63,157 nt of DNA from Alphaproteobacteria bacterium (GTDB lineage Bacteria > Pseudomonadota > Alphaproteobacteria > UBA9219), in contig JAGWIK010000013.1 of NCBI GenBank assembly GCA_028866275.1, forward strand, positions 1 to 63,157, in the 5' to 3' direction. Below are positions 1 to 63,157 of the stretch, in pieces; the stretch's first letter is position 1; every line of letters begins with the position of its first letter. The position numbers were made by a program, and so were the translations under genes. The notes under the pieces are model-generated. The model ran no database searches. It was not told where the DNA came from and saw nothing but the letters and a program-made list of their open reading frames with translations.

Positions 1-182
1 GTGAGAATCGAGATTTGGATGCCTACTCTGTCTTGATCACAATCAATATCGACATCGGGGTTAGCTCGTAGGTGAGCGGAAAAAAGTCTTAACGGGATGA
101 TGGTTTGGCCGGGAGCGGAAAAATAGCGGAAAAATTACCCTTGTTTTTGATCCCCAATGGCTAAAAATCGGCATTTCCTGTC

Positions 183-211
183 TGGACAGACTTGATTTCA
201 TTGAATATAAG
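183..211 (+). promoter_or_regulatory. Promoter of the split host tRNA
   Basis: A sigma-70-like promoter: -35 TGGACA at 183-188, a 17-bp spacer and -10 TATAAG at 206-211, each one mismatch from consensus. Transcription would start near 218, just before the tRNA 5' half at 231. In the integrated state the transcript would run into the element and could reach the intact tRNA at 355. The rest of 1-182 shows no convincing gene. Confidence 0.6.
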
Positions 212-230
212 CACTGCTTCCGCATCGGTT

Positions 231-267
231 GGCAGCGTAGCTCAGCGGTAGAGCAGGGGAATCATAA
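231..267 (+). tRNA. 5' half of a tRNA (anticodon CAT) split by integration
   Basis: The sequence starts with acceptor strand GGCAGCG, then a D arm, then anticodon strand GGGGA and loop ATCATAA (anticodon CAT). It stops matching a tRNA after base 267. The missing 3' part, TCCCT, T arm, CGCTGCT and ACCA, is found 59 kb away at 59726-59763. The halves pair in both the acceptor stem (GGCAGCG with CGCTGCT) and the anticodon stem (GGGGA with TCCCT), so they were one gene. It is an elongator Met or Ile2 (lysidine) tRNA; the sequence does not settle which. Confidence 0.85.
252..267 (+). other. Left attachment core (attL)
   Basis: The 16-bp sequence agcaggggaatcataa is identical to 59710-59725. It covers the end of the D arm and the anticodon stem-loop, a usual crossover site for tyrosine recombinases in tRNA genes. 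Sequence to the right is not tRNA-like, so the element does not restore the 3' end of the gene here. Confidence 0.8.
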
Positions 268-304
268 CGTCCACCCGAACTGCGAATATCAAAGGGTTAC
301 GAAG

Positions 305-324
305 TTTTTGTGCTATTTTTGTGG
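305..324 (+). repeat. Left-arm copy of a 20-bp direct repeat near the element ends
   Basis: The sequence tttttgtgctatttttgtgg is repeated exactly at 59528-59547. In the circular form both copies flank the attachment core, one on each side, the arrangement expected of integrase arm-type binding sites. The function is inferred from position only. Confidence 0.6.
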
Positions 325-354
325 GATAGAGGGTAGAATTTAGCGTTTCTAGGC

Positions 355-429
355 GGCACCGTAGCTCAGCGGTAGAGCAGGAGAATCATAATCTCTTGGT
401 CGGCGGTTCAAATCCGTCCGGTGCTACCA
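355..429 (+). tRNA. Complete tRNA, anticodon CAT, carried by the element
   Basis: A full cloverleaf: acceptor GGCACCG with CGGTGCT, discriminator A and encoded CCA; D arm GCTC/GAGC; anticodon stem GGAGA/TCTCT with loop ATCATAA; T arm GGCGG/CCGTC around TTCAAAT. It is about 90% identical to the split host tRNA over the 3' half, and most differences are compensatory stem changes. It lacks the three G:C pairs of an initiator tRNA, so it is elongator Met or Ile2. A possible -10 (TAGAAT, 334-339) lies upstream but has no good -35, so readthrough from the host promoter at 183 is the likeliest expression route. Confidence 0.9.
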
Positions 430-463
430 ATTCCCATATATTTCTAGCGACCCTTCCATTTTT

Positions 464-961
464 TTGCAATCCGCGAAAATGCCAATCATTTTTTCAAAAC
501 TTAAAAAACTTCTGTTTCCACACAAAGGACAGACCCCCACCGAGTGGATTACAGAAATGCAGCAACCGCTTGACCCGAAAGACCCGAATGGTCTGACCAA
601 GGGACATATCAAGCTACTTTCATATTTTGAAACAGCCGGTGAACTCAAGCCGTTTGGCTGGCGCGATGGATGGTGGATCGTCTTTCATCAAGTGCCTGTA
701 CAAGAGGTAATGGACAAATTTGTCAAAGCTGGCCTTTTAATTCCGGCTACGGTTGCCGATTTTCCAGACACCCTGAATACGAAACAATGTAAGGCGGTTT
801 TAACCAAATTGGGCCTTCCCATTCCCCGCGCAAGAACCGAAATGGTTAAAAAAATTCAGGCCAGCGGTTATGATATCAGCGCGGATTATCCGCACGGCGA
901 TCTTTGGAAATGCTCCGACGTCGCCCTAGCTTATCTCGAAAAGATGAACTCCGACGATTAA
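464..961 (+). CDS. Hypothetical protein with SAP-like region
   Basis: A 165-residue protein of unknown role, first gene inside the left end. Residues about 105-135 (DTLNTKQCKAVLTKLGL followed by a basic helix) resemble a SAP-type helix-extension-helix DNA-binding motif. The middle has a Trp-rich stretch (GWRDGWWIVF). The N-terminus is basic. Met6 at 479 is an alternative start. It converges with the next minus-strand gene, overlapping by 4 bp. No family is firmly recognised. Confidence 0.6.
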   Translation: MQSAKMPIIFSKLKKLLFPHKGQTPTEWITEMQQPLDPKDPNGLTKGHIKLLSYFETAGELKPFGWRDGWWIVFHQVPVQEVMDKFVKAGLLIPATVADFPDTLNTKQCKAVLTKLGLPIPRARTEMVKKIQASGYDISADYPHGDLWKCSDVALAYLEKMNSDD

Positions 962-1164
962 TGGCAGTCAAACCACCGCATACAGGTCGCCAGCAAATGA
1001 TCGTAATCGTCGGCTGTCGCTTCTTTCATGAAGGCGTCGATCTCTTCCGGCGGTAAACCTCCTCTTTGTGCCGCTCGCTTGCAGCGACTCAGAATGAAAA
1101 AGGCGTTGCCGTCCTGGCCGACGAGCTGGACGCTAATGTCCGGATATCGCATTACGATCGACAT
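958..1164 (-). CDS. Small conserved hypothetical protein
   Basis: A 68-residue protein of a type I recall from alphaproteobacterial phages and plasmids (YPDISVQLVGQDGNAF..., then EEIDAFM and DYDHLLAT). Function unknown. The start is set by an AGGAGG seven bases upstream of ATG. It is the last gene of the leftward cluster 2120-958 with the DUF6900 gene and two small proteins. Confidence 0.7.
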   Translation of the reverse strand: MSIVMRYPDISVQLVGQDGNAFFILSRCKRAAQRGGLPPEEIDAFMKEATADDYDHLLATCMRWFDCH

Positions 1165-1172
1165 GGTGCCTC

Positions 1173-1661
1173 CTAGTCATCCCTGTGTAAAATTTTAGCC
1201 CGACCGGCCATCATGTTCACGATCCTGTCCACGGCGCTCACGTCGCGGCCGCCGATATGCCATACGCGCACTTCGTTTATGACCGGATATTTGTGGGCGT
1301 AGCAGCGACTGTTTTTATAGTTGTATATGGTGATGGTTTCGTCTTCGGTGGGACGGATAACCCATTCGGCCTCAGTCTTGTATTTGTCACCCGGTTCAGG
1401 ATCCCCCCAAACCTCGACAAGGTCTTGGTAGCTGGCCTCGATGCTTCCCTGATAACAGGTTCCGACTTTACCAGCCCTAACAATGCGGTGCTGCGGCAAG
1501 TTCGAAAGCCGCCCCAAGTCATAAGCGGCTTGCAAGGCCTTTTTAATTCCCCATACGCTGCAATCGTGAAAGTCGAGGCTGTCGCTGTTGCGGGTTTTTA
1601 GCGTTTCAATATTGAGATGTTCCTTGGCGATCATTTCAAAAATCTGATCGGTGTCCGTCAT
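1173..1661 (-). CDS. DUF6900 domain protein
   Basis: The N-terminal part (FEMIAKEHLNIETLKTR, then SDSLDFHDCSVWGIKKAL) matches the DUF6900 signature found on mobile elements. The C-terminal part (GTCYQGSIEASYQDLVEVWG, then WHIGGRD) is a second small domain usually encoded by separate phage or plasmid genes. I place the start at 1661, where ATG follows a GGAG; a longer frame reaches 1748 but lacks a ribosome site. Function unknown; it sits in an operon of accessory genes. Confidence 0.75.
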   Translation of the reverse strand: MTDTDQIFEMIAKEHLNIETLKTRNSDSLDFHDCSVWGIKKALQAAYDLGRLSNLPQHRIVRAGKVGTCYQGSIEASYQDLVEVWGDPEPGDKYKTEAEWVIRPTEDETITIYNYKNSRCYAHKYPVINEVRVWHIGGRDVSAVDRIVNMMAGRAKILHRDD

Positions 1662-1671
1662 GGCCGTCTCC

Positions 1672-1896
1672 TTATGGATGATTGCGATGCAAGACCAGCG
1701 CCGCGCTAAACAGGGCTTGCGCCTCCGGCAGCAACCTTTCAAACTCAAGCACCGTACCTATGGCCTGATTTTGCTGCCCGGCCTCCATAGCTTCATGCGC
1801 CTTTTTGGCAAGCGCGGCGGCTTGTGAAAGCCTTTGGCTCAAAGCGTTGAGGTTTGCAGCAATGGCTTTGTGTATGACCTGTTTGTTTTCTTTCAT
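1672..1896 (-). CDS. Small helical hypothetical protein
   Basis: A 74-residue, Ala-rich, fully helical protein (NLNALSQRLSQAAALAKK...), possibly a short coiled coil. The start at 1896 follows GGAGG by five bases. The stop of the preceding gene overlaps the start (TAATG), so the two are translationally coupled. No function recognised. Confidence 0.65.
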   Translation of the reverse strand: MKENKQVIHKAIAANLNALSQRLSQAAALAKKAHEAMEAGQQNQAIGTVLEFERLLPEAQALFSAALVLHRNHP

Positions 1897-2120
1897 TATC
1901 TCCTCCATGCCTCGCCCCGATATTGGGCTTGATTATCAAAGGCGATTGCAATCAATTCGCGGTCTTGGGGATGCCAGCCTTTTGGGTCGTCTTTGATGCA
2001 GCCTCTAAATCTTTCCTCGGCTTCGAGAAGCTGCTCATCGGTAAACATCGTTAAAAGCGTTTCGAGAATGCTGGCGGGGGTTGGTCTATATTGTTTGCGG
2101 TTTTTATTTCTTTTCGACAT
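1896..2120 (-). CDS. Small hypothetical protein
   Basis: A 74-residue protein starting MSKRNKNRKQYRPT with a basic head and an acidic helical middle (LLTMFTDEQLLEAEERF). The start at 2120 is chosen over 2219 because it follows AGGAGG. It is coupled to the next gene by TAATG. Its leader carries the motif atgaacgctc followed closely by ttcgcg, which is also in the leader of the DUF3489 gene, so the two units may share regulation. Confidence 0.6.
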   Translation of the reverse strand: MSKRNKNRKQYRPTPASILETLLTMFTDEQLLEAEERFRGCIKDDPKGWHPQDRELIAIAFDNQAQYRGEAWRR

Positions 2121-2200
2121 GGCGTCCTCCTTTTTATAACTCCATGAACGCTCTCTTCGCGGCGAATTGCAACGACGATCATAGCAATCAGATTGCAAAG

Positions 2201-2236
2201 AAAAACGCCGGACGATCATTTGATGATCGTCCGGCG
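2201..2236 (-). terminator. Rho-independent terminator after the DUF3489 gene
   Basis: A perfect 14-bp inverted repeat (cgccggacgatcat at 2206-2219 and its complement at 2223-2236) with a 3-base loop. On the minus strand it is followed by TTTTTCTTT. It lies 17 bases past the DUF3489 stop and separates that gene from the small-gene operon. Confidence 0.85.
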
Positions 2237-2252
2237 CGTCGGCGGTATATCG

Positions 2253-2537
2253 CTATTTGTTGGTTACAATCTTGTAAACGCGATCGCCGTCTTTCGGCTT
2301 TTCGGACACGATTTCGTAACCATGTTTCTTCTTAAGTGCGCCGGAAATACAGCCACGCACCGTATGTTTCTGCCATTCCGTCGCTTTCATGATATCGGCG
2401 GCAGTCGCACCTTCGATGCGCTTTAACAGATCGATAACGATCTGCAGCTTTGTGTCGACTTTCTTCTGTTTGGCCGGTTTGGCGCTTTTGGCTTTCGGTG
2501 CCTTAGCGGCCTTCTTTTTCGCTTTGGATTTGGACAT
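2253..2537 (-). CDS. DUF3489 family protein
   Basis: A 94-residue protein: a Lys/Ala-rich head, then a compact winged-helix-like domain with IEGATAADIMKATEWQKHTVRG and a C-terminal GYEIVSEK, typical of DUF3489. The domain is thought to be DNA-binding; no function is established. The start at 2537 follows GGAG. It is monocistronic, closed by a strong terminator. Confidence 0.8.
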   Translation of the reverse strand: MSKSKAKKKAAKAPKAKSAKPAKQKKVDTKLQIVIDLLKRIEGATAADIMKATEWQKHTVRGCISGALKKKHGYEIVSEKPKDGDRVYKIVTNK

Positions 2538-2750
2538 AAGCGTTCTCCTTTCTAAAGGTATGAACGCTCCGTTCGCGCGGATTAGCCAGTCAATTGAGAG
2601 CAATCTAATGGCGTTTTATGGAGGTTTTGGATTATCAGTCGTCGGCTTTAATTTTAAGCGCGGCCATGATGGCACGATTACACCGTTTCGCCACACAGAA
2701 TGATGGGGGTCCGGGAACGTCAACAAATGAATGAAAATCGGCTTTTCGGA

Positions 2751-3467
2751 CTAACCCAAAGCCAGTCTCGATGTGCGATCTGTCCGAGGCGCTTCAGCTT
2801 TTGCCTCACCTAAAACGACTATTCCGTCATGGATAGTCGCTAATGTACCTAAAGCTCTCCTTGCGGTCGCTTCTTGAACGCTCTGTGCCTGCGCAAGTTC
2901 CTTTGAAGTATATAGATGCGGCTCCCATTTTGTCCCACACGACACAAACGGCCGTCCGCCTTGAATGTCCTCTACTGTCGCTCTCAAAAGCCTAAGCGAA
3001 TGAATTGCCGCTCTCTCCTTAAGACTTTCCACGGTTTCTCTCGGCAAGATTGCAAAACTATCGGTTTTAATAATTTCGCCATGATCGATTTGTTCGTCCA
3101 TGTGATGGGCTGTTACGCCGAAAGACTTATCGCCATTGCGGAGCGCCCACCAATACCCGCCAAGGCCCCTATATTTGGGAGGGCTTGGATGAAAATTAAT
3201 GGCTCCCTTCTTTGCGCGCTCAAGTGTGGAGCGTGAAAGAATGAGATCAGCTTTGAATGAAAGAATCCAATTGCCGTGCCAGCCGCTAAGGTCTGGTTTT
3301 GGCATACCAGGAGACCAAATCACCGGCACCACAGAGGGGAGCGCGGCAGCAACTAAATCATAACCAAGTTTACCCCAGGACGAAGCCTCAGTGACGAACA
3401 GCACATCGGAGGGAGCGACAATTTTGCTAACGGCCTTCAAAGGCACAGCGTGATCGAGGGCTATCAT
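2751..3467 (-). CDS. Formyltransferase-family enzyme
   Basis: A 238-residue protein with the formyltransferase core of Fmt, ArnA and sugar N-formyltransferases. The catalytic triad is complete: Asn91 and His93 in INFHPSPPKYRG and Asp128 in DEQIDHGEII. It would transfer a formyl group from N10-formyl-tetrahydrofolate to an amino group. It is shorter than Fmt (about 310) and lacks the Fmt C-terminal tRNA-binding domain, so an amino-sugar or small-molecule substrate is more likely than Met-tRNA. It overlaps the upstream HTH gene by 4 bp (ATGA), so the pair is coupled. Lysogenic conversion of surface sugars is one possible role (inference). Confidence 0.75.
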   Translation of the reverse strand: MIALDHAVPLKAVSKIVAPSDVLFVTEASSWGKLGYDLVAAALPSVVPVIWSPGMPKPDLSGWHGNWILSFKADLILSRSTLERAKKGAINFHPSPPKYRGLGGYWWALRNGDKSFGVTAHHMDEQIDHGEIIKTDSFAILPRETVESLKERAAIHSLRLLRATVEDIQGGRPFVSCGTKWEPHLYTSKELAQAQSVQEATARRALGTLATIHDGIVVLGEAKAEAPRTDRTSRLALG

Positions 3468-4147
3468 GATTTACCCCCTTTTTTATCCGAAGATGGGGGG
3501 GAAGACGCCATATTCCAGAACGCCTGGAATTGTTTACGATAGCCATTGGTAATAGCGCGCGACTTGATAAGCATGATCGTCGGGCCAGGCGCAGTGTCGA
3601 AATCCATAATTGCCAGCGTTTCGCCATAGATATAGAAAGGCACCGCCTGAAATATGTCTTTCGATATCCAGCGATACTCGTTGTAATCGGAAGCGCAAAA
3701 ATTCGTATCGCCTTCACAGACGATGGAAAGCACTTTGAGGTCGTTGCGTTTGCGCGAAACCTCTGTCATGCGTTTAAGATAATCCTGCGAAAATTCCGGA
3801 GTAATGGTTTTGATAAAAGTGGTTTCATCAATTCCGAACATGACAATCGTGCCGCCATGTTGGCTGGCATATTCATGAACGCCGTTGAAAAACGCCTGCA
3901 AACCTTCGCTGCCAGTAAGGATGTCGACGGCCACCGGCTTTCTGCGAACGCCTTCACCCGGCATAAATTCGACGCCGTGTGTTTCGAGATATTCGCGGAT
4001 CTTGTTGATCGTCGCTTCTCGATATACGAGGCCGTTGATAATATCGTTCAAAGTCTTTCTCGAGATCTGAACCTCTTTGGCGCAGGTCTCTCTCGTAATC
4101 TTCGCCAAAGATAAGGCGGCATCAATCTGTGGGCCGGTCAATTTCAT
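3464..4147 (-). CDS. HTH regulator with C-terminal sensor-like domain
   Basis: A 227-residue protein. Residues 1-60 form an XRE-type helix-turn-helix (TRETCAKEVQISRKTLNDII, then THGVEF). Residues 75-215 form an alpha/beta domain with GGTIVMFGIDE and a repeated Met/Ile pattern, reminiscent of PLD-like or TrmB-type effector domains in transcription factors. It is paralogous to the divergent gene at 4898. It is coupled to the formyltransferase gene, which it probably controls. The exact family of the C-terminal domain is not recognised. Confidence 0.65.
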   Translation of the reverse strand: MKLTGPQIDAALSLAKITRETCAKEVQISRKTLNDIINGLVYREATINKIREYLETHGVEFMPGEGVRRKPVAVDILTGSEGLQAFFNGVHEYASQHGGTIVMFGIDETTFIKTITPEFSQDYLKRMTEVSRKRNDLKVLSIVCEGDTNFCASDYNEYRWISKDIFQAVPFYIYGETLAIMDFDTAPGPTIMLIKSRAITNGYRKQFQAFWNMASSPPSSDKKGGKS

Positions 4148-4480
4148 GGTTAAAGTTCTTTGCTTTGTGGAGCCTGTAATCTGACCCTACAACTCTTTAT
4201 GCGAAGTTAAAAGTGTGAAAATGATTTCTAATTTTATTTCTTTTTTCGTTTAGCTACCTATTATCGGTATGTTCATACCCGAATTAGATAGTTGATAGCG
4301 CATTTTAGTAAGATAACCTTCTCTTTTTGATTTGCTTTCATTCGTTCATCGGCTATAGTCCTGTCACGCCAATAGAAAAAAGCCGCTCAATAACAAGAAA
4401 AACAAGGCTTTTTTCTTTTAAACGGAAAGATACCGTTTATAGGTCGAACAAAAAGGTTAATTTTATTAAGGATTATTAAA
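4148..4480. promoter_or_regulatory. Divergent regulatory region with three inverted repeats
   Basis: This AT-rich 333-bp gap lies between two divergent paralogous HTH regulators. It holds three exact inverted repeats: ggtatg-tt-catacc (4266-4279), gaaaaaagcc with its complement 21 bases away (4375-4384 and 4406-4415), and taaacgg with its complement 7 bases away (4419-4439). These are candidate operators; the second could also be a weak terminator. No gene is seen. Confidence 0.5.
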
Positions 4481-4654
4481 ATGCCGAATTACGACACTTA
4501 CGTTGGCCGCCACGGGGAAGGCTGGACTTTATTCATCGTCGAACAGATCGAGCGGATCGAGGGCATCCGTTATCGCATGCCGGTGGCGCTTGAGGAGCGA
4601 TGGAACGCTCTTATGGATAGCGAGTGCGCCATGCCGCTGAGATTGGCGGCTTAA
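4481..4654 (+). CDS. Small hypothetical protein, first gene of regulator operon
   Basis: A 57-residue frame starting MPNYDTYVGRHGEGWT, preceded by aagga nine bases upstream of ATG. It ends 1 base before the next start, so it looks like a real operon leader gene. It has an amphipathic helix (IVEQIERIEGIRYRM). No family recognised. Confidence 0.5.
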   Translation: MPNYDTYVGRHGEGWTLFIVEQIERIEGIRYRMPVALEERWNALMDSECAMPLRLAA

Positions 4655-4655
4655 A

Positions 4656-4883
4656 ATGAATTTCGCGCAATTGCACAGTAACGAGCCTTTAACGCGGGAC
4701 GAGATGGTTTCCATTACCGCGCTGGTCGAATACCTGGCCTTCACCAAAGGCAACCATACGGAGAACACTTATTGCCATCTCGCGGCAGAATTTAAGGTGA
4801 CGGACGTAAAGGAACTTAAGCGCCGCGACTATGACCGCGCCATAAAATTTTTAGTCGATTTGAATGACCTACCAATAAATTAA
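4656..4883 (+). CDS. Small helical protein
   Basis: A 75-residue protein (LTRDEMVSITALVEYLAF, then YCHLAAEFKVTDVKEL and a Tyr-Asp helix). The layout resembles a small helical domain often at the C-terminus of phage regulatory proteins, but I cannot name it with certainty. It lies between the 57-residue gene and the HTH regulator in one operon. Confidence 0.55.
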   Translation: MNFAQLHSNEPLTRDEMVSITALVEYLAFTKGNHTENTYCHLAAEFKVTDVKELKRRDYDRAIKFLVDLNDLPIN

Positions 4884-4897
4884 GGAGTCGCTGCGCC

Positions 4898-5590
4898 ATG
4901 CTTATGATAACCGGATCCCAAATCAGGGGGGCCAGAGGCCTGTTAAACTGGTCTCAGGACAACTTGGCGGAAAACTCCAAAGTGTCACGCCGCACCGTTC
5001 AGCTCATCGAAAGCGATTTTCCGGCACGCAGCACCAATATACGGAAAATACATCAGACGCTTTCCGACCACGGCGTCGAGTTTCTGCATGGCTATGGCGT
5101 CAAGTTACGGTCGAAAGACTTTCACGATTTTACCGGGCCTGAAAGCAGCGATGAATTTTTCGAGCATGTACAAAAAACCGTCAAGGATCGCGGCGGCGAC
5201 GTGATTTGCATGATTGCTGAACTCGACATGCTAACCAAGACGACTTGCTCGACCAGCCTCACCAACATTCAACGTCTGGAAGAGATACAAAAAATAGCCA
5301 GCGTCAAATGCCTGGTTGATGAAACGCTCAATCCGTCCTTTACCGCGCCGTCTTTTGAAATTCGGACGCTGCCGGACGAACCGACCATCATTCCGATATC
5401 GTCTTTTGCCTTCGGCAACCAATGGGTCGGTGCGTTTCTGGACGACGACAAGGCGAATTTCACCTTCGTCATCTTCAACAAGTCATCGCTGATGCATAAA
5501 TGCCAGAACTATTTTCTGCCGCGCTGGCACGAGGCCAAGCCGTTACCGGCGGCGACGAAAACAAAGAAACTTCCGAGGCAAAAACCGTGA
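4898..5590 (+). CDS. HTH regulator, paralogue of the 3464-4147 gene
   Basis: A 230-residue protein. An XRE-type HTH (LLNWSQDNLAENSKVSRRT) is followed by DHGVEFLHGYGVK and an alpha/beta domain with GGDVICMIAELD. It matches the divergent regulator in domain order and length and in local motifs (HGVEF, GG-V-I, terminal W-A). The C-terminal tail is basic. AAGGAG lies ten bases upstream of the start. The paired, divergent arrangement suggests mutual or opposing regulation. Confidence 0.65.
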   Translation: MLMITGSQIRGARGLLNWSQDNLAENSKVSRRTVQLIESDFPARSTNIRKIHQTLSDHGVEFLHGYGVKLRSKDFHDFTGPESSDEFFEHVQKTVKDRGGDVICMIAELDMLTKTTCSTSLTNIQRLEEIQKIASVKCLVDETLNPSFTAPSFEIRTLPDEPTIIPISSFAFGNQWVGAFLDDDKANFTFVIFNKSSLMHKCQNYFLPRWHEAKPLPAATKTKKLPRQKP

Positions 5591-5594
5591 GCAG

Positions 5595-5721
5595 AAAGCG
5601 CAGACAATTTGGCAAAACGCGCTTCTAGTTTTTTTGTGGGCAAAAAGCGCAGCCTCATAACGCTAAAAGCGCAAATACTCATGTTGTCGGAAAGGAAAAA
5701 ATAATGACATTTGGCAAAACG
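5595..5721 (+). repeat. Short direct repeats before the 5704 gene
   Basis: The octamer aaagcgca occurs three times (5595, 5644, 5666), and atttggcaaaacg occurs twice (5607-5619 and 5709-5721). The second 13-mer encodes the start of the 5704 gene (TFGKTR); the first could encode a similar peptide (QFGKTR) that stops at once. This looks like a small tandem duplication that left a copy of the gene's start upstream, though the octamers could also be binding sites. Confidence 0.4.
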
Positions 5722-6012
5722 AGAAAAAAAGGGGCGAATATGACAGCGGCGAACCAAAACTTTCTTGATGAACACGCTCCGGCTTCGGTCGACGACGTCA
5801 TCGACCGTTACAAGAAAAATCTGGTCAAAACCGAATCCGCACGGCTGCCCACGGGCAGAAGCGCGTTGCTGACCATGTACGACCGGCTGCAGCAGCGCAA
5901 AATTCGTAGAGAACAACGGAAGTTTTATGCAAGCGCCTCCGAAGACGAGATCGCCGACGGCATCTTGAAATTGGCCGAGGCCGAAATAGCCGAAGATGGA
6001 GTCAAAAAATGA
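5704..6012 (+). CDS. Hypothetical protein
   Basis: A 102-residue charged, helical protein. The head is basic (FGKTRKKGANM), the middle has VDDVIDRYKKNL and LLTMYDRLQQRKIRREQRKF, and the tail is acidic. Met14 is an alternative start. Its end overlaps the next start by 4 bp (ATGA), so it belongs to a rightward operon 5704-6707. No function recognised. Confidence 0.55.
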   Translation: MTFGKTRKKGANMTAANQNFLDEHAPASVDDVIDRYKKNLVKTESARLPTGRSALLTMYDRLQQRKIRREQRKFYASASEDEIADGILKLAEAEIAEDGVKK

Positions 6013-6227
6013 TTTCCGCATTGCGCTCACATCAAGAAGACCTAGAGGTGGAAACACTTCATGTGGCCGAGCGCATTGCCAATACGATTATTGAATGCCT
6101 TTACATTAAGGGAACTTGGGAACTTAAAGACCTGAAAAACGCAAATTTCTCGGATACTGAACTGTCACGTTATTTAGCGGAGGCCTGCCGTATTGCAGAA
6201 AAACGCCCTCGGCCATCGCAGCGGTAA
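6009..6227 (+). CDS. Small helical protein, family shared with 6233 and 57286
   Basis: A 72-residue protein with the pattern VAERIANTIIECLYIKG, then DLKNANFSDTELSRYLAEA. The same pattern (I/V-A-x-x-M/I-A-x-x-I-I, a Gly, then DL-x-x-A/Q-x-F and a helix) appears in the next gene and at 57286-57483. All three are 65-86 residues. Function unknown; the family appears internal to the element. Confidence 0.55.
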   Translation: MISALRSHQEDLEVETLHVAERIANTIIECLYIKGTWELKDLKNANFSDTELSRYLAEACRIAEKRPRPSQR

Positions 6228-6232
6228 AGCAC

Positions 6233-6493
6233 ATGGTACAGGGAGCCGCGCCCAATCTGGTCGTCATCGACCTGATTTCGGAAAATGAGGCCCTGAAATT
6301 TGAGGTCGCCGGCAAGATGGCGAATGCGATTATTAAACTGAGAGAAAAAAATGGCGGCTGCATGCCGCAAGATTTGAACGCGCAAGGATTTACGCCGACC
6401 GAGGTGGCTGATAATTGGAACGCCGCTCACTTTTTGATCGCAATCAATGATCTGACTTCATGGGGTAAGGGCGATGGCAAAAGCAAAACTTAA
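6233..6493 (+). CDS. Small helical protein, second copy of the family
   Basis: An 86-residue protein. EVAGKMANAIIKLREKNG, then MPQDLNAQGFTPTEVADNW, aligns with the proteins at 6009 and 57286. It adds an N-terminal hydrophobic strand (NLVVIDLI). It overlaps the next frame by 20 bp. Function unknown. Confidence 0.55.
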   Translation: MVQGAAPNLVVIDLISENEALKFEVAGKMANAIIKLREKNGGCMPQDLNAQGFTPTEVADNWNAAHFLIAINDLTSWGKGDGKSKT

Positions 6494-6707
6494 AATAGAA
6501 TCGCTGCCGATCAACAGTATCCTTAAGCGGCGAACACATTCCATCCATCCCTGGGAAGTGCAACACCACCCGGATCATTCCGAAATTGAGGCATATATCG
6601 AGATTACCGGCGAGTGGGAAATTATCGCCGTCATCAAAAGCATCAACCATGTCGCTATCGCCGATTTTCTTGTCGCCTTGGCGAACGAGCATAATCAGAA
6701 GCGATAA
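6474..6707 (+). CDS. Small hypothetical protein
   Basis: A 77-residue protein with a basic head (AKAKLKIESLPINSILKRR) and a strand-rich middle (AYIEITGEWEIIAVIKSI). It is the last gene of the rightward accessory operon; the metal-resistance island begins 70-110 bp downstream. No family recognised. Confidence 0.5.
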   Translation: MAKAKLKIESLPINSILKRRTHSIHPWEVQHHPDHSEIEAYIEITGEWEIIAVIKSINHVAIADFLVALANEHNQKR

Positions 6708-6776
6708 TTAGACTCATGCAGCGTGTGCTCACGGGGCATTTCGAAGGCAAGACCGTTCATAAATACTGTGTTACTG

Positions 6777-6795
6777 TTAGGCTTGAGATGTAACA
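6777..6795 (+). promoter_or_regulatory. Candidate ChrB operator upstream of the YceI gene
   Basis: The 19-mer ttaggcttgagatgtaaca is repeated with one change before the ChrB gene (7473-7491). Here it also forms an outer inverted repeat, tgttac at 6769-6774 and gtaaca at 6790-6795. The repeat in front of both genes suggests shared control, plausibly by ChrB itself (inference). Confidence 0.5.
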
Positions 6796-6816
6796 ACAGC
6801 TATCAGTAAATTGACA

Positions 6817-7455
6817 ATGGACAAACTGACAAAAACCCGTGGATTTCACCCGGCAGGTGGCATGTTCCGGAATGCCATTCTTTTTTGTTTGCTTTCAACA
6901 GGCTTATTTGGATTATCTGAAAAATCCGTACTGGCGGATGAGCGTTATGCGTTCGATAAGGGCCATTCCTCTATTCTTTTTTCCGTCAGCCGCTTTGGTT
7001 TTTTTCAAGAAAAAGGTGAATTCAGCGATTACGACGGAGATTTTGTCTTTTGCACTCAGCATCCAGATAAAGACGCCATTTCCATCACATTTTATTCCGC
7101 AGGCATTCGTACTTCCGATGAGGAAACGGATGAAGACCTTCGTGGCCCCGATTTCTTCAACGCGGCGCAGTTTCCTCAAATGCGTTTCGTAAGTACGGCG
7201 GTAAAACTCGTCGATAAGGATAATGCAAAAATAACAGGCAACCTTACTTTACTGGGCGTTACTAAACCAGTTGCGTTCGATGCACATTTTGCAGAAAGGG
7301 ATGATGACACGGATAATGATGATTATGTGGCCAGCTTTTCAGCGTCCGGTGTAATTAAACGCTCGGATTTCGGCATGAATCATTTAATCCCGATTATTGG
7401 TGATGAAGTCCACCTACGCATTCAAGTGAAAGGTATAAAGAAAAACGCCGATTAG
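6817..7455 (+). CDS. YceI family periplasmic protein
   Basis: A YceI-type lipid-binding beta-barrel. It has an N-terminal signal peptide (hydrophobic residues about 18-36, ending near ADERYAF), then HSSILFSVSRFGFF, LRGPDFFNAAQFPQMRF, ITGNLTLLGVTKPV and SDFGMNHL, all family landmarks. Members bind isoprenoid-like lipids in the periplasm and often accompany stress or metal genes. The ATG at 6817 is used; a TTG lies at 6811. It is the first gene of the metal island. Confidence 0.85.
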   Translation: MDKLTKTRGFHPAGGMFRNAILFCLLSTGLFGLSEKSVLADERYAFDKGHSSILFSVSRFGFFQEKGEFSDYDGDFVFCTQHPDKDAISITFYSAGIRTSDEETDEDLRGPDFFNAAQFPQMRFVSTAVKLVDKDNAKITGNLTLLGVTKPVAFDAHFAERDDDTDNDDYVASFSASGVIKRSDFGMNHLIPIIGDEVHLRIQVKGIKKNAD

Positions 7456-7472
7456 GTGATATTGTGCGTTAG

Positions 7473-7500
7473 TTAGACTTGAGATGTAACAGCCGTTACA
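7473..7500 (+). promoter_or_regulatory. Candidate ChrB operator upstream of chrB
   Basis: ttagacttgagatgtaaca (7473-7491) repeats the element before the YceI gene. It continues into a perfect inverted repeat, TGTAAC-AGCC-GTTACA (7485-7500), 13 bases before the ChrB start. Autoregulation by the ChrB product is the simplest reading. Confidence 0.5.
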
Positions 7501-7513
7501 TTATAAAGGCGGC

Positions 7514-8110
7514 ATGAAAAAGAATCAGACATGGTTATTGCTGACCTATAAAGTTCAGCCCGAACCCGCCACGAAGCGCATCGCGTTGTGGCGGAAAATC
7601 AAGGCTATGGGCGCAATTTACCTGCAAAGCGGCGTATGCCTCTTGCCCAAAACCGAAGATCATTTGCGCCGTTTAAGAATTATCGAGAATGAAATTGCCG
7701 CCATGCAGGGCGAAGCTGTCCTGCTTGAGACAATCGGATTAGACCCTGCGCAAGAGGAAAAGGTCATCGCGCGCTTCAATGCGGACAGAAACGAGGCCTA
7801 TCACGAGTTTCTTGAACGTTGTGACGGATTTTTTGACGAAATCAGCCGTGAAAGCGCGGCAGGAAAATTCACCTACGCCGAGCTTGAGGAAAACGATGAG
7901 GATTTGAAGAAACTCCGTTCGTGGTTGGATAAAATCCTTAAACTTGATTTCTACAAAGCCTCTTTGTCCGAAAAAGCTACGGAACGCTTGTCGAAATGCG
8001 TTGCTTTGCTGGAGACTTTTTCTCGACAGGTTTTCGAGGCTCAGGAAGAAAACCGCAGCCAACGCTCCCGGAAAAAAGCAATCACAAAAAAAGGAACCCG
8101 GCGAAAATGA
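7514..8110 (+). CDS. chrB: ChrB N-terminal domain protein (chromate-responsive regulator)
   Basis: A 198-residue protein with the ChrB N-terminal pattern: WLLLTYKVQPEPATKRIALW, then GAIYLQSGVCLLP, IARFNADRNEAYHEFLERC and FTYAEL. ChrB of other bacteria regulates chromate efflux by ChrA. No ChrA gene is present in the window, so here it may control the YceI gene and the adjoining RND efflux operon. The tail is strongly basic. Its stop overlaps the TolC start (ATGA), so it heads the operon 7514-13076. Confidence 0.8.
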   Translation: MKKNQTWLLLTYKVQPEPATKRIALWRKIKAMGAIYLQSGVCLLPKTEDHLRRLRIIENEIAAMQGEAVLLETIGLDPAQEEKVIARFNADRNEAYHEFLERCDGFFDEISRESAAGKFTYAELEENDEDLKKLRSWLDKILKLDFYKASLSEKATERLSKCVALLETFSRQVFEAQEENRSQRSRKKAITKKGTRRK

Positions 8111-9525
8111 AATCACGACAAAAAACCGCCGCCTGTATTGCATTGATGCTTTTTCTTGCGGGATGCGCCACATCTAACCCGCCGCCTGCGGAGAAGGAAA
8201 TTCGGTCTTATCAGGAATTCACGTCGCGCCGACTGGATGACCCGGAGGTAAAAGATTTTATCGACAGGTTGGCGCCGAACCATTCAACCTCATGGCCGCC
8301 CGACAAATGGCAATTCGATCAACTCTATTTGGCGGCTCTGTATTTTCAACCCGATCTGGATGTTGCCCGTTCGCAGTGGCAGACGACAAAAGCCGGAGAA
8401 ATTACGGCGGACGAAATACCCAATCCCTCTGTAAGCCTGTCGCCGACACATGATCAAAACAATGTTTTGTCGGGAGTCAGTCCTTGGCTTTATCCGCTTA
8501 ATCTGAGTATTCCGATTGAATTAGGCGGCAAGCGCGAACTTCGTGTGCAAAACGCAAAAAATCTGTCAAACGCCGCCCAATTGCGGATCGCAACGACGGC
8601 GTGGGATGTGCGCGCTCGTTTGCAGCAGGCCTTTATCGATGCCTATGCCTCCAATTTATCCATGCAGCTTATTCGTCAGCAGACCGAAGCACAGAAAGCC
8701 GTTATCGATATTTTTAACCAGCGCCATGCAGCCGGGCAAGGTTTTGGCTTGAGTGAAAGCCAACAGCAGATTGCCTACCGGCAGACTTTGTTAGCCCTGA
8801 AGGACGCGGAAACACAGCAAGCCGAAGCGCACGCCGCCCTTGCCTCTGCTATCGGCATTCCTTTGGAAGCTGTCGAGAGCATTCGATTGGACTGGTCTGG
8901 CTTGACAGAGGCAAAAAACTTACTCTTGCCGCCTGATTTCAAAGAGCAGTCGCTGAAACATCATTCTCAACTCGCAGCAGCCTTGGCGGATTACATAGCC
9001 GCCCACTCTGCTTTGCAAATTGAGATTGCGAAGCAAATACCTGATATCAATCTCGGCCCCGGCTATGAATGGAATCCGGCGGGCGACAAGTACATCTTGG
9101 GATTCTCGATCACGCTTCCTGTTTTCAACAACAACGAAGGCGCTATTGCCGAAGCCGAAGCAAGACGCAAGGAAGCCGCCGAAAAATTTAACGCCCTTCA
9201 AGCGAAAGTCATAGGCGATATCGATTTGGCCGTCACACATTACAAGGCCGCGCTTGATAAACAGACAACCGCCGACCGGCTCTTGGCCGCGCAAACAGCG
9301 ACACAGAAAAACCTCGCCGCACATCTGGGACAAGGCGAGGTCGCCAAAATTCCGCTCTTGCTTGCCCAAACCGAAACAAGCGCAGCAAAACTGGCGTTTC
9401 ACGAGGCGCATATCCAAGTGATTAAGGCGCGCGCCGAGATTGAAGCCGCTTCGGAATATGTACTATCCGGCACGCCGCCTGATGCAGGTTTGACGGAGCA
9501 GCCGGTGATAAGGAAAAAGCCATGA
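8107..9525 (+). CDS. TolC/CzcC family outer-membrane efflux lipoprotein
   Basis: A 472-residue outer-membrane factor. A lipobox (LFLAGC, acylated Cys20) follows a short signal peptide. The body has the two-fold TolC repeat with long helices (PDLDVARSQW, GKRELRVQNAKN, QARRKEAAEKF-like segments). The start at 8107 is chosen because it overlaps the chrB stop as ATGA and gives a proper signal peptide. It is the outer-membrane part of an RND metal-efflux system with the next two genes. Confidence 0.85.
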   Translation: MKSRQKTAACIALMLFLAGCATSNPPPAEKEIRSYQEFTSRRLDDPEVKDFIDRLAPNHSTSWPPDKWQFDQLYLAALYFQPDLDVARSQWQTTKAGEITADEIPNPSVSLSPTHDQNNVLSGVSPWLYPLNLSIPIELGGKRELRVQNAKNLSNAAQLRIATTAWDVRARLQQAFIDAYASNLSMQLIRQQTEAQKAVIDIFNQRHAAGQGFGLSESQQQIAYRQTLLALKDAETQQAEAHAALASAIGIPLEAVESIRLDWSGLTEAKNLLLPPDFKEQSLKHHSQLAAALADYIAAHSALQIEIAKQIPDINLGPGYEWNPAGDKYILGFSITLPVFNNNEGAIAEAEARRKEAAEKFNALQAKVIGDIDLAVTHYKAALDKQTTADRLLAAQTATQKNLAAHLGQGEVAKIPLLLAQTETSAAKLAFHEAHIQVIKARAEIEAASEYVLSGTPPDAGLTEQPVIRKKP

Positions 9526-9965
9526 AACGGATAATTGTCTTTTTGCTTTTCGTAAGTTTGGCCGGATTGGTGATTTGGGGCGTAGTGGAAAGCCGAAAGG
9601 ACGCCGCCTTGGAAGCCGAACGTGAAAGCCCGATTGAAAGCCCCGCTAAAATTGAAAACGGTGTTATCACTCTCAATCAGGAAACTTTTACCAAAGCCGG
9701 TATGACCACGCTGCAATTGCCAAAGAGCGGCGGGATACAAATCCCGCTTTCCGCCGTGATTTGGTACGACGAAAAAGCATGGGTGTATGTGCGCAAGGAA
9801 AATTACAATTTTAGCCGTCAACCCGTCACCATTATCAGCAAAACCCTCGATAATTTTTACGAAATCTCAGGCCTTCAGGAAGGAAGCACCATCGTCGCCG
9901 TGGGCGCTCAACTTTTGCTTTCCACCGAACTCGGTAATGACATTCAGCAAGGCGATGAGGATTAA
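9522..9965 (+). CDS. Unusually short RND periplasmic adaptor
   Basis: A 147-residue protein. One N-terminal membrane anchor (IIVFLLFVSLAGLVIWGV) is followed by a membrane-proximal-type beta domain (IPLSAVIWYDEKAWVYVRKE, then GSTIVAVGAQLLLSTEL) as at the C-terminus of CzcB/CusB proteins. The alpha-hairpin and lipoyl domains of ordinary adaptors (about 400 residues) are absent. Overlap with tolC (4 bp) and close spacing to the RND pump argue that it is a functional minimal adaptor and not a remnant. Confidence 0.7.
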   Translation: MKRIIVFLLFVSLAGLVIWGVVESRKDAALEAERESPIESPAKIENGVITLNQETFTKAGMTTLQLPKSGGIQIPLSAVIWYDEKAWVYVRKENYNFSRQPVTIISKTLDNFYEISGLQEGSTIVAVGAQLLLSTELGNDIQQGDED

Positions 9966-9971
9966 AATTAA

Positions 9972-12900
9972 ATGCTGACCCGGATCGTTCATTTTTCATT
10001 GCAATTTCGGGGCGTCGTACTCGCGCTCTTCGCGGCTGTGCTTATCTACAGCGGTTATGCCTTGACCAACGCGCAATACGACGTGTTTCCCGAATTTGCG
10101 CCGCCGCAAGTTGTCATCCAGACCGAGGCGCCGGGACTTTCCCCCGAACAGGTGGAAACCCTCGTTACCCAGCCCATTGAAAACGCGGTCAATGGCGTCA
10201 CAGATATTGATTCACTGCGCTCTTCTTCTATTCAGGGCTTGTCTGCCATAAAGGTCACTTTTGAAACGGGCACCGATATTTATCGTGATCGGCAAGCCGT
10301 GGCCGAACGCTTAACCGCGCTCTCCGGTCAATTGCCGCAGGGCGTTAAAGTGCCGCTGATGGCACCGCTTACGTCTTCGACCAGCACAATACTGGGTTTT
10401 GGGCTGACGTCCGAAACGCTTTCGCCAATGGCACTGCGCCGACAAGCCGATTGGGTCGTGAGACAACGGCTACTGGCTGTACAAGACGTTGCTAAAGTCA
10501 CGGTTTTTGGCGGTGAAGTGCGCCAATTGCAAATCCAGCTGCTGCCTGAGAAGTTGCGCCGCTATAACCTTGCTTTCGACGATGTCGTTGCCGCGGCGCA
10601 AAAAGCCACAGGCGTGTTGGGCGCCGGTTTTGTCGATACGCCGAACCAGCGCATTACGCTGCAAACGGATGGACAAGCCATCACGCCGGAGCAATTGGCA
10701 AAGACTGTCCTGATCCGTGGCAGCAATGAAGCCGTCGATCTTAACATTACATTCGGCGACATAGCCAAGGTAGAGGACGCGCCGGAACCGCTCGCGGGCC
10801 TGGCGTCGGTCATGGGCAAAAATGGCGTAGTTATCTTTGTGTCGTCACAATACGGCGCCAACACATTAGAGGTCACCGAGAATGTCGAGCGGGCGATTGA
10901 TGAACTGAAACCGGCTTTAGAGTCGCAAGGCGTTATTTTATCCGCAGCCACTTTTCGTCCGGCTAATTTTGTGGAAACCGCTATCGGCAGCCTCAAATCC
11001 GCACTTATTCTCGGCGCAGGATTGGTCGTTTTGGTATTGTTCGTTTTTCTGAATAACTTCCGCACGGCGCTTATCTCGGCAACCGCGATTCCCTTGTCAT
11101 TGTTGACAGCTATAGCAATCCTTCAATATTGCGGTTACAGCCTCAACACCATGACGCTTGGAGGATTGGCAATCGCTATTGGCGGTGTCGTGGATGATGC
11201 CGTCATCGGCGTGGAAAACGTCTTGCGTCGTTTGCGCGAGAACAGAAACAGTGACGCACCACGCTTGCGCTTTCCGGTTATCCTCGATGCCTCGGTCGAA
11301 GTTCGCAAACCCGTGGTGTTTGCAACCGTTGCCATCGTTCTGGTCTTTGTGCCGGTTCTGACCATGAGCGGTTTGGGCGGCAGGCTGTTCGCGCCTCTTG
11401 GGATCGCCCATAGCATCGCCATTCTCATGTCCCTCTTGGTGGCTCTTATGGTTACGCCTGCCTTATGCATGGTGCTGCTGCGTGATAAAGATGTCGGCGA
11501 TCATGAGCCGCGTTTTGTCCATTGGCTCAAAGCTGCCTATCGCCATAGGCTGCAACGCATCGAGCGTGCGCCCAGATTTTTGTTACTCACAATCGCAATG
11601 CTTACGGTTGGCAGCCTTGCTGCGCTTCCATTTCTGAGCAACCAGTTTATTCCTGAACTGCATGAAGGACACTTCATCATTCACATGTCAGCCATTCCAG
11701 GCACTTCGCTTGAAGAATCCATGCGTGTCGGCAATCAAATCAGCAAGGAACTGCTTCACATACCTTTCATACGTTCCGTCACTCAGCAGGCGGGGCGCGC
11801 GGAACAAGGGGATGATACATGGGGCACAAATTATAGCGAATTTAACGTTGATCTGAAGCCGCTCTCCGGCGAAGAAATGGAAACAGCCCAATTTCAGATT
11901 CGTAAAACGTTAGCAGCTTTTCCGGGCCTGCATTTTTCGGTTAAGACCTTTCTTACCGAACGCGTGGAGGAAACCATTTCCGGCTACACGGCGGGTGTGG
12001 CGCTCAATATTTATGGAACAGACCTCGATGTGCTGGATAAAACGGCAGGCGAGATCATGGGCATTGTTAGCTCGATGCCGAATGCCGCCAATGTGCAGTT
12101 GCAATCGCCGCCCGGCACGCCGGAAATGTCCATCAAATTACGCCAAAAGGATTTGCAGTATTGGGGGTTTGATGCCGCCGACGTATTGAACGCCGTGCGT
12201 ATCGCTTATCAAGGAGAAACGGTCGCCCAAGTCTATGAAGGAAATATCGTAACGGATGTTACCGTTATTCTTGCTCCCTCCATCCGGCAGAGCGTAACCG
12301 AAATTAAGGATCTCCCTTTGCGCAGCCCTTCAGGTTCCTATGTCAAATTGGAACAGCTAGCTGATATAGCCCAAACATCCGGGCGTTATGCCGTGCTGCA
12401 TGATGGCGGGCGGCGCGTGCAAACCATAACTTTTGATGTCAGGGGTAAAAATGAGGAGGCATTTATCGCCCAAGCCGAAAACCAGATAGCCGAGAAGGTG
12501 AAAATGCCCACCGGGGTTTATACGGTATTCGAAGGCACGGCCGCGGCGCAGGCAAAATCGCGCATGGATTTGCTTTTGCACAGCTTAATAACCGGCTTCG
12601 CTATCGTGGCGCTGCTTTCCGTCGTCATGGGCAACCGGAATAATTTGCTGCTCGTGCTGGCCAATATGCCCTTTGCTTTAGTGGGCGGCGTGCTTGCCGT
12701 CGTGGCGAGCGGCGGCATACTGTCTCTCGGCGCGCTGGTCGGCTTCGTGACGCTGTTTGGTATTAGCCTGCGCAATTCCGTGATGATGATCGCCCATTTT
12801 GAACATCTGGTTACCAAGGAAAACCAGCCATGGAACCTTGCCACCGCGCTGCGAGGCGCGTCCGAGCGGTTGCTACCCATTAGCATGACGGCCTTGGTTA

Positions 12901-13076
12901 CTGCGCTTGGCTTGCTGCCCTTGGCCTTGGGCAGCGGCAATCCCGGCAAGGAAATCGAAGGCCCGATGGCAATTGTGATATTGGGCGGCCTCGTTACTTC
13001 TACAGTTCTCAACCTGTTTGTGCTGCCCACGCTTGCGCTACGGTTTGGAAAATTTGGAGCGATTTCGGAACAGTAA
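9972..13076 (+). CDS. Heavy-metal RND efflux pump (CzcA/CusA family)
   Basis: A 1034-residue inner-membrane pump with the HME-RND layout: N-terminal membrane helix, periplasmic porter loop (YDVFPEFAPPQVVIQTEAPG), helices 2-6 at about 340-500, a second periplasmic loop and helices 8-12. The fourth helix carries IGGVVDDAVIGVENV, the Asp pair expected for proton coupling in this class. It exports metal cations from the periplasm or cytoplasm with the TolC protein and short adaptor upstream. The substrate metal cannot be told from sequence. Confidence 0.88.
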   Translation: MLTRIVHFSLQFRGVVLALFAAVLIYSGYALTNAQYDVFPEFAPPQVVIQTEAPGLSPEQVETLVTQPIENAVNGVTDIDSLRSSSIQGLSAIKVTFETGTDIYRDRQAVAERLTALSGQLPQGVKVPLMAPLTSSTSTILGFGLTSETLSPMALRRQADWVVRQRLLAVQDVAKVTVFGGEVRQLQIQLLPEKLRRYNLAFDDVVAAAQKATGVLGAGFVDTPNQRITLQTDGQAITPEQLAKTVLIRGSNEAVDLNITFGDIAKVEDAPEPLAGLASVMGKNGVVIFVSSQYGANTLEVTENVERAIDELKPALESQGVILSAATFRPANFVETAIGSLKSALILGAGLVVLVLFVFLNNFRTALISATAIPLSLLTAIAILQYCGYSLNTMTLGGLAIAIGGVVDDAVIGVENVLRRLRENRNSDAPRLRFPVILDASVEVRKPVVFATVAIVLVFVPVLTMSGLGGRLFAPLGIAHSIAILMSLLVALMVTPALCMVLLRDKDVGDHEPRFVHWLKAAYRHRLQRIERAPRFLLLTIAMLTVGSLAALPFLSNQFIPELHEGHFIIHMSAIPGTSLEESMRVGNQISKELLHIPFIRSVTQQAGRAEQGDDTWGTNYSEFNVDLKPLSGEEMETAQFQIRKTLAAFPGLHFSVKTFLTERVEETISGYTAGVALNIYGTDLDVLDKTAGEIMGIVSSMPNAANVQLQSPPGTPEMSIKLRQKDLQYWGFDAADVLNAVRIAYQGETVAQVYEGNIVTDVTVILAPSIRQSVTEIKDLPLRSPSGSYVKLEQLADIAQTSGRYAVLHDGGRRVQTITFDVRGKNEEAFIAQAENQIAEKVKMPTGVYTVFEGTAAAQAKSRMDLLLHSLITGFAIVALLSVVMGNRNNLLLVLANMPFALVGGVLAVVASGGILSLGALVGFVTLFGISLRNSVMMIAHFEHLVTKENQPWNLATALRGASERLLPISMTALVTALGLLPLALGSGNPGKEIEGPMAIVILGGLVTSTVLNLFVLPTLALRFGKFGAISEQ

Positions 13077-13126
13077 AATAGCCGCTGTTGGCACACTGCT
13101 AACTGTTTTACCTTATGGAATTGACG

Positions 13127-13377
13127 ATGAACTTGCGCCGAATTGTTAAAATCGTGGCTGCCTTGAACCTGGCCTATTTCGGCATCGAGTTTGCCGTTGC
13201 GCTGGCAATCGGGTCGGTGTCCTTGTTTGCGGACTCCATCGACTTCCTTGAGGACACTGTTGTCCCTCACCGACGCGGGTGCTTTAGCCGTTAATTTCTC
13301 CTGCGCATTGATGCTGATTCGCTACCATCATGAAGGCAGCAGTCTTACGCGCGCAGCCTTTCTATCGGTGCGCAACG
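13127..13377 (+). pseudogene. Truncated copy of the cation transporter at 20113
   Basis: From the ATG at 13127 the DNA is nearly identical to the intact transporter gene at 20125-20542, but about 160 bases are missing inside (after gaggacac, resuming at tgttgtccctcac), which shifts the frame. Homology stops at 13377, where it is fused to the reversed TolC fragment. A degraded duplicate made by segmental duplication in the island. Confidence 0.8.
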
Positions 13378-13523
13378 TCAAGATCAGGATGATAATAAAA
13401 TGCCGCCAGATTGAGTTGATTAAAATGCCATTCGGTTTCAACAAGAGGATTGGAAGATGAGGCGCATCCTGCCAGTAGCAGCATACTCGCCAGTACAGGC
13501 GCAATTCGGTAGTTGTTCATCAT
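13362..13523 (-). pseudogene. 5' fragment of a second TolC-family lipoprotein gene
   Basis: The frame encodes 53 residues: a signal peptide with lipobox LLLAGC, then WHFNQLNLAAFYYHPDLDVA, which matches the start of the intact TolC protein (QLYLAALYFQPDLDVA). It then runs into reversed transporter DNA and stops. The breakpoint lies in the shared gcaacg near 13371-13377. It shows that a second efflux operon was once here in opposite orientation. Confidence 0.7.
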
Positions 13524-13611
13524 TTATTGTCTCAACCAGTTCTGGAATAATACAATGAAAACTGAAAAGCTTTGAATGGCAAGCTTTTAACCATGCTACT
13601 GGTGCTTTCTG

Positions 13612-13968
13612 ATGAAAAACCATCCTTTCCTTAACCGTGTCGGCTTCGCCTGTTCCGGCCTTAAGACCGCTTGGGCAACAGAAAACAGCTTCCGCGCTCA
13701 GGTTGCGGCAGCTTTATTTGTATTGCTCTTGTTGATAGTTATCCAACCAACGCTGATCTGGTCGTCACTTTTGTTGATAATAAGTGGGCTAGTTTTGGCC
13801 GCCGAACTGTTCAACACCGCGTTGGAAAAACTCATTGACCACCTGCACCCCGATCAACATGACGCCATTAAGGTGATCAAAGATATTATGGCCGGAGCCA
13901 TCCTTGTCCTCAGCATTACGGCGCTGGTTATCTTTGGCTTGTTCGTATGGAACATGTTCCGGCCATGA
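13612..13968 (+). CDS. dgkA: Diacylglycerol kinase
   Basis: A 118-residue trimeric-type membrane kinase, the usual length for DgkA. It has three hydrophobic segments and the active-site signature AAELFNTALEKLIDHL followed by IKDIMAGAI. It phosphorylates diacylglycerol to phosphatidic acid in the inner membrane. It overlaps the PAP2 gene start by ATGA, so the two are coupled. Its presence in a metal island suggests an envelope-lipid role during stress (inference). Confidence 0.9.
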   Translation: MKNHPFLNRVGFACSGLKTAWATENSFRAQVAAALFVLLLLIVIQPTLIWSSLLLIISGLVLAAELFNTALEKLIDHLHPDQHDAIKVIKDIMAGAILVLSITALVIFGLFVWNMFRP

Positions 13969-14663
13969 AAAGCGGCATCAAAACGATCCTGACGAAACTG
14001 ACAAGCAAAGAAACCTTGTCAAACCCGCAAGTTATTTTGATGCTTGCTTTGTTCGCTTGTTTTCTGTTCGGTTTGATGTTTCGGGAGGTGATCGATGAAA
14101 TATGGATCGAGAAGAAACTGCTTCCTCTTGACGCCTATATCAGCAACTGGATGCGTCAGGATCAAGAACGACATGACCAGATCATATTCATTATACTCAC
14201 TTTGCTCGGAAGCCCCAAGTTTCTAGGAATCGTGACGCTGCTGACCAGTGCCTATCTGTTTTACCGGCACCGTTATTGGGAAGGCGGCGTTTTTGCAGTA
14301 GGTGTAGCCCTGTCTTCCCTAGGCGTTTACATAGTCAAACTACTCACTCACCGTGAACGGCCCGTGCCCGATTTTCCTTCCATCGTCGAGCACTCAGCAG
14401 CGTTTCCGAGTGGTCATGCGGCTATGTCATTATTTGTGTATGGTTTTTGTGCTTATTTAATTTCACGGCAAGTTCACAACCGCAAACATGCCGTGCTTGT
14501 TACCATCGCGGGTATCGGGTTAGCCGGAATGATTGGTGTCAGTCGCCTCTATCTCGAAATGCATTGGTTGTCCGATGTGCTGGGCGGCTTTACCTTGGCT
14601 TCAGCCTTTTTGTGCCTCGGCATCGGCATTCTTGAAGCCCAGCGCGTTCACCTCAACCATTAG
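13965..14663 (+). CDS. PAP2-family membrane phosphatase
   Basis: A 232-residue protein with six membrane segments and all three PAP2 motifs: K-x6-RP in KLLTHRERP, PSGH in AAFPSGHAAMS, and SR-x5-H-x3-D in SRLYLEMHWLSD. It dephosphorylates a lipid phosphate (phosphatidate or undecaprenyl-PP type). I use the ATG at 13965, which overlaps the dgkA stop; a frame opening at 13947 is possible. With DgkA it could form a lipid phosphorylation cycle. Confidence 0.85.
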   Translation: MKSGIKTILTKLTSKETLSNPQVILMLALFACFLFGLMFREVIDEIWIEKKLLPLDAYISNWMRQDQERHDQIIFIILTLLGSPKFLGIVTLLTSAYLFYRHRYWEGGVFAVGVALSSLGVYIVKLLTHRERPVPDFPSIVEHSAAFPSGHAAMSLFVYGFCAYLISRQVHNRKHAVLVTIAGIGLAGMIGVSRLYLEMHWLSDVLGGFTLASAFLCLGIGILEAQRVHLNH

Positions 14664-15124
14664 ACCTGCAAGGATGGAGATGTTCCATGTGCTGAACCAA
14701 AACTAAACTTCTTCCAGATCAAATGATCCAAAGAAATCTTCCCCGGCCCGAAGCACAGGATCGTAGCAAGCACCATCGCCCAGAAAAAGTGCTGAGGATT
14801 GTCGGTGTAGGTGAACTCGATCACGCCGGTCATGACAATCATCGGTATGGCCGCCAAACGACTACCAAGGCCGATGATCAAGAGAATCGGGCAGGAAAGC
14901 TCGACGGCGGTGGCGGCATAGGCTGCCAACTTGGGCGACAGCAGCGGCACGCTGTATTCATTGGCGAACAGAAAAAGCGTATTGCCCCAATCGGATACCT
15001 TTAACAAACCCGATTGAAAGAAAATCTTGGACATCCAGAAACGCTCAAGAAGCAGAAGAAGGCTTCCCAAGCCGTTCAGTATTGCTAAAGTACGGGAAAC
15101 CATAGGGATGCAGGTGCATTTCAT
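14660..15124 (-). CDS. DoxX family membrane protein (BufD-like)
   Basis: A 154-residue DoxX-type protein with four membrane segments (SGLLKVSDWG, AAYAATAVELSCPILLIIGLG, IEFTYTDNPQHFFWAM). DoxX proteins often accompany bufferin operons. The start at 15124 follows a GGA-containing site; the frame opens further upstream at 15220 but would overlap the SigF-type promoter. It is transcribed away from sigF. It converges with the PAP2 gene. Confidence 0.75.
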   Translation of the reverse strand: MKCTCIPMVSRTLAILNGLGSLLLLLERFWMSKIFFQSGLLKVSDWGNTLFLFANEYSVPLLSPKLAAYAATAVELSCPILLIIGLGSRLAAIPMIVMTGVIEFTYTDNPQHFFWAMVLATILCFGPGKISLDHLIWKKFSFGSAHGTSPSLQV

Positions 15125-15163
15125 GGGGAGTCCTTTTCGGTAGGTGTCTTTGTTGATCTGTTG

Positions 15164-15189
15164 TTCGTTATCAAAGCGTTTTCGGTTAC
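15164..15189 (-). promoter_or_regulatory. SigF-type promoter for doxX
   Basis: On the minus strand GTAACC (15189-15184) is followed after exactly 16 bases by CGAA (15167-15164), the pattern I recall for Caulobacter SigF promoters. It is 40 bases upstream of the doxX start. The -35 lies only 6 bases before the sigF start codon, so sigF and doxX share this region. Confidence 0.75.
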
Positions 15190-15195
15190 ACGGCG

Positions 15196-15738
15196 ATGGC
15201 AGATAATTCTGAAAACGCATCCCTCGAACAGCTCATGGCCTCGGCCATAGGCGGTGACAAACGCGCCTATGATCTCGTGCTTCAGGCGATAAGTTCGCGA
15301 TTGCTCGCCGCCTTAAGTAAGAAACTGCCGCCCAAGGATCGAGACGATGTAGTGCAAGAAATCCTCCTGTCGGTTCACAAGGCGCGGCACACCTATGAGC
15401 CGACAAGGCCGCTGATGCCGTGGGTCATGGCCATCGCTCGTTACCGGCTCAGCGATTACTGGCGCAAGCACTACGGCCAAGCCCTTGACCGGACGGTCGA
15501 TATTGACGACATGAAGGATATTTTACCGACTGATGTAACCAAAGACCTAGATACATCCGAAGATATAAGAAGGATTATGCCGACCTTGCCGCAAAAGCAG
15601 CAGGAAATATTGGATTTGATGTATCGGCAGGATAAAAGTGTTCAGGAAGTTGCGGGGCTGCTTAACATGACGGTATCTGCCGTCAAAGTGGCAGCGCATC
15701 GAGGGTACAAGGCGTTTCGTAAGCGGTTGAAAGAGTAG
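15196..15738 (+). CDS. sigF: ECF sigma factor, SigF type
   Basis: A 180-residue ECF sigma factor. Region 2 (VVQEILLSVHKARHTYEPTR, PWVMAIARYRLSDYWRKH) and region 4 (LPQKQQEILDLMYRQDKSV, then AGLLNMTVSAVKVAAHRGYK) are both present. The next gene encodes NrsF, the cognate anti-sigma factor. It probably directs the four GTAACC-N16-CGAA promoters nearby. No clear ribosome site precedes ATG 15196; Met14 (15235) is an alternative start. Confidence 0.88.
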   Translation: MADNSENASLEQLMASAIGGDKRAYDLVLQAISSRLLAALSKKLPPKDRDDVVQEILLSVHKARHTYEPTRPLMPWVMAIARYRLSDYWRKHYGQALDRTVDIDDMKDILPTDVTKDLDTSEDIRRIMPTLPQKQQEILDLMYRQDKSVQEVAGLLNMTVSAVKVAAHRGYKAFRKRLKE

Positions 15739-15740
15739 TT

Positions 15741-16385
15741 ATGTCAAAGATCGAGCAGACCATAGAGAATCTTGTTAAAGCTCCGGTGCCTATGCAGGCG
15801 TCGTCGAAGCCGCTCGGCCTTTTTCTGCAATGGTTCGGCGTAACGGTTATAGCTACGGGCGTGATGGCAGCTTTCATGACCATGCGCCCCGATTTGGCGA
15901 CACAAATGACTTCGCCCGTCTTTATTGGTGAGGTTTTGAGCCTTTTTCTGCTCACTGTGACTACGGCTATTGTTGCTGTTTTTCTCTGTTACCCCGATTT
16001 GCGGCAGAAGCCGAACATCGTTTATCTGCCGCTGGTGCCGCTGGCTGTTTTTATGGCTTTCTGTGTGTATCGGTTGCTTTATCCCGAAAGCACCGTCGTG
16101 CCGCCGCCGGACAAAGTGCACGGCATCGACTGCGCCATGTGCATTTCCGTGTTTGCCGTCCTGCCGGGATTCTGGATGTTTCATATTCTGCGCCGCCAAG
16201 CCACCACACATCCCAAGTGGGCCGGGGCAGTTTCCTTGTTGGCGGCGGCCAGCATCGGCATGTTTATGCTTAAATTTATCGAGCCAAATGATTCCGTCCT
16301 GCACCTACTGCAATGGCATGTCATGCCGAGCCTTATGCTCGCCGGTATCGGCGTTCTTCTGGGTAAGAAATTTTTGTCCTGGTGA
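15741..16385 (+). CDS. nrsF: NrsF (DUF1109) membrane anti-sigma factor
   Basis: A 214-residue protein with six membrane segments and the DUF1109 pattern. The cytoplasmic N-terminus would hold SigF at the membrane. Two cysteines, Cys131 and Cys134 (GIDCAMC), face the sensing side; in Caulobacter NrsF conserved cysteines are needed for the response to chromate and other metals. It starts 3 bases after sigF and is surely co-transcribed. Confidence 0.85.
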   Translation: MSKIEQTIENLVKAPVPMQASSKPLGLFLQWFGVTVIATGVMAAFMTMRPDLATQMTSPVFIGEVLSLFLLTVTTAIVAVFLCYPDLRQKPNIVYLPLVPLAVFMAFCVYRLLYPESTVVPPPDKVHGIDCAMCISVFAVLPGFWMFHILRRQATTHPKWAGAVSLLAAASIGMFMLKFIEPNDSVLHLLQWHVMPSLMLAGIGVLLGKKFLSW

Positions 16386-16388
16386 TAT

Positions 16389-16414
16389 GTAACCAAAGCG
16401 CTGCCGCGACCGAA
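16389..16414 (+). promoter_or_regulatory. SigF-type promoter for the Cys-rich pair
   Basis: GTAACC (16389-16394), 16 bases, CGAA (16411-16414). It sits just past the nrsF stop and 36 bases before the gene at 16450. Confidence 0.75.
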
Positions 16415-16449
16415 CTTCTTTATGTAATCCATACTTAAAGGAGCCGGTT

Positions 16450-16599
16450 ATGACACCAACATCTGAAAAACCCGCCGAAGAAGGCAAATCCTGCAAGACC
16501 AGCGCTTGCGGCATTCATTCCTGTTCGCCCTGCATCGTCACGAAACTGGCAATGATCTTGCTGGTTCTAGGGCTTATAGCCTCTCATTTTTTCAAATAG
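16450..16599 (+). CDS. Cys-rich single-pass mini-protein
   Basis: A 49-residue protein with AAAGGAG upstream of ATG. A soluble head with five cysteines and one His in a metal-site-like cluster (SCKTSACGIHSCSPC) is followed by one membrane helix (LAMILLVLGLIASHFF). It is the first gene behind a SigF-type promoter, so a role in binding soft metals at the membrane is likely (inference). Family not recognised. Confidence 0.65.
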   Translation: MTPTSEKPAEEGKSCKTSACGIHSCSPCIVTKLAMILLVLGLIASHFFK

Positions 16600-16609
16600 A
16601 GGCAGCGCC

Positions 16610-16849
16610 ATGTTAGAACCGGCAGACAACACGAAAGCTGAAAGTGAAGAATGCAACCGGCAAGCCAACGCCTTTCTTGGCGCTGGATTGGGTTTGAGTG
16701 CTTATATGGCGACCACAGCGGCAACTTTGTCTTTCGTTTGTCCCGTCTGTGCCGTGACCACCCCTGTATTGTTGGGCATGGGTGTTTACAAGAAAATCAA
16801 GGCCAAAAGGCTGCGCGACAATCAAATTGCCTTGCCTCAAGAGCCGTAA
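16610..16849 (+). CDS. Small membrane protein with CPVC motif
   Basis: A 79-residue protein with two hydrophobic segments flanking FVCPVCAVTTPV and a basic tail (YKKIKAKRLR). The CxxC in the membrane suggests metal or disulfide chemistry. It lies 10 bases after the Cys-rich mini-protein and shares its SigF-type promoter. Family not recognised. Confidence 0.65.
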   Translation: MLEPADNTKAESEECNRQANAFLGAGLGLSAYMATTAATLSFVCPVCAVTTPVLLGMGVYKKIKAKRLRDNQIALPQEP

Positions 16850-16870
16850 GTTTATTTTTTATGAAGACAT

Positions 16871-16896
16871 GTAACCAGATTTTTCTTTGAAGCGAA
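16871..16896 (+). promoter_or_regulatory. SigF-type promoter for bufA
   Basis: GTAACC (16871-16876), 16 bases, CGAA (16893-16896), 57 bases before the bufferin start. Confidence 0.78.
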
Positions 16897-16953
16897 TAAC
16901 CCGGCACAGGCAATCGCCTGTGATCCTCAAACGCTCTCAGACAGGAGAACTCC

Positions 16954-17274
16954 ATGAGCAAACACTACAGTATGGCCACGGCTGAAAAGAACGGCTGCGG
17001 CAAAAAGACCATCGGCAAGGCCGCTCTTTGCGCGGCTTTAGTCGGCATCCTCGCCACCGGCGCTGCTTCTCAAGCACATGCCGATAACGCCATGATGGCT
17101 GGCAAGGAAAAGTGCTACGGCATCGCCAAGGCGGGCAAGAACGACTGTAAATCCATGTCGGGTTCGCATTCCTGTCAAGGCCAAGCCACGCGCGACAATG
17201 ATCCGGGCGATTTCAAGGTCGTTGATGCTGGTCAGTGCAAGGATATGGGCGGTTCGCTCACACCGGGCAAGTAA
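16954..17274 (+). CDS. bufA: Bufferin precursor (DUF2282)
   Basis: A 106-residue precursor with a signal peptide (about residues 18-43, ending AHA-DN) and four cysteines in the mature part: Cys54 (EKCYG), Cys65 (NDCKS), Cys74 (SHSCQG) and Cys95 (GQCKD). Bufferins are RiPP peptides whose cysteines are converted to thiooxazoles by a DUF692 (MNIO) enzyme and which sequester copper and related metals in the periplasm. AGGAG precedes the start. It is followed by bufB and bufC and has a SigF-type promoter. Confidence 0.88.
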
Positions 17275-17285
17275 GTTCATGGAAC

Positions 17286-17314
17286 GGGATATGGCCTTGA
17301 TAAGGCCATATCCC
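17286..17314 (+). terminator. Hairpin between bufA and bufB
   Basis: A perfect 13-bp stem (gggatatggcctt and its complement) with loop gat, followed by ttctttc. The T-run is imperfect, so it probably acts as a partial terminator or mRNA-protecting structure, giving more bufA than bufBC message. Confidence 0.65.
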
Positions 17315-17333
17315 TTCTTTCTGGAAGGTAAAT

Positions 17334-18182
17334 ATGAGTAATTTCTATCCCGATCTCGGTTATGGTCTCGGTTTGCGCGCGCCGCATTACGAACAGATCC
17401 TGCGCGAGAAGCCCGATGTCGGCTTTTTTGAAATCATCTCCGAAAACTATATCGATGCCCATGAAGGCTATTGGGAATATCTGGCCGACCTTCGCCGCGA
17501 TTACCCCATCGTCATGCACGGCGTTTCCATGTCGATTGGCGGCACCGACCACTTTAATGACGAGTATTTCCGCAAGCTCAACAAACTGATTGATTTTCTG
17601 CAACCCGCTTGGGTTTCCGATCATCTATGTTTTACAGGCATGGGAGGCCATAACACCCACGACCTTTTGCCATTACCCTATACCGGCAGAGCCTTGAAGC
17701 ATGTCGTTAACCGTGTTCATGAAGCGCAAGACAGGCTTAACCGCAAGCTGGTAATTGAGAATCCGTCAACTTACCTTGAGTTCAAGGAGTCGGATATCCC
17801 CGAATGGGAATTTCTGCGCGAGGTCGTGAAGACGACCGGCTGCGGCGTGTTGCTGGACGTAAACAATATCTATGTCAGCAGCTTCAATCATGGCTTTGAT
17901 CCAACGCTCTACATCGACACAGTGCCAACCGAAGCCATCGCGCAAATCCATTTGGCTGGACATCTTAACAAAGGCACCCACATCATCGACACGCATGACG
18001 ATCATGTGACCGATACGGTCTGGGATTTGTACACCTATACGGTTGCCCGCAAGGGCTTCCACAGCACTATGATTGAATGGGATGACAACATCCCGGTTTT
18101 TGATGTTCTTTTGGCCGAGATGAACAAAGCTAAAAATTATTTGCCAAGCGAGGAAAGCCATGCCCTACAACGTCGCGCTTGA
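17334..18182 (+). CDS. bufB: MNIO enzyme (DUF692) modifying the bufferin
   Basis: A 282-residue TIM-barrel multinuclear non-heme iron oxygenase. Family landmarks: LGYGLGLR at the start, FFEIISENYID, IVMHGVSMSIGG, VSDHLCF, VIENPSTYL, LLDVNNIYVSS, IHLAGH and DTHDDHV, which supply the His/Asp/Glu iron ligands. It would convert core cysteines of BufA. It overlaps bufC by 23 bp. The order bufA-bufB-bufC is standard. Confidence 0.92.
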   Translation: MSNFYPDLGYGLGLRAPHYEQILREKPDVGFFEIISENYIDAHEGYWEYLADLRRDYPIVMHGVSMSIGGTDHFNDEYFRKLNKLIDFLQPAWVSDHLCFTGMGGHNTHDLLPLPYTGRALKHVVNRVHEAQDRLNRKLVIENPSTYLEFKESDIPEWEFLREVVKTTGCGVLLDVNNIYVSSFNHGFDPTLYIDTVPTEAIAQIHLAGHLNKGTHIIDTHDDHVTDTVWDLYTYTVARKGFHSTMIEWDDNIPVFDVLLAEMNKAKNYLPSEESHALQRRA

Positions 18183-18954
18183 AAAGCTGCAAGGCAGCAT
18201 CATCGAAGGCGATCCGCAGATCGCCATGCCTTTGGTCAAGGCGAAACCGCACCTGTCATCGCAGGAACAATTAAACATCTACATAGACGGCTATCTTCTC
18301 CGCCTCTGCAAGGCTGTCCAAGCGGATTATCCATGCCTTGCTGCCTATCTTGGCCAGAAGAAAATGGAGGAATTGGTCGAAGCCTATGCCGAGGCGACGC
18401 CTTCACGCTCTTATAATCTCGATTTCTATCCGTTCGGCTTTTGGCGCTATCTTAAACAGGGCAATGTATCGGTCGAGGTACGCGATTTGGCCGAACTTGA
18501 AGGCGTGATTGCCGAAATCTTCATGCTTCCGGGAAGTATGCCTTTAGGAGCTTGCGATCTGGCCGTACTAAACCCCAACGAACTCGACAGAAAAGTCTTT
18601 ACTCTGCGTCCGGCCGGCCGCTTGCTGACTTTCACCCATGATGTCGAAAGCTACATGCGGTCTTTCAAGCAAGGCAAAACACCGACGACCATTTTGCCAA
18701 ATGACACCTACCTTTACGTCTATCGCCATAACCGCGAGGTCAAACGGCGGCTTCTGGATAAAGGCGAATATGAACTTCTGATGCGGATTGCCCCAGGCAA
18801 AAGCCTCAATGCCGCCATCGAAGCGAGTTTCGAGGCCGGCGGCGGGGCTGAAGAAGATTTTATGGTTCAGGTTATGGGATGGGTGTCTCAATGGATTAGC
18901 GAGGGTTTTTTCGCCATTGAACCATGTAACCAACTGGCCAGAACCTGCGAATAA
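18160..18954 (+). CDS. bufC: DUF2063 protein, partner of the MNIO enzyme
   Basis: A 264-residue protein with an N-terminal DUF2063 domain (LSSQEQLNIYIDGYLLRLCKAVQADYP is the hallmark region, followed by YAEATPSRSYNL). In characterised systems this partner recruits the precursor peptide to the DUF692 enzyme. Its last 30 bases contain the next SigF-type promoter, so the end of this gene is double-used. Confidence 0.88.
   Translation: MPYNVALEKLQGSIIEGDPQIAMPLVKAKPHLSSQEQLNIYIDGYLLRLCKAVQADYPCLAAYLGQKKMEELVEAYAEATPSRSYNLDFYPFGFWRYLKQGNVSVEVRDLAELEGVIAEIFMLPGSMPLGACDLAVLNPNELDRKVFTLRPAGRLLTFTHDVESYMRSFKQGKTPTTILPNDTYLYVYRHNREVKRRLLDKGEYELLMRIAPGKSLNAAIEASFEAGGGAEEDFMVQVMGWVSQWISEGFFAIEPCNQLARTCE
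18926..18951 (+). promoter_or_regulatory. SigF-type promoter inside the end of bufC
   Basis: GTAACC (18926-18931), 16 bases, CGAA (18948-18951), within the last codons of bufC and 57 bases before the small gene at 19009, the same distance as for bufA. It would drive the merT/merP-like unit. Confidence 0.75.
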
Positions 18955-19008
18955 CTCCACAGAAAGGTCGTTGCGACCATAAGAAAACAACCAAATCAGG
19001 AGGTTACT

Positions 19009-19140
19009 ATGTCGATGATGTGCAAAATGTCGGACAAATGCTGTGCCGCCAAGGGCATGTGCATTCATGAAAAGATAATGGTGGTCATGATGATGATTGC
19101 CGTAGGAGCCGCTGGCCATTTCATATTCCACTGGTTCTGA
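19009..19140 (+). CDS. Met/Cys-rich membrane mini-protein
   Basis: A 43-residue protein with AGGAGG seven bases upstream. The head is rich in Met, Cys and Lys (MSMMCKMSDKCCAAKGMC), followed by one membrane helix with many Met residues and terminal His. It resembles a soft-metal binder. It lies 1 base before merT and behind a SigF-type promoter. Family not recognised. Confidence 0.65.
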   Translation: MSMMCKMSDKCCAAKGMCIHEKIMVVMMMIAVGAAGHFIFHWF

Positions 19141-19141
19141 T

Positions 19142-19480
19142 ATGAAACAAGGCCAAGCCATCATAGCAAGCGTTCTTGCGGGGATCGGCGCAAGTTTGTG
19201 TTGCGTTGCCCCCTTGGCGCTTTTGAGCCTTGGCCTCGGCGGTGCTTGGGTTGCGCATCTGACAAAGCTGGAGCCTGTTCGTCCGCTTCTTGTCGTGATG
19301 ACTTTGTTTTTTCTTGGCCTGGCATTCCATAAGCTCTATCTCGCGCCCCCGGTCTGCGAGATGGGCAAGCCATGCTCTGATCCTAGGATCTTACGCCGTC
19401 AGCGCTTCCTTTTTTGGGTGGTGATACTTCCGCTGCTCGGCCTGTTGGCGTTTCCATGGCTTGGGCCACTCTTTTATTAG
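19142..19480 (+). CDS. MerT-like mercuric transport protein
   Basis: A 112-residue protein with three membrane segments, as in MerT. The first helix holds the vicinal Cys pair (GASLCCVAPLALLSLG), then GGAWVAHLTKLEPVRPL, and a cytoplasmic loop with a second Cys pair (VCEMGKPCSD). MerT brings Hg(II) across the inner membrane. No MerR or MerA gene is in the window, so the true substrate or role may differ here. Confidence 0.82.
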   Translation: MKQGQAIIASVLAGIGASLCCVAPLALLSLGLGGAWVAHLTKLEPVRPLLVVMTLFFLGLAFHKLYLAPPVCEMGKPCSDPRILRRQRFLFWVVILPLLGLLAFPWLGPLFY

Positions 19481-19489
19481 GAGAAACTG

Positions 19490-19777
19490 ATGAAAATAAA
19501 AATCTCTATCCTTGCTTTAGTGTTTTGCCTGATGTCGAGCGCGGCGTTTGCCGATCCGAGAACCGTCACACTTGATGTTCCGACAATGACCTGTCCGCTT
19601 TGCCCCGTCACGATCATGAGGTCGCTTGACGGTTTAACCGGCGTCAAGAAAGTCTCGGTCGATTTTCCCAATCGCACCGCGACGATCGAATATGACGACA
19701 GCAAAATATCGACCAACCAACTGACGGAAGCGACAGAAAAAGCGGGATATCCATCGACAATAAGAAAGGGGTCGTAA
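19490..19777 (+). CDS. MerP-like periplasmic metal-binding protein
   Basis: A 95-residue protein: signal peptide (ALVFCLMSSAAFA), then a ferredoxin-like HMA domain with metal site MTCPLCPVTI. The Cys-x-x-Cys spacing fits the MerP-like variant found with MerT. It would hand metal to the MerT-like protein. Ten bases after merT. Confidence 0.82.
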   Translation: MKIKISILALVFCLMSSAAFADPRTVTLDVPTMTCPLCPVTIMRSLDGLTGVKKVSVDFPNRTATIEYDDSKISTNQLTEATEKAGYPSTIRKGS

Positions 19778-19781
19778 GGGT

Positions 19782-19985
19782 ATGATTCTAAAGTCGACTA
19801 TAACATGCTCGCAATGCGGCCATCAGGCGACGGAGACTATGCCGACCGATGCCTGTCAGTTTTTCTATGAGTGCAAAAAATGTAAAACAACGCTGAAGCC
19901 AAAATCCGGCGACTGTTGCGTGTTTTGTTCCTACGGCAGCGTCCCTTGCCCTCCGGTTCAAATGGGGCGGTGTGGTGATTGCTGA
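19782..19985 (+). CDS. Cys-rich zinc-ribbon-like protein of mer-type operons
   Basis: A 67-residue protein with two CxxC pairs (TCSQCGH, YECKKCKTTL) and a conserved tail GDCCVFCSYGSVPCPPVQ that I recall next to merT/merP genes. It has eleven cysteines in all. Function unknown; probably a cytoplasmic metal-binding partner. Confidence 0.7.
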   Translation: MILKSTITCSQCGHQATETMPTDACQFFYECKKCKTTLKPKSGDCCVFCSYGSVPCPPVQMGRCGDC

Positions 19986-20112
19986 TAAGGACGTATAAGT
20001 TTATTCCGGATTGTCATCAAAAACCTGAAGGATTAGACTGTTACCAGAAGCCAAGGTAAGTCTTTTCTTTTAATGCAGTTACACGCTTGACTGTCCCGAA
20101 ATTGACCATCGC

Positions 20113-20703
20113 ATGAAAATAACGATGCGCTTGCGCCGAATTGTTAAAATCGTGGCTGCCTTGAACCTGGCTTATTTCGGTATCGAGTTTGCCGTCGCGC
20201 TTACAATCGGATCGGTGTCCTTGTTTGCGGACTCCATCGACTTCCTTGAGGACACGTCCCTCAATCTTTTGATTTTAATGGCGTTGGGACGGAGCGCCCG
20301 CAACCGCGCGAGGATAGGTCATGTGTTGGCGGGCATTCTTCTTGTTCCCGGTCTGGCCACGCTCTGGACGGCATGGCATAAATTTATGCTGCCTGTAGCG
20401 CCATCTCCTGTGCTGTTGTCCCTCACTGGCGCAGGTGCCTTGGCTGTCAATTTCTCCTGCGCATTGATGCTGGTTCGCTACCGTCATGAAGGCGGCAGCC
20501 TTACGCGCGCGGCTTTTCTGTCGGCGCGCAACGACACGCTTGCTAACATTGCAATTATCGCAGCTGGTCTGGTTACGGCCTATATATGGCCATCGGCATG
20601 GCCTGATCTCATCGTGGGGCTTGGGATAGCCGTCATGAACGCCGACGCTGCGCGCGAAGTCTGGACGGCCGCCCGGAAAGAACATAAGGCGGCAAAACCA
20701 TAA
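20113..20703 (+). CDS. Cation transporter (CDF-like)
   Basis: A 196-residue membrane protein with about five to six helices. VSLFADSIDFLEDTSLN matches the metal-binding helix of cation diffusion facilitators. It is shorter than CDF proteins (about 300) and lacks the cytoplasmic domain. Met5 (20125) is the alternative start and matches the start of the truncated copy at 13127. Metal unknown. Confidence 0.75.
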   Translation: MKITMRLRRIVKIVAALNLAYFGIEFAVALTIGSVSLFADSIDFLEDTSLNLLILMALGRSARNRARIGHVLAGILLVPGLATLWTAWHKFMLPVAPSPVLLSLTGAGALAVNFSCALMLVRYRHEGGSLTRAAFLSARNDTLANIAIIAAGLVTAYIWPSAWPDLIVGLGIAVMNADAAREVWTAARKEHKAAKP

Positions 20704-20718
20704 TAATTCGAGATGTCA

Positions 20719-21969
20719 CTATATTTTCAACAGATTTGCAGCCATCTCGGCAATCTGGTCTGTCGGATTAACCGTCGAGGCTTCCCAGCCCTTTTGCAGA
20801 TGCCCATCAAAGGGCCGAACAAGCGATTTATCATATAATTCTTTATGCAGGCGTTCAAATTTAGCGGAGAGCATGCCGGACGGGGCATAGACATAGACCG
20901 GCTTTTCCGAAGCGCATGCTTCCGAGCACATCGACATGGAATCGCCCGTGACAACGATGTAATCGGCTAAACCCAGAAAACCAAAGAAAGGATTGGCTGT
21001 TGCCGATGCCCAGCGGTGGACATAGGCCGGGACATTGACATTGGCAAGAAACGCATCGGCTATTTTCGGATTTGTCCGCCGGCTTGTTGTAATCAGCAAT
21101 GAGCCGCCTAAATCATGTGCGGCCTTGGAGGCCAACCGCCCAAGCTCGGCCGCCATTGTTTCGGTAAAATTGAAAAACCGCGTGTCCCCGCCGATAAGTA
21201 CCGCAACCCACGGCTGCGGCAGGTGAGCCACTGCTTGTTGCCATTCCTCAGCCTCTTTCTTCAGTTTGGGAAGAGTGACACGATTAAGCGCGCCGGTCGC
21301 CCTCAAAACATTGGAGGCTTGTTTGAACTTATAATCGTGATTGGGAATAACAATAAGATCGAAATCCTTGTATCCCGCTTCGGGGTTCAATATCTGGATG
21401 ATTTTTGTCTGGCCACCGCTCGCCATCTTGATAAAGCGCAAAGCAGGCGACATGCGACGGCCCGTTCCGATCACGAGTTTCGGCCACGGCCCATGAATGC
21501 GCTGAACGGATTCCGCATCAAACCCCATTAATGACGTTTCACGCATGAAGTTAGGCAACCGAATGAGATTCGTATAACGCACGTTCTTTATCTTCACCGG
21601 ACAACCAATTTTCTCGGCAACCCCTAGACTTTGATTGGTATGCCCGACCCGATCATCGGCAAGAACCCAAACCTCATCCGTGATGGCATTGACCGACCAT
21701 AATGCGGGCTCCAATCTCGAAGAATGTGTGTGATAGAATTCGGCAGGGATAAGGCGACCCGTAATAAACCAGCTCAGCCAAATGACCGCCACATCGTCAG
21801 CATAGCCAAAGACCGGAACGCTGTTGGGAATAAGATCTATAGGGCCTAAAACATAATATATGGCAAGGACAATCACGCCCCGTGCAATCAACGGAACGTG
21901 GTGACCAGCTATCAGGACAAGAAAAAGACGGAGTTGGTTTTGAAAACCAGCGCGAACAGCAGTGATCAT
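20719..21969 (-). CDS. DUF1232 (YkvA) - ELM1 family fusion
   Basis: A 416-residue protein. Residues 20-85 form a DUF1232 membrane domain (VPLIARGVIVLAIYYVLGPIDLIPN). Residues about 95-416 are an ELM1/DUF1022 domain (VWVLADDRVGHTNQSLGVAE, LIGGDTRFFNFTE, TTSRRTNP, VTGDSMSMCSEACAS), which has a glycosyltransferase-B-like fold. The function of either part is not established. A stand-alone DUF1232 gene lies on the other side of the IS at 23368. Confidence 0.75.
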   Translation of the reverse strand: MITAVRAGFQNQLRLFLVLIAGHHVPLIARGVIVLAIYYVLGPIDLIPNSVPVFGYADDVAVIWLSWFITGRLIPAEFYHTHSSRLEPALWSVNAITDEVWVLADDRVGHTNQSLGVAEKIGCPVKIKNVRYTNLIRLPNFMRETSLMGFDAESVQRIHGPWPKLVIGTGRRMSPALRFIKMASGGQTKIIQILNPEAGYKDFDLIVIPNHDYKFKQASNVLRATGALNRVTLPKLKKEAEEWQQAVAHLPQPWVAVLIGGDTRFFNFTETMAAELGRLASKAAHDLGGSLLITTSRRTNPKIADAFLANVNVPAYVHRWASATANPFFGFLGLADYIVVTGDSMSMCSEACASEKPVYVYAPSGMLSAKFERLHKELYDKSLVRPFDGHLQKGWEASTVNPTDQIAEMAANLLKI

Positions 21970-22088
21970 GAAGGCCCTTATCTTAACAACGTTACGGCTT
22001 TAGGCTATGCTGATGGTGACCTGCCCCCCGTTTTCTGATCCACAGGAACGTAGAGTCTGTTCTATAAACGTTCACAAAGGAGCAGACG

Positions 22089-22352
22089 ATGAAGAAGCGA
22101 TTTACCGAAGAACAGATCATACAGGTTTTGAAGGAGCATGCCGCCGGAGCGAAGGTGGCAGAGATATGCCGGAAGCACGGAGTGTCTGACGCAACGCTGT
22201 ACAAGTGGAAAGCAAAGTATGGCGGGATGGAAGTATCGGATGCAAAGAAGCTGAAGGCACTGGAGACGGAGAACGCGAAGCTGAAACGGCTCGTGGCGGA
22301 TTTAAGCCTGGACAAAGTTGTGTTGCAGGATCTGCTCTCAAAAAACTGGTAA
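22089..22352 (+). CDS. IS3-family transposase OrfA
   Basis: An 87-residue HTH protein ([35 protein letters not shown]) followed by a leucine-zipper region ([18 protein letters not shown]). It binds the element ends and regulates transposition. It ends LLSKNW just past the frameshift site. Confidence 0.92.
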
Positions 22353-23215
22353 GGCCCGCACAGCGGAAGGAAGCCGTGACGCGAGCGATGACGCGTCACG
22401 GTCTTTCGGAGCGTCGGGCCTGTACGGTGGTCAAGCAGAAGCGAAGCAGCCAGCGGTATCAAAGCCAGAAGAATGATGGTGAGTTGCGCGAATGCCTGAT
22501 ACGATTGGCATCAGAGCGACGGCGATTTGGTTATCGACGATTAGCAATCATGGCGCGGCGCGAAGGTGTTGTGTGCAACATCAAACGTATTCTGCGGGTG
22601 TATCGCGAAGCGGGTCTTGCCGTGAGGCGCAGAAAAGGCCGCAAACGCGCGATTGGCACGCGTGTTCCGTTGCCGCGTCCAGATAGCATTAACCAGATAT
22701 GGAGCCTGGATTTTGTATCGGATGCGCTTGTGTGTGGACGTAAGCTTCGGCTGCTTGGTGTCATGGATCAATGTTCGCGTGAGGGATTGAACCTGACCGT
22801 TGACACATCATTGCCGGGTCTGCGCGTTGTGCGCGAGCTTGATCGTCTGGTACGATTACGTGGGTGTCCCAAAGTGATTGTTAGCGACAACGGTACCGAG
22901 CTAACCAGCCGCGTTGTTTTGCAATGGGCGCAGGAACGCAACATTGAATGGCATTACATCACACCGGGCAAGCCCCAAGAAAACGGATTCACCGAAAGCA
23001 TGAATGGCAAAATCCGCGATGAGTTTTTGAATGAACATTGGTTCACGACTTTGGCAGAGGCGCAACAACTGGCTGCGGAATGGCTGCATGATTACAATCA
23101 CGTGCGCCCGCACAGCAGCCTGAATTACCTGACGCCTGTGCAGTTTGTGCAGCGGCAAGAGGCTGTCGGCGTCAGACTCGTGGCGGTCACGCCGCCAGCC
23201 TCTTGTCGCCCCTAA
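22340..23215 (+). CDS. IS3-family transposase OrfB (via -1 frameshift)
   Basis: The catalytic part, read after a -1 shift on AAAAAAC (22340-22346) in the orfA frame. It has an HTH_21 region ([17 protein letters not shown]) and an rve-type DDE core: Asp in [10 protein letters not shown], Asp in [12 protein letters not shown] and Glu in [17 protein letters not shown]. The OrfAB fusion is the active transposase. The frame opens earlier (22205), but that part is read in the wrong phase. Confidence 0.88.
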
Positions 23216-23367
23216 CCGACACCGCTATATTACCCAAAGACTCTACTGCCAACTGGTACATAAACGGGGGGCAGGTCAATGGCCAAATCATGGCGTGAAT
23301 CACATAGCCTATCGTCGAATGAGGGCATATTTCGCTTTTTTGACAACAAATTCAAGTGTTTTGAGCT

Positions 23368-23793
23368 TCAGTCGTTTACAATCACGTAGCCTACAGCTTG
23401 GATCCATTTGGCAGTCTCAGGCCACCATGCCGCACAAAGCATGTAGAGCAATACAATTGTAAGGCCGAAAAGAGTCATGACGACAACAACATTCCAACTC
23501 TCGTCTATTGCAGCAATCGGAAAACTGCTTTGTTCATTCGTTATTTTCTGCCAACACTCGTCGATCAGTTCGCGCGGTATCAGAAGCCAACCAATGAAAA
23601 AGCCGCTTAGGACAATACCAATTTCATCGAGGTGACCGATGATCGGTATGTCGTCAGGTATAAAGTCATATGTCCAAGAAAGGTATGAGAGTGCAAAAAG
23701 CACAACGCCCCTTGCTATCCACGGCACACGACGATCCGTGGCGACCATCCAAGTCAGCTGCACTCTTTGGGCGATAGCATTCAATGGATTCAT
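23368..23793 (-). CDS. DUF1232 (YkvA) membrane protein
   Basis: A 141-residue protein. DRRVPWIARGVVLFALSYL, then YDFIPDDIPIIGHLDEIGI, matches the DUF1232 N-terminus of the fusion at 20719. A further hydrophobic helix lies near the C-terminus (VVVVMTLFGLTIVLLYML). The role is unknown. It marks the right edge of the cargo island. Confidence 0.75.
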   Translation of the reverse strand: MNPLNAIAQRVQLTWMVATDRRVPWIARGVVLFALSYLSWTYDFIPDDIPIIGHLDEIGIVLSGFFIGWLLIPRELIDECWQKITNEQSSFPIAAIDESWNVVVVMTLFGLTIVLLYMLCAAWWPETAKWIQAVGYVIVND

Positions 23794-23915
23794 TCCTTAC
23801 CAATTGTTGTGTGAATATGAGTATTGAAACGAAAATGTTAAGATAAAATTTACGTTTCGTCCAATTTGAAATTTGGGCTTGTCGGGCTTATAAGGTAACA
23901 ATTTCAAATACATAC

Positions 23916-24065
23916 TCAACCCCAAACCAGCCAGCCAATTCCAAGGCCGAAGAGAAATTGGATGATGCCAGCGAACGCATATCCAATAACGGCAATCGAT
24001 TTATTTTCTTCACCGTCTGAAACGAGAATCAGTCTTGGTTTCTTTACTAATTTTAAATCGGTCAC
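23916..24065 (-). CDS. Small single-pass membrane protein (GTG start)
   Basis: A 49-residue frame starting at GTG 24065 with GGAG seven bases upstream. A charged head (TDLKLVKKPRLILVSDGEENK) is followed by one hydrophobic helix (VIGYAFAGIIQFLFGLGIGWLV is the region). It is the last gene of the leftward phage late operon, next to the 24093 gene. Possibly a lysis or tail accessory protein. The 120-bp stretch to 23794 shows nothing further. Confidence 0.55.
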   Translation of the reverse strand: MTDLKLVKKPRLILVSDGEENKSIAVIGYAFAGIIQFLFGLGIGWLVWG

Positions 24066-24092
24066 AGGAACGCTCCTTCCCACGAATTGAAA

Positions 24093-24329
24093 CTAACGTT
24101 GCGTGATCCACTTCAATGCATGATCGATCACGAAGCCGATAAACGCGCCAATGCCGAGGATCACGGCAAAACCGCCCTTCCAGCGATTGGCCATGCGGTC
24201 GAGCGTATCGAGGCGCACATCGATGCTATCGATCTTGGCCTTCATATCGCTTGTCGTGGACACCAGGGCGGCGACTTGCCCCTCCAGCCGTCCGATGCTG
24301 CGGAAATATTCAGCTTCGTTTGGATTCAT
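24093..24329 (-). CDS. Coiled-coil single-pass membrane protein (XhlA-like)
   Basis: A 78-residue protein: a coiled coil (SIGRLEGQVAALVSTTSDMK, then IDSIDVRLDTLDRM) followed by one membrane helix (GGFAVILGIGAFIGFVI). The layout resembles XhlA-type phage lysis accessory proteins. The start at 24329 follows GGAG; a longer frame reaches 24374 without a ribosome site. Confidence 0.6.
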   Translation of the reverse strand: MNPNEAEYFRSIGRLEGQVAALVSTTSDMKAKIDSIDVRLDTLDRMANRWKGGFAVILGIGAFIGFVIDHALKWITQR

Positions 24330-24370
24330 GGTGAGTTTCTCCTGTTCTTGTTGGTTGCGAATTGAAGGGA

Positions 24371-24628
24371 TCATGTTCCGACCACCGTGACGTAGGTTTG
24401 AGCGATATCGGTTTTGCCCGGCCCGTCACCGACGGAGGCCATGGCGGCCAAAGCGATGTCGGCGATGCCCGGCCCATTGCCGACGGTAATAAGAGAGGCG
24501 AGGCTGATATCAGCGATGCCTGGGCCGTTTCCGACAACAGTGATGGTGCCTGCAGCGGCGCTAATGCGTTTTGGCCCGTCGCCGACAGTAACGAGGGCAA
24601 GCTGCTCGACGTCGGCGGCCGTTCCCAT
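24371..24628 (-). CDS. 17-residue-repeat tail protein, copy 3
   Basis: An 85-residue protein made almost wholly of 17-residue units of the type I-x-x-A-x(4)-VG(N/D)GPG-x-x-D (ISLASLITVGNGPGIAD, IALAAMASVGDGPGKTD). The start overlaps the stop of the LamG-like gene (TGATG), so they are coupled. The period matches that of the proteins at 25720 and 31660. Each unit probably forms a short strand and turn of a beta-solenoid or fibre (inference). Confidence 0.65.
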   Translation of the reverse strand: MGTAADVEQLALVTVGDGPKRISAAAGTITVVGNGPGIADISLASLITVGNGPGIADIALAAMASVGDGPGKTDIAQTYVTVVGT

Positions 24629-25710
24629 CAGGCCGATTCCAGTCCGAGTTGGCAGAGATTGACGGCGGATGGCGTCCACGCCACGCTGCCAGGCGCTTGC
24701 GTAAACGTCGCCGAGAGATACCAGAACGCGGCGCCGGTCGTGAGAATGATCGGTGACGAAACGTCGTCGACGCCGTTGACGCGGGCATGAAGTTTTAGAT
24801 TGCGCACACCGGAATCCTCTTTACGAGCGCAAGCCGTAACCACCACGCCGTCGATGATGGTGGGCGCGCCAGGTAGATCGGTGATGTTGTAATAATCAAA
24901 CGTGCCGGTCTGGCTCGTCGTGTTGTACATGGCTGTCTGATAAGCCTGCCCATTAACACTATCCCAATTGGCGACGGCGCCGCCCACGCGTGACCATTGA
25001 GTTTGATCGCCGACGGCATTGGGTAAACTTGTCCATACTGAGCGCGGCGGCACGAGTGTTGAGGCGGTGTCCGTGCCGTCCGTCGTGTATGAAACCAGAT
25101 CATCGACGACGATGTTTTGGCCGACAGAAGAAACACCGGCTGATGTGAAGGTAATATATTGAAGCGGAAAGGTGATGCCGAGCGTAGCGGTAGCGATAAC
25201 CGCGCCGTTCAAGGCCAGAGCAATCCAGCCGGAATTTGGATTGCAGGATACGGACAACCAGTATTGCGTGTTGGCGCTGACGGCAAACGAAGCCGAGGTC
25301 ACCAACACCGCGTTAGTTGAATTCTGCCGGATGCGAACGGTGCCGGTGTTATCGAGCGTGATACGAAATCCGTCCGCGCCAATGCCGCCTGCCGATGCCG
25401 GAGGCGTTGCGGTGAATTGAAAGAGATTGCCTTCGCCACCAGGAAGCGCCGGTAGAAACCAGCCCATGCCCAGATAACGCGTGCCGATATTGGGCACCGT
25501 CCAGATCACGCCGCTATTGACGAAATTGCCGAGATTGAGCGCCTTTGAGATAACGCCGCTGGCCTGCAATGTGCGCACGCCTGTTGTCGTTGATATGCTC
25601 ATAAAATTGCCGTTGGAAAGCTGCGCTGTCCAGGGCGATGCCACCTGAGCGATATCGCTGACGGCTCCAAATTGTTCGAAGCCGCAGGCCCATTCGAGGG
25701 TAAGGGTCAT
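24628..25710 (-). CDS. LamG-like tail protein, paralogue 3
   Basis: A 360-residue protein, probably a receptor-binding or tail decoration protein. The N-terminal half is jelly-roll-like, rich in strands (DGFRITLDNTGTVRIRQN, GWIALALNGAVIAT, VDDLVSY). The C-terminal domain (TQWSRVGGAVANWD, then ACARKEDSGVRNLKL and VAWTPSAVN) is shared with the proteins at 26037 and 32494. It is coupled to the repeat gene downstream. Confidence 0.7.
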   Translation of the reverse strand: MTLTLEWACGFEQFGAVSDIAQVASPWTAQLSNGNFMSISTTTGVRTLQASGVISKALNLGNFVNSGVIWTVPNIGTRYLGMGWFLPALPGGEGNLFQFTATPPASAGGIGADGFRITLDNTGTVRIRQNSTNAVLVTSASFAVSANTQYWLSVSCNPNSGWIALALNGAVIATATLGITFPLQYITFTSAGVSSVGQNIVVDDLVSYTTDGTDTASTLVPPRSVWTSLPNAVGDQTQWSRVGGAVANWDSVNGQAYQTAMYNTTSQTGTFDYYNITDLPGAPTIIDGVVVTACARKEDSGVRNLKLHARVNGVDDVSSPIILTTGAAFWYLSATFTQAPGSVAWTPSAVNLCQLGLESA

Positions 25711-25719
25711 GGGTCAGTC

Positions 25720-26040
25720 CTATGTAATAATCCAAACGAAAGGCTCGACCGTTGTTGGCGGCGGCCCGGAGCCGTTGCCGCGTAAAACTTCGACCGCAAC
25801 CTGACTGAGCGAAATCGCCGCCTGGCCTTGACGGAGAACTTCCAGCGCAAGCTGAGTTGCGTTGACGCGGACGGGCGCTGCGTTAAGCGTGCTGCGCAGA
25901 ACCTCGACGACCGCTTGTCCCAAATTGATGGGCGGCACACGGCTTCGCAAAACTTCGGCGGTAACCTGCGTTTGATTGACGGACGGCTGTCCTTTACGCA
26001 GAACCTCGATTGCGGTTTGCGTGATATTGATATTTGTCAC
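25720..26040 (-). CDS. 17-residue-repeat tail protein, copy 2
   Basis: A 106-residue protein with five units of about 17 residues (INITQTAIEVLRKGQPS, VNQTQVTAEVLRSRVPP, VNATQLALEVLRQGQAA), each with a Q-x(4)-EVLR core, then a Pro-rich end and a short hydrophobic tail (VEPFVWIIT). The start overlaps the stop of the LamG-like gene by 4 bp. I have seen this type of repeat in other phage tail regions; its function is not known to me. Confidence 0.7.
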   Translation of the reverse strand: MTNINITQTAIEVLRKGQPSVNQTQVTAEVLRSRVPPINLGQAVVEVLRSTLNAAPVRVNATQLALEVLRQGQAAISLSQVAVEVLRGNGSGPPPTTVEPFVWIIT

Positions 26041-27512
26041 GACGCGATCTTGGTTCCGGCGGTCACGCTATTGACGCCGCTTGCCGTCCAGGCGGCCGAT
26101 GTATTGGGATCGGTGTCCTGATAATTCGAAAAGTAAGCGTAAGACGCAGAGGGTGACTGAGATGAGCCTGTAACTTCCGTGGTGCCGGACTTAAGTTGCA
26201 CCGTGATCGTTCGCGCGCCGCTATCAGTCTTGCGTAACAGCGCCGAGACCTTAACTCCGCCGATATTGCTTGGCGTCGAACTGAGCGAACCAAAGTTATA
26301 ACGATCTTCGGCGCCCACCGTGCTGGAGGTGACACAGCTGAGATCACCGCCGGGCGGCACTTCGTTCGTCTCGGAATAATTCGTACTCATGCCCGTCACG
26401 TTGCCCCAAACCTGAAGACTCGACTGGCCGGAACTCATGCTCGGCGCGGTTGATGGCGGTGCGCTTGTATAGGTCACGCTGGCGGTATATCCCGCGTTCG
26501 TCGCAAAGCTGCTATTGTCCTGCCGTTGCATAGTGAGCGATGTGTCCGTGACATAGCCGATCCAATAATTTGTGCCCGCCGTCAAAGATTGCGGGGTTGT
26601 CAGATTCATGGTGACAGCGGTTCCTGCCGTGGCACCTGTGACTTGTGAACCGCTGGTAATCAATGTTCCAGGCGAACCGCTGTTATCGGCATAGACGGCC
26701 GGTTTGAAATTAATGCCGGTTGAGGATGCCGCGGGCATGATGCTGATGCTGTTCAAGGTTCCCGATACAGGGGCCGTGAACTTGCGCAAAAACAATTGGC
26801 CTGCCGACATAAAGCTCGTCGATCCGCTGAGGCTGTAATAAGCGCCAAGCGCGCCCTGGCTCGGCGTAAAGGCGACCGACGCATCGCTGGTCGGGAACAA
26901 AGTTTCGACACGACTGTCGCCGCGCACCGCATTGTTGACGGAGCCGGTGCTATCGAACAAATACATATCGTCGATATTGCAAACATTACCCTGCAAGATC
27001 ACCTGATTGGCATAGGCGTTGCTGCTGCTCTTCAGATTGCCGGTGCCGCTGAGAACCGAGACGCCGTCAAGATAGACCGTATAAGAGCCGCTCGATGCAA
27101 AAGTCAGATCCCATTCGACATAATGCCATGTATTGGCAGTGATCGCGGTTGAGGTGATGGCGATTTGCGTACCACCAAGGCCGCCTTGCCAGAGGACAAG
27201 TTTGCCCGCCGTATTGAAACCGATAGCGCATTGGTTAGTACCGGCATCGCCAAAGATGATGCCGCCATTGTTAGACAAATTGGAATTTAAGGCTAAACCG
27301 CCGATCAGGCGGCCGTAATTGCTGGGCAAAGTGCGGCTGGCTGGAGCGAATTGGTAGCCCAATTGTAACGCCAGGCTGTTAGTAAAGCGGCCCGCAACAA
27401 AGGACGATGAACTGCTAGGTACCACCGTCCATTCGCTGTTCATAGTTGAATTGGATGGTGCGCAATTAAGGGGGCCGTATTTATCGAAGCCGTCCCAAAA
27501 AATATCGGCCAT
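26037..27512 (-). CDS. LamG-like tail protein, paralogue 2 (with insert)
   Basis: A 491-residue protein starting MADIFWDGFDKYG. Residues about 30-210 are LamG-like (IAITANTWHYVEWDLTF, YTVYLDGVSVLSG, NIDDMYLFDSTG). A middle insert of about 140 residues (MSAGQLFLRKFTAPVSGTLN to SSLQVWGN) is missing from the paralogues. The C-terminal domain (GVKVSALLRKTDSGARTI, DTDPNTSAAWTASGVN) is shared. Probably receptor-binding. Confidence 0.7.
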   Translation of the reverse strand: MADIFWDGFDKYGPLNCAPSNSTMNSEWTVVPSSSSSFVAGRFTNSLALQLGYQFAPASRTLPSNYGRLIGGLALNSNLSNNGGIIFGDAGTNQCAIGFNTAGKLVLWQGGLGGTQIAITSTAITANTWHYVEWDLTFASSGSYTVYLDGVSVLSGTGNLKSSSNAYANQVILQGNVCNIDDMYLFDSTGSVNNAVRGDSRVETLFPTSDASVAFTPSQGALGAYYSLSGSTSFMSAGQLFLRKFTAPVSGTLNSISIMPAASSTGINFKPAVYADNSGSPGTLITSGSQVTGATAGTAVTMNLTTPQSLTAGTNYWIGYVTDTSLTMQRQDNSSFATNAGYTASVTYTSAPPSTAPSMSSGQSSLQVWGNVTGMSTNYSETNEVPPGGDLSCVTSSTVGAEDRYNFGSLSSTPSNIGGVKVSALLRKTDSGARTITVQLKSGTTEVTGSSQSPSASYAYFSNYQDTDPNTSAAWTASGVNSVTAGTKIAS

Positions 27513-27515
27513 GAC

Positions 27516-30341
27516 TTACCTCGTTCCGGTGATGGTGTAGCTGGGGCCAGCAAAGGTGGCGTCAGCGGGCGTTGGCGCATCGAGTTCAAAAACGTCGCCG
27601 GAATTGAGAATGACTGCGCTTGCAAAACTGAAAGTGCCGGTCGTGGCTCCCGCGGCAAAAGCGATGTTGCCGATACTGGTGCCGTTCTGTTTGATGGGCA
27701 GGGTGACCGCACCCGTTGGCGCTGTCTGGCAAACGGCGCGGCTATTGGTCAGGTTGATGGGCAAGGTGACCGCGCGCACCATCTCGATGCGGAACAAGGT
27801 TTGCCCGGATGAGGGAATGCCCGGCAAATAACCAGCGATGTCGTAAGGATTGACGCCCGCCGAGCCTGAAATGGCGGTGACCTGGCCTGCGGCATTATAA
27901 GTGACACCGCCATAGGTTCCCGATGACGCCAAAAGCGGAAAGCCGATACCGGCAGGCGTATAGGAATAGGCCGTGCAGGTCGATAAATCCTGCAAACCGC
28001 CGCCCCAGATATTGAAAGACTGCAGCTTTACCGTGATCGGTACGCCGACATACGCTTGAGGCAAATTGTATTGAAAGACGGCGCCGTCGAGACGCACGAA
28101 TTGTGTTCCCGAAGCATGAGCGCCGGAAGCCGTGCCGTAGAGACCGCGATAAAGGATGGTGAGATTGTAAAGGCCGGTTCCCGTCAGCGTCGCGGTTTGA
28201 AAGGACAGCAATTCGCCGTCGCAATAGCAGAGCGTTCGGTAATTCGAGGCATCGGCCGATGTGCCGGACGACAGCGTACCGGCGCTTTCGTTGAGATTAA
28301 CCGCTAAAGTGTCGGACGTGTCGGGATTGGTGCCGGTGAAAGACGGCAACGCTGCCGACAGCACGCCCATGCGCGCGGGGCCAGCGATCGTGCCGACCAT
28401 CGAATAATTCGTTCCGTCCGCCGAAAGCCAGACATTGCAGCCGCCCCAATTGGGATCGGCGACACCGCCTGTGCCGCCGGAAGCGGCAATCCAGACTTGT
28501 GCCACGCCGCCTGTCAGTGTGGCGTTCGGCTCAAAAATAACCGGCGTGTTGACCGAGGCCGGAATGAGAGCCGGATTGATCGTGAGATTGCTGCTGTTGC
28601 TTTGCGCGGGATATGCGGTTGATGCTGCCGTACCGGACGGAAATTCCTCGGCAACTACCGTCAGAATGCCTTGCTCGTCTTCTTCAATCGACGTGATACG
28701 CACGGCCACATGCGTCATGCCCATGCCGGTATCGGTGAGCGTCACTAAATCCATCGGCTCTAACAGGAAATATTCCCATGAGAGCTTAAAGGTATAGGTG
28801 TTGCGGATATTGACCGCGCGCTGGCAGATCAAACCGGCGGCGATATTGGCGACCGAGCTTTGGGTAAATTCATGAGCCGATATTTGACCGGCGACGCGCA
28901 AACCGAATTGCTCGATGGTGGCCTGATCGCGGGCTTCGGCGATGTTGGAATTATAAAGGACGGTGTTGTCTCGAAACTCCAGCCGGTAGCAATTATAGGC
29001 ATCGTTCGGATCGGAGCGGATAAGCTGCACAGGATCGGCACTATCGGGCCGGACATAATCGCTATCGGACAGATCATAGACGGGCGTGACGTTCGGGACG
29101 AACACATAGCCATGGCCGGTGACCGGCGTATCGCCATAAGGAATGGCTTTCAGGATCGATCCCGACCATACGGCAGCGGTGTTGGTTATCTGAAACCAGC
29201 GCGCCAGAACGTCATTTGCTTTTTCGACCGAATCCAGACTTGGCGAGAAATCCAAACCCAGCGCGCGGCAATAAGTCTGCCAAGATGCATCGCCCGTGGT
29301 CGTGGCGTTCGGGCCGGAAAACCACGAAGCGGTATCGATACTGGACGAAGGCAAACCGACGCCATGAATGCCCGTCAAATAATCCTGCGCGACCAGCGGC
29401 ACATCGGCATCGCCGCGACCGTTGATGCCCGTGTTATAAAGGGCGCCGAAGGTTTCGACCTTGAGTTGTGGCAGCGCATCGCTGGTGCCAAGATCGAAAT
29501 TGGCGGAACAGAGATAGGCGATATAGCGGTAATTGAGCGATTGCGCTGGGTTGTATGAGGCGAGCCAGCCCCATGCCGTTTGCGATGATGTTCCTAAAAA
29601 AGCGGTGAGGCCTAATGCACCCGGACTGGCATATTGATTTTTGCCTTTCCAGATTTTGCCGAAGCCGTTGATCGGGCCGCTGCAAATACCGAAGATGCAG
29701 CCGGTCTGATAATCGTAGCTTCCGGTCTTGCTGCCGCCGCCATTATGGACGAGAATATGCCCTGCAAAATAATTATGATGCGGCTCGACGGTCAGATTAT
29801 AGGTGAAGGCGATATCGGGCGACGGAATAACCGCAACGATTGAAACCGCTTCCAGTTCTTCATGCGCCAGCAAGTCGCCGACCTGCCAGTGTTTAGCTTC
29901 TATCCGCTCCTCGCCATCCTTCCATAGATAATGGTTTTCGGTAACGTGCAAGACACCATCTTCATGATGGATGCGCAGCATGCGGTCGTGGCTGTCATTC
30001 GCCACATCATGTTTATGCGTCAGCTTAACGCGACCCTGAACTTTCTGGCCGGTTTCAGGATCAACGCACCATATCGGATCGCCCGGTCGCATATCTTCGA
30101 TGAAGCGCGGGCCATCAGGCGTCGAAACTTTTGTCTCCGGCGCAAAGCAACCGCTGCCGCCGCCTTTGCCGCCATGTACCTTGATGGCGATAGCCTTAAA
30201 GTTGCCGTACCAGAGAAGATTGATGCCTCCAGCCGCGCGTCCCCAAATCATCGGCACCGGCAACGTAGCGATCGACGTATTGATAGAGATGTCGGTGAAG
30301 GCCGGTTTCACCGATTTGCCGCCACCGAAAAGCCAGCTCAT
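27516..30341 (-). CDS. Phage tail tip / host-specificity protein with Hint domain
   Basis: A 941-residue central tail tip protein (lambda J-like, GTA host-specificity type). It starts MSWLFGGGKSVKP, and the Gly-rich loop at about 57-64 is interrupted by a 136-residue Hint domain (Cys65-Asn200). After the insert, GSYDYQTGCIFGICSGPINGFGKIW resumes the tail fold. The C-terminal third has fibronectin-like and carbohydrate-binding-like strands. The start at 30341 is chosen because GGAGG lies five bases upstream and it overlaps the NlpC/P60 stop (ATGA). Confidence 0.82.
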   Translation of the reverse strand: MSWLFGGGKSVKPAFTDISINTSIATLPVPMIWGRAAGGINLLWYGNFKAIAIKVHGGKGGGSGCFAPETKVSTPDGPRFIEDMRPGDPIWCVDPETGQKVQGRVKLTHKHDVANDSHDRMLRIHHEDGVLHVTENHYLWKDGEERIEAKHWQVGDLLAHEELEAVSIVAVIPSPDIAFTYNLTVEPHHNYFAGHILVHNGGGSKTGSYDYQTGCIFGICSGPINGFGKIWKGKNQYASPGALGLTAFLGTSSQTAWGWLASYNPAQSLNYRYIAYLCSANFDLGTSDALPQLKVETFGALYNTGINGRGDADVPLVAQDYLTGIHGVGLPSSSIDTASWFSGPNATTTGDASWQTYCRALGLDFSPSLDSVEKANDVLARWFQITNTAAVWSGSILKAIPYGDTPVTGHGYVFVPNVTPVYDLSDSDYVRPDSADPVQLIRSDPNDAYNCYRLEFRDNTVLYNSNIAEARDQATIEQFGLRVAGQISAHEFTQSSVANIAAGLICQRAVNIRNTYTFKLSWEYFLLEPMDLVTLTDTGMGMTHVAVRITSIEEDEQGILTVVAEEFPSGTAASTAYPAQSNSSNLTINPALIPASVNTPVIFEPNATLTGGVAQVWIAASGGTGGVADPNWGGCNVWLSADGTNYSMVGTIAGPARMGVLSAALPSFTGTNPDTSDTLAVNLNESAGTLSSGTSADASNYRTLCYCDGELLSFQTATLTGTGLYNLTILYRGLYGTASGAHASGTQFVRLDGAVFQYNLPQAYVGVPITVKLQSFNIWGGGLQDLSTCTAYSYTPAGIGFPLLASSGTYGGVTYNAAGQVTAISGSAGVNPYDIAGYLPGIPSSGQTLFRIEMVRAVTLPINLTNSRAVCQTAPTGAVTLPIKQNGTSIGNIAFAAGATTGTFSFASAVILNSGDVFELDAPTPADATFAGPSYTITGTR
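29742..30149 (-). other. Hint (intein-like) domain inserted in the tail tip protein
   Basis: The domain runs from Cys65 to Asn200 of the host protein. Block A is CFAPETKVSTPDGPRFIEDM, block B has the T-x-x-H pair (HVTENH, Thr134 and His137), and blocks F/G read YNLTVEPHHNYFAGHILVHN with penultimate His199 and terminal Asn200. No homing endonuclease is present. The next residue is Gly, not Cys, Ser or Thr, so ordinary splicing lacks its second nucleophile; cleavage or a BIL-type reaction is more likely. Confidence 0.8.
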
Positions 30342-30778
30342 GAACGCCTCCATGGGCTGAAATAACGGCGGTCTTTGTTTTCAGAGAGCGGGCTCGGCAG
30401 CGAAATATCGGAGACAACCACCATAGCTTCGGGCTGGTAGGCATGAACGACGAGCGGCCAGCCGACGACGATTGCGCCGTGGGCATAGGCGCGACCGATT
30501 TTCCAGACGGCCATATCGCCTGGCTCCGGCGCTGCCACTTCACCTGAATGCTCCATCATCGCGCCGAGATAACGCTCGTCATCGCGGTGCAAATGCCATT
30601 GCACGGAATAGGGGCGAGGATCGAAAGCCGGAACGATGCCCGCATCGACATAGACGCGGACGAGAAGCATGCCGCAATCGACACCGGCTCCCAGCACATC
30701 GGCCTGATGATGATAAGGCGTGCCGATCCAGCGCCGGGCTTCTCTAACCACCGCGGCGCGTTGATCGGTTTCGGACAT
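30338..30778 (-). CDS. NlpC/P60 family tail-tip peptidase
   Basis: A 146-residue cell-wall peptidase of the GTA/siphophage tail tip. Catalytic Cys35 (GVDCGMLL) and His100 (AYAHGAIVV) are present, and WIGTPYHHQADV is typical at the N-terminus. It would cut peptidoglycan during DNA injection. It lies between the BR0599 gene and the tip protein gene, the usual order. Confidence 0.85.
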   Translation of the reverse strand: MSETDQRAAVVREARRWIGTPYHHQADVLGAGVDCGMLLVRVYVDAGIVPAFDPRPYSVQWHLHRDDERYLGAMMEHSGEVAAPEPGDMAVWKIGRAYAHGAIVVGWPLVVHAYQPEAMVVVSDISLPSPLSENKDRRYFSPWRRS

Positions 30779-30784
30779 GCTTTT

Positions 30785-31663
30785 TTAGTACATCGCCAAT
30801 TCAGGAGGCGGCACGAAAGGAAAGCCGCGAAAATTAGCGAGGTTGTTGAAGCGGTTCTGGCATGTTGCCATGCTCTTATCGCAGCCCTTGTAAACGACGA
30901 AGCTGTCACCGGCTGAAGGCAGATAATCGAGAGGGCGTAAAAGGGTCAGACCCGACGTCGTTGATTGACGCACCGTCCGCACCACGCCGACATTGGCACC
31001 GCTTTCAAAAGTGATCGTGCCTTGATCGTAAGTGCCGGCTGCCGATCCCGACCATGGAATAAAAGTGAGCGTCGGACTTGTTCCGACCGTACCGGACGCG
31101 CCATTGGCCGCTTTGACCATGGTGCATAGCCCGTCATAAAGCGTGTTGAGGCAACTCGGCTGCCAGATATCGCGCGGCATATCGACGGCCAGCTTGTTCA
31201 GCATGGATTTGACGGTCATCTTGCAGCTGAGGCGACCGATATTGTCGATGGTCGCCACCAGGCCATGAAAAGTCACGACCGCAGCGCCGCCAATGACCGC
31301 TCCGCCCGGAGCCGTCAGCACCGCACGCGCCCGTTCGATCGTCGCGCCGTCGAAACGGCCTTCCCGCGCGGCGATAGGCCAGGATAATCCGGCAATGGTG
31401 GAGGTCGGCTTAAAGGAAATATCAATCGTCTGTTCGTCGATATCGATCCCGGAGGTCTGTTTGAGCTTGAGACCATCGATGAGAATATCGCCCGCCACAT
31501 AGACAAGCGCAGGCCCACCGGACACCGGAATAGTGACGTTGTATTGCGCGTTCGTGTAACGGACAACCGTGCTGTCAGGAAACGTTATGGTAAAACAATC
31601 GGCAAAAGCGAGTTCGCGGCTGGACTGCAGCGCCGAAATGACGGCAGATGGTGCCGCTTTCAC
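30785..31663 (-). CDS. DUF2163 / phage BR0599 family tail protein
   Basis: A 292-residue tail tip protein. Landmarks: TSGIDIDEQTIDISF, WPIAAREGRFDGATI, a shared middle ending NKLAVDMPRDIWQPSCLNTLY and a C-terminal segment with paired Cys (KGCDKSMATCQNRFNNLANFRG), where Cys residues may bind metal as in GTA homologues. It overlaps the DUF2460 gene by 4 bp. Confidence 0.85.
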   Translation of the reverse strand: MKAAPSAVISALQSSRELAFADCFTITFPDSTVVRYTNAQYNVTIPVSGGPALVYVAGDILIDGLKLKQTSGIDIDEQTIDISFKPTSTIAGLSWPIAAREGRFDGATIERARAVLTAPGGAVIGGAAVVTFHGLVATIDNIGRLSCKMTVKSMLNKLAVDMPRDIWQPSCLNTLYDGLCTMVKAANGASGTVGTSPTLTFIPWSGSAAGTYDQGTITFESGANVGVVRTVRQSTTSGLTLLRPLDYLPSAGDSFVVYKGCDKSMATCQNRFNNLANFRGFPFVPPPELAMY

Positions 31664-32493
31664 GGGATCACCGTGATCAATTTGAGTTCATGCAGCGTCC
31701 ACAGATTGGCCATGAATTCCTCGAAGTTCTGCGTGTCGGCGGCGAAGCGGCAGACAAAATAATAACGAAACGTCGCCGTGATCTGGTTGCCGTAGGCGGG
31801 AGCCGTGTGGAAGGTGAGCGTGTTGGGCGAAGCGAACGTATAGCTGGCTGGATCCTGCAAAACGCCCGCGACATAAACGGCCGATAGATCAGCGGAAAAA
31901 ACATAGCCCACTGGCTCTATCACTTCGCCGACCGTTCGCATGAGGGTGAAAACGGTCGTCGTACCGTCACCCGTTCCTTGCGCACCCATCGTCACATAAC
32001 TGTCCGCCGTGTTTTGCGTCACGGCACCAAGATCGAGCAGAAACGTGTCGTATTGCCCTTGCCGCGCCATGAAGAAACCCATCAAGGTTTCAATTTCCTG
32101 CGTGGTGTCGCCGCGTAGAAGATCAAAACTCAAGGTCAGGTCATAAATGGCGTATTGCTGCCAGGCCGTGCGTATTTCGCGGCCCGATACATGATCGGCG
32201 ACGCGGGTCTTGAATTTCGGTGCAACATGCACACTCCAAGCAAGACCGGGTGATAGCGGGAATTTTTCTGTACTCACGAGGGGCGAACTCCCGATCAGAA
32301 CGAGGGATTCAAGAGCGACATAGGCAAATCGGAGCGGCGCGTGGCCTTTGGCGGCGGCTTCCGTGCAGGCATAGGATTGCCGTATTGGCGCTGTTCCTTT
32401 GGCGACCGCTTCCGCTCCGGCAAGATCGATGCGGACAGGCGCCGTGCCTTTCGCTGCTGTTTCAGCGAGGACAAGATTTATTCTGGCGGACAT
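31660..32493 (-). CDS. DUF2460 tail protein fused to 17-residue repeats (copy 1)
   Basis: A 277-residue protein. Residues about 1-68 form four 17-residue units (INLVLAETAAKGTAPVR, IDLAGAEAVAKGTAPIR, QSYACTEAAAKGHAPLR and a degenerate one). Residues 75-277 are the DUF2460 distal tail domain (FPLSPGLAWSVHVAPKFKTR, MGFFMARQGQYDTFLL, VCRFAADTQNFEEFM). The repeat head is not part of ordinary DUF2460 proteins. It abuts the LamG-like gene upstream. Confidence 0.8.
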   Translation of the reverse strand: MSARINLVLAETAAKGTAPVRIDLAGAEAVAKGTAPIRQSYACTEAAAKGHAPLRFAYVALESLVLIGSSPLVSTEKFPLSPGLAWSVHVAPKFKTRVADHVSGREIRTAWQQYAIYDLTLSFDLLRGDTTQEIETLMGFFMARQGQYDTFLLDLGAVTQNTADSYVTMGAQGTGDGTTTVFTLMRTVGEVIEPVGYVFSADLSAVYVAGVLQDPASYTFASPNTLTFHTAPAYGNQITATFRYYFVCRFAADTQNFEEFMANLWTLHELKLITVIP

Positions 32494-33483
32494 TTACGTG
32501 ACGAGTTCGGCGCCAAGCTGAAGCGCGTTCACGGCTCCATAAGTCCAGCCGGTGCCGGTATTAGGATCAGTGACAAAAATATCGGTGTGACCGGCATAGG
32601 TGGCATTGGTGTTGACGACGGCTCCTGTGGCCTGAGCTGTTCCCGACTGGATGACGGATTTGATCTGGCGCTGGCCTGAATCGTCCTGCCGCGCAACGAC
32701 GATGCTTTGCACCGCAAGGACTTGCGGTGCATTCGCCACTGGCGAAACCGTGTAAAGATCGATATCGCCCGGCGTTGAACACGAGACGTAAGAGCTATCG
32801 TCCATATAAGGGTTGCTGGCCAATTGCCAGTTGAATGAGGCCGATCCGGTCGGCGTCCATTGCGTCGACGCACCCACGCCGTTTGGCGTTTGAGCCGGCA
32901 CACGGGTATTGCCGATAAAATTGTTGAGCGCCGCGCCGCTATTGTCGCAGATATAAAAATCATCGACGTAAGCATTGCCGAGCGAACCAAAATCGAGCTG
33001 GTCAACGCCGGTTGAGGGTGTTGTGCTGCCAGAAGCCGTATTGGTCGAAACCATAGACAGGACGACGGTTTCATTGACGCGCACTGTGACGGCACCGCCC
33101 GTCGATGCGATCACGCCGTAAACTTCGAGATACTGCCAGACAGCGCCGGGGATGACAGCCATCGGCGGCGATGACACGGCATTTGCCGACGATTGCGGTG
33201 TGACGGTAATGGCTCCTGCCGTGGTGAATTTCAGGCTGAAATTCGTTCCCTTGGTCGAGTCATTGAAATTGAGCGTCACGCCGGACGGATTGAGGATCGC
33301 AAAGCCACAATAAAATGTACCGAGCCGCGCCGGTAGATTGATCTGGCCTAATTTGGCGCAGCCGCCACCAGCGCGGCCTTGGCCCGGCAAAATCGTGCAG
33401 TTGGTAAAACCCAGACTTGCCAGCGCCGAGGCCGGAGCCAGCGGCGTCAGATAATCAAAACCGGCGCATTTAATGAGAGCCAT
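32494..33483 (-). CDS. LamG-like tail protein, paralogue 1
   Basis: A 329-residue protein with a LamG-like N-terminal half (WQYLEVYGVIASTGGAVTVR, VDDFYICDNSG) and the C-terminal domain shared with 24628 and 26037 (TQWTPTGSASFNW, VARQDDSGQRQIKS, DPNTGTGWTYGAVNAL). It lies between the tape measure and DUF2460 genes, where most GTA-like tails have no such gene. Likely exposed at the distal tail. Confidence 0.7.
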   Translation of the reverse strand: MALIKCAGFDYLTPLAPASALASLGFTNCTILPGQGRAGGGCAKLGQINLPARLGTFYCGFAILNPSGVTLNFNDSTKGTNFSLKFTTAGAITVTPQSSANAVSSPPMAVIPGAVWQYLEVYGVIASTGGAVTVRVNETVVLSMVSTNTASGSTTPSTGVDQLDFGSLGNAYVDDFYICDNSGAALNNFIGNTRVPAQTPNGVGASTQWTPTGSASFNWQLASNPYMDDSSYVSCSTPGDIDLYTVSPVANAPQVLAVQSIVVARQDDSGQRQIKSVIQSGTAQATGAVVNTNATYAGHTDIFVTDPNTGTGWTYGAVNALQLGAELVT

Positions 33484-33493
33484 TCGTCCGCCC

Positions 33494-36400
33494 TTACGAC
33501 TTGAAGGAGCCGTTACGCGCTTGATTGTTAAGCCAGCGGCGCATGGATGAGCCTTGCTGCGTCAGCACGGACTCAAGATCGACATTGCTTTTGGCGTTGA
33601 TCGTCGGCGCGTAATGGAAGTTGGTGTCGCCCGATGTGCGAGAATTATTGATGGTGCTTCCGCTTGGCGCTTCATTCGAATTGGCGAACCGCATATTGTC
33701 GGCAGCACCTTTCGGAAGCGTCATGCTCTGGCCGCCGCCATAACCAAGCATCGATTTACCCGAACGGATATCGGCGGATTGAGCGGCGGGAACGATGATT
33801 TCGCCCTTGTGAATTTGCGCCACCATGTCGCGCGGCACAGAATCCGTGCCGCTATCGAACATCGCCAACATGCCGGCCATGCTCATAATGCCGCCAAGAC
33901 CGCCGCCGCCACCTCCGCCCGTTGCGGATTCCGTGGACACGGCTGCCGTATTGGCTGCGATGGCACTGGTGTTGGCCGTGGTTTGAACCGTATTGCTGAC
34001 AAGGTTTGACGTTTGCGAGGCGGTGTTACCCGTCGTCGCTGCCGTTCCCGCCGTCATGGCCGTGGTATTCATGGTCGTGACGGCGGTATGACCGGCAAGT
34101 GACGTTGTTAGCGAGGTTAGGGCTGCGGTATTAGCGGTGAGTGCAGTTGTTTGCGTCGCCTGACCGCCAATTCCGGCAGCACCTCCGCCGAGGCCGAGGG
34201 CCGATCCCACACCAGGTAAAGCTCCGCGTTGTCCGAACATCGGTGCCGTCAGGCTCGACAGTTGTGAAGCCAAACCAGAGAAGGCTTGCTTGATGCCGGA
34301 CTGAATAAAACTCAGCACCATCGACTGGGCGAGTTTGCGCATCCCGTCTTGCAAACTCTGCGTGCCGCGCAGCATCCCTTCGATGGAACTATCGAAAGCA
34401 TGTTCGATGGGAGCGAATGCGCTTTCCCATGCCTGCGTGACCTGTTCAGCCGCATGTTTGTTGAGGTTGATTACGTCGATAGCGTATTGCTCATTAGCCG
34501 CCGCCAGCTTGGACTGCGCTTCGGCGATTTGAACCGGGGTACTATTGCCATCGTTAATGATATTCTGAAATTCGGCCTGCTTGGCCTGAAACTCGGCCTT
34601 TAGCGCATCCATGCGGCGGTCGAGATCGGCCTTGGCGTCTTCCCCACCGACATCACCGAACAGCATGTCGACGACACCGCCGCCCTTCTTACCTTTTGGC
34701 GCGGGCGTTCCCGCGAGATCAATCTTGGCGATCTCCGCCCGGCTCGCCAGTGCAATCTCGCGGATTTTGCGGTCGTTCTGGATTTGCTGCTGCAAAAGAC
34801 GCGACTTCTCATCGAGCGCGGTCTTATAGCTCTTGATATCTTCGCCGTAGAGTTCTTTTCCTTTTTCGACCCATTGTTCGGACAAAGCGATTTGCTGGGC
34901 GACATTGCTCTTCGACGCCGCGATCTTGAGGCGCATATTCTCCGAAAAATTCTGCCACTCGTCGGCCAGCGACTTTGTGTCCAGTTCGTGCTGATCGGCG
35001 ACGATCTGCTTACGGATTTGAATTTCCGCTTTTGATCCGGCCTGCACTTGGTCGAGGTGATCTCTCCAGAATTGCAGCTCGTATTGCTTTTGCTGATCAC
35101 CTTGCAAACGTCGGGCGACCAGTTCCTGTTCAAGCTGATCACGCAATGCCTGAATTTGTACAGCGCCTTGGCGGTTATTTACTTCACGCTGCTGACGCTG
35201 CAGCAAGCCAATGTTGTCCCGAATGATCGCCGCTTCGCCGCCGGTGGCCGTTTTCAGCGCCTCTTCGTCGCGCGCCAGTTCCTGTTTGATGCGGCCGCGT
35301 TCCGCATCGTCGGCCTTGAGTTTGAAATTCTCGTCCTGAATTTCGCGCAAAATGCGTAAGCGCTCCGCACCGGCATTGCTCGATACAGGGGTTCCGGCGG
35401 ACGGCACGGAAAAATTCGCTTGCAAGCCGGAGGCTGCGGTTTTCACACCATGCAGCCTGTCGATCATAATGCCGAGGCCGCTTAACACATGGCCAAGCTG
35501 CTCATTAAAACTGTTGAGCCAACTGCTATCGCTGATAGCGCGGCTAACGCCGTACCATGCATCTTTCAGGTCATTGAGGCCGGTTTGAAGCGGCGTAAGA
35601 CCGTCTTTGACAAGCGGGCCAAATTTCGCCTGCAACGCGGCAATCGCTACGCCATACGCTTGTGCTTTCTGGCCGCTCTCTTCAAAATCATGGATCGCTT
35701 GCGCCTGCGACGTTGAAAGAAAAGAGAACCGCTGATCAAGTTTTGTGATGCTGTCGTAACCGCCATTTAAGGCGGTGACGAGTTCTTCGCTGGCTTTCTT
35801 TACATCCGTGCCGGTGACGCGGGCATATCCGGCTGCGGCCTGGCCGAGCGCCAAGTAGGAATTAACGCCGATCTCGCGCTGACGCGCAAACATCTCGACC
35901 ATATCGGTCGCGGTTTCCGTATTGACGCCATGCAATTGACGGAGTGTTTGGATATAGGAACCGATTTGGGAATTGCTGACACCGACATTCTGTCCAGTTG
36001 CGTCTAATGCCGCTCTGACTTCGCCGAATGTTTCAGCCCAATGTTCCGAAGCCGACGCCGCGCTGATAAACGCTTTCGCTATTCCGGCGACAGCAAGCGC
36101 AGCAAGGGTGATCGGGCCGAAAAGCGTTCCTATCGCATTTTGAAAACCGCCCGTCAGTTCGGACAGCACGATAAGCGAACCAGCCCCGCGCTTATAAGAA
36201 CCGATCAGGCTTTCATGGGCAAGAACCAGCTTTTCGCGGAAGATTTGGGATTGATGTTCACCCGCACCGGAAAGATTTTCCATCGGGCCGCGCGCCTGCT
36301 GCAGTTCGGCACGCAGTTTCGATACGCTGGATTGTGCCGACGATACGGAAGCCGCTGCTTGTTGCAATCCTGCCTTCAAACTGTCGGAAGCGCCGGATCC

Positions 36401-36532
36401 GGCCTCCCGCATTTGCGCCGCTAAATTGCGCAATTCGGACGTTGTCGCCGATAAATTGGCTTTGGCGACGGCAAGTTGAGCCACGAGGGGCGTGGTGTCC
36501 GCGCCGATGGTTACGGTAATGTTGGAGGACAT
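33494..36532 (-). CDS. Tail tape measure protein
   Basis: A 1012-residue protein whose length should set the tail length. The N-terminus is a helical repeat region (VAQLAVAKANLSATTSELRNLA), with hydrophobic segments near 140 (LAALAVAGIAKAF). Long coiled coils cover about 380-690. The C-terminus is Gly/Thr-rich (TTSLAGHTAVTTMNTT-type runs) and ends in a basic segment. It follows the two tail chaperone frames, the classic order. Confidence 0.85.
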   Translation of the reverse strand: MSSNITVTIGADTTPLVAQLAVAKANLSATTSELRNLAAQMREAGSGASDSLKAGLQQAAASVSSAQSSVSKLRAELQQARGPMENLSGAGEHQSQIFREKLVLAHESLIGSYKRGAGSLIVLSELTGGFQNAIGTLFGPITLAALAVAGIAKAFISAASASEHWAETFGEVRAALDATGQNVGVSNSQIGSYIQTLRQLHGVNTETATDMVEMFARQREIGVNSYLALGQAAAGYARVTGTDVKKASEELVTALNGGYDSITKLDQRFSFLSTSQAQAIHDFEESGQKAQAYGVAIAALQAKFGPLVKDGLTPLQTGLNDLKDAWYGVSRAISDSSWLNSFNEQLGHVLSGLGIMIDRLHGVKTAASGLQANFSVPSAGTPVSSNAGAERLRILREIQDENFKLKADDAERGRIKQELARDEEALKTATGGEAAIIRDNIGLLQRQQREVNNRQGAVQIQALRDQLEQELVARRLQGDQQKQYELQFWRDHLDQVQAGSKAEIQIRKQIVADQHELDTKSLADEWQNFSENMRLKIAASKSNVAQQIALSEQWVEKGKELYGEDIKSYKTALDEKSRLLQQQIQNDRKIREIALASRAEIAKIDLAGTPAPKGKKGGGVVDMLFGDVGGEDAKADLDRRMDALKAEFQAKQAEFQNIINDGNSTPVQIAEAQSKLAAANEQYAIDVINLNKHAAEQVTQAWESAFAPIEHAFDSSIEGMLRGTQSLQDGMRKLAQSMVLSFIQSGIKQAFSGLASQLSSLTAPMFGQRGALPGVGSALGLGGGAAGIGGQATQTTALTANTAALTSLTTSLAGHTAVTTMNTTAMTAGTAATTGNTASQTSNLVSNTVQTTANTSAIAANTAAVSTESATGGGGGGGLGGIMSMAGMLAMFDSGTDSVPRDMVAQIHKGEIIVPAAQSADIRSGKSMLGYGGGQSMTLPKGAADNMRFANSNEAPSGSTINNSRTSGDTNFHYAPTINAKSNVDLESVLTQQGSSMRRWLNNQARNGSFKS

Positions 36533-36535
36533 GGT

Positions 36536-36741
36536 TCAAGCCTTAAAGCCGACGAACCACTTCAGCAGCATGTGAGCGGGCGGGTTTCGGCGCCAGTATG
36601 CGAGGAGATCGAGGTAGGCGGGAAAAGGCAGCGCATCGATTTCGGGCAGCGTGTAGCCGCACGCCGTCATCAGGCTTCCGTAGATTTCGTTCCAGTCGAG
36701 GTCTCCGAGGCTGCTGCCGGCAGAGCCGGCTGCGCTTCCCC
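36536..36741 (-). CDS. Second tail assembly chaperone frame (via -1 frameshift)
   Basis: An open frame of about 68 codons with no good start of its own, encoding LGDLDWNEIYGSLMTACGYTL, then FPAYLDLLAYWRRNP and HMLLKWFVGFKA before the stop at 36536-36538. It is in the -1 frame relative to the preceding chaperone gene and overlaps its end. A run of five G in CCG GGG GAA (36736-36744) allows a P-site slip; the fusion would read EPG-GSAAGSAGSSLGDLD. This matches lambda G-GT style expression. Confidence 0.7.
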
Positions 36742-37029
36742 CGGCTCGATCGCCCGCATCTCGACGCCCATAAGTTTTGCCACTTTTTCGACCGCCGTTT
36801 TCAATTCGGGAAATGTCACACCGACGATAGCGTCGACGTCCGCCGCCGTGACTTTCGGATCGGCTTGATGCATGGCGAGATAAAGAAGGGTCGTTTGCGC
36901 GCCCACACCTTCCGGCGTATCGATGCCAATGCGGGTAAAGGCCGGGCCTGCCTGTTTCATTTGGCCCAAGGTCAAAGGCGCGACGGGAAATTCCCGTCCG
37001 CCCAGCATAACGGTCGCCGGTTCGTTCAT
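36670..37029 (-). CDS. Tail assembly chaperone
   Basis: A 119-residue protein (TVMLGGREFPVAPLTLGQMKQ, LLYLAMHQADPKVTAADVDAIVG). Such proteins coat the tape measure during tail assembly. The start at 37029 follows AGGAGAG; the open frame reaches 37080. Near its 3' end is the G-run where about a few percent of ribosomes would shift into the next frame in related phages. Confidence 0.75.
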   Translation of the reverse strand: MNEPATVMLGGREFPVAPLTLGQMKQAGPAFTRIGIDTPEGVGAQTTLLYLAMHQADPKVTAADVDAIVGVTFPELKTAVEKVAKLMGVEMRAIEPGEAQPALPAAASETSTGTKSTEA

Positions 37030-37098
37030 TATTTCTCTCCTGTTTTGGTTAGTGAGGACTTGTTCTCTAGGACGCGGCAAATTCAGCTCTATGCGTAA

Positions 37099-37449
37099 CT
37101 AAGAATGACGTTGAAAAAATAAATCCAATGAATGGTTGATACGCTTTTCGATTGCCTCCATATCGACTTGCACACCTATGCCTCGACTCAACAAAACCAG
37201 GGGCTGTTTATCTGTTCTGTACGCTAGGGCAGTGCACTTAACCTCATCTGCTAACCCAAGACTCATGCCCACCTGCAGCAAGTCATTAAATGTTGCCAGA
37301 GAGAGAATATCATCTCTGCTGTATTTTCTGCTTATCTTAGCGTTTGATTCTGGTGACCAGAACTTTATGGATTTCCATTCCTGAATCTTCTTTTTTGGAA
37401 TTTCTGTAATGATGCTTACTTCCGTTAATGTAAATCTGCGCTCGATCAT
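37099..37449 (-). CDS. Small MerR-like DNA-binding protein (moron)
   Basis: A 116-residue protein starting MIERRFTLTEVSIITEIPKKKIQEW, a MerR-type winged-helix head, with later helices (YSRDDILSLATFNDLLQVG). The DNA is more AT-rich than the tail genes on either side, and the gene interrupts the late operon between tail and lysis genes. It may be a separately acquired regulator. Target unknown. Confidence 0.55.
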   Translation of the reverse strand: MIERRFTLTEVSIITEIPKKKIQEWKSIKFWSPESNAKISRKYSRDDILSLATFNDLLQVGMSLGLADEVKCTALAYRTDKQPLVLLSRGIGVQVDMEAIEKRINHSLDLFFQRHS

Positions 37450-37456
37450 AAATGCC

Positions 37457-38782
37457 TCATTCCTGTTTGGTTAAAATAAACTCATCTGAGCCGGTTTCGA
37501 CGCCTGCAGCAGCCGCGAGAGTTCGGAACGCATAAGCCGCAGCCAGGGGGACAACCCCGTTACCGCAGAGGCGCAATCTGTCCACCCGATTGGCCATCCC
37601 ATAAGCCACTCGACAAACAGCGGGTTTAAGCTGAGGGTCGATGTGTTCCCATCTTTCATGCTCCGTGGGGCCTGGCGGCCAAGGATCGAGTTCGTCGGTA
37701 CGTTCTCCGACGTTGCCGCTCCGTCCTTCCAGTCCCGCGACATCGGTGTTGCCCATGCCACGCCCTCATCGGTTAAATTGCGGCCGCCTGCTTGTGTTCC
37801 GAAACGTCCGACTCTTTCCGGGTTGCCTTGCGCAACGTCATGCGCTTGCGGCGTCGCCCACGAATTCACCAGTTCGGTTCGATTGCTCCCGCTTGATCGC
37901 TTTCCGGCGCATGTGCGCGGCGTCGGCCACGACGATTGCACCGCGACCATCGCCAGGTTGAGGCCATGCTCGCCTTTGATCTGCGACGGCGTCGGTTTCG
38001 TTTGCCGGTTCGTGTTGGGATTGGCCATCGGCGTCGGCCACACGAATTTCGCTTGGTTTTCGAGGCCAACTTGCCGCTTTCGACCATCGGCCATTTCGCC
38101 AGTCGATGACATATCCGCAGGGTTAACTCTCCCTCCGTTCGGAACATTTGGCGTGTACCATTGAGTCCGCACCGCGGCGGCGGCCAGATGCGGCGTGCCG
38201 TTGCCGTGATTGCTGTTCGGGCCGCCTTTTTGGCCGTCAGTCGCTACGGCGGTAGGCCAAGATGAACAATCGTTCTCGTCGGTGGGGAGCACCGACTTCC
38301 TCCGCTGCAAACAGGCCAGCCGCAATACTGTAACCCATCGATCGAAGGTCATCATGCGCTTGTTCGAAGCCCAATCGTAAATGTCCGCCGACATTTTCGA
38401 AGAAGCAAAGCGGCGGTTCGATTTCTCCGACGATGTGGGCGATGTGAGGCCAGAGGTGCCGAGGGTCTTTTTCGCCGAGTTTTCGTCCGGCGACGCTAAA
38501 AGGCTGGCATGGGTAGCCGCCATGCACGATATCCACGATGCCGCGCCACGGTTTGCCGTCAAAGGTGCTAACGTCGTCCCAGATAGGCGCTTTATCCAGG
38601 GCTTCGTCTTCCATCCGCGCCACGAGAGCGGCTGCGGCGTAGGTGTCCCGCTCGACATAACAAACAGTTCGATAGCTGGGGACGGCGATGTGGAGTCCGA
38701 GGTCAAGGCCTCCGGCTCCGGCGCACAGGGAAAGTCCGAATAAGGCTTTTCCGCCGGTGGGAGATAAAGCCACGTCATTCAA
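37457..38782 (-). CDS. Cytosine-5 DNA methyltransferase locus with two overlapping frames
   Basis: Frame A (38782-38237) encodes the catalytic half: FGLSLCAGAGGLDLGLHIA, Cys92 in GYPCQPFS, ENV at 119-121 and APHRRERLFILAY, then stops. Frame B (38778-37471) is open for 435 codons; from about 38290 it carries WPTP/WATP repeats and ends LNPLFVEWLMGWPIGWT. Frame A resumes at 37756-37457 with RVDRLRLCGNGVVPLAAAY, a motif-X-like end. A shift of +1 near 38250 would join A to B. It may be a decaying gene, a frameshifted gene or a dual-coding region. Frame A starts at a TTG or GTG. Confidence 0.65.
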
Positions 38783-38802
38783 CGCAACACCTTATATATA
38801 GG

Positions 38803-39168
38803 TCATGCGCCGTTGCGCCCATGCGGGAAGTCGTCGGCGGAGTAGTATTCCTGCGGAATAAAGCTGCGCAGCTTCTCAACATCAACTTGAAGTTTCTGCG
38901 CTAACCCATTCAATTGCTGATTAACGCTGTCCGGCACCAGAGCGGTTACGACATGCCCGATAGGAACGGCGGCGCTCATAACCATCGTCATGGTGAGGGG
39001 TGTTGCGGCGGTAAGGCCAAGGATTCCGATAGGTGGTATGGCAACACCGGCGGCGACAAGAATTGCGCCGATTGCACATACAAGAATACTCGATGCGCCC
39101 CCAGCCAGGACGCTCGTCGTTGGCTGAAAATTCTTAAGTGCCGAGGTGACAAGGCTGAGGGCGTTCAT
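38803..39168 (-). CDS. Putative holin
   Basis: A 121-residue protein with two hydrophobic segments (SSILVCAIGAILVAAGVAI and TMTMVMSAAVPIGHVVTALV) and a charged tail. It lies beside the endolysin gene, one gene removed, in the position expected for a holin. Family not recognised. Confidence 0.6.
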   Translation of the reverse strand: MNALSLVTSALKNFQPTTSVLAGGASSILVCAIGAILVAAGVAIPPIGILGLTAATPLTMTMVMSAAVPIGHVVTALVPDSVNQQLNGLAQKLQVDVEKLRSFIPQEYYSADDFPHGRNGA

Positions 39169-39192
39169 GAGATTTCTCCCTTGAAGGTGTCG

Positions 39193-39633
39193 TTACTTGG
39201 TGGACGGGCCGGTGCTATCCGGCGAAGAGCCAGTAGAGCCACTGCCGTTGTCGTTACCAGCCGCCGGAGCCGCACCGCCTTGCTGCTGTGATGCGTCCTG
39301 AGTCTGCGAAGACTTCAACTGGGCGACTGCACCTTCGATGGCGACATTGATCGTGTTCTGCGCGACATTGGCGAGGTTTGCCGCAGAAAGATCGGAAGCG
39401 ATTGCCGCCTGCGCCGCCTGGAGCTTCTGTGGGCCGCTTCCTCCGGCTAGTTCGGCTGCCGAGACCGCATCGGTCACGATCTTGAGGCCTTCAACGCCGA
39501 GTTCATTTTCAACGGCGGTTTCAGCTTGTTGAAAAAAGACTTCGACGACTTGTTCGGCTTTTTGAACGTCCGGCTTAAGCACGTTGTTCCACAAATTCTC
39601 GAAAAATTGTTCGACATCCTGAATGATACTCAT
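39193..39633 (-). CDS. Hypothetical protein in the lysis module
   Basis: A 146-residue protein. The N-terminal half is amphipathic and helical (DVEQFFENLWNNVL, VVEVFFQQAETAVENEL), the middle is Ala-rich (KLQAAQAAIASDLSAANLA), and the tail is a low-complexity Gly/Ser/Pro stretch. It lies between the holin and endolysin genes. It might be a lysis accessory or membrane-associated protein; no family recognised. Confidence 0.5.
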   Translation of the reverse strand: MSIIQDVEQFFENLWNNVLKPDVQKAEQVVEVFFQQAETAVENELGVEGLKIVTDAVSAAELAGGSGPQKLQAAQAAIASDLSAANLANVAQNTINVAIEGAVAQLKSSQTQDASQQQGGAAPAAGNDNGSGSTGSSPDSTGPSTK

Positions 39634-39717
39634 GAGGTTTCTCCGTCGCGGCTTGTTGAGAGCGACCGCACGTCCGCGCCGCGTCGGCGTCCGGACGGTC
39701 GTTTCGGAAATGTCGTT

Positions 39718-40182
39718 TCAGGAGTTGGGAGCCATGCTGCCGCCCGCCTTGGCGTATTCGGCACACAAATCGCTCAACTGGTTTTGACGCTGGCCATAAG
39801 GAGCGCCTGGCAAACTCGCCCAGATCGTCGAGCATTTAAGAATAGCGAGTTTGATGTTACCGACATCAACATCGCCGAGAGCGCGCCGCTCCATGATCTG
39901 CCTCAACGCGATCGCGTCCTGCGACGCGGGCGAAAAATCAGGCAGGCTGAGAAGCTCCTTATAGGAGTCGTAATACCTGGCGAGCAGCTGGTACCGGCCA
40001 GCCGCCGTCGAATCCAGATCAGGATTGTAAATGCGCGGATGATCGGCGTAGCTCTCGAAAAGCAGAGGATCGTCGGGCGTAGCGCCGCAAAGGACGTTGT
40101 ACCCATTGTCGCTGCCCGGAATCGCCGAGGTTCCTTCCGACCATGCCAGCATGTCGAGGAACGCGCCGCGGTTGCCCGGCAT
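39718..40182 (-). CDS. Lambda R-like endolysin (lytic transglycosylase)
   Basis: A 154-residue endolysin, the same length as lambda R (158). It follows R closely: AFLDMLAWSEGT (catalytic Glu16), YADHPRIYNP, STAAGRYQLLARYYDSY, FSPASQDAIALRQI and CSTIWASLPGAPYGQ. It cleaves the MurNAc-GlcNAc bond with 1,6-anhydro product formation. It has no signal peptide, so a canonical holin is needed. Confidence 0.92.
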   Translation of the reverse strand: MPGNRGAFLDMLAWSEGTSAIPGSDNGYNVLCGATPDDPLLFESYADHPRIYNPDLDSTAAGRYQLLARYYDSYKELLSLPDFSPASQDAIALRQIMERRALGDVDVGNIKLAILKCSTIWASLPGAPYGQRQNQLSDLCAEYAKAGGSMAPNS

Positions 40183-40958
40183 TAGAGTGTACCCGACCAG
40201 TCAAAGTAGCGGCCAAGACTGTCTGCGAATGCCGAGAATTCGAATTCGGGAATGGTGAAGTCCTCGTTCTTGAAATTCCAACTTATTTTCGTCGGGATAG
40301 CGGCATACAGCGTGAGGGTTCCATTGGTTCCGGCATATCCCTCGCCAAGCTGCATTCGGAACGTCGGCGACGAACCCATGAGCTGGTTGAAGGCGGTGAT
40401 GCGATTGCCGGTTGTGGTTTCAAAGTAGGCGTAAGAGATGACTACCTGAACGCCTGCCGTGTGATCGGCAGAACTGAAGGTATAAGTGCCGGTTGTCATA
40501 TCACAGCTATATTGGCCTGCAGTCGGTGCTGATGCGACACGCGTCATTTGAATGCCGGTTCCGGCATTGAACACGCCAAAATCGATTCCGGGAGTTGCTG
40601 ACGACATTGTCGCACCATTGGCGACGACAATTTGAAACGGCGTAGCCGGAATTGCGGTGCCGTTCGGGCCGCCTTCGTCAACAACCGTAATCTGTTCGCC
40701 TGTGGACACCGACTGCCCGAAAAAGGTGTCGCCCAATTGACGGGTATTTAAACTACCGCTCTTGACCTTGCCGGTAATTTTCTGTTGGGCACGAGCGACG
40801 GCAACGGGTGCCTGGTTCTGGCCATAAAGTTCCTTGACCGAAAACGACATATCGACGCTGACTTCCTGCAGCGTGCCGACGCGAACTGGCGTGGGCAAGG
40901 CGACATCGGTGCGTACCAGGAACAAGGTTCCTGAACCAAAGTTATGTTGTTCTAACAT
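40182..40958 (-). CDS. Major tail tube protein (putative)
   Basis: A 258-residue strand-rich protein (GTLQEVSVDMSFSVKELYGQ, AQQKITGKVKSG, VVISYAYFETTTGNRI, FEFSAFADSLGR) of the size and position of siphophage major tail proteins, between the tail terminator-like gene and the chaperones. The start at 40958 follows GGAG; a longer frame reaches 40994. The lysis genes lie unusually between this gene and the chaperones. Confidence 0.65.
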   Translation of the reverse strand: MLEQHNFGSGTLFLVRTDVALPTPVRVGTLQEVSVDMSFSVKELYGQNQAPVAVARAQQKITGKVKSGSLNTRQLGDTFFGQSVSTGEQITVVDEGGPNGTAIPATPFQIVVANGATMSSATPGIDFGVFNAGTGIQMTRVASAPTAGQYSCDMTTGTYTFSSADHTAGVQVVISYAYFETTTGNRITAFNQLMGSSPTFRMQLGEGYAGTNGTLTLYAAIPTKISWNFKNEDFTIPEFEFSAFADSLGRYFDWSGTL

Positions 40959-41054
40959 GATGTGGACTCCATCTGAGGGATGCGCCGTCATCACGACGGT
41001 GCGGATGCCTTGCCGAAGGGCGTGTCAGGGCTTTCGCCGGTGTGGCCGACGAAA

Positions 41055-41486
41055 TCAGGGAACCAAAATTTTTACGGGAATGATCGCCTTGGCGATGCCG
41101 TCAAGCACACCAGGAAATTGTTCGATGTTGCCTTCGATCCAGGCATGCGAAACGATACCGCCCAGAGTCTGAACATTGGATACAATGTTGGGAGCAAGCA
41201 CCGCCTCGATCGCGTCGATAATATCGTTGAGCCCTTGTTCCGGATTGGCGTTCGGATCCTTGCCGACGTCGGTATAAACCCAGAGTTCCGCCGTAATTGT
41301 GCGTTTCGGCGGCAACATGCGCGCTTCACGCGGTGGATAGTGCGTTCCGGTTGACTGTATGAACAGCGCCGGAAAGGACGCGACCTTGCTCCACAACAGC
41401 AATCGGCGACCGCTCGTGTTGAACGTCGCTGCCGTGAGCGCAAGATCGAACAAGGCCTGTATGATGGTTTCGCGGCTAGGCGTCAT
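41055..41486 (-). CDS. Tail completion / terminator-like protein
   Basis: A 143-residue protein (TIIQALFDLALTAATFNTSG, ITAELWVYTDVGKDPN, LNDIIDAIEAVLAPN). The pattern, a short N-terminal helix and then strands with ELWVY, fits tail-terminator proteins that cap the tail tube. It overlaps the HK97 gp10-like gene by 11 bp. Confidence 0.6.
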   Translation of the reverse strand: MTPSRETIIQALFDLALTAATFNTSGRRLLLWSKVASFPALFIQSTGTHYPPREARMLPPKRTITAELWVYTDVGKDPNANPEQGLNDIIDAIEAVLAPNIVSNVQTLGGIVSHAWIEGNIEQFPGVLDGIAKAIIPVKILVP

Positions 41487-41988
41487 CGTTGAATGCCTTT
41501 GTCGACTGATCGATTACCGCCTGTAATTGCGTCACCGCATCGGCTTCCGTACCGGCAAGGCCGCCGCGCAGATAAAGGTGCGCGTCGATATTGGCGATGC
41601 GCGAATAGGCGCTGACATCGATGCTGGTTGGCGAAATATCGCGCCCAAACGCCTGTTGAATGGTGCGGCGGTAAGCGCGCACCTTGAAAGCGCCACCTCG
41701 GCCCGGTGCGCCATATTCCAGCGCGGCTGCTTTGGCATATTCCGAACCGGGCAAACCGCCTTCCAGTGTCACCAGTCCCTTAATCTTTTCCGGATCGTCA
41801 AAAACTTTGGAGATGATCTCCTCTTTAAGTTTATCGGTACGCGACGGCGCTAACGCACGAACCCGCGCCTCTAGTTCGGAGGTCAATGCGCGGATTCGTG
41901 CGAGCAGCGTATCGTGAAGTTCTTCCGGCCATTCGCCGAAACGGGCGACGATGCGACGATCGCCTGTGATGACAGCATCGAAATCCAT
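41476..41988 (-). CDS. HK97 gp10-like head-tail protein
   Basis: A 170-residue protein. LHDTLLARIRALTSELEARVRALAPSRTDKLK is a typical opening for HK97 gp10-type neck proteins, followed by YAKAALEYGAPG-like text and FKVRAYRR. It joins head and tail. It is in the expected place after the connector gene. Confidence 0.7.
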   Translation of the reverse strand: MDFDAVITGDRRIVARFGEWPEELHDTLLARIRALTSELEARVRALAPSRTDKLKEEIISKVFDDPEKIKGLVTLEGGLPGSEYAKAAALEYGAPGRGGAFKVRAYRRTIQQAFGRDISPTSIDVSAYSRIANIDAHLYLRGGLAGTEADAVTQLQAVIDQSTKAFNDDA

Positions 41989-41990
41989 GA

Positions 41991-42677
41991 TTACGTCGCC
42001 AACGGCACGCGGTATTTTTCGAGAACGGCGGCGATATCCGGCGGGAACGGCCCGGTTTGCCCCGGCAACGCGCCGATCCAGTATTGCTCCTGGCCGACGC
42101 CAGGTTCGCCCTGGCTGCGCAAGAAAGGATCGCGCCCACGCGCCTTGAAACGAGCGGTGACCAGCCGAAGCACAGCCATTTCCAGATCGGCTGGCGGATT
42201 AGTGGTGCCGGGCGTAAAATATCCCGCCGTATATTGAGCTGTATATTGATCGGGACTCCAGTCGGTCACATATCCTGTGTTCGGATCGATCTTCGTCAGC
42301 CAGCCATGCGCGGCATCGATGACAAAATCCGTACCGGCAACGAGCGTATTGGTCATCCCGACAGCGACCGTATCCGTCACGGAAGTCACGGCGACTAACG
42401 GCCAGCGCGAAAGCTGCAGTTCGGAAAGTACGCCTGTCACCTGATAAGGATAGGGGTCGCGGTCGGGATAGATGACGTCCTTGATCGTTTCGATTGGAAA
42501 CACCCGATTGCAGTATTCCGCCACCAACGCCGATTGTTCGGTGATGAACCGGGCAAGCGTCGTGTCGCTTGATGTGTCCGTCGTCGGGATCGCAAGATCG
42601 TCCTTGATGTTCGCCAGCGTCGTCAGATCGTAACTCGACGCCGCCGTCAAAACAGTCGTGACGATGCGAACGGGCAT
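41991..42677 (-). CDS. Head-tail connector (gp6-like)
   Basis: A 228-residue protein with the gp6-type N-terminus (YDLTTLANIKDDLAIPTTDT, LARFITEQSALVAEYCNRVF) and WPLVAVTSVTD, DFVIDAAHGWLTK, AQYTAGY, then a helix (LEMAVLRLVTARFKARGRDP). It forms the ring below the portal. It follows directly the short basic protein gene. Confidence 0.75.
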   Translation of the reverse strand: MPVRIVTTVLTAASSYDLTTLANIKDDLAIPTTDTSSDTTLARFITEQSALVAEYCNRVFPIETIKDVIYPDRDPYPYQVTGVLSELQLSRWPLVAVTSVTDTVAVGMTNTLVAGTDFVIDAAHGWLTKIDPNTGYVTDWSPDQYTAQYTAGYFTPGTTNPPADLEMAVLRLVTARFKARGRDPFLRSQGEPGVGQEQYWIGALPGQTGPFPPDIAAVLEKYRVPLAT

Positions 42678-42678
42678 G

Positions 42679-42867
42679 TCAGGCCCGCTTGCGAGTCTTA
42701 TATGTCTTGCCGGTCACGGCGGGCGGCTTCGACGGTTTGTCGAATGCGCTGACGACGGGTTTAGCGTCGCCAGCAGCAATCAACTTTTCCGCAATCGCAT
42801 CCGGCACGACCCGCTTTTCACCCGCACGCTGCGGACGCATGTCGCGGGTGAATTCGACCATCTTCAT
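42679..42867 (-). CDS. Small basic head protein
   Basis: A 62-residue protein (MVEFTRDMRPQRAGEKRVVPDAIAEKLIAAG), with a basic Pro-rich tail. Similar short genes sit between the capsid and connector genes of many alphaproteobacterial siphophages. Function not known. Confidence 0.6.
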   Translation of the reverse strand: MKMVEFTRDMRPQRAGEKRVVPDAIAEKLIAAGDAKPVVSAFDKPSKPPAVTGKTYKTRKRA

Positions 42868-42870
42868 CGG

Positions 42871-43308
42871 TTACACCGCCGCCAGTACGCGTTCGCCGCC
42901 GAGAATGACGCCAGCCGCAACTTCAATCGCCGGAGACGTGCCGCCCGTAAAGGCAACGATGGTCACAGGCCGGATGAAGCGATAAGCGCCTGTCAGATCG
43001 ATCGCGGCCGTGTTCTCGCTGTTGGCGGCGGTGAGAGCCGCCGTTTCCTGTACGGTTGTTCCGATCTGGAAATCGCTCCAGGCCGAATTATCCGGCGAGT
43101 GCTGCAGCTTCGTCTGCACGCTGGCCGTGGTGGGAGCGCCGCTTTCGGCGCCCGTCACCTGATGCAGCACACAGGAACCGGCCAAATTGTGCAGCGTCCT
43201 GTCGATACTGGCACCGTTGATGGTGCCAGCAGCGGCATTTTGCGGAAACACGCCGGTAACGGGAACGACAAGCGATCCGATATTCCGCTGGGTAACAAGA
43301 TCAGACAT
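42871..43308 (-). CDS. Possible head decoration protein
   Basis: A 145-residue strand-rich protein (QRNIGSLVVPVTGVF, SVQTKLQHSPDNSAWSDFQIG, GAYRFIRPVTIVAFTGGT). It is directly downstream of the major capsid gene and has GGAGG six bases before its ATG, signs of high expression. Decoration is inferred from position only. Confidence 0.5.
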   Translation of the reverse strand: MSDLVTQRNIGSLVVPVTGVFPQNAAAGTINGASIDRTLHNLAGSCVLHQVTGAESGAPTTASVQTKLQHSPDNSAWSDFQIGTTVQETAALTAANSENTAAIDLTGAYRFIRPVTIVAFTGGTSPAIEVAAGVILGGERVLAAV

Positions 43309-43350
43309 AAGATTCCTCCAAGGTTAGGTGGTTGGTTAGAGAGCAGCCGC

Positions 43351-44769
43351 TTATTGAACCGTCGGCGACCAGCGAACGAACTGCAATACGGCGCAACCGG
43401 AGTCGTGCCGCAGCTGGAAGTCGTGTTCGGCAATGGCGCGGATAAGCGTCTGGTCGTACTGGAAGGCCGACACCGTATTGCCGTTGCCGTCGGTGTAGGT
43501 GCCTTCGCGCGACACTGCGAGTTCGAGACTCATCGAATCCAGGATCATGGTTTCGTTCATTTCCGAGAGGATGATGAACGAGCAATCCTTGTTGGTGCCG
43601 GTCGGATCCCAAATGTTGATGGGGATTTGGGTCGTCTTCTTGAACGGATAGCCGTAGAGCGTACCCTTCGACAATTCGTCGCGGAAAACGTAGAGGCCGA
43701 GGCTGTTCAGCAAGCCGAACAGGTAGTTGTAAGTCCTCGGATGCATGAACCACACGCGGCGCCGGTCAGGCACGTTGGCGGTATCGAGCCGGTTAATCAT
43801 GCCGGTCAATTCCGCTACGACTGTGGTTTCGGTGTAGGTTTCATTCGAGGTGATGAAGTTGCCGCCGTTCTGGCCGAGCAGCGGATTACCCGCGGCACCA
43901 TTGACGGCCGCCGTCGAGTCAGCGGTCGCGCTCCACACACCGACCGTACCGCCTTGCGATGCGACCCATGCGTTGGCGAAGCCGGTGTAACCCATCGGTG
44001 CCGCGTTAGTGCCATCACCCAGAAGGAAGGCGAGGTCTTCACGCAGCGCAATCACTTCGACCAGATCGTCACGCACCATCGCGTCGATCGCCGGATCGGC
44101 ATAGCGCATCAGGTCGTTGGAGATCGGCACCAGCGCCGTCAATTTCTTGAAGCTGGCAACGATCTGCTTAAGCGATTGCTGTGAAGATGCGATCTGCGTA
44201 CCTTCGGTGCCGTAGCTGGCGGTTGCAGGGCTTGCCTGGCCGGGCAAAGTCATCGTGCCGCGAGGCATCGGAATGACACGCGGGTTGGAACCGCGCACCA
44301 CTGCTGCAGGGCGCAGCAATTCGATGATCTCGTTCATGTAATCGGGCGGAACGATGAAGCCGCCTGCAGGGCCGGTCGATGCGACCAGAGCGCGGGTGAC
44401 AGGATGGCTTTCGCCATAAACCTCCATCGATGCCTGCCGGGCGTTGAAGAGATTACCGCCGCCATAAGCCATCATCTTGGCCGCAGCACCGATCACGAGG
44501 CTGCGTTCCTTGACGTAACGGTCGGTTTCGACCGTCGCGGCTACCTTGTTTTCCCGCGTTTCCTGTCCGGCAACCGGCTGCGCGGTGCTCGCAGAAAGCT
44601 CTTGCGTTTCTTTGGCACGTTTAATTTGCGCATCGATTTCGGTGACGGCGCGTTTCTTCGTCTCATAGTCGGCCTGTTCGGCTTCGGTGAGGGAAGATTT
44701 TTCGGCAAGCGCCTTGAATTCGTCGAAGGCGCGAGCGCGTTGTTGCAACAGTTCTGCGATTTTAGTCAT
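43351..44769 (-). CDS. HK97-family major capsid protein
   Basis: A 472-residue capsid protein. Residues 1-100 are a helical delta domain (LLQQRARAFDEFKALAEK, DAQIKRAKETQ) probably removed by the prohead protease. The HK97 core follows: GGFIVPPDYMNEIIELLRPAAVVR, MTLPGQASPATASYG, DLAFLLGDGTNAAPMGYTG, VWFMHPRTYNYLFGL. The start at 44769 follows GGAG; a longer frame reaches 44805. Confidence 0.9.
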   Translation of the reverse strand: MTKIAELLQQRARAFDEFKALAEKSSLTEAEQADYETKKRAVTEIDAQIKRAKETQELSASTAQPVAGQETRENKVAATVETDRYVKERSLVIGAAAKMMAYGGGNLFNARQASMEVYGESHPVTRALVASTGPAGGFIVPPDYMNEIIELLRPAAVVRGSNPRVIPMPRGTMTLPGQASPATASYGTEGTQIASSQQSLKQIVASFKKLTALVPISNDLMRYADPAIDAMVRDDLVEVIALREDLAFLLGDGTNAAPMGYTGFANAWVASQGGTVGVWSATADSTAAVNGAAGNPLLGQNGGNFITSNETYTETTVVAELTGMINRLDTANVPDRRRVWFMHPRTYNYLFGLLNSLGLYVFRDELSKGTLYGYPFKKTTQIPINIWDPTGTNKDCSFIILSEMNETMILDSMSLELAVSREGTYTDGNGNTVSAFQYDQTLIRAIAEHDFQLRHDSGCAVLQFVRWSPTVQ

Positions 44770-44870
44770 AGGTGGGGCTCCATCTAGAGGGACAGGCCGT
44801 CTCACGACGGTCTAGCGCCTTGCCCAAGGGCGGGTGGGGGCATCAGGCGGCGCGGATGCGCCGACTGAAA

Positions 44871-45278
44871 TCAGTCTTTTCGGGTTAAGGCCTTGAGGTC
44901 GGCTCTGCGTCGACGAGCGTCGGCGCTGCGTTGATCGTCATCGTTGCCGTCACCGGCGGAGGTTTCGGTATCCTCTTCCTCGTCATCGTCACCGGCAGCC
45001 GGTTTCGTGTTTTTCGACGCGGCGCGAATGCAGCGTTGGCAGCGTTTCAACGAGCGGCCAAGAGCGCGATGCGCGTCCTGCGCATCTTCGTGGAGGTCGT
45101 TAAGTTCGGCGCGCATATCTTCGCCGCCGTCATCCCGATACTCACGAATATTGTCCATCTGATCGCCAAGTTCTTTATGGCGTTCCATCGCGCGTTTGAG
45201 ATGATCGTTGGCGTCGTCGATTTGCTTTTTGGTTTCTGCCGACAGTTTTTTGCCTGCGCGGGTTTGGGTATTCGTCAT
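44871..45278 (-). CDS. Nested scaffold protein (internal start in the protease gene)
   Basis: In-frame ATG 45278 (Met161 of the protease gene) has GGAGAG seven bases upstream, a ribosome site at least as good as those of neighbouring genes. The 135-residue product would be just the coiled-coil, acidic tail. Nested scaffold genes of this kind are known in other phages, for example lambda Nu3 within C. Existence is inferred from the ribosome site and domain boundary. Confidence 0.5.
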   Translation of the reverse strand: MTNTQTRAGKKLSAETKKQIDDANDHLKRAMERHKELGDQMDNIREYRDDGGEDMRAELNDLHEDAQDAHRALGRSLKRCQRCIRAASKNTKPAAGDDDEEEDTETSAGDGNDDDQRSADARRRRADLKALTRKD

Positions 45279-45758
45279 GGTGCTTCTCTCCTGTTGTTGG
45301 GCCCGGGCCGTTACCGCCGCGCCGGGGTCGGCCGGCACCGAGCAAAAGGAACATTCCAGCAGCTCCCACTTCGTGAAGCGTTGGCCGCCGCGCGGTTGTT
45401 TGGGATCGAGCGGTTCGCTTTCGATCACGTCGAAGCCGACGGACACGCCCGATACGATTCCGTTCTTGACCAGGCCGCGCACTTCGTCGGCCTTCGGCGA
45501 AATGCCGGTAGGCGCAAACGTGATGCGGGCGCGAATTTTGTCGTTGTCGATCGCCAGATCGGCGGCACGCCCGACCGGCACGTCCGGATTGTGCTGCCAA
45601 AGAACGATGGGGTTCGCCTGATAATTCGATAAGTCGCAGCCGGAGGGTACGAGAATGCAACCGTCGCGGGCCAGCGTCGAAGTGGAAATAATTACTTCCA
45701 CCTCGTTTTCGCCAAGCGTGTTGATCTGAGCAGCAACGGCCGCGCGTATCATCGTCAT
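44871..45758 (-). CDS. HK97-type prohead protease with scaffold-like tail
   Basis: A 295-residue protein. Residues 15-155 form the S78-type protease with His56 (LWQHNPDVPVGRA) and Ser106 (GIVSGVSVGF), then WELLECSFCSVPADP. Residues 161-295 are a long charged coiled coil (AETKKQIDDANDHLKRAME, AELNDLHEDAQDAHRAL) with an acidic stretch, unlike the short tail of most such proteases. An internal start with its own ribosome site precedes the tail. Confidence 0.85.
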   Translation of the reverse strand: MTMIRAAVAAQINTLGENEVEVIISTSTLARDGCILVPSGCDLSNYQANPIVLWQHNPDVPVGRAADLAIDNDKIRARITFAPTGISPKADEVRGLVKNGIVSGVSVGFDVIESEPLDPKQPRGGQRFTKWELLECSFCSVPADPGAAVTARAQQQERSTMTNTQTRAGKKLSAETKKQIDDANDHLKRAMERHKELGDQMDNIREYRDDGGEDMRAELNDLHEDAQDAHRALGRSLKRCQRCIRAASKNTKPAAGDDDEEEDTETSAGDGNDDDQRSADARRRRADLKALTRKD

Positions 45759-45775
45759 GAATTTTTCTCCGAGAA

Positions 45776-47125
45776 TTACAGTTCGCCTTGCGGATCCAAT
45801 TGCGGATCGGGATCGTCGCTTGTTGCAACGCCTGGTTCGGGCAAGGTGCCGCTTTCAGGCCGTCCGGCTCCGTCGGGAGCCGTGCCGGTCATGTCGGAAC
45901 CGAGGGCCGCCGTATTGGCCGGAACCATAAGTTTGTCGCCGCCTTCCATCGGCGGCAGGCCTTCGGAACGGCGAACTTCGTTCGGCGTAAGGATGCCGGT
46001 CAGCACGCCGAGACGCGCAGCGTTGTAACGGGTCATGATGTCGGCGCGGAGCAATTGCCCTTCGTCGAAATCGACTTCGATGCCTTCTTCGTCGAGACCG
46101 AATACCTGCATGATTTTCTGTTCGGCGATCACGAGATCGGGCATCACCGTGTGATTGACATAGGCCTGTTCTTCCTCGGCAGGCGTGATTTTGCTTGAAA
46201 CGCTGCCTGTTACGCCGAGGCGGCTCAACGGTACGTCGTAGTAGCGGGCGATATCGGCGATCTGCAAATTGCGTTGTGCGATGAATTCAAGATCAACGGA
46301 CGTAAGCTGCACTTGCTGCCATTCGACGCCTTCCTCAAGCACCGCCGTTTGACCGACATTCTGCAAGCCGCCGGTAAAGGCTTGCCATTGCTGCTTGAGG
46401 CGCTGCGCAGCCGGTTCCGATAATCTTGTTTTGGCCTTCAGCACGCCGGAGGGACGTGCGCCGTTGCCTACCCATCGGGCGGCTTGCTGTTCAAGCCCCA
46501 TCGCAAGGCCGATGGCGTCGCGTGCCAGACCAATGGTCGATGCGCCCACCAGCGCATTGAAACTTATGCCCCGAAGGTGAAACATATCCTCTTCAGGGAC
46601 GGCGACCGGCATATTGCGCAACATGGCGATCTGCCAGAGGCCGATGCGATTGACGTTGTAAAAGATCGAGCCGTCCGACGCTTCCAGCACCATGACGGCG
46701 TCGGGATTAATCGGGATCAGCTCGACCGGATTGCCGCGGCGATCACGCAAGATCGCGGCATAGGCATTGCCGCGCAGCAGATAGCCGATCATCATCTGCT
46801 GCCAAAACTCGAACCATGTTTGCTGCCGGTTCGGCTTGGCGAACAGTTTGGCGACGATGTGATCTTTGACGAGATCACGTCCGCCGTTTTTATTCGGAAC
46901 GAAGAGCCGTGGCGTACATCTGGCCACGTCCTTCGCTCTTATCGCAACACAGGCATAGACGGCGGAGACCGCCATTGCCGTGGCTTGCGAAATCATCAAG
47001 CCCGTCGCGCTCGGCACCGAGCCAAGCGGCGGGATCATTCCGTAAGACGGAACCCCAGCAGATGCTCGCGTTCGTTTCGGCGCCAGGTTGCGTCCGATGG
47101 CGCTGAAAATGCCGGGCAATTTCAT
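45776..47125 (-). CDS. HK97-family portal protein
   Basis: A 449-residue portal. Landmarks: VSAVYACVAIRAKDVARCTPRLF, FWQQMMIGYLLRGNAYAAIL, ELIPINPDAVMV, DMFHLRGISF, LGLARDAIGLAMGLEQQAARW-like text and SRLGVTGSVSSKITPAEEEQ. It forms the dodecameric DNA channel at one capsid vertex. It ends 17 bp before the protease start. Confidence 0.92.
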   Translation of the reverse strand: MKLPGIFSAIGRNLAPKRTRASAGVPSYGMIPPLGSVPSATGLMISQATAMAVSAVYACVAIRAKDVARCTPRLFVPNKNGGRDLVKDHIVAKLFAKPNRQQTWFEFWQQMMIGYLLRGNAYAAILRDRRGNPVELIPINPDAVMVLEASDGSIFYNVNRIGLWQIAMLRNMPVAVPEEDMFHLRGISFNALVGASTIGLARDAIGLAMGLEQQAARWVGNGARPSGVLKAKTRLSEPAAQRLKQQWQAFTGGLQNVGQTAVLEEGVEWQQVQLTSVDLEFIAQRNLQIADIARYYDVPLSRLGVTGSVSSKITPAEEEQAYVNHTVMPDLVIAEQKIMQVFGLDEEGIEVDFDEGQLLRADIMTRYNAARLGVLTGILTPNEVRRSEGLPPMEGGDKLMVPANTAALGSDMTGTAPDGAGRPESGTLPEPGVATSDDPDPQLDPQGEL

Positions 47126-48832
47126 TTAGACCATCAAGAGTCCGCGTTCTTCGTAGACCGAACCTCCTTCGGCTGTTTGCAAGCGGCCGACCGCCATGAT
47201 GGCGGCGACGATAGCGTCAATGCGTTCGGTCGATTTTTCTTTGTCCGGTTTTTCATTGCCGGCAGGGTCACGGCGCACCGAAACATTCGAGGCGCACCAG
47301 GTAGCGACGGGATTGCCACCATGCTTTAGCGCGCGGGCGATCAACAAGCGCATAAACTCGGCTGCCGCTGGCCCCATGCTGATAAAGCCTTGTCCGAACT
47401 CGACCATGTTGACACCCTCGTCTTGAAGATTGCGAACCAACTCACCGGCGAAGGTGCGGTCATAGGCGACTTCGAGAAGATTGAACTTCGTCGACAGCGA
47501 CAGAATTTCGGCCTCGATGAATTTGAAATCCGTCGTGTTGCCTTCGGTCGCCGTCAAATGCCCTTGATCCCGCCATGTTGGATAGGGAGCGCGGTCGCGC
47601 CGGGCGCGGCGTAAAATATCTTCGGCGGGACACCAATGTCGCCAAATCACCTTGACGTTTTCGCCGGGCTGCTCCGGCGGAAAGACAAGAGCCAGCGACG
47701 AAAGATCGTTGACGCGCGCCAAATCGAGGCCGCCATAGCAAGGGCGACCGATCAGTTCGTCCTCATTGACAACATCGGCACCGTCGGCCCAGACCGCCAT
47801 GTCGATCCAGCGCGTAACCTGTTCCGTCCATTCGTTGAGGCGCAGCCGCCGAATAGCATTTTGCTGCGCGGGCATTTCGCGCGCCTCATCGACCTGGCGT
47901 TTCAAATCATCGATCTTGACGGTGACGCCGAGGCTCGGATTGGCCTTGATCCAGACATCGGGATTTGTCCAGTCATCACTCGGATCGATGGTAGCGATAT
48001 AGGCAAACCAGCTATCGGAGGCTTCGGGTGGAACAGTTCCTTCTAAAACCTTGACCGAAAACTCGTGATGCTGTCGGCAGACCGACTGGCGGTTATAACC
48101 GGCGGTCGTAATCTCGAAGATCAACGGCTCGCGTCGCGCGCCGGTCGCCGTATTGAGTTTCTGAATAATGTCCGGGTTCGGATGCTCATGCACTTCATCG
48201 ACCGCGGCGAAATGAACATTGAGGCCGTCCATTTTCGTGGCATCAGCGGATAGCGGCCGAAACCAGCTCGAGGTCAGCAGCACCGCCAGATTGTTGACGG
48301 TGCGCGTGATCCTTGCCCTTAATGGCGGACTTGCGTCCACCATGCGCTCGGCTTCTCCAAAGATGATGCGTGCCTGATCGCGCGTTGTGGCGGCGGCGTA
48401 GACGTGCGCGCCTAACTCGCCGTCGGCCACAAGGGCATAAAGAGCGGTTCCGGCCAGCATGACCGACTTGCCGTTTTTGCGTGCTACCTCGACATAGGCT
48501 GTGCGATAGCGGCGCAACCCGTCGGCGGCGCGCTTCCAGCCATAAAGCGAACCGATGACGAAGGCTTGCCAGGGTAAAAGATCAAAGGGCTGGTTCGCCC
48601 ATTCGCCGGTCGAATGACGCAGATGACCGAAGAACGAGATTGCATGACGCGCGGCGTCGGTGTCCCAGACGAGGCCGCGTTCTTTCGCGCTTTTCAGATC
48701 ATTGAGATGTCGCTTGCAGGCAAGTTTGACCAGTTTACCGGCGACGATCTTGCCGCTGACAACGGCGCGCGCGTAAGCCTTGACCGCGCAAGTGTCTTTC
48801 TTGCGCGGCCTCTTAGGCTTATCATTTGCCAC
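47126..48832 (-). CDS. Terminase large subunit
   Basis: A 568-residue packaging ATPase-nuclease. The Walker A-type loop is VARKNGKS (Lys122), Walker B is AAVDEVHEH, and the coupling region reads EITTAGYNR. The C-terminal nuclease has acidic residues in GGLDLARVNDLSS and VAYDRTF. It matches the HK97-like terminase family (about 560 residues). It overlaps the small subunit gene by 11 bp. Confidence 0.92.
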   Translation of the reverse strand: MANDKPKRPRKKDTCAVKAYARAVVSGKIVAGKLVKLACKRHLNDLKSAKERGLVWDTDAARHAISFFGHLRHSTGEWANQPFDLLPWQAFVIGSLYGWKRAADGLRRYRTAYVEVARKNGKSVMLAGTALYALVADGELGAHVYAAATTRDQARIIFGEAERMVDASPPLRARITRTVNNLAVLLTSSWFRPLSADATKMDGLNVHFAAVDEVHEHPNPDIIQKLNTATGARREPLIFEITTAGYNRQSVCRQHHEFSVKVLEGTVPPEASDSWFAYIATIDPSDDWTNPDVWIKANPSLGVTVKIDDLKRQVDEAREMPAQQNAIRRLRLNEWTEQVTRWIDMAVWADGADVVNEDELIGRPCYGGLDLARVNDLSSLALVFPPEQPGENVKVIWRHWCPAEDILRRARRDRAPYPTWRDQGHLTATEGNTTDFKFIEAEILSLSTKFNLLEVAYDRTFAGELVRNLQDEGVNMVEFGQGFISMGPAAAEFMRLLIARALKHGGNPVATWCASNVSVRRDPAGNEKPDKEKSTERIDAIVAAIMAVGRLQTAEGGSVYEERGLLMV

Positions 48833-49286
48833 GATTCAGATATTCCTCGAACGGATCGACGCTGTCGTTTTGCATCTCCATACGGATGCGGGAGCGCGAG
48901 GAAGGATTCAGACCGAATTCGCTTTCGATCTGCGACATCTGCACCATGCATTTGTTGGCGACCGACAGAAACGGGTTCTGGATGATGTTGTCGTTCGTCG
49001 TCTTGACGACCGGGCCGCGTTTCTTGATCTCAACTTCGGCATCGAGCCAGCGGCACCAGACGACCGCGTAACGGGCAATTGCTTCGACATCGAGTTCGGT
49101 CATGACGCCATGCTTCGCCAGCAATTCGGACATCGCGGCAAACTTGCCTTTTTCGCGCTCGTCGAGATGCGGCGGCGGCTCCGGTACAACCAGAGCCGGT
49201 TTCAGCTCGTTCGGATTGTTACGATCCGCCCGCGCAGTGCCTTTGACGAGTTTAAGGTGCGTCGGTAGAGGAGGCCGTCCCATCAT
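48822..49286 (-). CDS. Terminase small subunit, P27 family
   Basis: A 154-residue protein. It has the P27 signature: GRPPLPTHLKLVKGTARADR near the start, then LDEREKGKFAAMSELL, VWCRWLDAEVEIKKRGPVVK, NPFLSVANKCMVQM and EFGLNPSSRSRIR. It recognises packaging sites on phage DNA. It lies directly upstream of the large subunit. Confidence 0.92.
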   Translation of the reverse strand: MMGRPPLPTHLKLVKGTARADRNNPNELKPALVVPEPPPHLDEREKGKFAAMSELLAKHGVMTELDVEAIARYAVVWCRWLDAEVEIKKRGPVVKTTNDNIIQNPFLSVANKCMVQMSQIESEFGLNPSSRSRIRMEMQNDSVDPFEEYLNRGK

Positions 49287-49322
49287 GATCGTTACTCCCG
49301 GAACGGGTTTTCGGTTCGAACC

Positions 49323-50567
49323 TCATCCGGATGCTTGATCTCGCTTCGCGGTCAGTTCTTGGAACTGCTGTCCGCTGGATTCCAAAATCGCCGTGTGGCC
49401 GGTGAATTCTTCCCAGCGCCGGACAATCACGTCGCAAAATTTCGGATCGAGTTCGATCATCCGGCATTGCCGGCTCAGTTTCTCGCAGGCGATCAGCGTA
49501 GTGCCGGAGCCGCCGAAAACATCGAGAACGATATCGCGGCTCTTGCTGCTGTTCTTCAAAGCGCGTTCGACCAGTTCGACCGGCTTCATGGTCGGATGCA
49601 GATCGTTCTTCACCGGCTTGCTGATTTGCCAGACATCGCCCTGGTTACGGTCGCCGCACCAATAATGATCGGTGCCTTGCTTCCAGCCGTAGAGGATCGG
49701 TTCGTACATGCGTTGATAATCGGCATGTCCCATCGTGAAATGATTTTTTGCCCAGATCACGAAGGTCGACCAATAGCCTCCGGCTTCCGAAAACGCCTTG
49801 AACAGCGTGTGCAGTTCGGAGGACGACATGCAAACGTAAAGCGTACCTTTACAGACGCTGAGAAGATTGACACAGACGTCGCGGAGAAATTTCTCGAACT
49901 CCGCGCCGAGATTGTCGTTCATGATCTTGAGGTTTTTCTTGCGCATCCGGTCTTTTGCGCTGTTGCCGTAATCGACGTTGTAAGGCGGGTCGGTGAAAAC
50001 CATGTCGGCAAGCGCGCCGTCGAGAACCTTCTCGACGTTCGCCAGCACGGTGCTGTCGCCGCAAAGCAAGCGATGATTGCCGAGAATGTAAACGTCGCCG
50101 AGTTTAGTGACGGGTTCGTTCGGAACGGCAGGCACCGCGTCGTCTTCGGTGAGGCCTTCGGCTCCGGATTCTTCCGTCAGCCTTCTCAGTTCTTTCGCAT
50201 CGAAGCCGGTGAGGCCGAGATCGTAACCGACTTCCTGTAAATCCTGAATTTCGAGAGCAAGCAGTTCGTTGTCCCACTCCGCCCACGCCGCCGAGCGATT
50301 GGCGAGAAGGCGGAACGCTTTGATCTGCGTTTCGGATAATTCGTCGGCGAGCGCGACGGGAACTTCCGTCAGGCCGAGATGCAGCGCCGCTTTCAGACGC
50401 AAATGTCCGTCGATCACAGCGCCGTCGGAACGCGCGACAATCGGAATACGAAAACCGAATTCTTTGATCGCGGCCGCCATTTGATCGACGGCTTCGTCAT
50501 TTTTTCGCGGGTTTCTCGCGTAAGGAATAAGCCGTGAAACCGGCCATGTTTCAACGGTTAGCGGCAT
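49323..50567 (-). CDS. ParB-domain DNA methyltransferase
   Basis: A 414-residue fusion. Residues 1-110 are a ParB-type N-domain (PVSRLIPYARNPRKNDEAV, VIDGHLRLKAALHLGL). The rest is an N4/N6 methyltransferase with DPPY (VFTDPPYNVDYGNS) before FGGSGTTLIACE, a beta-class order. It probably methylates phage DNA against host restriction. The start at 50567 follows a G-run ribosome site (GAGGGGG). Confidence 0.85.
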   Translation of the reverse strand: MPLTVETWPVSRLIPYARNPRKNDEAVDQMAAAIKEFGFRIPIVARSDGAVIDGHLRLKAALHLGLTEVPVALADELSETQIKAFRLLANRSAAWAEWDNELLALEIQDLQEVGYDLGLTGFDAKELRRLTEESGAEGLTEDDAVPAVPNEPVTKLGDVYILGNHRLLCGDSTVLANVEKVLDGALADMVFTDPPYNVDYGNSAKDRMRKKNLKIMNDNLGAEFEKFLRDVCVNLLSVCKGTLYVCMSSSELHTLFKAFSEAGGYWSTFVIWAKNHFTMGHADYQRMYEPILYGWKQGTDHYWCGDRNQGDVWQISKPVKNDLHPTMKPVELVERALKNSSKSRDIVLDVFGGSGTTLIACEKLSRQCRMIELDPKFCDVIVRRWEEFTGHTAILESSGQQFQELTAKRDQASG

Positions 50568-50640
50568 ACCCCCCCCCTCGACTTTTGGCGCCGAATGCGC
50601 AAAAGCCCAAACCGGTCGCATCGTTGATTTCGCTATAAAA

Positions 50641-50922
50641 TTAAACCCCCCGCCGGTCGTGGACGCGGTTATGACAACCGCGGTGAATGGCGCGGAGGTT
50701 GGACGGATGGTCGGTGCCTCCGTGGCGTCTTTCGATCAGGTGGTGAGCCGTGTCGGCGCCGGGCTGGCCGCACAGGTGGCAGATGCCTTGGTCGCGGGCG
50801 ACGACAGATGCCGCCAACTTTCTCCACGCTTGGGTTCCGTAAACGCGGTCTTGCGCATCGCGCCGCACGCGCTGGGCGGGTCGCCATCCGTGAGGGCGAT
50901 GGAGGGGCGGTTTCCAGGGCAT
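50641..50922 (-). CDS. HNH endonuclease
   Basis: A 93-residue HNH nuclease with a zinc-ribbon Cys pair (CHLCGQPGADTAHHLIER), Asn in NLRAIHRGCHNRVH and final His. HNH proteins next to the terminase are needed for DNA packaging in several phage groups. It stands alone between a terminator and the methylase gene. Confidence 0.85.
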   Translation of the reverse strand: MPWKPPLHRPHGWRPAQRVRRDAQDRVYGTQAWRKLAASVVARDQGICHLCGQPGADTAHHLIERRHGGTDHPSNLRAIHRGCHNRVHDRRGV

Positions 50923-51023
50923 ATCCCGTCATCGCCGCTCCCGTCGCTTTGGATCCAGCACGCAGGAGTCGCCGCCAGCGAAGCCATTTGCTTGCTGGGC
51001 TAGGGATGTCGCCGGATTCTTTT

Positions 51024-51070
51024 TTGCTGAAAAAAACGGAAAAGCCGCTGCAGGATTCTGTAGCGGCTTT
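51024..51070 (-). terminator. Rho-independent terminator
   Basis: On the minus strand, AAAGCCGCT (51070-51062) pairs with AGCGGCTTT (51049-51041), followed by a T-rich run (TTCCGTTTTTTT). It lies about 70 bases past the gene at 51138 and separates it from the late operon. The remaining gap 50923-51137 shows no gene. Confidence 0.7.
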
Positions 51071-51137
51071 CTGGTCGCGCCTATTGCAGGCTTAATCCTT
51101 TGATACCAAAAAACAGCCCATAGTCAAGAGGAAAAAT

Positions 51138-51644
51138 TCAAGAATTTGTTTTCCATAAATCCACCAACACTTCGAGACCGCGGCGAAAGGTCAAAAAGCG
51201 GTTCGAGTTCCCCGCCGTATCGTCCAGTCCGCAGATTGCTTCGATTACCATCCATTGCGGTTGGCTTAAAACACCATGAGCCTGGTCGAGCAGTTTCTTG
51301 CTATGCGGCACCGCCAGCATGGCCATTTCTACATCACCGGAAGCACCCTGCACGTCGTCCTCGACCTTGATGCCGAGAACATAACGCGAGTAGGCCTTCC
51401 GGAAGATCATGCCGGCGTCATATTCGGGTATGTTAATCTGCTCGCGATAAAGATAAATATCCAAGTGGCATTCGATTTTTGCTTTGTGCCTTTTGAGAAT
51501 TGGACTGCCTCGTAGATCGCGGTCTACGACCTCCGTAATTACACCGCCTAACTGCCGACAACGCTCCATTGTCGCAAGCTCCCCCACGCGCGCAGGAAGG
51601 GCTTTTTTCTTGTATTTGCGTTTTGCTTTTGTTTTTTTAGACAT
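51138..51644 (-). CDS. Possible late-gene regulator
   Basis: A 168-residue protein: very basic N-terminus (KKTKAKRKYKKK), then MERCRQLGGVITEVVDRD, and a C-terminal helical domain with LSQPQWMVIEAICGLDD and FRRGLEVLVDLW, resembling the end of small phage regulators placed before the terminase. It is downstream of a TGACCC repeat region and ends at a terminator. RinA/ArpU-like function is a guess from position. Confidence 0.5.
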   Translation of the reverse strand: MSKKTKAKRKYKKKALPARVGELATMERCRQLGGVITEVVDRDLRGSPILKRHKAKIECHLDIYLYREQINIPEYDAGMIFRKAYSRYVLGIKVEDDVQGASGDVEMAMLAVPHSKKLLDQAHGVLSQPQWMVIEAICGLDDTAGNSNRFLTFRRGLEVLVDLWKTNS

Positions 51645-51908
51645 GGGTCAACTCCATGTCTGCAGCAAAACTTGCCCCGTTCCTGACCCGCCCCGAATTA
51701 TCCCACACAACTATTTCTATTTTCTTATTAATTTTAATATTGGGACTCCGGGTCATACTCATGTGCGCTGCACACGCGCGGGCGCACGCGCGCATGTGCA
51801 AGGCAATAAAAATGAGTCCCGTTTTTCGCAAAACGGATTTTCGCTTGCAGATCAATTCGATAAGCGGGTCAAAAAAAGACGGGTCAAACATGGGTCACCT
51901 CCGGGTCA
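51645..51908 (-). repeat. TGACCC repeat array upstream of the 51138 gene
   Basis: The hexamer gggtca (TGACCC on the transcribed strand) occurs six times: 51645, 51750, 51866, 51881, 51892 and 51903. The last three are exactly 11 bases apart, close to one helical turn. The region also holds a GC-rich alternating purine-pyrimidine stretch at about 51763-51799. It is a regulator array or an origin candidate; no gene is seen in 51645-51935. Confidence 0.5.
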
Positions 51909-51935
51909 AGTTTTTTTGGGACTCGTAAAAAACGG

Positions 51936-53684
51936 CTAAAAAGCCGGGTAATTTGCTCCGCCAGGGGGTTGCGGGGGATCAGCGTCGGATTCCAGCGACG
52001 GCAACAGGTCGTGCGGAATGAACAGCCCACGAATTTTGATGCCGCTGACGCGCACCGGCCATTGCGCTTGCTCGACACCTGGCAAGCGCTTCAGAGAATG
52101 TCGCCAGCCTCCGAGCGCCCACGGCGTGTTTCCGTAAACACGATCCAATTGGCCATGCTTGAACGGCACAAAAAGCGAGCCGTCTGGCATCAAACGCAAT
52201 CCGTAGCTGTCTAAAACACTATCGAACGTGCTTGAGCCTTTGCGTTCCTTGGCGATGACTTGGCCGATGGTGAGGCGGCGGCCGTCACGGATGGCGTCGC
52301 ACGTCGCATCGTAGAGATGATGCAAACACAGCTTTCCGTCGCCGCTTTCGCTGTCTTCAAGAAATATGTTTCCGAGCCGTTTGCTTAGAGCGTCGAATAA
52401 TTCCGGTTCCTCGCGCGGCTTGTCGTCGTCGAGCAATAACGAACGTCCGGCCAGCAGCGCGGAAAACATATCCGCTTGCCGTCCGTCGCATCCGCGTTTG
52501 ACGAGAAGGTCGCGGTAAAATTCGACGGCATACGCAAATCGATCTGCTCCAAGGATAGCGCGAGCGCGAATTTTTAAGGAGCGCCGCGCTGCTTCCCTGA
52601 CATATCCTTCGACAATTTTCTTTGGAACCGGATTTTCCGATTTGCGCAGGCCAACTTGGAGGATTCTGCTTCGATCCTGGGGTTCGAGGGGTGGAGGGTT
52701 GATGGCCAGCAAAAGAACGGAGCCGGTGACGGTGTAATTTTGCGCGACGCCACTCGATGAACCACGCGCGATGCGTGCTCCCTGGCCGCCGGATAATTTA
52801 CGCAGCAGACGAATGACCGACGACATGCGATGCGCCTCGGAACCGTCCTTGCCGGGTTCGCCTTCATCGAGAGAAATCGTGCGTGCTTCGTTGAGTAGCG
52901 ATTGACGAAGACCGGCTTCGGTGAAATCGTTGAACTCAAGTCCTTGTTCTCCGAGAAGCGCGATGAGGAGATCGCCGAGGGTTGTTTTGCCGATACCGCG
53001 TTCGCCGATGATGAAAACGTGGACGCGCCATAACGGAAAGCCGCCAAGCAACGCAGCTCCGAGGAAACCGAACAACAGATCAGCTTCGATAGGATCATCG
53101 AACGCCCAAGCGTCGAGCCATTTGCGCACCTCAAGCGCCTCGATCGCTGTCATCGGCGCTTTGAAATCAGGCCGTTTAAGTGCAGCCCTGGCCGTATAGA
53201 TCGAGCCATGAATTTTCTGGCCGGGCGGCAACCACTGATTTTTGTACCAAATGCCGTCGCCGCTATGCAAAACGGGATCGTTATCTGCGCGCCAGACACC
53301 TGCACCCCGCAAGGGAGTGCTCTGGTCGTACAGGCCTTTCTTGTCGCATTTGTCGATCAGCCAATTCATGGCTTCACTGCGGTTAAAGGATGAAAAATCC
53401 TTGCCGCCTTTTTTGGTTTTGTTCGGAAAATTTTGGCAGAGCCAATCTTTATTGCCGAACAGAGTAATAAGACAGGCCTCGGTGAAATCACGGTGTGCGA
53501 GTTTGCGCACTTCGCCGCTACGACCGACGAAAAAACAATTACCGTCGTTCATGCCAAGCGCCGTGACCGGACAATGATCCCTCGGATCAAAGCCTCCGGA
53601 ATCCGTATCGTTTCCGCCACCTTTATGGGACGGTACGACCTCGGCTTCTTTTAGGGCTTTTGCGATTTTATCTTCACTGGTCAT
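51936..53684 (-). CDS. Phage primase-helicase (DUF5906/VirE-like)
   Basis: A 582-residue protein with an SF3-type ATPase: Walker A GERGIGKTT (Lys233), an acidic motif (TISLDEGEP) and LLLAINPPPLEPQDRSRIL with an arginine. The N-terminal 150 residues (GMNDGNCFFVGRSGEVRKLA) are typical of DUF5906-type phage helicases. It likely drives phage DNA replication. Its start overlaps the next gene's stop by 4 bp. Confidence 0.8.
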   Translation of the reverse strand: MTSEDKIAKALKEAEVVPSHKGGGNDTDSGGFDPRDHCPVTALGMNDGNCFFVGRSGEVRKLAHRDFTEACLITLFGNKDWLCQNFPNKTKKGGKDFSSFNRSEAMNWLIDKCDKKGLYDQSTPLRGAGVWRADNDPVLHSGDGIWYKNQWLPPGQKIHGSIYTARAALKRPDFKAPMTAIEALEVRKWLDAWAFDDPIEADLLFGFLGAALLGGFPLWRVHVFIIGERGIGKTTLGDLLIALLGEQGLEFNDFTEAGLRQSLLNEARTISLDEGEPGKDGSEAHRMSSVIRLLRKLSGGQGARIARGSSSGVAQNYTVTGSVLLLAINPPPLEPQDRSRILQVGLRKSENPVPKKIVEGYVREAARRSLKIRARAILGADRFAYAVEFYRDLLVKRGCDGRQADMFSALLAGRSLLLDDDKPREEPELFDALSKRLGNIFLEDSESGDGKLCLHHLYDATCDAIRDGRRLTIGQVIAKERKGSSTFDSVLDSYGLRLMPDGSLFVPFKHGQLDRVYGNTPWALGGWRHSLKRLPGVEQAQWPVRVSGIKIRGLFIPHDLLPSLESDADPPQPPGGANYPAF

Positions 53685-54949
53685 ATCAATTTCGCCTGGT
53701 CGGGATTTTCTTGAGGGGCTTCGGGGAGAATTTCTGTGAAAAGCGGCGCATCTTCATGTATGCGCCGCTCTGCCATAGCGGCGTATTCGGGGTTCAGCTC
53801 GATCAACAGGGCGTTGCGCCCCAATCGCTCGGCGACAAGGCCGGTTGTCCCGGCGCCGCCGAACGGATCAAGCACCGTTCCTCCGGGTGGACATCCGGAT
53901 TTGATGCAAGGCTCGATGAGTTTTGGGGGGAACGTGGCGAAATGCGCTTGCGCAAATCCGACCGTGGCGACTTCCCAAACGCTGCGTTTGTTGCGCCTGC
54001 CATTCGTCAACAGCGTTCCATCAGCTTTGCGGTAGCCGCTGTGACCGGCAAAGCTGGTGCCGCCGCCGCCCATTTCCTTGTCGAATTGTTTGCGCAGAAC
54101 GGCCTTCATATTGCCGTTTGTTTTTGCGCCGCCGTTCGCGCGCGGACTGCCGGTCTGGCTTTCGGTGTCCTGCTGCAGCACGCGAAGAACGGTGCTGTCG
54201 GTAATAAGCTCGGCTATGGCATCGTTGTCATAATGATAACGCTCGGACTTCGAGAGCAGAAAAATATATTCGTGCGCCTTCGTGCAACGATCCGTCACGC
54301 TCTCAGGCATGGGGTTTGGTTTCGACCAGATGATGTCTTGCCGCAAATACCAGCCGTCGGCCTGCAGCGCGAATGCGACGCGCCAGGGAATGCCGATCAG
54401 GTCTTTAGGTTTTAGATTGTAGTCTTTAGCCGAAGGCGGCAGCGTTGAACTGATGCCGACCGCACCCTTGTTGGTTTGCTGCTTTTTACCGGCATAAGCC
54501 TTGCCGTCGGCACCGATGCCTTTCATGCTGCCGGCATAGCTGTCGCCGAGATTAAGCCAGAGCGTTCCGTCGTCCTTCAGTACGCGACGGACTTCGCGGA
54601 ATATCTCCGTCAGCGCATCGACGTAATCGTCGGGCGTGCGTTCAAGCCCGATTTGCCTATCGACGCGACGCGCACCACACTTGCCGCATATCTCACGGTA
54701 AAATTCGTTTGCTTCAGCGTTCTTGCCGTCCTGGCCGGTGCCGCAATTGGCGTTGATCTGCGCTTTCGTTCGCATCGGAGCGCCGCGGTGATCGCATTCC
54801 GCATCGCCGTTTTCCCAAGTCGCTGTGCCGTAATCGCGCAGCCCGAAATAAGGCGGCGACGTTACGCAGCAGTGAACGGAATTTTCGGGTAATTCCCGCA
54901 ATGCTTCTCTGGCATCCGCCTGGACGATACGAACTGACATTGAGGACAC
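53681..54949 (-). CDS. Site-specific DNA methyltransferase (DNA methylase N4/N6)
   Basis: A 422-residue beta-class methyltransferase. Motif IV (TSPPYFGLRDYG) is near the N-terminus and the AdoMet motif (DPFGGAGTTGLVAERLGR) is near residue 375. Two Cys pairs (CDHRGAP, ICGKCGARR) suggest a zinc site. VWEVATVGFAQAHFATFP is typical of this family. It may protect phage DNA. It is flanked by replication genes. Confidence 0.88.
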   Translation of the reverse strand: MSSMSVRIVQADAREALRELPENSVHCCVTSPPYFGLRDYGTATWENGDAECDHRGAPMRTKAQINANCGTGQDGKNAEANEFYREICGKCGARRVDRQIGLERTPDDYVDALTEIFREVRRVLKDDGTLWLNLGDSYAGSMKGIGADGKAYAGKKQQTNKGAVGISSTLPPSAKDYNLKPKDLIGIPWRVAFALQADGWYLRQDIIWSKPNPMPESVTDRCTKAHEYIFLLSKSERYHYDNDAIAELITDSTVLRVLQQDTESQTGSPRANGGAKTNGNMKAVLRKQFDKEMGGGGTSFAGHSGYRKADGTLLTNGRRNKRSVWEVATVGFAQAHFATFPPKLIEPCIKSGCPPGGTVLDPFGGAGTTGLVAERLGRNALLIELNPEYAAMAERRIHEDAPLFTEILPEAPQENPDQAKLI

Positions 54950-56023
54950 CTAATCGGACAGAAGCAGATCATTGAAGTCCATGCCGTTAGGCGGACGGGC
55001 GATAAGAACCGTATGGCCGCGCCCGATATGTTCTTCGGCGGCTTCGCGCAGAATGCGTTCGGCCATGCGAGGATCCTTGTTGTCGCCGTCCGCGCAAAGA
55101 ACGATCTCGTTGATCGTTTTCGGAACCGGCGCTTTCATATTGCCGAGCGACATCGCCGCCCAAACGCCGTAATCGGGACAGGCCTGCATGATCGAGAGCG
55201 CGGTCTCGATGCCTTCGGCGATGGCGATGCGGTTCGCAGAAGGTTCGGCGATGTGGATATGCGAACCGAAGCAGTTGCCGAGCATGCGCTTGGCTCCGCC
55301 GCTGCCATCGGGAATAACTGCTTTGCTGCTTCCGTCCGGCGCCAGGTAAGTGCGATGAATGCCGGTGAATTGACCGCCTGCATCATGCACGGCGCTCACT
55401 AGCGCGGGAAGATATTGCCGCGATGGCTCATGCAAAAGGTTCGGATGAAACCGCAACGATTGCGGCATATCGTTCTCGAATACGAGACCGCGCGTAAACA
55501 GGTAGCGTTCGGCCAGTGTGCCGATAGCAGGTCGTCCTTCATTCCAGAGTCTTGCGGCGAGGTTGAGTTTTCTTTGCTTTTCGTAATCGTTGGCCGGTAT
55601 GGCCGGACCGGCCGATGTCATGGCCGTCCGGATCGTGCGTTGTTGGTTGACCGGGCGCGTTACAGGTCGCTGCAGCGAGATTTCGACGGCTTGCCGAAAG
55701 CTCAAATTCTGAATCTGCATCATCCATGTCAGCGCGTCGCCATGAGCGCCGCAACCGAAGCAATGGTAAAATCCCTTTTTGGGAACAACGCTGAAACTGG
55801 GCGTTTTCTCGATATGGAACGGGCAAAGACCGCGCCATTCCTCGCCCTCGCGGGTTAGACTCACCCGTTTGCCGATCAGGCCTACCAGATCAGCGCTGGC
55901 TTTGGCCTTTTCGATCTCTTGTGTCGAGAACGATGGCTTGGAGGCCGCCGTTTCCTTAATCCCGTTATGATAACCAGGCGCAAGGCTATGCCCCGCGTCA
56001 TTTGTGCGTTCAAGCATGGCCAT
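54950..56023 (-). CDS. DnaG-type primase (CHC2 zinc finger and Toprim)
   Basis: The CHC2 finger is CPFHIEKTPSFS with HCFGCGAHGDAL (two Cys, one His, two Cys-type ligands) and the Toprim-like domain contains AIAEGIETALS and IVLCADGDNKDPRM. It makes RNA primers for phage replication. I place the start near 56023 (MAMLERTND) by homology length; the open frame runs to a TTG at 56140 in the promoter region. The ribosome site is weak, so the start is uncertain. Confidence 0.8.
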   Translation of the reverse strand: MAMLERTNDAGHSLAPGYHNGIKETAASKPSFSTQEIEKAKASADLVGLIGKRVSLTREGEEWRGLCPFHIEKTPSFSVVPKKGFYHCFGCGAHGDALTWMMQIQNLSFRQAVEISLQRPVTRPVNQQRTIRTAMTSAGPAIPANDYEKQRKLNLAARLWNEGRPAIGTLAERYLFTRGLVFENDMPQSLRFHPNLLHEPSRQYLPALVSAVHDAGGQFTGIHRTYLAPDGSSKAVIPDGSGGAKRMLGNCFGSHIHIAEPSANRIAIAEGIETALSIMQACPDYGVWAAMSLGNMKAPVPKTINEIVLCADGDNKDPRMAERILREAAEEHIGRGHTVLIARPPNGMDFNDLLLSD

Positions 56024-56134
56024 ACCCAAGTCAGAGAAGGAAGTCTCCGTATCCCTTCGGTATGGCCTTTTTACGGGCCTAAACCTTATAATTGAGGGAT
56101 TATCAGTAGCTTCGTGCGGGCATAATTGCGGAAA

Positions 56135-56260
56135 TCTCAATTTTTTGCAACATCAAAATTGCCCTTTTTTGGTTGCAACTATATCGGGTAATTAATTACT
56201 TGAAAGAGGTATGTGTAATCTGGTAATTCACCTGTGCTTAAATTGCTATATAATACTAAC
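56135..56260. promoter_or_regulatory. Divergent promoter and operator region (repressor/primase)
   Basis: A rightward promoter has TTCACC (56227-56232), 16 bases and TATAAT (56249-56254) before the repressor. A palindrome gtaattaattac (56188-56199) and an inverted pair ttgcaac/gttgcaa (near 56145 and 56173) lie between the divergent genes. tctcaat (56135-56141) is a half-site of the operator found at 57004-57020. This is the lysogeny switch region (inference). Confidence 0.6.
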
Positions 56261-56282
56261 GCTTTCTGGGGATTCCGTGGGT

Positions 56283-56759
56283 ATGAAAATGAACAAGTCA
56301 GCTCGAGCCATCAAAGAGGACGCCATAATCGCGCCCGAAAATAGGGTCGCCGAATATCGAGAAAAGCGCAATTTCACGCAAAAAAAACTTGCCGACTTAA
56401 CCGGCATCGATCCCACCATTCTCAACCGTATAGAGAGCCGCCAGCGTAATATCAGCGGCGTGGAATTGATCGAATTAAGCCGAGTGCTAAAGGCTCCGAC
56501 ATACGAGCTGCTGCCGGTCGCAAACGCAGCGCCGCTCCCCGAATTTTATGATGACGTGCGCATGACGGCGGCCATCATTGCCGTTCTTGAAGCCTACGAT
56601 AAACACCGCACGAAGCCGGAGCCGCAAGACGTCGCCGACCTGGTTTCATTTCTATATCAGCGTTCCGTTACGAAACGCCTTTCCGTGAAGGACGTGCGTG
56701 AGTTGGCAAACAGCCACGTCAAAGCCAGCAAGAACGGCATGAAGTCCGACTCGAACTAG
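56283..56759 (+). CDS. XRE-family repressor
   Basis: A 158-residue protein. Residues about 20-75 form a cI/Xre-type HTH (RVAEYREKRNFTQKKLADLTGIDPTILNRIE), with a helical C-terminal half (DDVRMTAAIIAVLEAYDKH). No LexA-like peptidase domain is visible, so induction would not be by self-cleavage. The start at 56283 is 29 bases after the -10 TATAAT; the open frame reaches 56211, overlapping the promoter. Confidence 0.75.
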   Translation: MKMNKSARAIKEDAIIAPENRVAEYREKRNFTQKKLADLTGIDPTILNRIESRQRNISGVELIELSRVLKAPTYELLPVANAAPLPEFYDDVRMTAAIIAVLEAYDKHRTKPEPQDVADLVSFLYQRSVTKRLSVKDVRELANSHVKASKNGMKSDSN

Positions 56760-56995
56760 CCCGATAAAATCAGGCTATCCCACAACTTATCGGTGTAGGT
56801 TTGATCGCAATGCGCGCATCTCTGCGCGCAGAAACCTCTGCTTCCGGCCCCCGCGTGTTTCCTTAAAAATTGCTGTTTTCACAATTATTCACGTTAACAT
56901 CTTGTTAACTCATAGTTATTTTCAGGATTTAATAGTGCATTTTATTAAATAATAACAGATACATAACGCGATTACGCTATGGTTGAATGAAAGGT

Positions 56996-57023
56996 TTGAC
57001 AAAATTGAGAAAATCTCAATAAT
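56996..57023 (+). promoter_or_regulatory. Early promoter with palindromic operator
   Basis: TTGACA (56996-57001), 16 bases and AATAAT (57018-57023). The spacer holds a perfect palindrome, attgaga-aaa-tctcaat (57004-57020). This fits a repressor site controlling the rightward genes 57053-59436. The rest of 56760-56995 shows no gene. Confidence 0.7.
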
Positions 57024-57052
57024 GCAAACGAGCATTTTTTAAGGGGTTAGTC

Positions 57053-57289
57053 ATGGCCGATATTTTTTATCTTACCAAACAAACGCGGGACAACATGAAA
57101 TTGGCGCGCAGGTGCATCCTAAAAACTTACGAGATGGTCAAGCAAGGCCGTGATAAAGCCGCTCTACGGTACGCTAATCGCGCCGTGGAGGCCTATGATC
57201 TTGCCATCCAGCAATCACGTCAACCCGATCAGGTTATTCCGTATATTCCATTCTTCAATCGACCCAGCCATGCCGGAGACGCTGCATGA
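57053..57289 (+). CDS. Small hypothetical protein
   Basis: A 78-residue protein, helical and basic (LTKQTRDNMKLARRCILKTYEMVKQG, then YANRAVEAYDLAIQQ), with TPR-like spacing. It is the first gene after the operator-controlled promoter. It overlaps the next gene by 4 bp. No function recognised. Confidence 0.6.
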   Translation: MADIFYLTKQTRDNMKLARRCILKTYEMVKQGRDKAALRYANRAVEAYDLAIQQSRQPDQVIPYIPFFNRPSHAGDAA

Positions 57290-57483
57290 CCGAATTGCGC
57301 CGCGATATTGCCGACGCCATGGCCGACGTTATCGTCGAGCAGATAATGGCGCGCGGCGAATATTCCAAGGACGATCTCCTGAAAGCCAATTTCAAACTGG
57401 AGGAGATCACACGCTATGAGGCTTTGGCCTATGGCTATGCTGACATCCGCGTTCAAAGATTGAGAGCAAAAAATGTCTCCTAG
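57286..57483 (+). CDS. Small helical protein, third copy of the 6009/6233 family
   Basis: A 65-residue protein. DIADAMADVIVEQIMARG, then DDLLKANFKLEEITRYEALAYG aligns with 6009-6227 and 6233-6493. The family is found at both arms of the element, which are adjacent when it is circular. Function unknown. Confidence 0.55.
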   Translation: MTELRRDIADAMADVIVEQIMARGEYSKDDLLKANFKLEEITRYEALAYGYADIRVQRLRAKNVS

Positions 57484-57850
57484 CGTCGCCGTCCAATTGC
57501 GGCCCGAACAACCTCTGGCTCCTGTAGTCGCGGTGATCGCTAACAATAACGCGCAGGAGAAACCCCGCAAGCCGCGCCGCAAAGCCGCCAAGAATCCGTT
57601 GCCGCCGAGCGAGGCCAGGAACCTTTCACAAAAAATTCAGGCGGCCGACGAGCACTGGCAGGAATTGATTGAAGCGTACAACAAAAGCCAAGTCGAAGAA
57701 TCGAAGTCGAACGACTTGATCATGTTGGCGGCGTTCTCGTGTTTCGTACACGCCATGTTCGACGATAAGAATTTATGCGGTCAGGTATTGATAGATTTTG
57801 TAACGCAGCTCGGTAAAGAAAAGTCTCGGTCTAATTCCATCTTTTCATGA
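57473..57850 (+). CDS. Hypothetical protein
   Basis: A 125-residue protein with a basic Pro-rich linker (EKPRKPRRKAAKNPLPPSE), then a helical domain (LSQKIQAADEHWQELIEAYNK, IMLAAFSCFVHAMFDDKN). Overlaps the preceding gene by 11 bp. No family recognised. Confidence 0.55.
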   Translation: MSPSVAVQLRPEQPLAPVVAVIANNNAQEKPRKPRRKAAKNPLPPSEARNLSQKIQAADEHWQELIEAYNKSQVEESKSNDLIMLAAFSCFVHAMFDDKNLCGQVLIDFVTQLGKEKSRSNSIFS

Positions 57851-57933
57851 TGCGATTATTGGGTATTTTGCGCCGTCTCTTGCGTCCGCTGCGTCAGCAG
57901 TGGAGGTGGTGGCGGACTACGTCAGCGAGATAG
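57847..57933 (+). CDS. Possible Arg/Trp-rich micropeptide
   Basis: A 28-codon frame (MMRLLGILRRLLRPLRQQWR, then WWRTTSAR) starting in the ATGA that ends the previous gene. The product would be strongly cationic and amphipathic. Support is only translational coupling and fit in the gap before 57955. Confidence 0.3.
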   Translation: MMRLLGILRRLLRPLRQQWRWWRTTSAR

Positions 57934-57954
57934 CCATCATGAAAAGGCAGCCCA

Positions 57955-58203
57955 ATGGTCGAGCAGATCACCAACCCGGAATTGATCACCGGCGCAGAGA
58001 ACATCGCACAGTTTCTTAAACTGAGCGATCGCAAGAAAATTTACAATCTTCTGGAGAAAAAACGGAAAGGCAAAAGCGACATCCCAATCTGGAATGAGCC
58101 AGGTCTTGGCATTGTCGCCAACAAAGAGGCTTTATTGCTCTATATGGCGCGGAAATCGGGCTTAATTGCTCCGGTTCAAGTTGCTGCAAGCAAAACCGAA
58201 TAG
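57955..58203 (+). CDS. Excisionase-like winged-helix protein
   Basis: An 82-residue protein (GAENIAQFLKLSDRKKIYNLLE, then PIWNEPGLGIVANKEALLLYMAR) of the size and layout of MerR/AlpA-like excisionases. It lies 12 bp before the integrase. It probably directs excision and may regulate the integrase. Confidence 0.6.
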   Translation: MVEQITNPELITGAENIAQFLKLSDRKKIYNLLEKKRKGKSDIPIWNEPGLGIVANKEALLLYMARKSGLIAPVQVAASKTE

Positions 58204-58215
58204 TAATGGTCGGTT

Positions 58216-59436
58216 ATGGCAACTATCAGCAAAGTTAAGTGGATAAATGCCGGTGGAAAGATTAGCGAGCGTCATCAGTTAGCCTATACGGATCGTAAAG
58301 GAAAACGCCACCGGGTAAATTTCACCACAAAAGCTGCAGCCGAAAAAGAACGCGTCAAAATCGAAGCGGAAATTCTCGGCGGAATACACGTTCCAGAAAG
58401 CGAAAGCCGTACGGTCGACGAAGGCATCACGCACTGGCTTGATCATATCTGTAAAAGGCTGGCAAAAGGCAAAATCGAACGAACCACGGTGCGTCATTAT
58501 AAAACGCACATGGACTTACATATCCGGCCATTGGAGTTTAGCGGAAAAATTTTGAGCAAACTCACGCGCGGCGACATTCAGGAATTGGTCGATAGGCTCG
58601 ATGAAAATCTATCGCACGATATGGCGCGGCGGATTTACAGCACGACAAAAATGATGCTCAGTTTTTGTCGGGTCAGGGGAATGCTCGGCCACGACCCATG
58701 CGAAGGCGTGAAAATCGAACGCCTGTCGCGCTATGAAGGCGAGCCTGATCTTAAAATTCCGCCGAAGGCCTCGATAAAGAAGCTGCTCGACACGGCGCAG
58801 ACCTGGGACATTACCGGAAAATCGACGGTCATGTTGCGGCTGATGCTCTTCCGTGGTCTCCGCAGTTCGGAAGTTCGTGGCATGCCGAAAAAGAACCTCG
58901 AAATAGGAAGGAACGACCCACAGGTGAAAGTGGCGCAGCGCGCCGACGAATTTTGCAAGATAGGGCCACCCAAGTCGCGCACGTCCTATCGGACGCTCGC
59001 GCTTTCGCCTGAAGACGTCATGGCAATCAAGAAATGGTATTTGTCCGCCGGCATCAACGACCATACGAAAGGCGACGCGCTGGTTTTCGGAAACGGAAAC
59101 GGCAGGGCGGATTCTTATCAGAATTTATGTTACCGCTGGTGGATACCGTTGTTGACGGCTGCCGGGCTGGCCGATCCGGTAATCGATCCCGATACCGGCA
59201 AACAGGCTATCGATAGAAAAACCAGGAAGCCAAAGGTGCAAACGCAGTTTACGCCGCACTGTTTGCGCCACGCTTTTGCCAGCCTACATATCGAACGAGG
59301 CATTCAGCCCAAGCAGCTGCAAGTTATGATGGGGCACGCCTCAATTCAAATGACCATGGATACCTATGGCCATCTCTGGAAAGACGTCGAGGCCGAGCAA
59401 GCCTTGGCGGTCGCTGTCGAGCAGCAACTCGGCTGA
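58216..59436 (+). CDS. int: Tyrosine-type integrase
   Basis: A 406-residue phage integrase. N-terminal arm-binding domain (KGKRHRVNFTTKAAAEKERVK), SAM-like core-binding domain (about 65-165), and catalytic domain with Arg216 (FRGLRSSEVRG), Lys253, His348 and Arg351 (HCLRHAFASLH), His374 (MMGHASIQMT) and Tyr384 (DTYGHLW). It lies 270 bp from the right attachment core, with repeats between. It would cut within the tRNA anticodon arm. Confidence 0.93.
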   Translation: MATISKVKWINAGGKISERHQLAYTDRKGKRHRVNFTTKAAAEKERVKIEAEILGGIHVPESESRTVDEGITHWLDHICKRLAKGKIERTTVRHYKTHMDLHIRPLEFSGKILSKLTRGDIQELVDRLDENLSHDMARRIYSTTKMMLSFCRVRGMLGHDPCEGVKIERLSRYEGEPDLKIPPKASIKKLLDTAQTWDITGKSTVMLRLMLFRGLRSSEVRGMPKKNLEIGRNDPQVKVAQRADEFCKIGPPKSRTSYRTLALSPEDVMAIKKWYLSAGINDHTKGDALVFGNGNGRADSYQNLCYRWWIPLLTAAGLADPVIDPDTGKQAIDRKTRKPKVQTQFTPHCLRHAFASLHIERGIQPKQLQVMMGHASIQMTMDTYGHLWKDVEAEQALAVAVEQQLG

Positions 59437-59460
59437 AATTGTCCTTCGCAAGTCGTAAAT

Positions 59461-59517
59461 TTTGTGGCTAAAAATCCCTTGCTCAAAAATCCTTTGTGGC
59501 AAAAAATCCCCTGCTCA
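59461..59517 (+). repeat. Two 25-bp direct repeats after the integrase
   Basis: tttgtggc(t/a)aaaaatccc (then (t/c)tgctca) occurs at 59461-59485 and 59493-59517, 32 bases apart, with two differences. A third partial copy (ttttgtggcaagg) follows near 59540 and an inverted one (tttgccacaaaaa) near 59608. They are likely integrase or excisionase binding sites next to attR. Confidence 0.55.
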
Positions 59518-59527
59518 GGGGGTCGGA

Positions 59528-59547
59528 TTTTTGTGCTATTTTTGTGG
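59528..59547 (+). repeat. Right-arm copy of the 20-bp direct repeat
   Basis: Identical to 305-324 (tttttgtgctatttttgtgg). In the circular element this copy would lie about 160 bp from the core on one side and the left copy about 40 bp on the other. No gene is seen in 59437-59709. Confidence 0.6.
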
Positions 59548-59709
59548 CAAGGAAAAAAAGGGAATCCGCGTAACTCTTTGGAAATCCTAGATACTGGACA
59601 GGAATCTTTGCCACAAAAATTTTGCGGTTTTTCGGAGTGCAATCAATCCGAATTTGTTTTAAGTTACAAACGGTTGGAGGCAGTTGATGGATAAAAAAAC
59701 CGGCCAATT

Positions 59710-59763
59710 AGCAGGGGAATCATAATCCCTTGGTCGGGGGTTCAAATCCCTCCGCTGCTACCA
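59710..59763 (+). tRNA. 3' half of the split tRNA, with right attachment core
   Basis: Starts with the 16-bp core (59710-59725, anticodon arm), then TCCCT, variable loop, T arm GGGGG/CCCTC, acceptor strand CGCTGCT, and ACCA ending at 59763. It completes the half at 231-267 in both stems. It has no promoter in this position, so no functional tRNA can be made from either half alone. Confidence 0.85.
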
Positions 59764-59960
59764 ATCACAAAATTTATACGTATATTTCATATAATTATAT
59801 GATTAAGAAACGAGGGCGGATGCTGCCGTTACGCTTCGCACGAGGCGAGTTCTTCATTAAGTGAACAAGTTATCCCTGAAAAGAAGATTTAATTTATTGG
59901 TTTCATGAACCTCTACTAGAATAAGGGGCGCATTTTTTATTAAATACAACATGGATATTT

Positions 59961-61655
59961 ATGCTCGAGCATATAGCCGATTTACCTGAGAAGTTACGCG
60001 TCGGCCAAACAAAGGCTATCTTGGCGCTTGCTGATTTTTTTCATGATCATGACCGTGGTATCCTCTGGATGTGTTGCGGTTCTGGCAAGACAGTGGCATG
60101 CGCTGTTGATATTGAGTTGCGTGGCGAACCATTAACAGTTGTTTTTACCCCCTACATTCATCTGGTTAAACAATGGCAGCGTGACTATCAAAAATGGTTA
60201 CCCACTACCCAAGCCAAATTTATGTGTGTCTGCTCTGAAAAAGATCCGGCATATGAACTTGATCCTATAGAAAAAGCAGATCTTTTAAAAAGTGCCGAAA
60301 ACGCATCAGCAGAAGAATTTTCTCAACTGGTGGATGAAGCAAAAAAATCCCATGGACAGCTACAAGTAAGTACAGACGCCGAAGAGATTGCGTCATTCTT
60401 AAAACAAAAAGGACGCAAGGTTGTTTTCTGCACTTATGCATCTTCGCCAGTTTATGGCGAGGCGCAGCGGTTAGCTGGCATACATGCGAATTATGGGGTT
60501 TTTGACGAGGCTCAGTGGACGGCAACTGGCGAGAATGACACTCAGGCTACATATCCCCTGCATGATGTAAATGTACAAATCGATAAACGTTTATTCACGA
60601 CGGCAACTGTCAGGCATTATACCCGCAAAGGGATGATTTATTCGATGGACAATGAGTCGGTCTACGGCCGACACGTTTTGATTGATGGAAATGGTAACCC
60701 CGATCCTTGGACAACGCGTCAAGCTATTGAGCATAAAGAGGTTTCGCCTTACCGTATTGTCATCTCTTTTATTACAGACCCAACCTTTGATCCTAGAATT
60801 GTTCAGTTGCCTAGATTCCAAGATTTAAAATCAAATCGAGGGGAGGAGGAATGGGCTGAAGTTCTGCGCAGGATAGGCCAAGCCACCGCTATGGAAAGGC
60901 TGAAAGAAAAATATGGCGTTAAAAAGCCACTTGGTTTCTTTGACACTGTTTCAACGGCGCGCCTTTATACGGATATTTTAAATGTCTGCAAAAAATATCC
61001 TGAGCATTTTCCAGAACTCTCTAGAAGTGAGCCCGCAGTGTCAATCAGTACTTATGAGTCGCGGGCTGAACGAAAGAGGAGGGTTGCGCACCTCCATAAT
61101 TCGCCTGAAACTGAAGTCAATAATTCAAGGCTTTTTTTGTTTGGTACAGACGAAAGTACAATTGACTCAGTTTTCTTCGGCGACCCTATGACGAGCAATA
61201 TAAACGTCATACAGGCCAGTGGTCGCGCTCTGCGTTATGTTCCGGGCAAAATAGCGACTATCATGTTGCCAGCCATGCTTCCTTATTATGGTAATGACTT
61301 GCAAGGCTATGCCAAAACCATAACAAGCAAACATGTACATGATGCCTACCGCTATATAATTGATATTCTTGACGGGCTGGCCGACATGGATCCGCTTCTG
61401 CGCGATCAGGTTCTGTCTGGTTCTGGAACAAAAAATGATGGATCGAAAATTATTGAATTTGATTTTCCTGAGGAAATTCTACCCGAAATTCGTAAGGCCA
61501 TAACCACGGAAGTATGGCGAGAAGTCGATCCAGAAAGCGATTTTGTTGAGGCTTTGCTTCAGAGCGCCGCTGCATTGGAGCGGTATCGCTTTCAGAAATT
61601 TCCCCCTCAAGACAATAATGAAAAAGAAAGAAGGATGTCTACCAGAGTCATATAA
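59961..61655 (+). CDS. SF2 DEAD/DEAH-like helicase
   Basis: A 564-residue protein outside the element. Walker A is WMCCGSGKTVA (Lys43), motif Ia VVFTPYIHLVKQW, motif II VFDEAQWT, motif III TTATVRHY, and motif VI INVIQASGRALRY. The layout matches helicases with the Helicase_C/HA2-less 'ResIII' core. It has a C-terminal acidic helix (DFVEALLQSAAALERYRFQKFP), repeated in the next frame. Function could be restriction, defence or mobile-element related; not decided. The gap 59764-59960 holds only AT-rich sequence. Confidence 0.75.
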   Translation: MLEHIADLPEKLRVGQTKAILALADFFHDHDRGILWMCCGSGKTVACAVDIELRGEPLTVVFTPYIHLVKQWQRDYQKWLPTTQAKFMCVCSEKDPAYELDPIEKADLLKSAENASAEEFSQLVDEAKKSHGQLQVSTDAEEIASFLKQKGRKVVFCTYASSPVYGEAQRLAGIHANYGVFDEAQWTATGENDTQATYPLHDVNVQIDKRLFTTATVRHYTRKGMIYSMDNESVYGRHVLIDGNGNPDPWTTRQAIEHKEVSPYRIVISFITDPTFDPRIVQLPRFQDLKSNRGEEEWAEVLRRIGQATAMERLKEKYGVKKPLGFFDTVSTARLYTDILNVCKKYPEHFPELSRSEPAVSISTYESRAERKRRVAHLHNSPETEVNNSRLFLFGTDESTIDSVFFGDPMTSNINVIQASGRALRYVPGKIATIMLPAMLPYYGNDLQGYAKTITSKHVHDAYRYIIDILDGLADMDPLLRDQVLSGSGTKNDGSKIIEFDFPEEILPEIRKAITTEVWREVDPESDFVEALLQSAAALERYRFQKFPPQDNNEKERRMSTRVI

Positions 61656-61714
61656 TTGATGACGCGCGTATTCAGAAAATATTCGAAATATATAATTGGA
61701 ACAAAGATTTTATT

Positions 61715-61984
61715 TTGCAGGATGATTTTGAAGCGGCATTAAAACGTGACGCCGCAGCATTGGAAATGTATCGTTTGCAAAAAATCCCGGTTGGCCGCAA
61801 CTCGGCAGAAGAAAAGGCAGCAATGGAATTGCGTGCTCAAATTAGGATTATACCACAACAAGTGCCAAACTTTGCTGCCGAAGGCGTGAGGATGGAGGTT
61901 GTTCGCCGCTCCATCAGAAATTATTATGAAGCAGGAGAGAAAGACGGGAGGCATGGTGGGTTGCCTGTATTCATGTCAGAGTAA
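61715..61984 (+). CDS. Fragment or extension of the helicase C-terminus
   Basis: An 89-residue frame whose start (DDFEAALKRDAAALEMYRLQKIP) repeats the helicase end (DFVEALLQSAAALERYRFQKFP). The frame is open upstream to about 61640, without a good start, so it may be reached by a frameshift from the helicase gene, or be its broken C-terminus. The rest (PNFAAEGVRMEVVRRSIRNYYEAG) is helical. Confidence 0.45.
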   Translation: MQDDFEAALKRDAAALEMYRLQKIPVGRNSAEEKAAMELRAQIRIIPQQVPNFAAEGVRMEVVRRSIRNYYEAGEKDGRHGGLPVFMSE

Positions 61985-62244
61985 TTACTCGCCTCAAGGA
62001 TGAATATGTCGTCTGGTTGTTCGGGCACAAGAGGCTGAGTTGCCTCGATCACAGTACTTGGTTGTGACAAGGACAAACGAACCTGTTCATCCTTCTTTTG
62101 GGGGTCATTAAAAACCTTGCCGCCACCTGCTCTGCGCTTGGATAACAACTTCTCCATCTCATAAGGTGCTCGGAAATCAAACCACCATTGCTGAACTCGT
62201 GATACTATGTTTTGCACAATCGAATTTTGAAACAGCCAATTCAT
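61924..62244 (-). CDS. Small hypothetical protein
   Basis: A 106-residue frame starting MNWLFQNSIVQNIVSRVQQWW with GGAGG six bases upstream. The head is amphipathic; the rest is charged and Pro-rich, ending with an acidic segment. It overlaps the convergent frame by about 60 bp. No family recognised; the ribosome site is the main support. Confidence 0.45.
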   Translation of the reverse strand: MNWLFQNSIVQNIVSRVQQWWFDFRAPYEMEKLLSKRRAGGGKVFNDPQKKDEQVRLSLSQPSTVIEATQPLVPEQPDDIFILEASNYSDMNTGNPPCLPSFSPAS

Positions 62245-62505
62245 TATCCCTCCAAACCCTGCTCCGGATAAATATTTAGTATTGAGGTCAGCAATACTCC
62301 AAAGATGATAGAGATACAGTGTACCCCCATCAACCTGAGGCAAAACAAGAGTGCATATTGATAGCCGCCCCCACAAGGAACAGGAACTCAGTTAACTTCA
62401 TAATAATCTGATTCAATTAAATAAATTTCAGAATGGTAGTGACGTTCTCCCCGAAAATGTCGCCAAAATGAGTTAGAGTCTGTAACCCTGAGAAGGAGCA
62501 GACTG

Positions 62506-62769
62506 ATGAAGAAGCGATTTAGCGAAGAACAGATCATTCGAGTGTTGAAGGAAGCGGAGGCTGGAGCCAAAACGGCTGAGCTATGCCGCAAGCACGGGAT
62601 CAGCGACGCGACGTTCTACAACTGGAAAGCCAAGTTCGGCGGCATGGACGTGTCGGACGCGAAGCGTCTGAAGGCGTTGGAATTCGAGAACGCGAAGCTG
62701 AAGAAGCTGTTGGCCGAAGAGATGCTGAACAAGCAAGCCCTGCAGGACTTACTCTCAAAAAACTGGTAA
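62506..62769 (+). CDS. IS3-family transposase OrfA
   Basis: An 87-residue HTH protein (KRFSEEQIIRVLKEAEAG, ELCRKHGISDATFYNWK) with leucine-zipper end (LKALEFENAKLKKLLAEE). It is about 75% identical to the OrfA at 22089. It ends LLSKNW past the frameshift site. Confidence 0.9.
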   Translation: MKKRFSEEQIIRVLKEAEAGAKTAELCRKHGISDATFYNWKAKFGGMDVSDAKRLKALEFENAKLKKLLAEEMLNKQALQDLLSKNW

Positions 62770-63157
62770 CGCCCGCACGGCGCCGGGAAGCTGTGGCCAA
62801 ACTGAAGGAATGGCACGGCTTCTCGGAGCGGCGGGCATGCCGAGAGATTGGGACTTCGCGGCGGCGTTTGCATTATTGCTCGCGCAAGAACGACGATGCC
62901 CTGCGCGCGGCCATGAAGCGCATTGCCGCAGAACGGCGGCGGTTTGGCTATAAACGGCTGGCGGTTATGCTTCGGCGCGAAGGCTTTGTTAGCAATCTGA
63001 AGAAAATCTATCGCATTTATCGAGAGGAAGGACTGATGGTCAAACGCAGAAAATGCCGTAAACGCGCCATTGGTACGCGGTTGCCGTTACCGAAGCCGGA
63101 CAGCATCAATCAGGTCTGGAGCTTGGACTTTCTGAGCGATGCGTTATCAGATGGGCG
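62757..63157 (+). CDS. IS3-family transposase OrfB (partial)
   Basis: Read in the -1 frame from AAAAAAC (62757-62763): KLVTPARRREAVAKLKEW, then RRRFGYKRLAVMLRREGF and RAIGTRLPLPKPDSINQVW, ending at the first catalytic Asp region (SLDFLSDALSDG). The window ends inside the DDE domain. Confidence 0.85.

Follow-up and report, generated by a model that had tools for sequence, protein, structure and literature searches.

The tail region of the prophage in this stretch of DNA (the window, 63,157 nucleotides of an Alphaproteobacteria contig) raises the question of why a gene for a LamG-like protein is followed, three times over, by a gene encoding 17-residue repeats, and whether each pair constitutes one functional unit. 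All of the genes concerned lie on the minus strand. LamG1 (32494..33483), a two-domain adhesin-like protein of 329 aa, precedes repeat1-DUF2460 (31660..32493), in which N-terminal repeats (array 1, 32275..32484) are fused to a distal tail protein; LamG2 (26037..27512, 491 aa) precedes repeat2 (25720..26040), a free 106-aa protein; and LamG3 (24628..25710, 360 aa) precedes repeat3 (24371..24628), a free 85-aa protein evident from its translation. We recovered the same coordinates for the three pairs as an earlier sequence-only reading, which had also described all pairs as abutting or overlapping. The first pair is separated by no gap (0 bp), the second overlaps by 4 bp, and the third overlaps by 1 bp (TGATG). 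The prophage carries three LamG/array modules, each of a different type, in the company of genes for a tape measure protein (33494..36532; PF06791, E 5.4e-13), a baseplate hub protein of the DUF2163/BR0599 type (30785..31663; PF09931, E 1.1e-23; PF09356, E 1.6e-27), an NlpC/P60-like peptidase (30338..30778; PF00877, E 6.6e-4, below the cut-off) and a megatron/J-like tail tip protein (27516..30353; PF13550, E 4.8e-31; PF23666, E 9.8e-18). The last of these contains a Hint/intein-like insert at approximately residues 69-204 (Hint_2, E 1.9e-6).

All three LamG proteins match PHROG 2448 (E 1.9e-39 for LamG1, 2e-33 for LamG2 and 2.1e-20 for LamG3), with LamG2 and LamG3 being 28% and 22% identical to LamG1, respectively. 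A family HMM spans each of them nearly full length, including the C-terminal domain that they had been proposed to have in common. The label 'LamG-like' stands in part: searches of Pfam with the three proteins return no family at E up to 1, but AlphaFold2 modeling and structure searches reveal that the N-terminal domain of LamG1 (approximately residues 1-197) has a concanavalin A-like fold. In this model, pLDDT is mostly 77-96 over residues 1-329, with one ten-residue block at 67. The top match of the domain in VIA-align is a sialidase (Z 15.5), and the second to fiftieth matches listed, which include galectins, a beta-glucanase and other chains, have Z values of 12.4-13.4. For the LamG homologue of locus L069, concanavalin A-like matches with E values of 1.7e-7 to 4.1e-6 are found among the 50 Foldseek matches listed. 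The fold assignment applies to these two proteins, LamG2 and LamG3 having been placed by sequence, and both match lists are taken up by the concanavalin A-like domain and not by the C-terminal beta domain (approximately residues 200-329 in LamG1). The N-terminal domain is probably a sugar-binding one. The C-terminal domain is better conserved than this lectin domain in 721 of 820 LamG protein pairs. LamG2 contains an extra stretch between its two domains (residues 230-357) that resembles a 'choice-of-anchor R' domain (NF041539, E 1.1e-6, 28.7 bits, under the cut-off of 30). Sequence searches at E up to 1 yielded no PDB relative for LamG1, the LamG profile, repeat2 or YSD1_35.

In the partner proteins, self-similarity is strongest at an offset of 17 residues (z 20.7, 17.4 and 21.3 for repeat1, repeat2 and repeat3), a periodicity equaled by none of 500 shuffles in each case. 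No such periodicity is present in the three LamG proteins, the hub, the NlpC protein or a holin-like neighbor (z <0.5), and the J-like protein reaches z 2.5, with 11 of 500 shuffles as good. Four repeats of the type ..AEA.AKGTAPVR occupy approximately residues 4-73 of repeat1, ahead of DUF2460 (residues 78-275). Five repeats of the type xQxxVEVL make up repeat2, which ends in a hydrophobic C-terminus (PFVWIIT), and repeat3 has four to five of the type VGNGPGIADISLASLIT, with copies spaced 51 nt apart in the DNA. The core motif is roughly hydrophobic-x-Q-x-x-hydrophobic-E/Q-V-L, and the arrays in the window represent three distinct sequence types, not recent copies. A search of PHROG matched repeat2 to PHROG 13560 (E 4e-8), as it did phiCbK gp316, and found no match for repeat3 or for the repeat part of repeat1. 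PHROG 13560 and PHROG 2448 are filed separately, both under 'unknown function'.

A tblastn relative of LamG1 is present in 169 of the 50,697 phage records, and many of these relatives carry the annotation 'hypothetical protein'. Among random genomes the family is thin: it occurs in 1 of 385 in the class sample (the window's own genome) and 4 of 398 in the phylum sample, and it is found in 9 of 144 relatives, the last two counts again including that genome. Because a scan of called ORFs overlooked arrays in overlapping frames, we used an ORF-free, held-out test in which the motif model was hand-trained on units from the window, phiCbK, L057, L069 and TvV-S20, with none from the test loci, and in which the 1.3 kb preceding the LamG end was kept out of the control stretches. 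In 13 of 18 IMG/VR loci, the highest score of the locus fell on the stretch at the LamG stop, by a narrow margin in L095 (14.6 vs 14.5) and at 33.0 vs 31.6 in L091 and L093, which belong to one phage with a second array apparently nearby; the other five (L076-L079 and L082) have divergent repeats that were seen by eye. As L076/L077 and L091/L093 have the same sequence where compared, the 18 loci amount to approximately 16 independent ones. Loci L096-L098, with an ORF that has the C-terminal domain only, fused to other repeats, were excluded; L059 (Proteus Q29, LamG matches on both strands), L090 and L092 (both ending within a second LamG gene) were dropped or read with care; and L075 is the same contig as L071.

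Among named phage records, the lectin block holds an array in 19 of 23. A clear array is absent from VPv81, VpV262, Lucius and Motura (3.9 kb examined); in Lu11, the array lies three genes away from the LamG gene. Of 20 LamG loci in host genomes, 14 have an array scoring at least 30 in an abutting ORF, three of which (L121-L123) are close relatives of repeat2, itself part of the motif training set. The remaining six comprise the window's own three divergent types and three weaker cases. Viral contigs were searched with single LamG proteins, the family being too variable for an alignment query; the Kimi protein gave no matches, and two other such queries found only themselves. In the reverse direction, tblastn with the repeats alone gave 4, 24 and 3 records, from Caulobacter (17), Brevundimonas, LR756511, TvV and Motura, all of which except Motura also appear in the LamG listings (Caulobacter again with 17), although such a search has little power in this direction, since only near relatives are detected. 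The two Motura records (E=8, approximately 100 kb from the Motura LamG gene) were taken as chance. An unsupervised period scan serves only as a pointer, since unrelated repetitive proteins such as collagen-like Lu11 fibers and tape measures rank high in it. Homologues of the repeats might have proved to lie usually far from LamG genes; instead, in most of the relatives read, the array directly adjoins a gene of the LamG family, following it in most loci, preceding it in L069 and diverging from it in L057.

At 34 of 35 places, three of them in the window itself, a lectin of a given type is also accompanied by the repeat type that belongs to it. LamG1 is followed by its repeat type at 16 of 17 places, with this type lying behind approximately 0.65 kb at the 17th, and the corresponding counts are 8 of 8 for LamG2 and 10 of 10 for LamG3, one place in each count being the window; matches short of the LamG C-terminus, flanks <250 nt and identical flanks were left out. 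Moreover, every cassette type has relatives of its own, with the matching repeat type, and the LamG2-repeat2 cassette is wholly missing from the matching region of a second prophage in the same genome. Of the proposed paired unit, duplicated and diversified, adjacency and whole-cassette absence sustain the unit, and 'duplicated' holds only in an old sense. Lectin and array keep company in many unrelated phages, relatives of Chi and CbK among them, and they are probably a kit for mounting adhesins on a virus tail; we see about an even chance that each cassette is a two-part tail-tip adhesion module, in which the array anchors and multimerizes the lectin.

Alternatively, the arrays might be flexible spacers or self-assembling shaft segments that do not bind LamG proteins and lie next to them only as fellow members of an exchangeable tail-tip block for host range. 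We consider this rather unlikely, given that the three matched types stay together, that the neighbor of the array belongs to a single protein family in most loci, whichever side or strand the array is on, and that free arrays with their own gene link nothing covalently. Arrays are nevertheless found attached to lectin-like domains of several kinds, as would be expected of a generic spacer, and their similarity tracks that of the C-terminal domain (partial r 0.29) as well as that of the lectin domain (0.36). Partial correlations reveal no link between C-terminal domain and repeat beyond that with the lectin domain, so the former is not singled out as a docking surface, and plain co-inheritance explains the correlation. 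The repeats are also modeled at low confidence. A pair interface, which the sequence-only reading had called for, did not emerge from AlphaFold2 read-through models of L069 and the window, neither of which has a confident LamG/repeat contact: the repeats form weak helices in the former (pLDDT approximately 37-53) and are without structure in the latter (approximately 25-34), where DUF2460 is also mostly below 60. With shallow alignments and one chain per model, the missing interface is a weak negative; with no confident interface in the two models, docking is something that we infer.

Further information on the proposed adhesion module comes from the carriers of arrays: tail-tip proteins (DUF2460, DUF2163, Gp37-like) and other lectin-like domains occur as fusion partners, and some arrays are free-standing. 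The fusion to DUF2460 noted at the outset is confirmed by Pfam (PF09343, E 1.1e-33, 116.8 bits against a cut-off of 30.4); the protein scores 36.5 bits against TIGR02217 (cut-off 136.65), and its PDB relative is Rcc01695 of RcGTA (E 3.6e-4). Pfam likewise places arrays with DUF2460 in Polewnik (E 9.3e-28) and Kimi (E 8.9e-5, below the cut-off), with the DUF2163 hub in TvV-S20 (E 1.5e-37) and L088 (E 1.5e-42), with a Gp37-like protein in L089 (E 2.9e-18), with a Gly-rich ALK_LTK_GRD domain in Polewnik and Fanboy, and with F5/8C in L069 (E 3.7e-10) and, just below the cut-off, Kimi. Free arrays with their own gene are phiCbK gp316, repeat2, repeat3, L086, L111-L115, L117 and L119. No Pfam family exceeds the cut-off in the carriers of L068, L071, L076, L079, L083 and L085. 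A DUF2460 identity for those of L068, L071, L076 and L079 found no support in Pfam, and the similar-looking L078, L080 and L081 were judged by eye; some by-eye DUF2460 rows among L068, L071 and L076-L082 sat in the window-fold alignment.

The RcGTA baseplate consists of the distal tail protein Rcc01695 (DUF2460), the hub Rcc01696, a peptidase and the megatron Rcc01698, and a receptor fiber is attached to the fiber-binding domain of the megatron (PMC7296036). In the window, these four kinds of tail-tip gene recur in the same order (32493-27516, minus strand), the NlpC member resting on the Pfam match below the cut-off. Unlike in RcGTA, the distal tail protein is extended at its N-terminus by a repeat array, and a LamG gene lies directly upstream. 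Since distal-tail, hub and other tail-tip proteins carry some of the arrays as fusions, the suggestion of a receptor binder with its connector gains support by inference. The LamG-family protein would be the host-contacting part, its concanavalin A-like domain putatively binding a sugar receptor and its better conserved C-terminal beta domain completing the protein. The array would act as a holder, whose equivalent short segments bind cognate LamG proteins such that several are presented per virion. In the window phage, array 1 would be carried at the tail tip as an arm of DUF2460, a six-copy ring in RcGTA, and free arrays may attach by their own, often hydrophobic, C-terminal tail. Cohesin-dockerin scaffolds offer an analogy only, in that repeated docking units could hold several partners; the units of the window arrays are segments of approximately 17 residues. 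More tentatively, short-motif arrays might form a general docking system: by binding the C-terminal domain that exchangeable lectins share, they would place many copies of one or several adhesins on the tail tips of Chi-like, CbK-like, jumbo and N4-like phages, and an array could pass freely from one carrier to another, whether distal tail, hub or a different protein. If the repeats are truly docking sites, they would provide a compact, portable tag for protein display on phage tails.

It is improbable that the repeats are themselves host-binding, as a second, peptide-type adhesin beside the lectin. Multivalent short motifs would suit weak receptor binding and arrays exist as free proteins, but the core motif is found again in phages whose hosts differ greatly, the lectin domain varies more than the other half of the LamG protein, and some arrays are fused to core proteins of the tail tip (DUF2460, hub). 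Equally hard to credit is that these are ordinary tail-fiber genes brought side by side by the conserved layout of tail modules. All loci do sit within or close to a tail module, and the succession tape measure, lectin/array, hub, NlpC, J is seen repeatedly. The two genes nevertheless stay in direct contact at several different positions in the module: behind the tape measure, immediately ahead of the hub (L088), downstream of J and close to lysis genes (window, YSD1), and on the opposite strand (a 595-kb phage). The same holds for an N4-like podophage, and none of 20 bacterial DUF2460 loci without LamG (5-9 kb each, hand-picked from 69 listed places and mostly strong GTA-type matches) reaches an array score of 13.

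The pairing makes LamG1 relatives and their repeat neighbors candidates for one adhesion module and suggests a plug-in route by which phages swap and multimerize host-binding proteins. We found no description of it in the open-licence literature. Lectin domains of jumbo phages (LamG as laminin G3, SPRY, discoidin) have been linked to tail fibers, with no paired short-repeat array mentioned in the available text (Iyer et al., 2021, PMC7824862), and no relation to tentaclins is apparent from the available text of PMC10743442. A testable role follows for the lectin gp315 and the array gp316 of phiCbK, which are absent from the virion proteins named in the accessible part of PMC3556154, and for YSD1_31-35 of the flagellotropic, Chi-like phage YSD1, where four LamG-family proteins in a row precede a largely repetitive protein of 709 aa, with an array much longer than those of the window. 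Proteins 33-35 go unnamed in the excerpted paper on the structure of YSD1 (PMC7385642), and the putative Chi tail fiber discussed in PMC10399903 is a different gene, CHI_31. Mass spectrometry has placed the LamG-family proteins 0025 and 0026 of AchV4 in virions, its repeat protein not being named among the detected proteins in the available text (PMC7996906). Both gp81 and gp82 of RPP1 have been detected in virions by the same means (PMC4193335); gp81 contains 19-residue repeats (z 7.7), and gp82 is a weak LamG-family relative (E 5e-8).

The three LamG-like genes (LamG1, 32494-33483; LamG2, 26037-27512; LamG3, 24628-25710) and their partners (repeat1, 31660-32493, fused to DUF2460; repeat2, 25720-26040; repeat3, 24371-24628), all on the reverse strand, lie where the sequence-only reading placed them, with each pair abutting or overlapping as it described. 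The 17-residue repeats were likewise borne out in all three partner proteins: an offset of 17 gave the best self-similarity, with z of 20.7, 17.4 and 21.3 for repeat1, repeat2 and repeat3, respectively, and none of the 500 shuffles of each was as good. A control scan of seven neighboring window proteins for internal repeats revealed none comparable (z ≤ 2.5). LamG1, LamG2 and LamG3 all match PHROG 2448 (E = 1.9e-39, 2e-33 and 2.1e-20, respectively), and none matched a family in a Pfam search. An AlphaFold2 model of LamG1 is confident across most of residues 1-329, and structure comparison identifies residues ~1-197 as a concanavalin A-like sandwich, with Z of 12.4-13.4 against galectins, beta-glucanase and similar chains and 15.5 against a sialidase. 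Given this model and the empty Pfam result, the label "LamG" is correct as a fold and not as a Pfam family. LamG2 carries an insertion at residues 230-357 that resembles a choice-of-anchor R domain, slightly under that family's cut-off.

The cassettes sit within a prophage tail-tip module that consists, in order, of tape measure, LamG1, repeat1-DUF2460, hub, NlpC/P60-like protein, megatron/J-like protein, LamG2, repeat2, LamG3, repeat3 and a small protein in which a membrane-like segment was recognized by eye. The DUF2460 protein probably corresponds to the distal tail protein of RcGTA (PDB relative Rcc01695, E = 3.6e-4); its TIGR02217 score is under the cut-off. In RcGTA, the distal tail protein is described as a single hexamer located at the tail end, with hub and megatron attached to it (PMC7296036). 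A second prophage in the same genome (contig C40) carries LamG1/repeat1-DUF2460 and LamG3/repeat3 in the matching region, from which LamG2 and repeat2 are both absent; because they are missing together, this cassette is gained or lost as a unit.

A search with LamG1 matched 169 phage records. We read 23: 19 records around LamG matches together with Motura (3.9 kb), VpV262, RPP1 and JS26. LamG genes were found by the family HMM in most of the first 19, that of Lu11 resting on tblastn, and candidate arrays (strings of short repeats) came from an unsupervised internal-period scan of 791 ORFs and were then judged by reading. The expectation that LamG and repeat genes co-occur in other phages held for 19 of the 23 records, which have an array within the LamG block (Fanboy, Polewnik, YSD1, TvV-S20, Kimi, phiCbK, BcepSaruman, Pam4, AchV4, XAP3, Papperlapapp, Delta, LR756511, Q29, Marchewka, Leszy, RPP1, JS26 and Lu11), and failed for Lucius, VPv81, VpV262 and the 3.9 kb of Motura, where no clear array was found. 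The arrangement varies: phiCbK gp316, three units of the type RLTQETVEVISTSPKPA and a short tail, adjoins the LamG protein gp315; in LR756511 (595 kb) the array gene and a LamG gene are arranged head to head on opposite strands; in Lu11 it is three genes away; and in YSD1, of the flagellotropic Chi group, four consecutive LamG-family proteins (YSD1_31-34) accompany YSD1_35, which is largely repeats (L006, 5692-12088). The available text of published accounts gave no role for YSD1_31-35. The tail module of TvV-S20 is of siphophage type and includes a DUF2163 hub; this virus is labeled as algal (Tetraselmis viridis virus S20), and its host label may be wrong. Proteus phage Q29 has LamG-family matches on both strands of one stretch, so its deposited sequence may be partly inverted.

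The association was also evaluated in IMG/VR viral contigs, scanned with one distant LamG protein as query. This yielded 24 loci, of which L075 is the query's own contig; the other 23 had not been used in defining the motif, the model having been trained elsewhere. Six loci fell outside the 18 tested: L075 (the contig of L071), L090 and L092, which end too early, and L096-L098, in which the C-terminal domain stands alone in its ORF, fused to long arrays of other repeats (SAEAFGT and TGSGxEALLSLLA types). In 13 of these 18 loci, the highest score anywhere in the locus fell on the 320 nt at the LamG stop; the lead was large in L084, L085, L087, L088 and L089, 1.4 over an apparent second array in L091/L093, and 0.1 in L095. 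The remaining five show two or three divergent units where the next gene begins.

Among bacterial genomes, 14 of 20 LamG loci have an array score of at least 30 in the ORF abutting the LamG gene. Arrays of the window's own divergent types occur in three of these bacterial LamG loci (L124, L128 and L037), a 72-residue repeat protein (z 13.9) in L127, and two weak units at most in L125 and L126 (L126, z 3.8, 4 of 500 shuffles). None of 20 DUF2460 loci lacking a LamG gene (5-9 kb each, hand-picked from 69 places and mostly of GTA type) reached a score of 13, the highest being 12.3. The window arrays comprise three types and, counting the window as one place, type 1 follows LamG1 at 16 of 17 places, type 2 follows LamG2 at 8 of 8 and type 3 follows LamG3 at 10 of 10; at the sole exception, L067, the type 1 array lies ~0.65 kb past LamG1. 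This matching of types is consistent with cognate pairs and also with simple linkage.

Arrays are joined to various partners. By Pfam, they are fused to DUF2460 in the window and Polewnik (Kimi being under the cut-off), to a DUF2163 hub in TvV-S20 and L088, to a Gp37-like protein in L089, to a Gly-rich domain in Polewnik and Fanboy, and to F5/8C in L069 (Kimi slightly under the cut-off); the carriers in L068, L071, L076, L079, L083 and L085 showed no Pfam family above cut-off. The remaining arrays are free proteins of 69-121 residues. At least five of the last ten residues are hydrophobic (A and C counted) in 23 of 27 repeat proteins, a hand-listed and non-independent set, versus 139 of 366 phage-locus ORFs; the Lu11 and Marchewka proteins have just three. 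This C-terminus may be an anchor. In L071 and L076-L082, the gene after LamG encodes a ~250-residue protein with two or three N-terminal repeats, in the position expected for the distal tail protein. Those of L071, L076 and L079 gave no match in the Pfam search, and the group is possibly an unrecognized distal tail family.

We favor, at roughly even confidence, a reading in which a tail-tip array would hold several LamG proteins, with LamG-array binding inferred. Were the C-terminal domain to serve assembly, it would be expected to be better conserved than the lectin domain, as is seen in 721 of 820 LamG pairs (an earlier comparison gave 310 of 325). Repeat similarity tracks both LamG domains. 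In single-chain AlphaFold2 models from shallow alignments, the repeats form low-confidence helices (~37-53) in L069 and are unstructured (~25-34) in the window protein, whose DUF2460 part failed too and whose alignment includes rows that are not DUF2460 relatives by Pfam.

Two phages place such proteins in virions. AchV4 0025 and 0026, which are LamG-family proteins, were detected there by LC-MS/MS and described as unlike characterized structural proteins (PMC7996906). RPP1 gp81 and gp82 are both reported in virions (PMC4193335); three repeats of 19 residues occur in gp81 (z 7.7), and gp82 matches the LamG family weakly (E = 5e-8), its own PHROG, 6368, also matching phiCbK gp315 (5e-10). Counting against a virion location, the phiCbK virion proteins that the available part of the published account names (PMC3556154) do not include gp315 or gp316, which were matched by length and order because the numbering differs.

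We place the LamG/repeat-array pair among phage tail adhesion modules. Excepting the DUF2460 part, the window LamG and repeat proteins, phiCbK gp316, YSD1_33 and YSD1_35 had no NCBIfam match above cut-off, and those of them searched against Pfam matched no family; the PHROG families matched carry no assigned function. Published descriptions cover lectin domains of jumbo phages (PMC7824862) and, for a CbK-like phage, genes for LamG and DUF2460 proteins (PMC9127768); we found no account of the pair in the open-licence literature searched.

The megatron/J-like gene (27516-30353) contains a Hint/intein-like insert (29742-30149, reverse strand) between glycine-rich stretches, beginning with Cys and ending in HN followed by Gly. 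It looks like a bacterial intein-like domain, is missing at the same site in the second prophage's J protein, and occurs in two other related genomes at 71-88% identity. By eye, radical-SAM-like cysteine-motif proteins occur near phage tail genes in two compared loci (L069, 961-1989; L017, 479-1489), and a DNA cytosine methyltransferase-like gene (37471-38782, reverse strand) lies inside the window's tail module, apparently spread over two overlapping frames and hence broken or frameshifted. Directly downstream of the tail block is an IS3-like transposase pair (22089-23215, forward strand), also recognized by eye.
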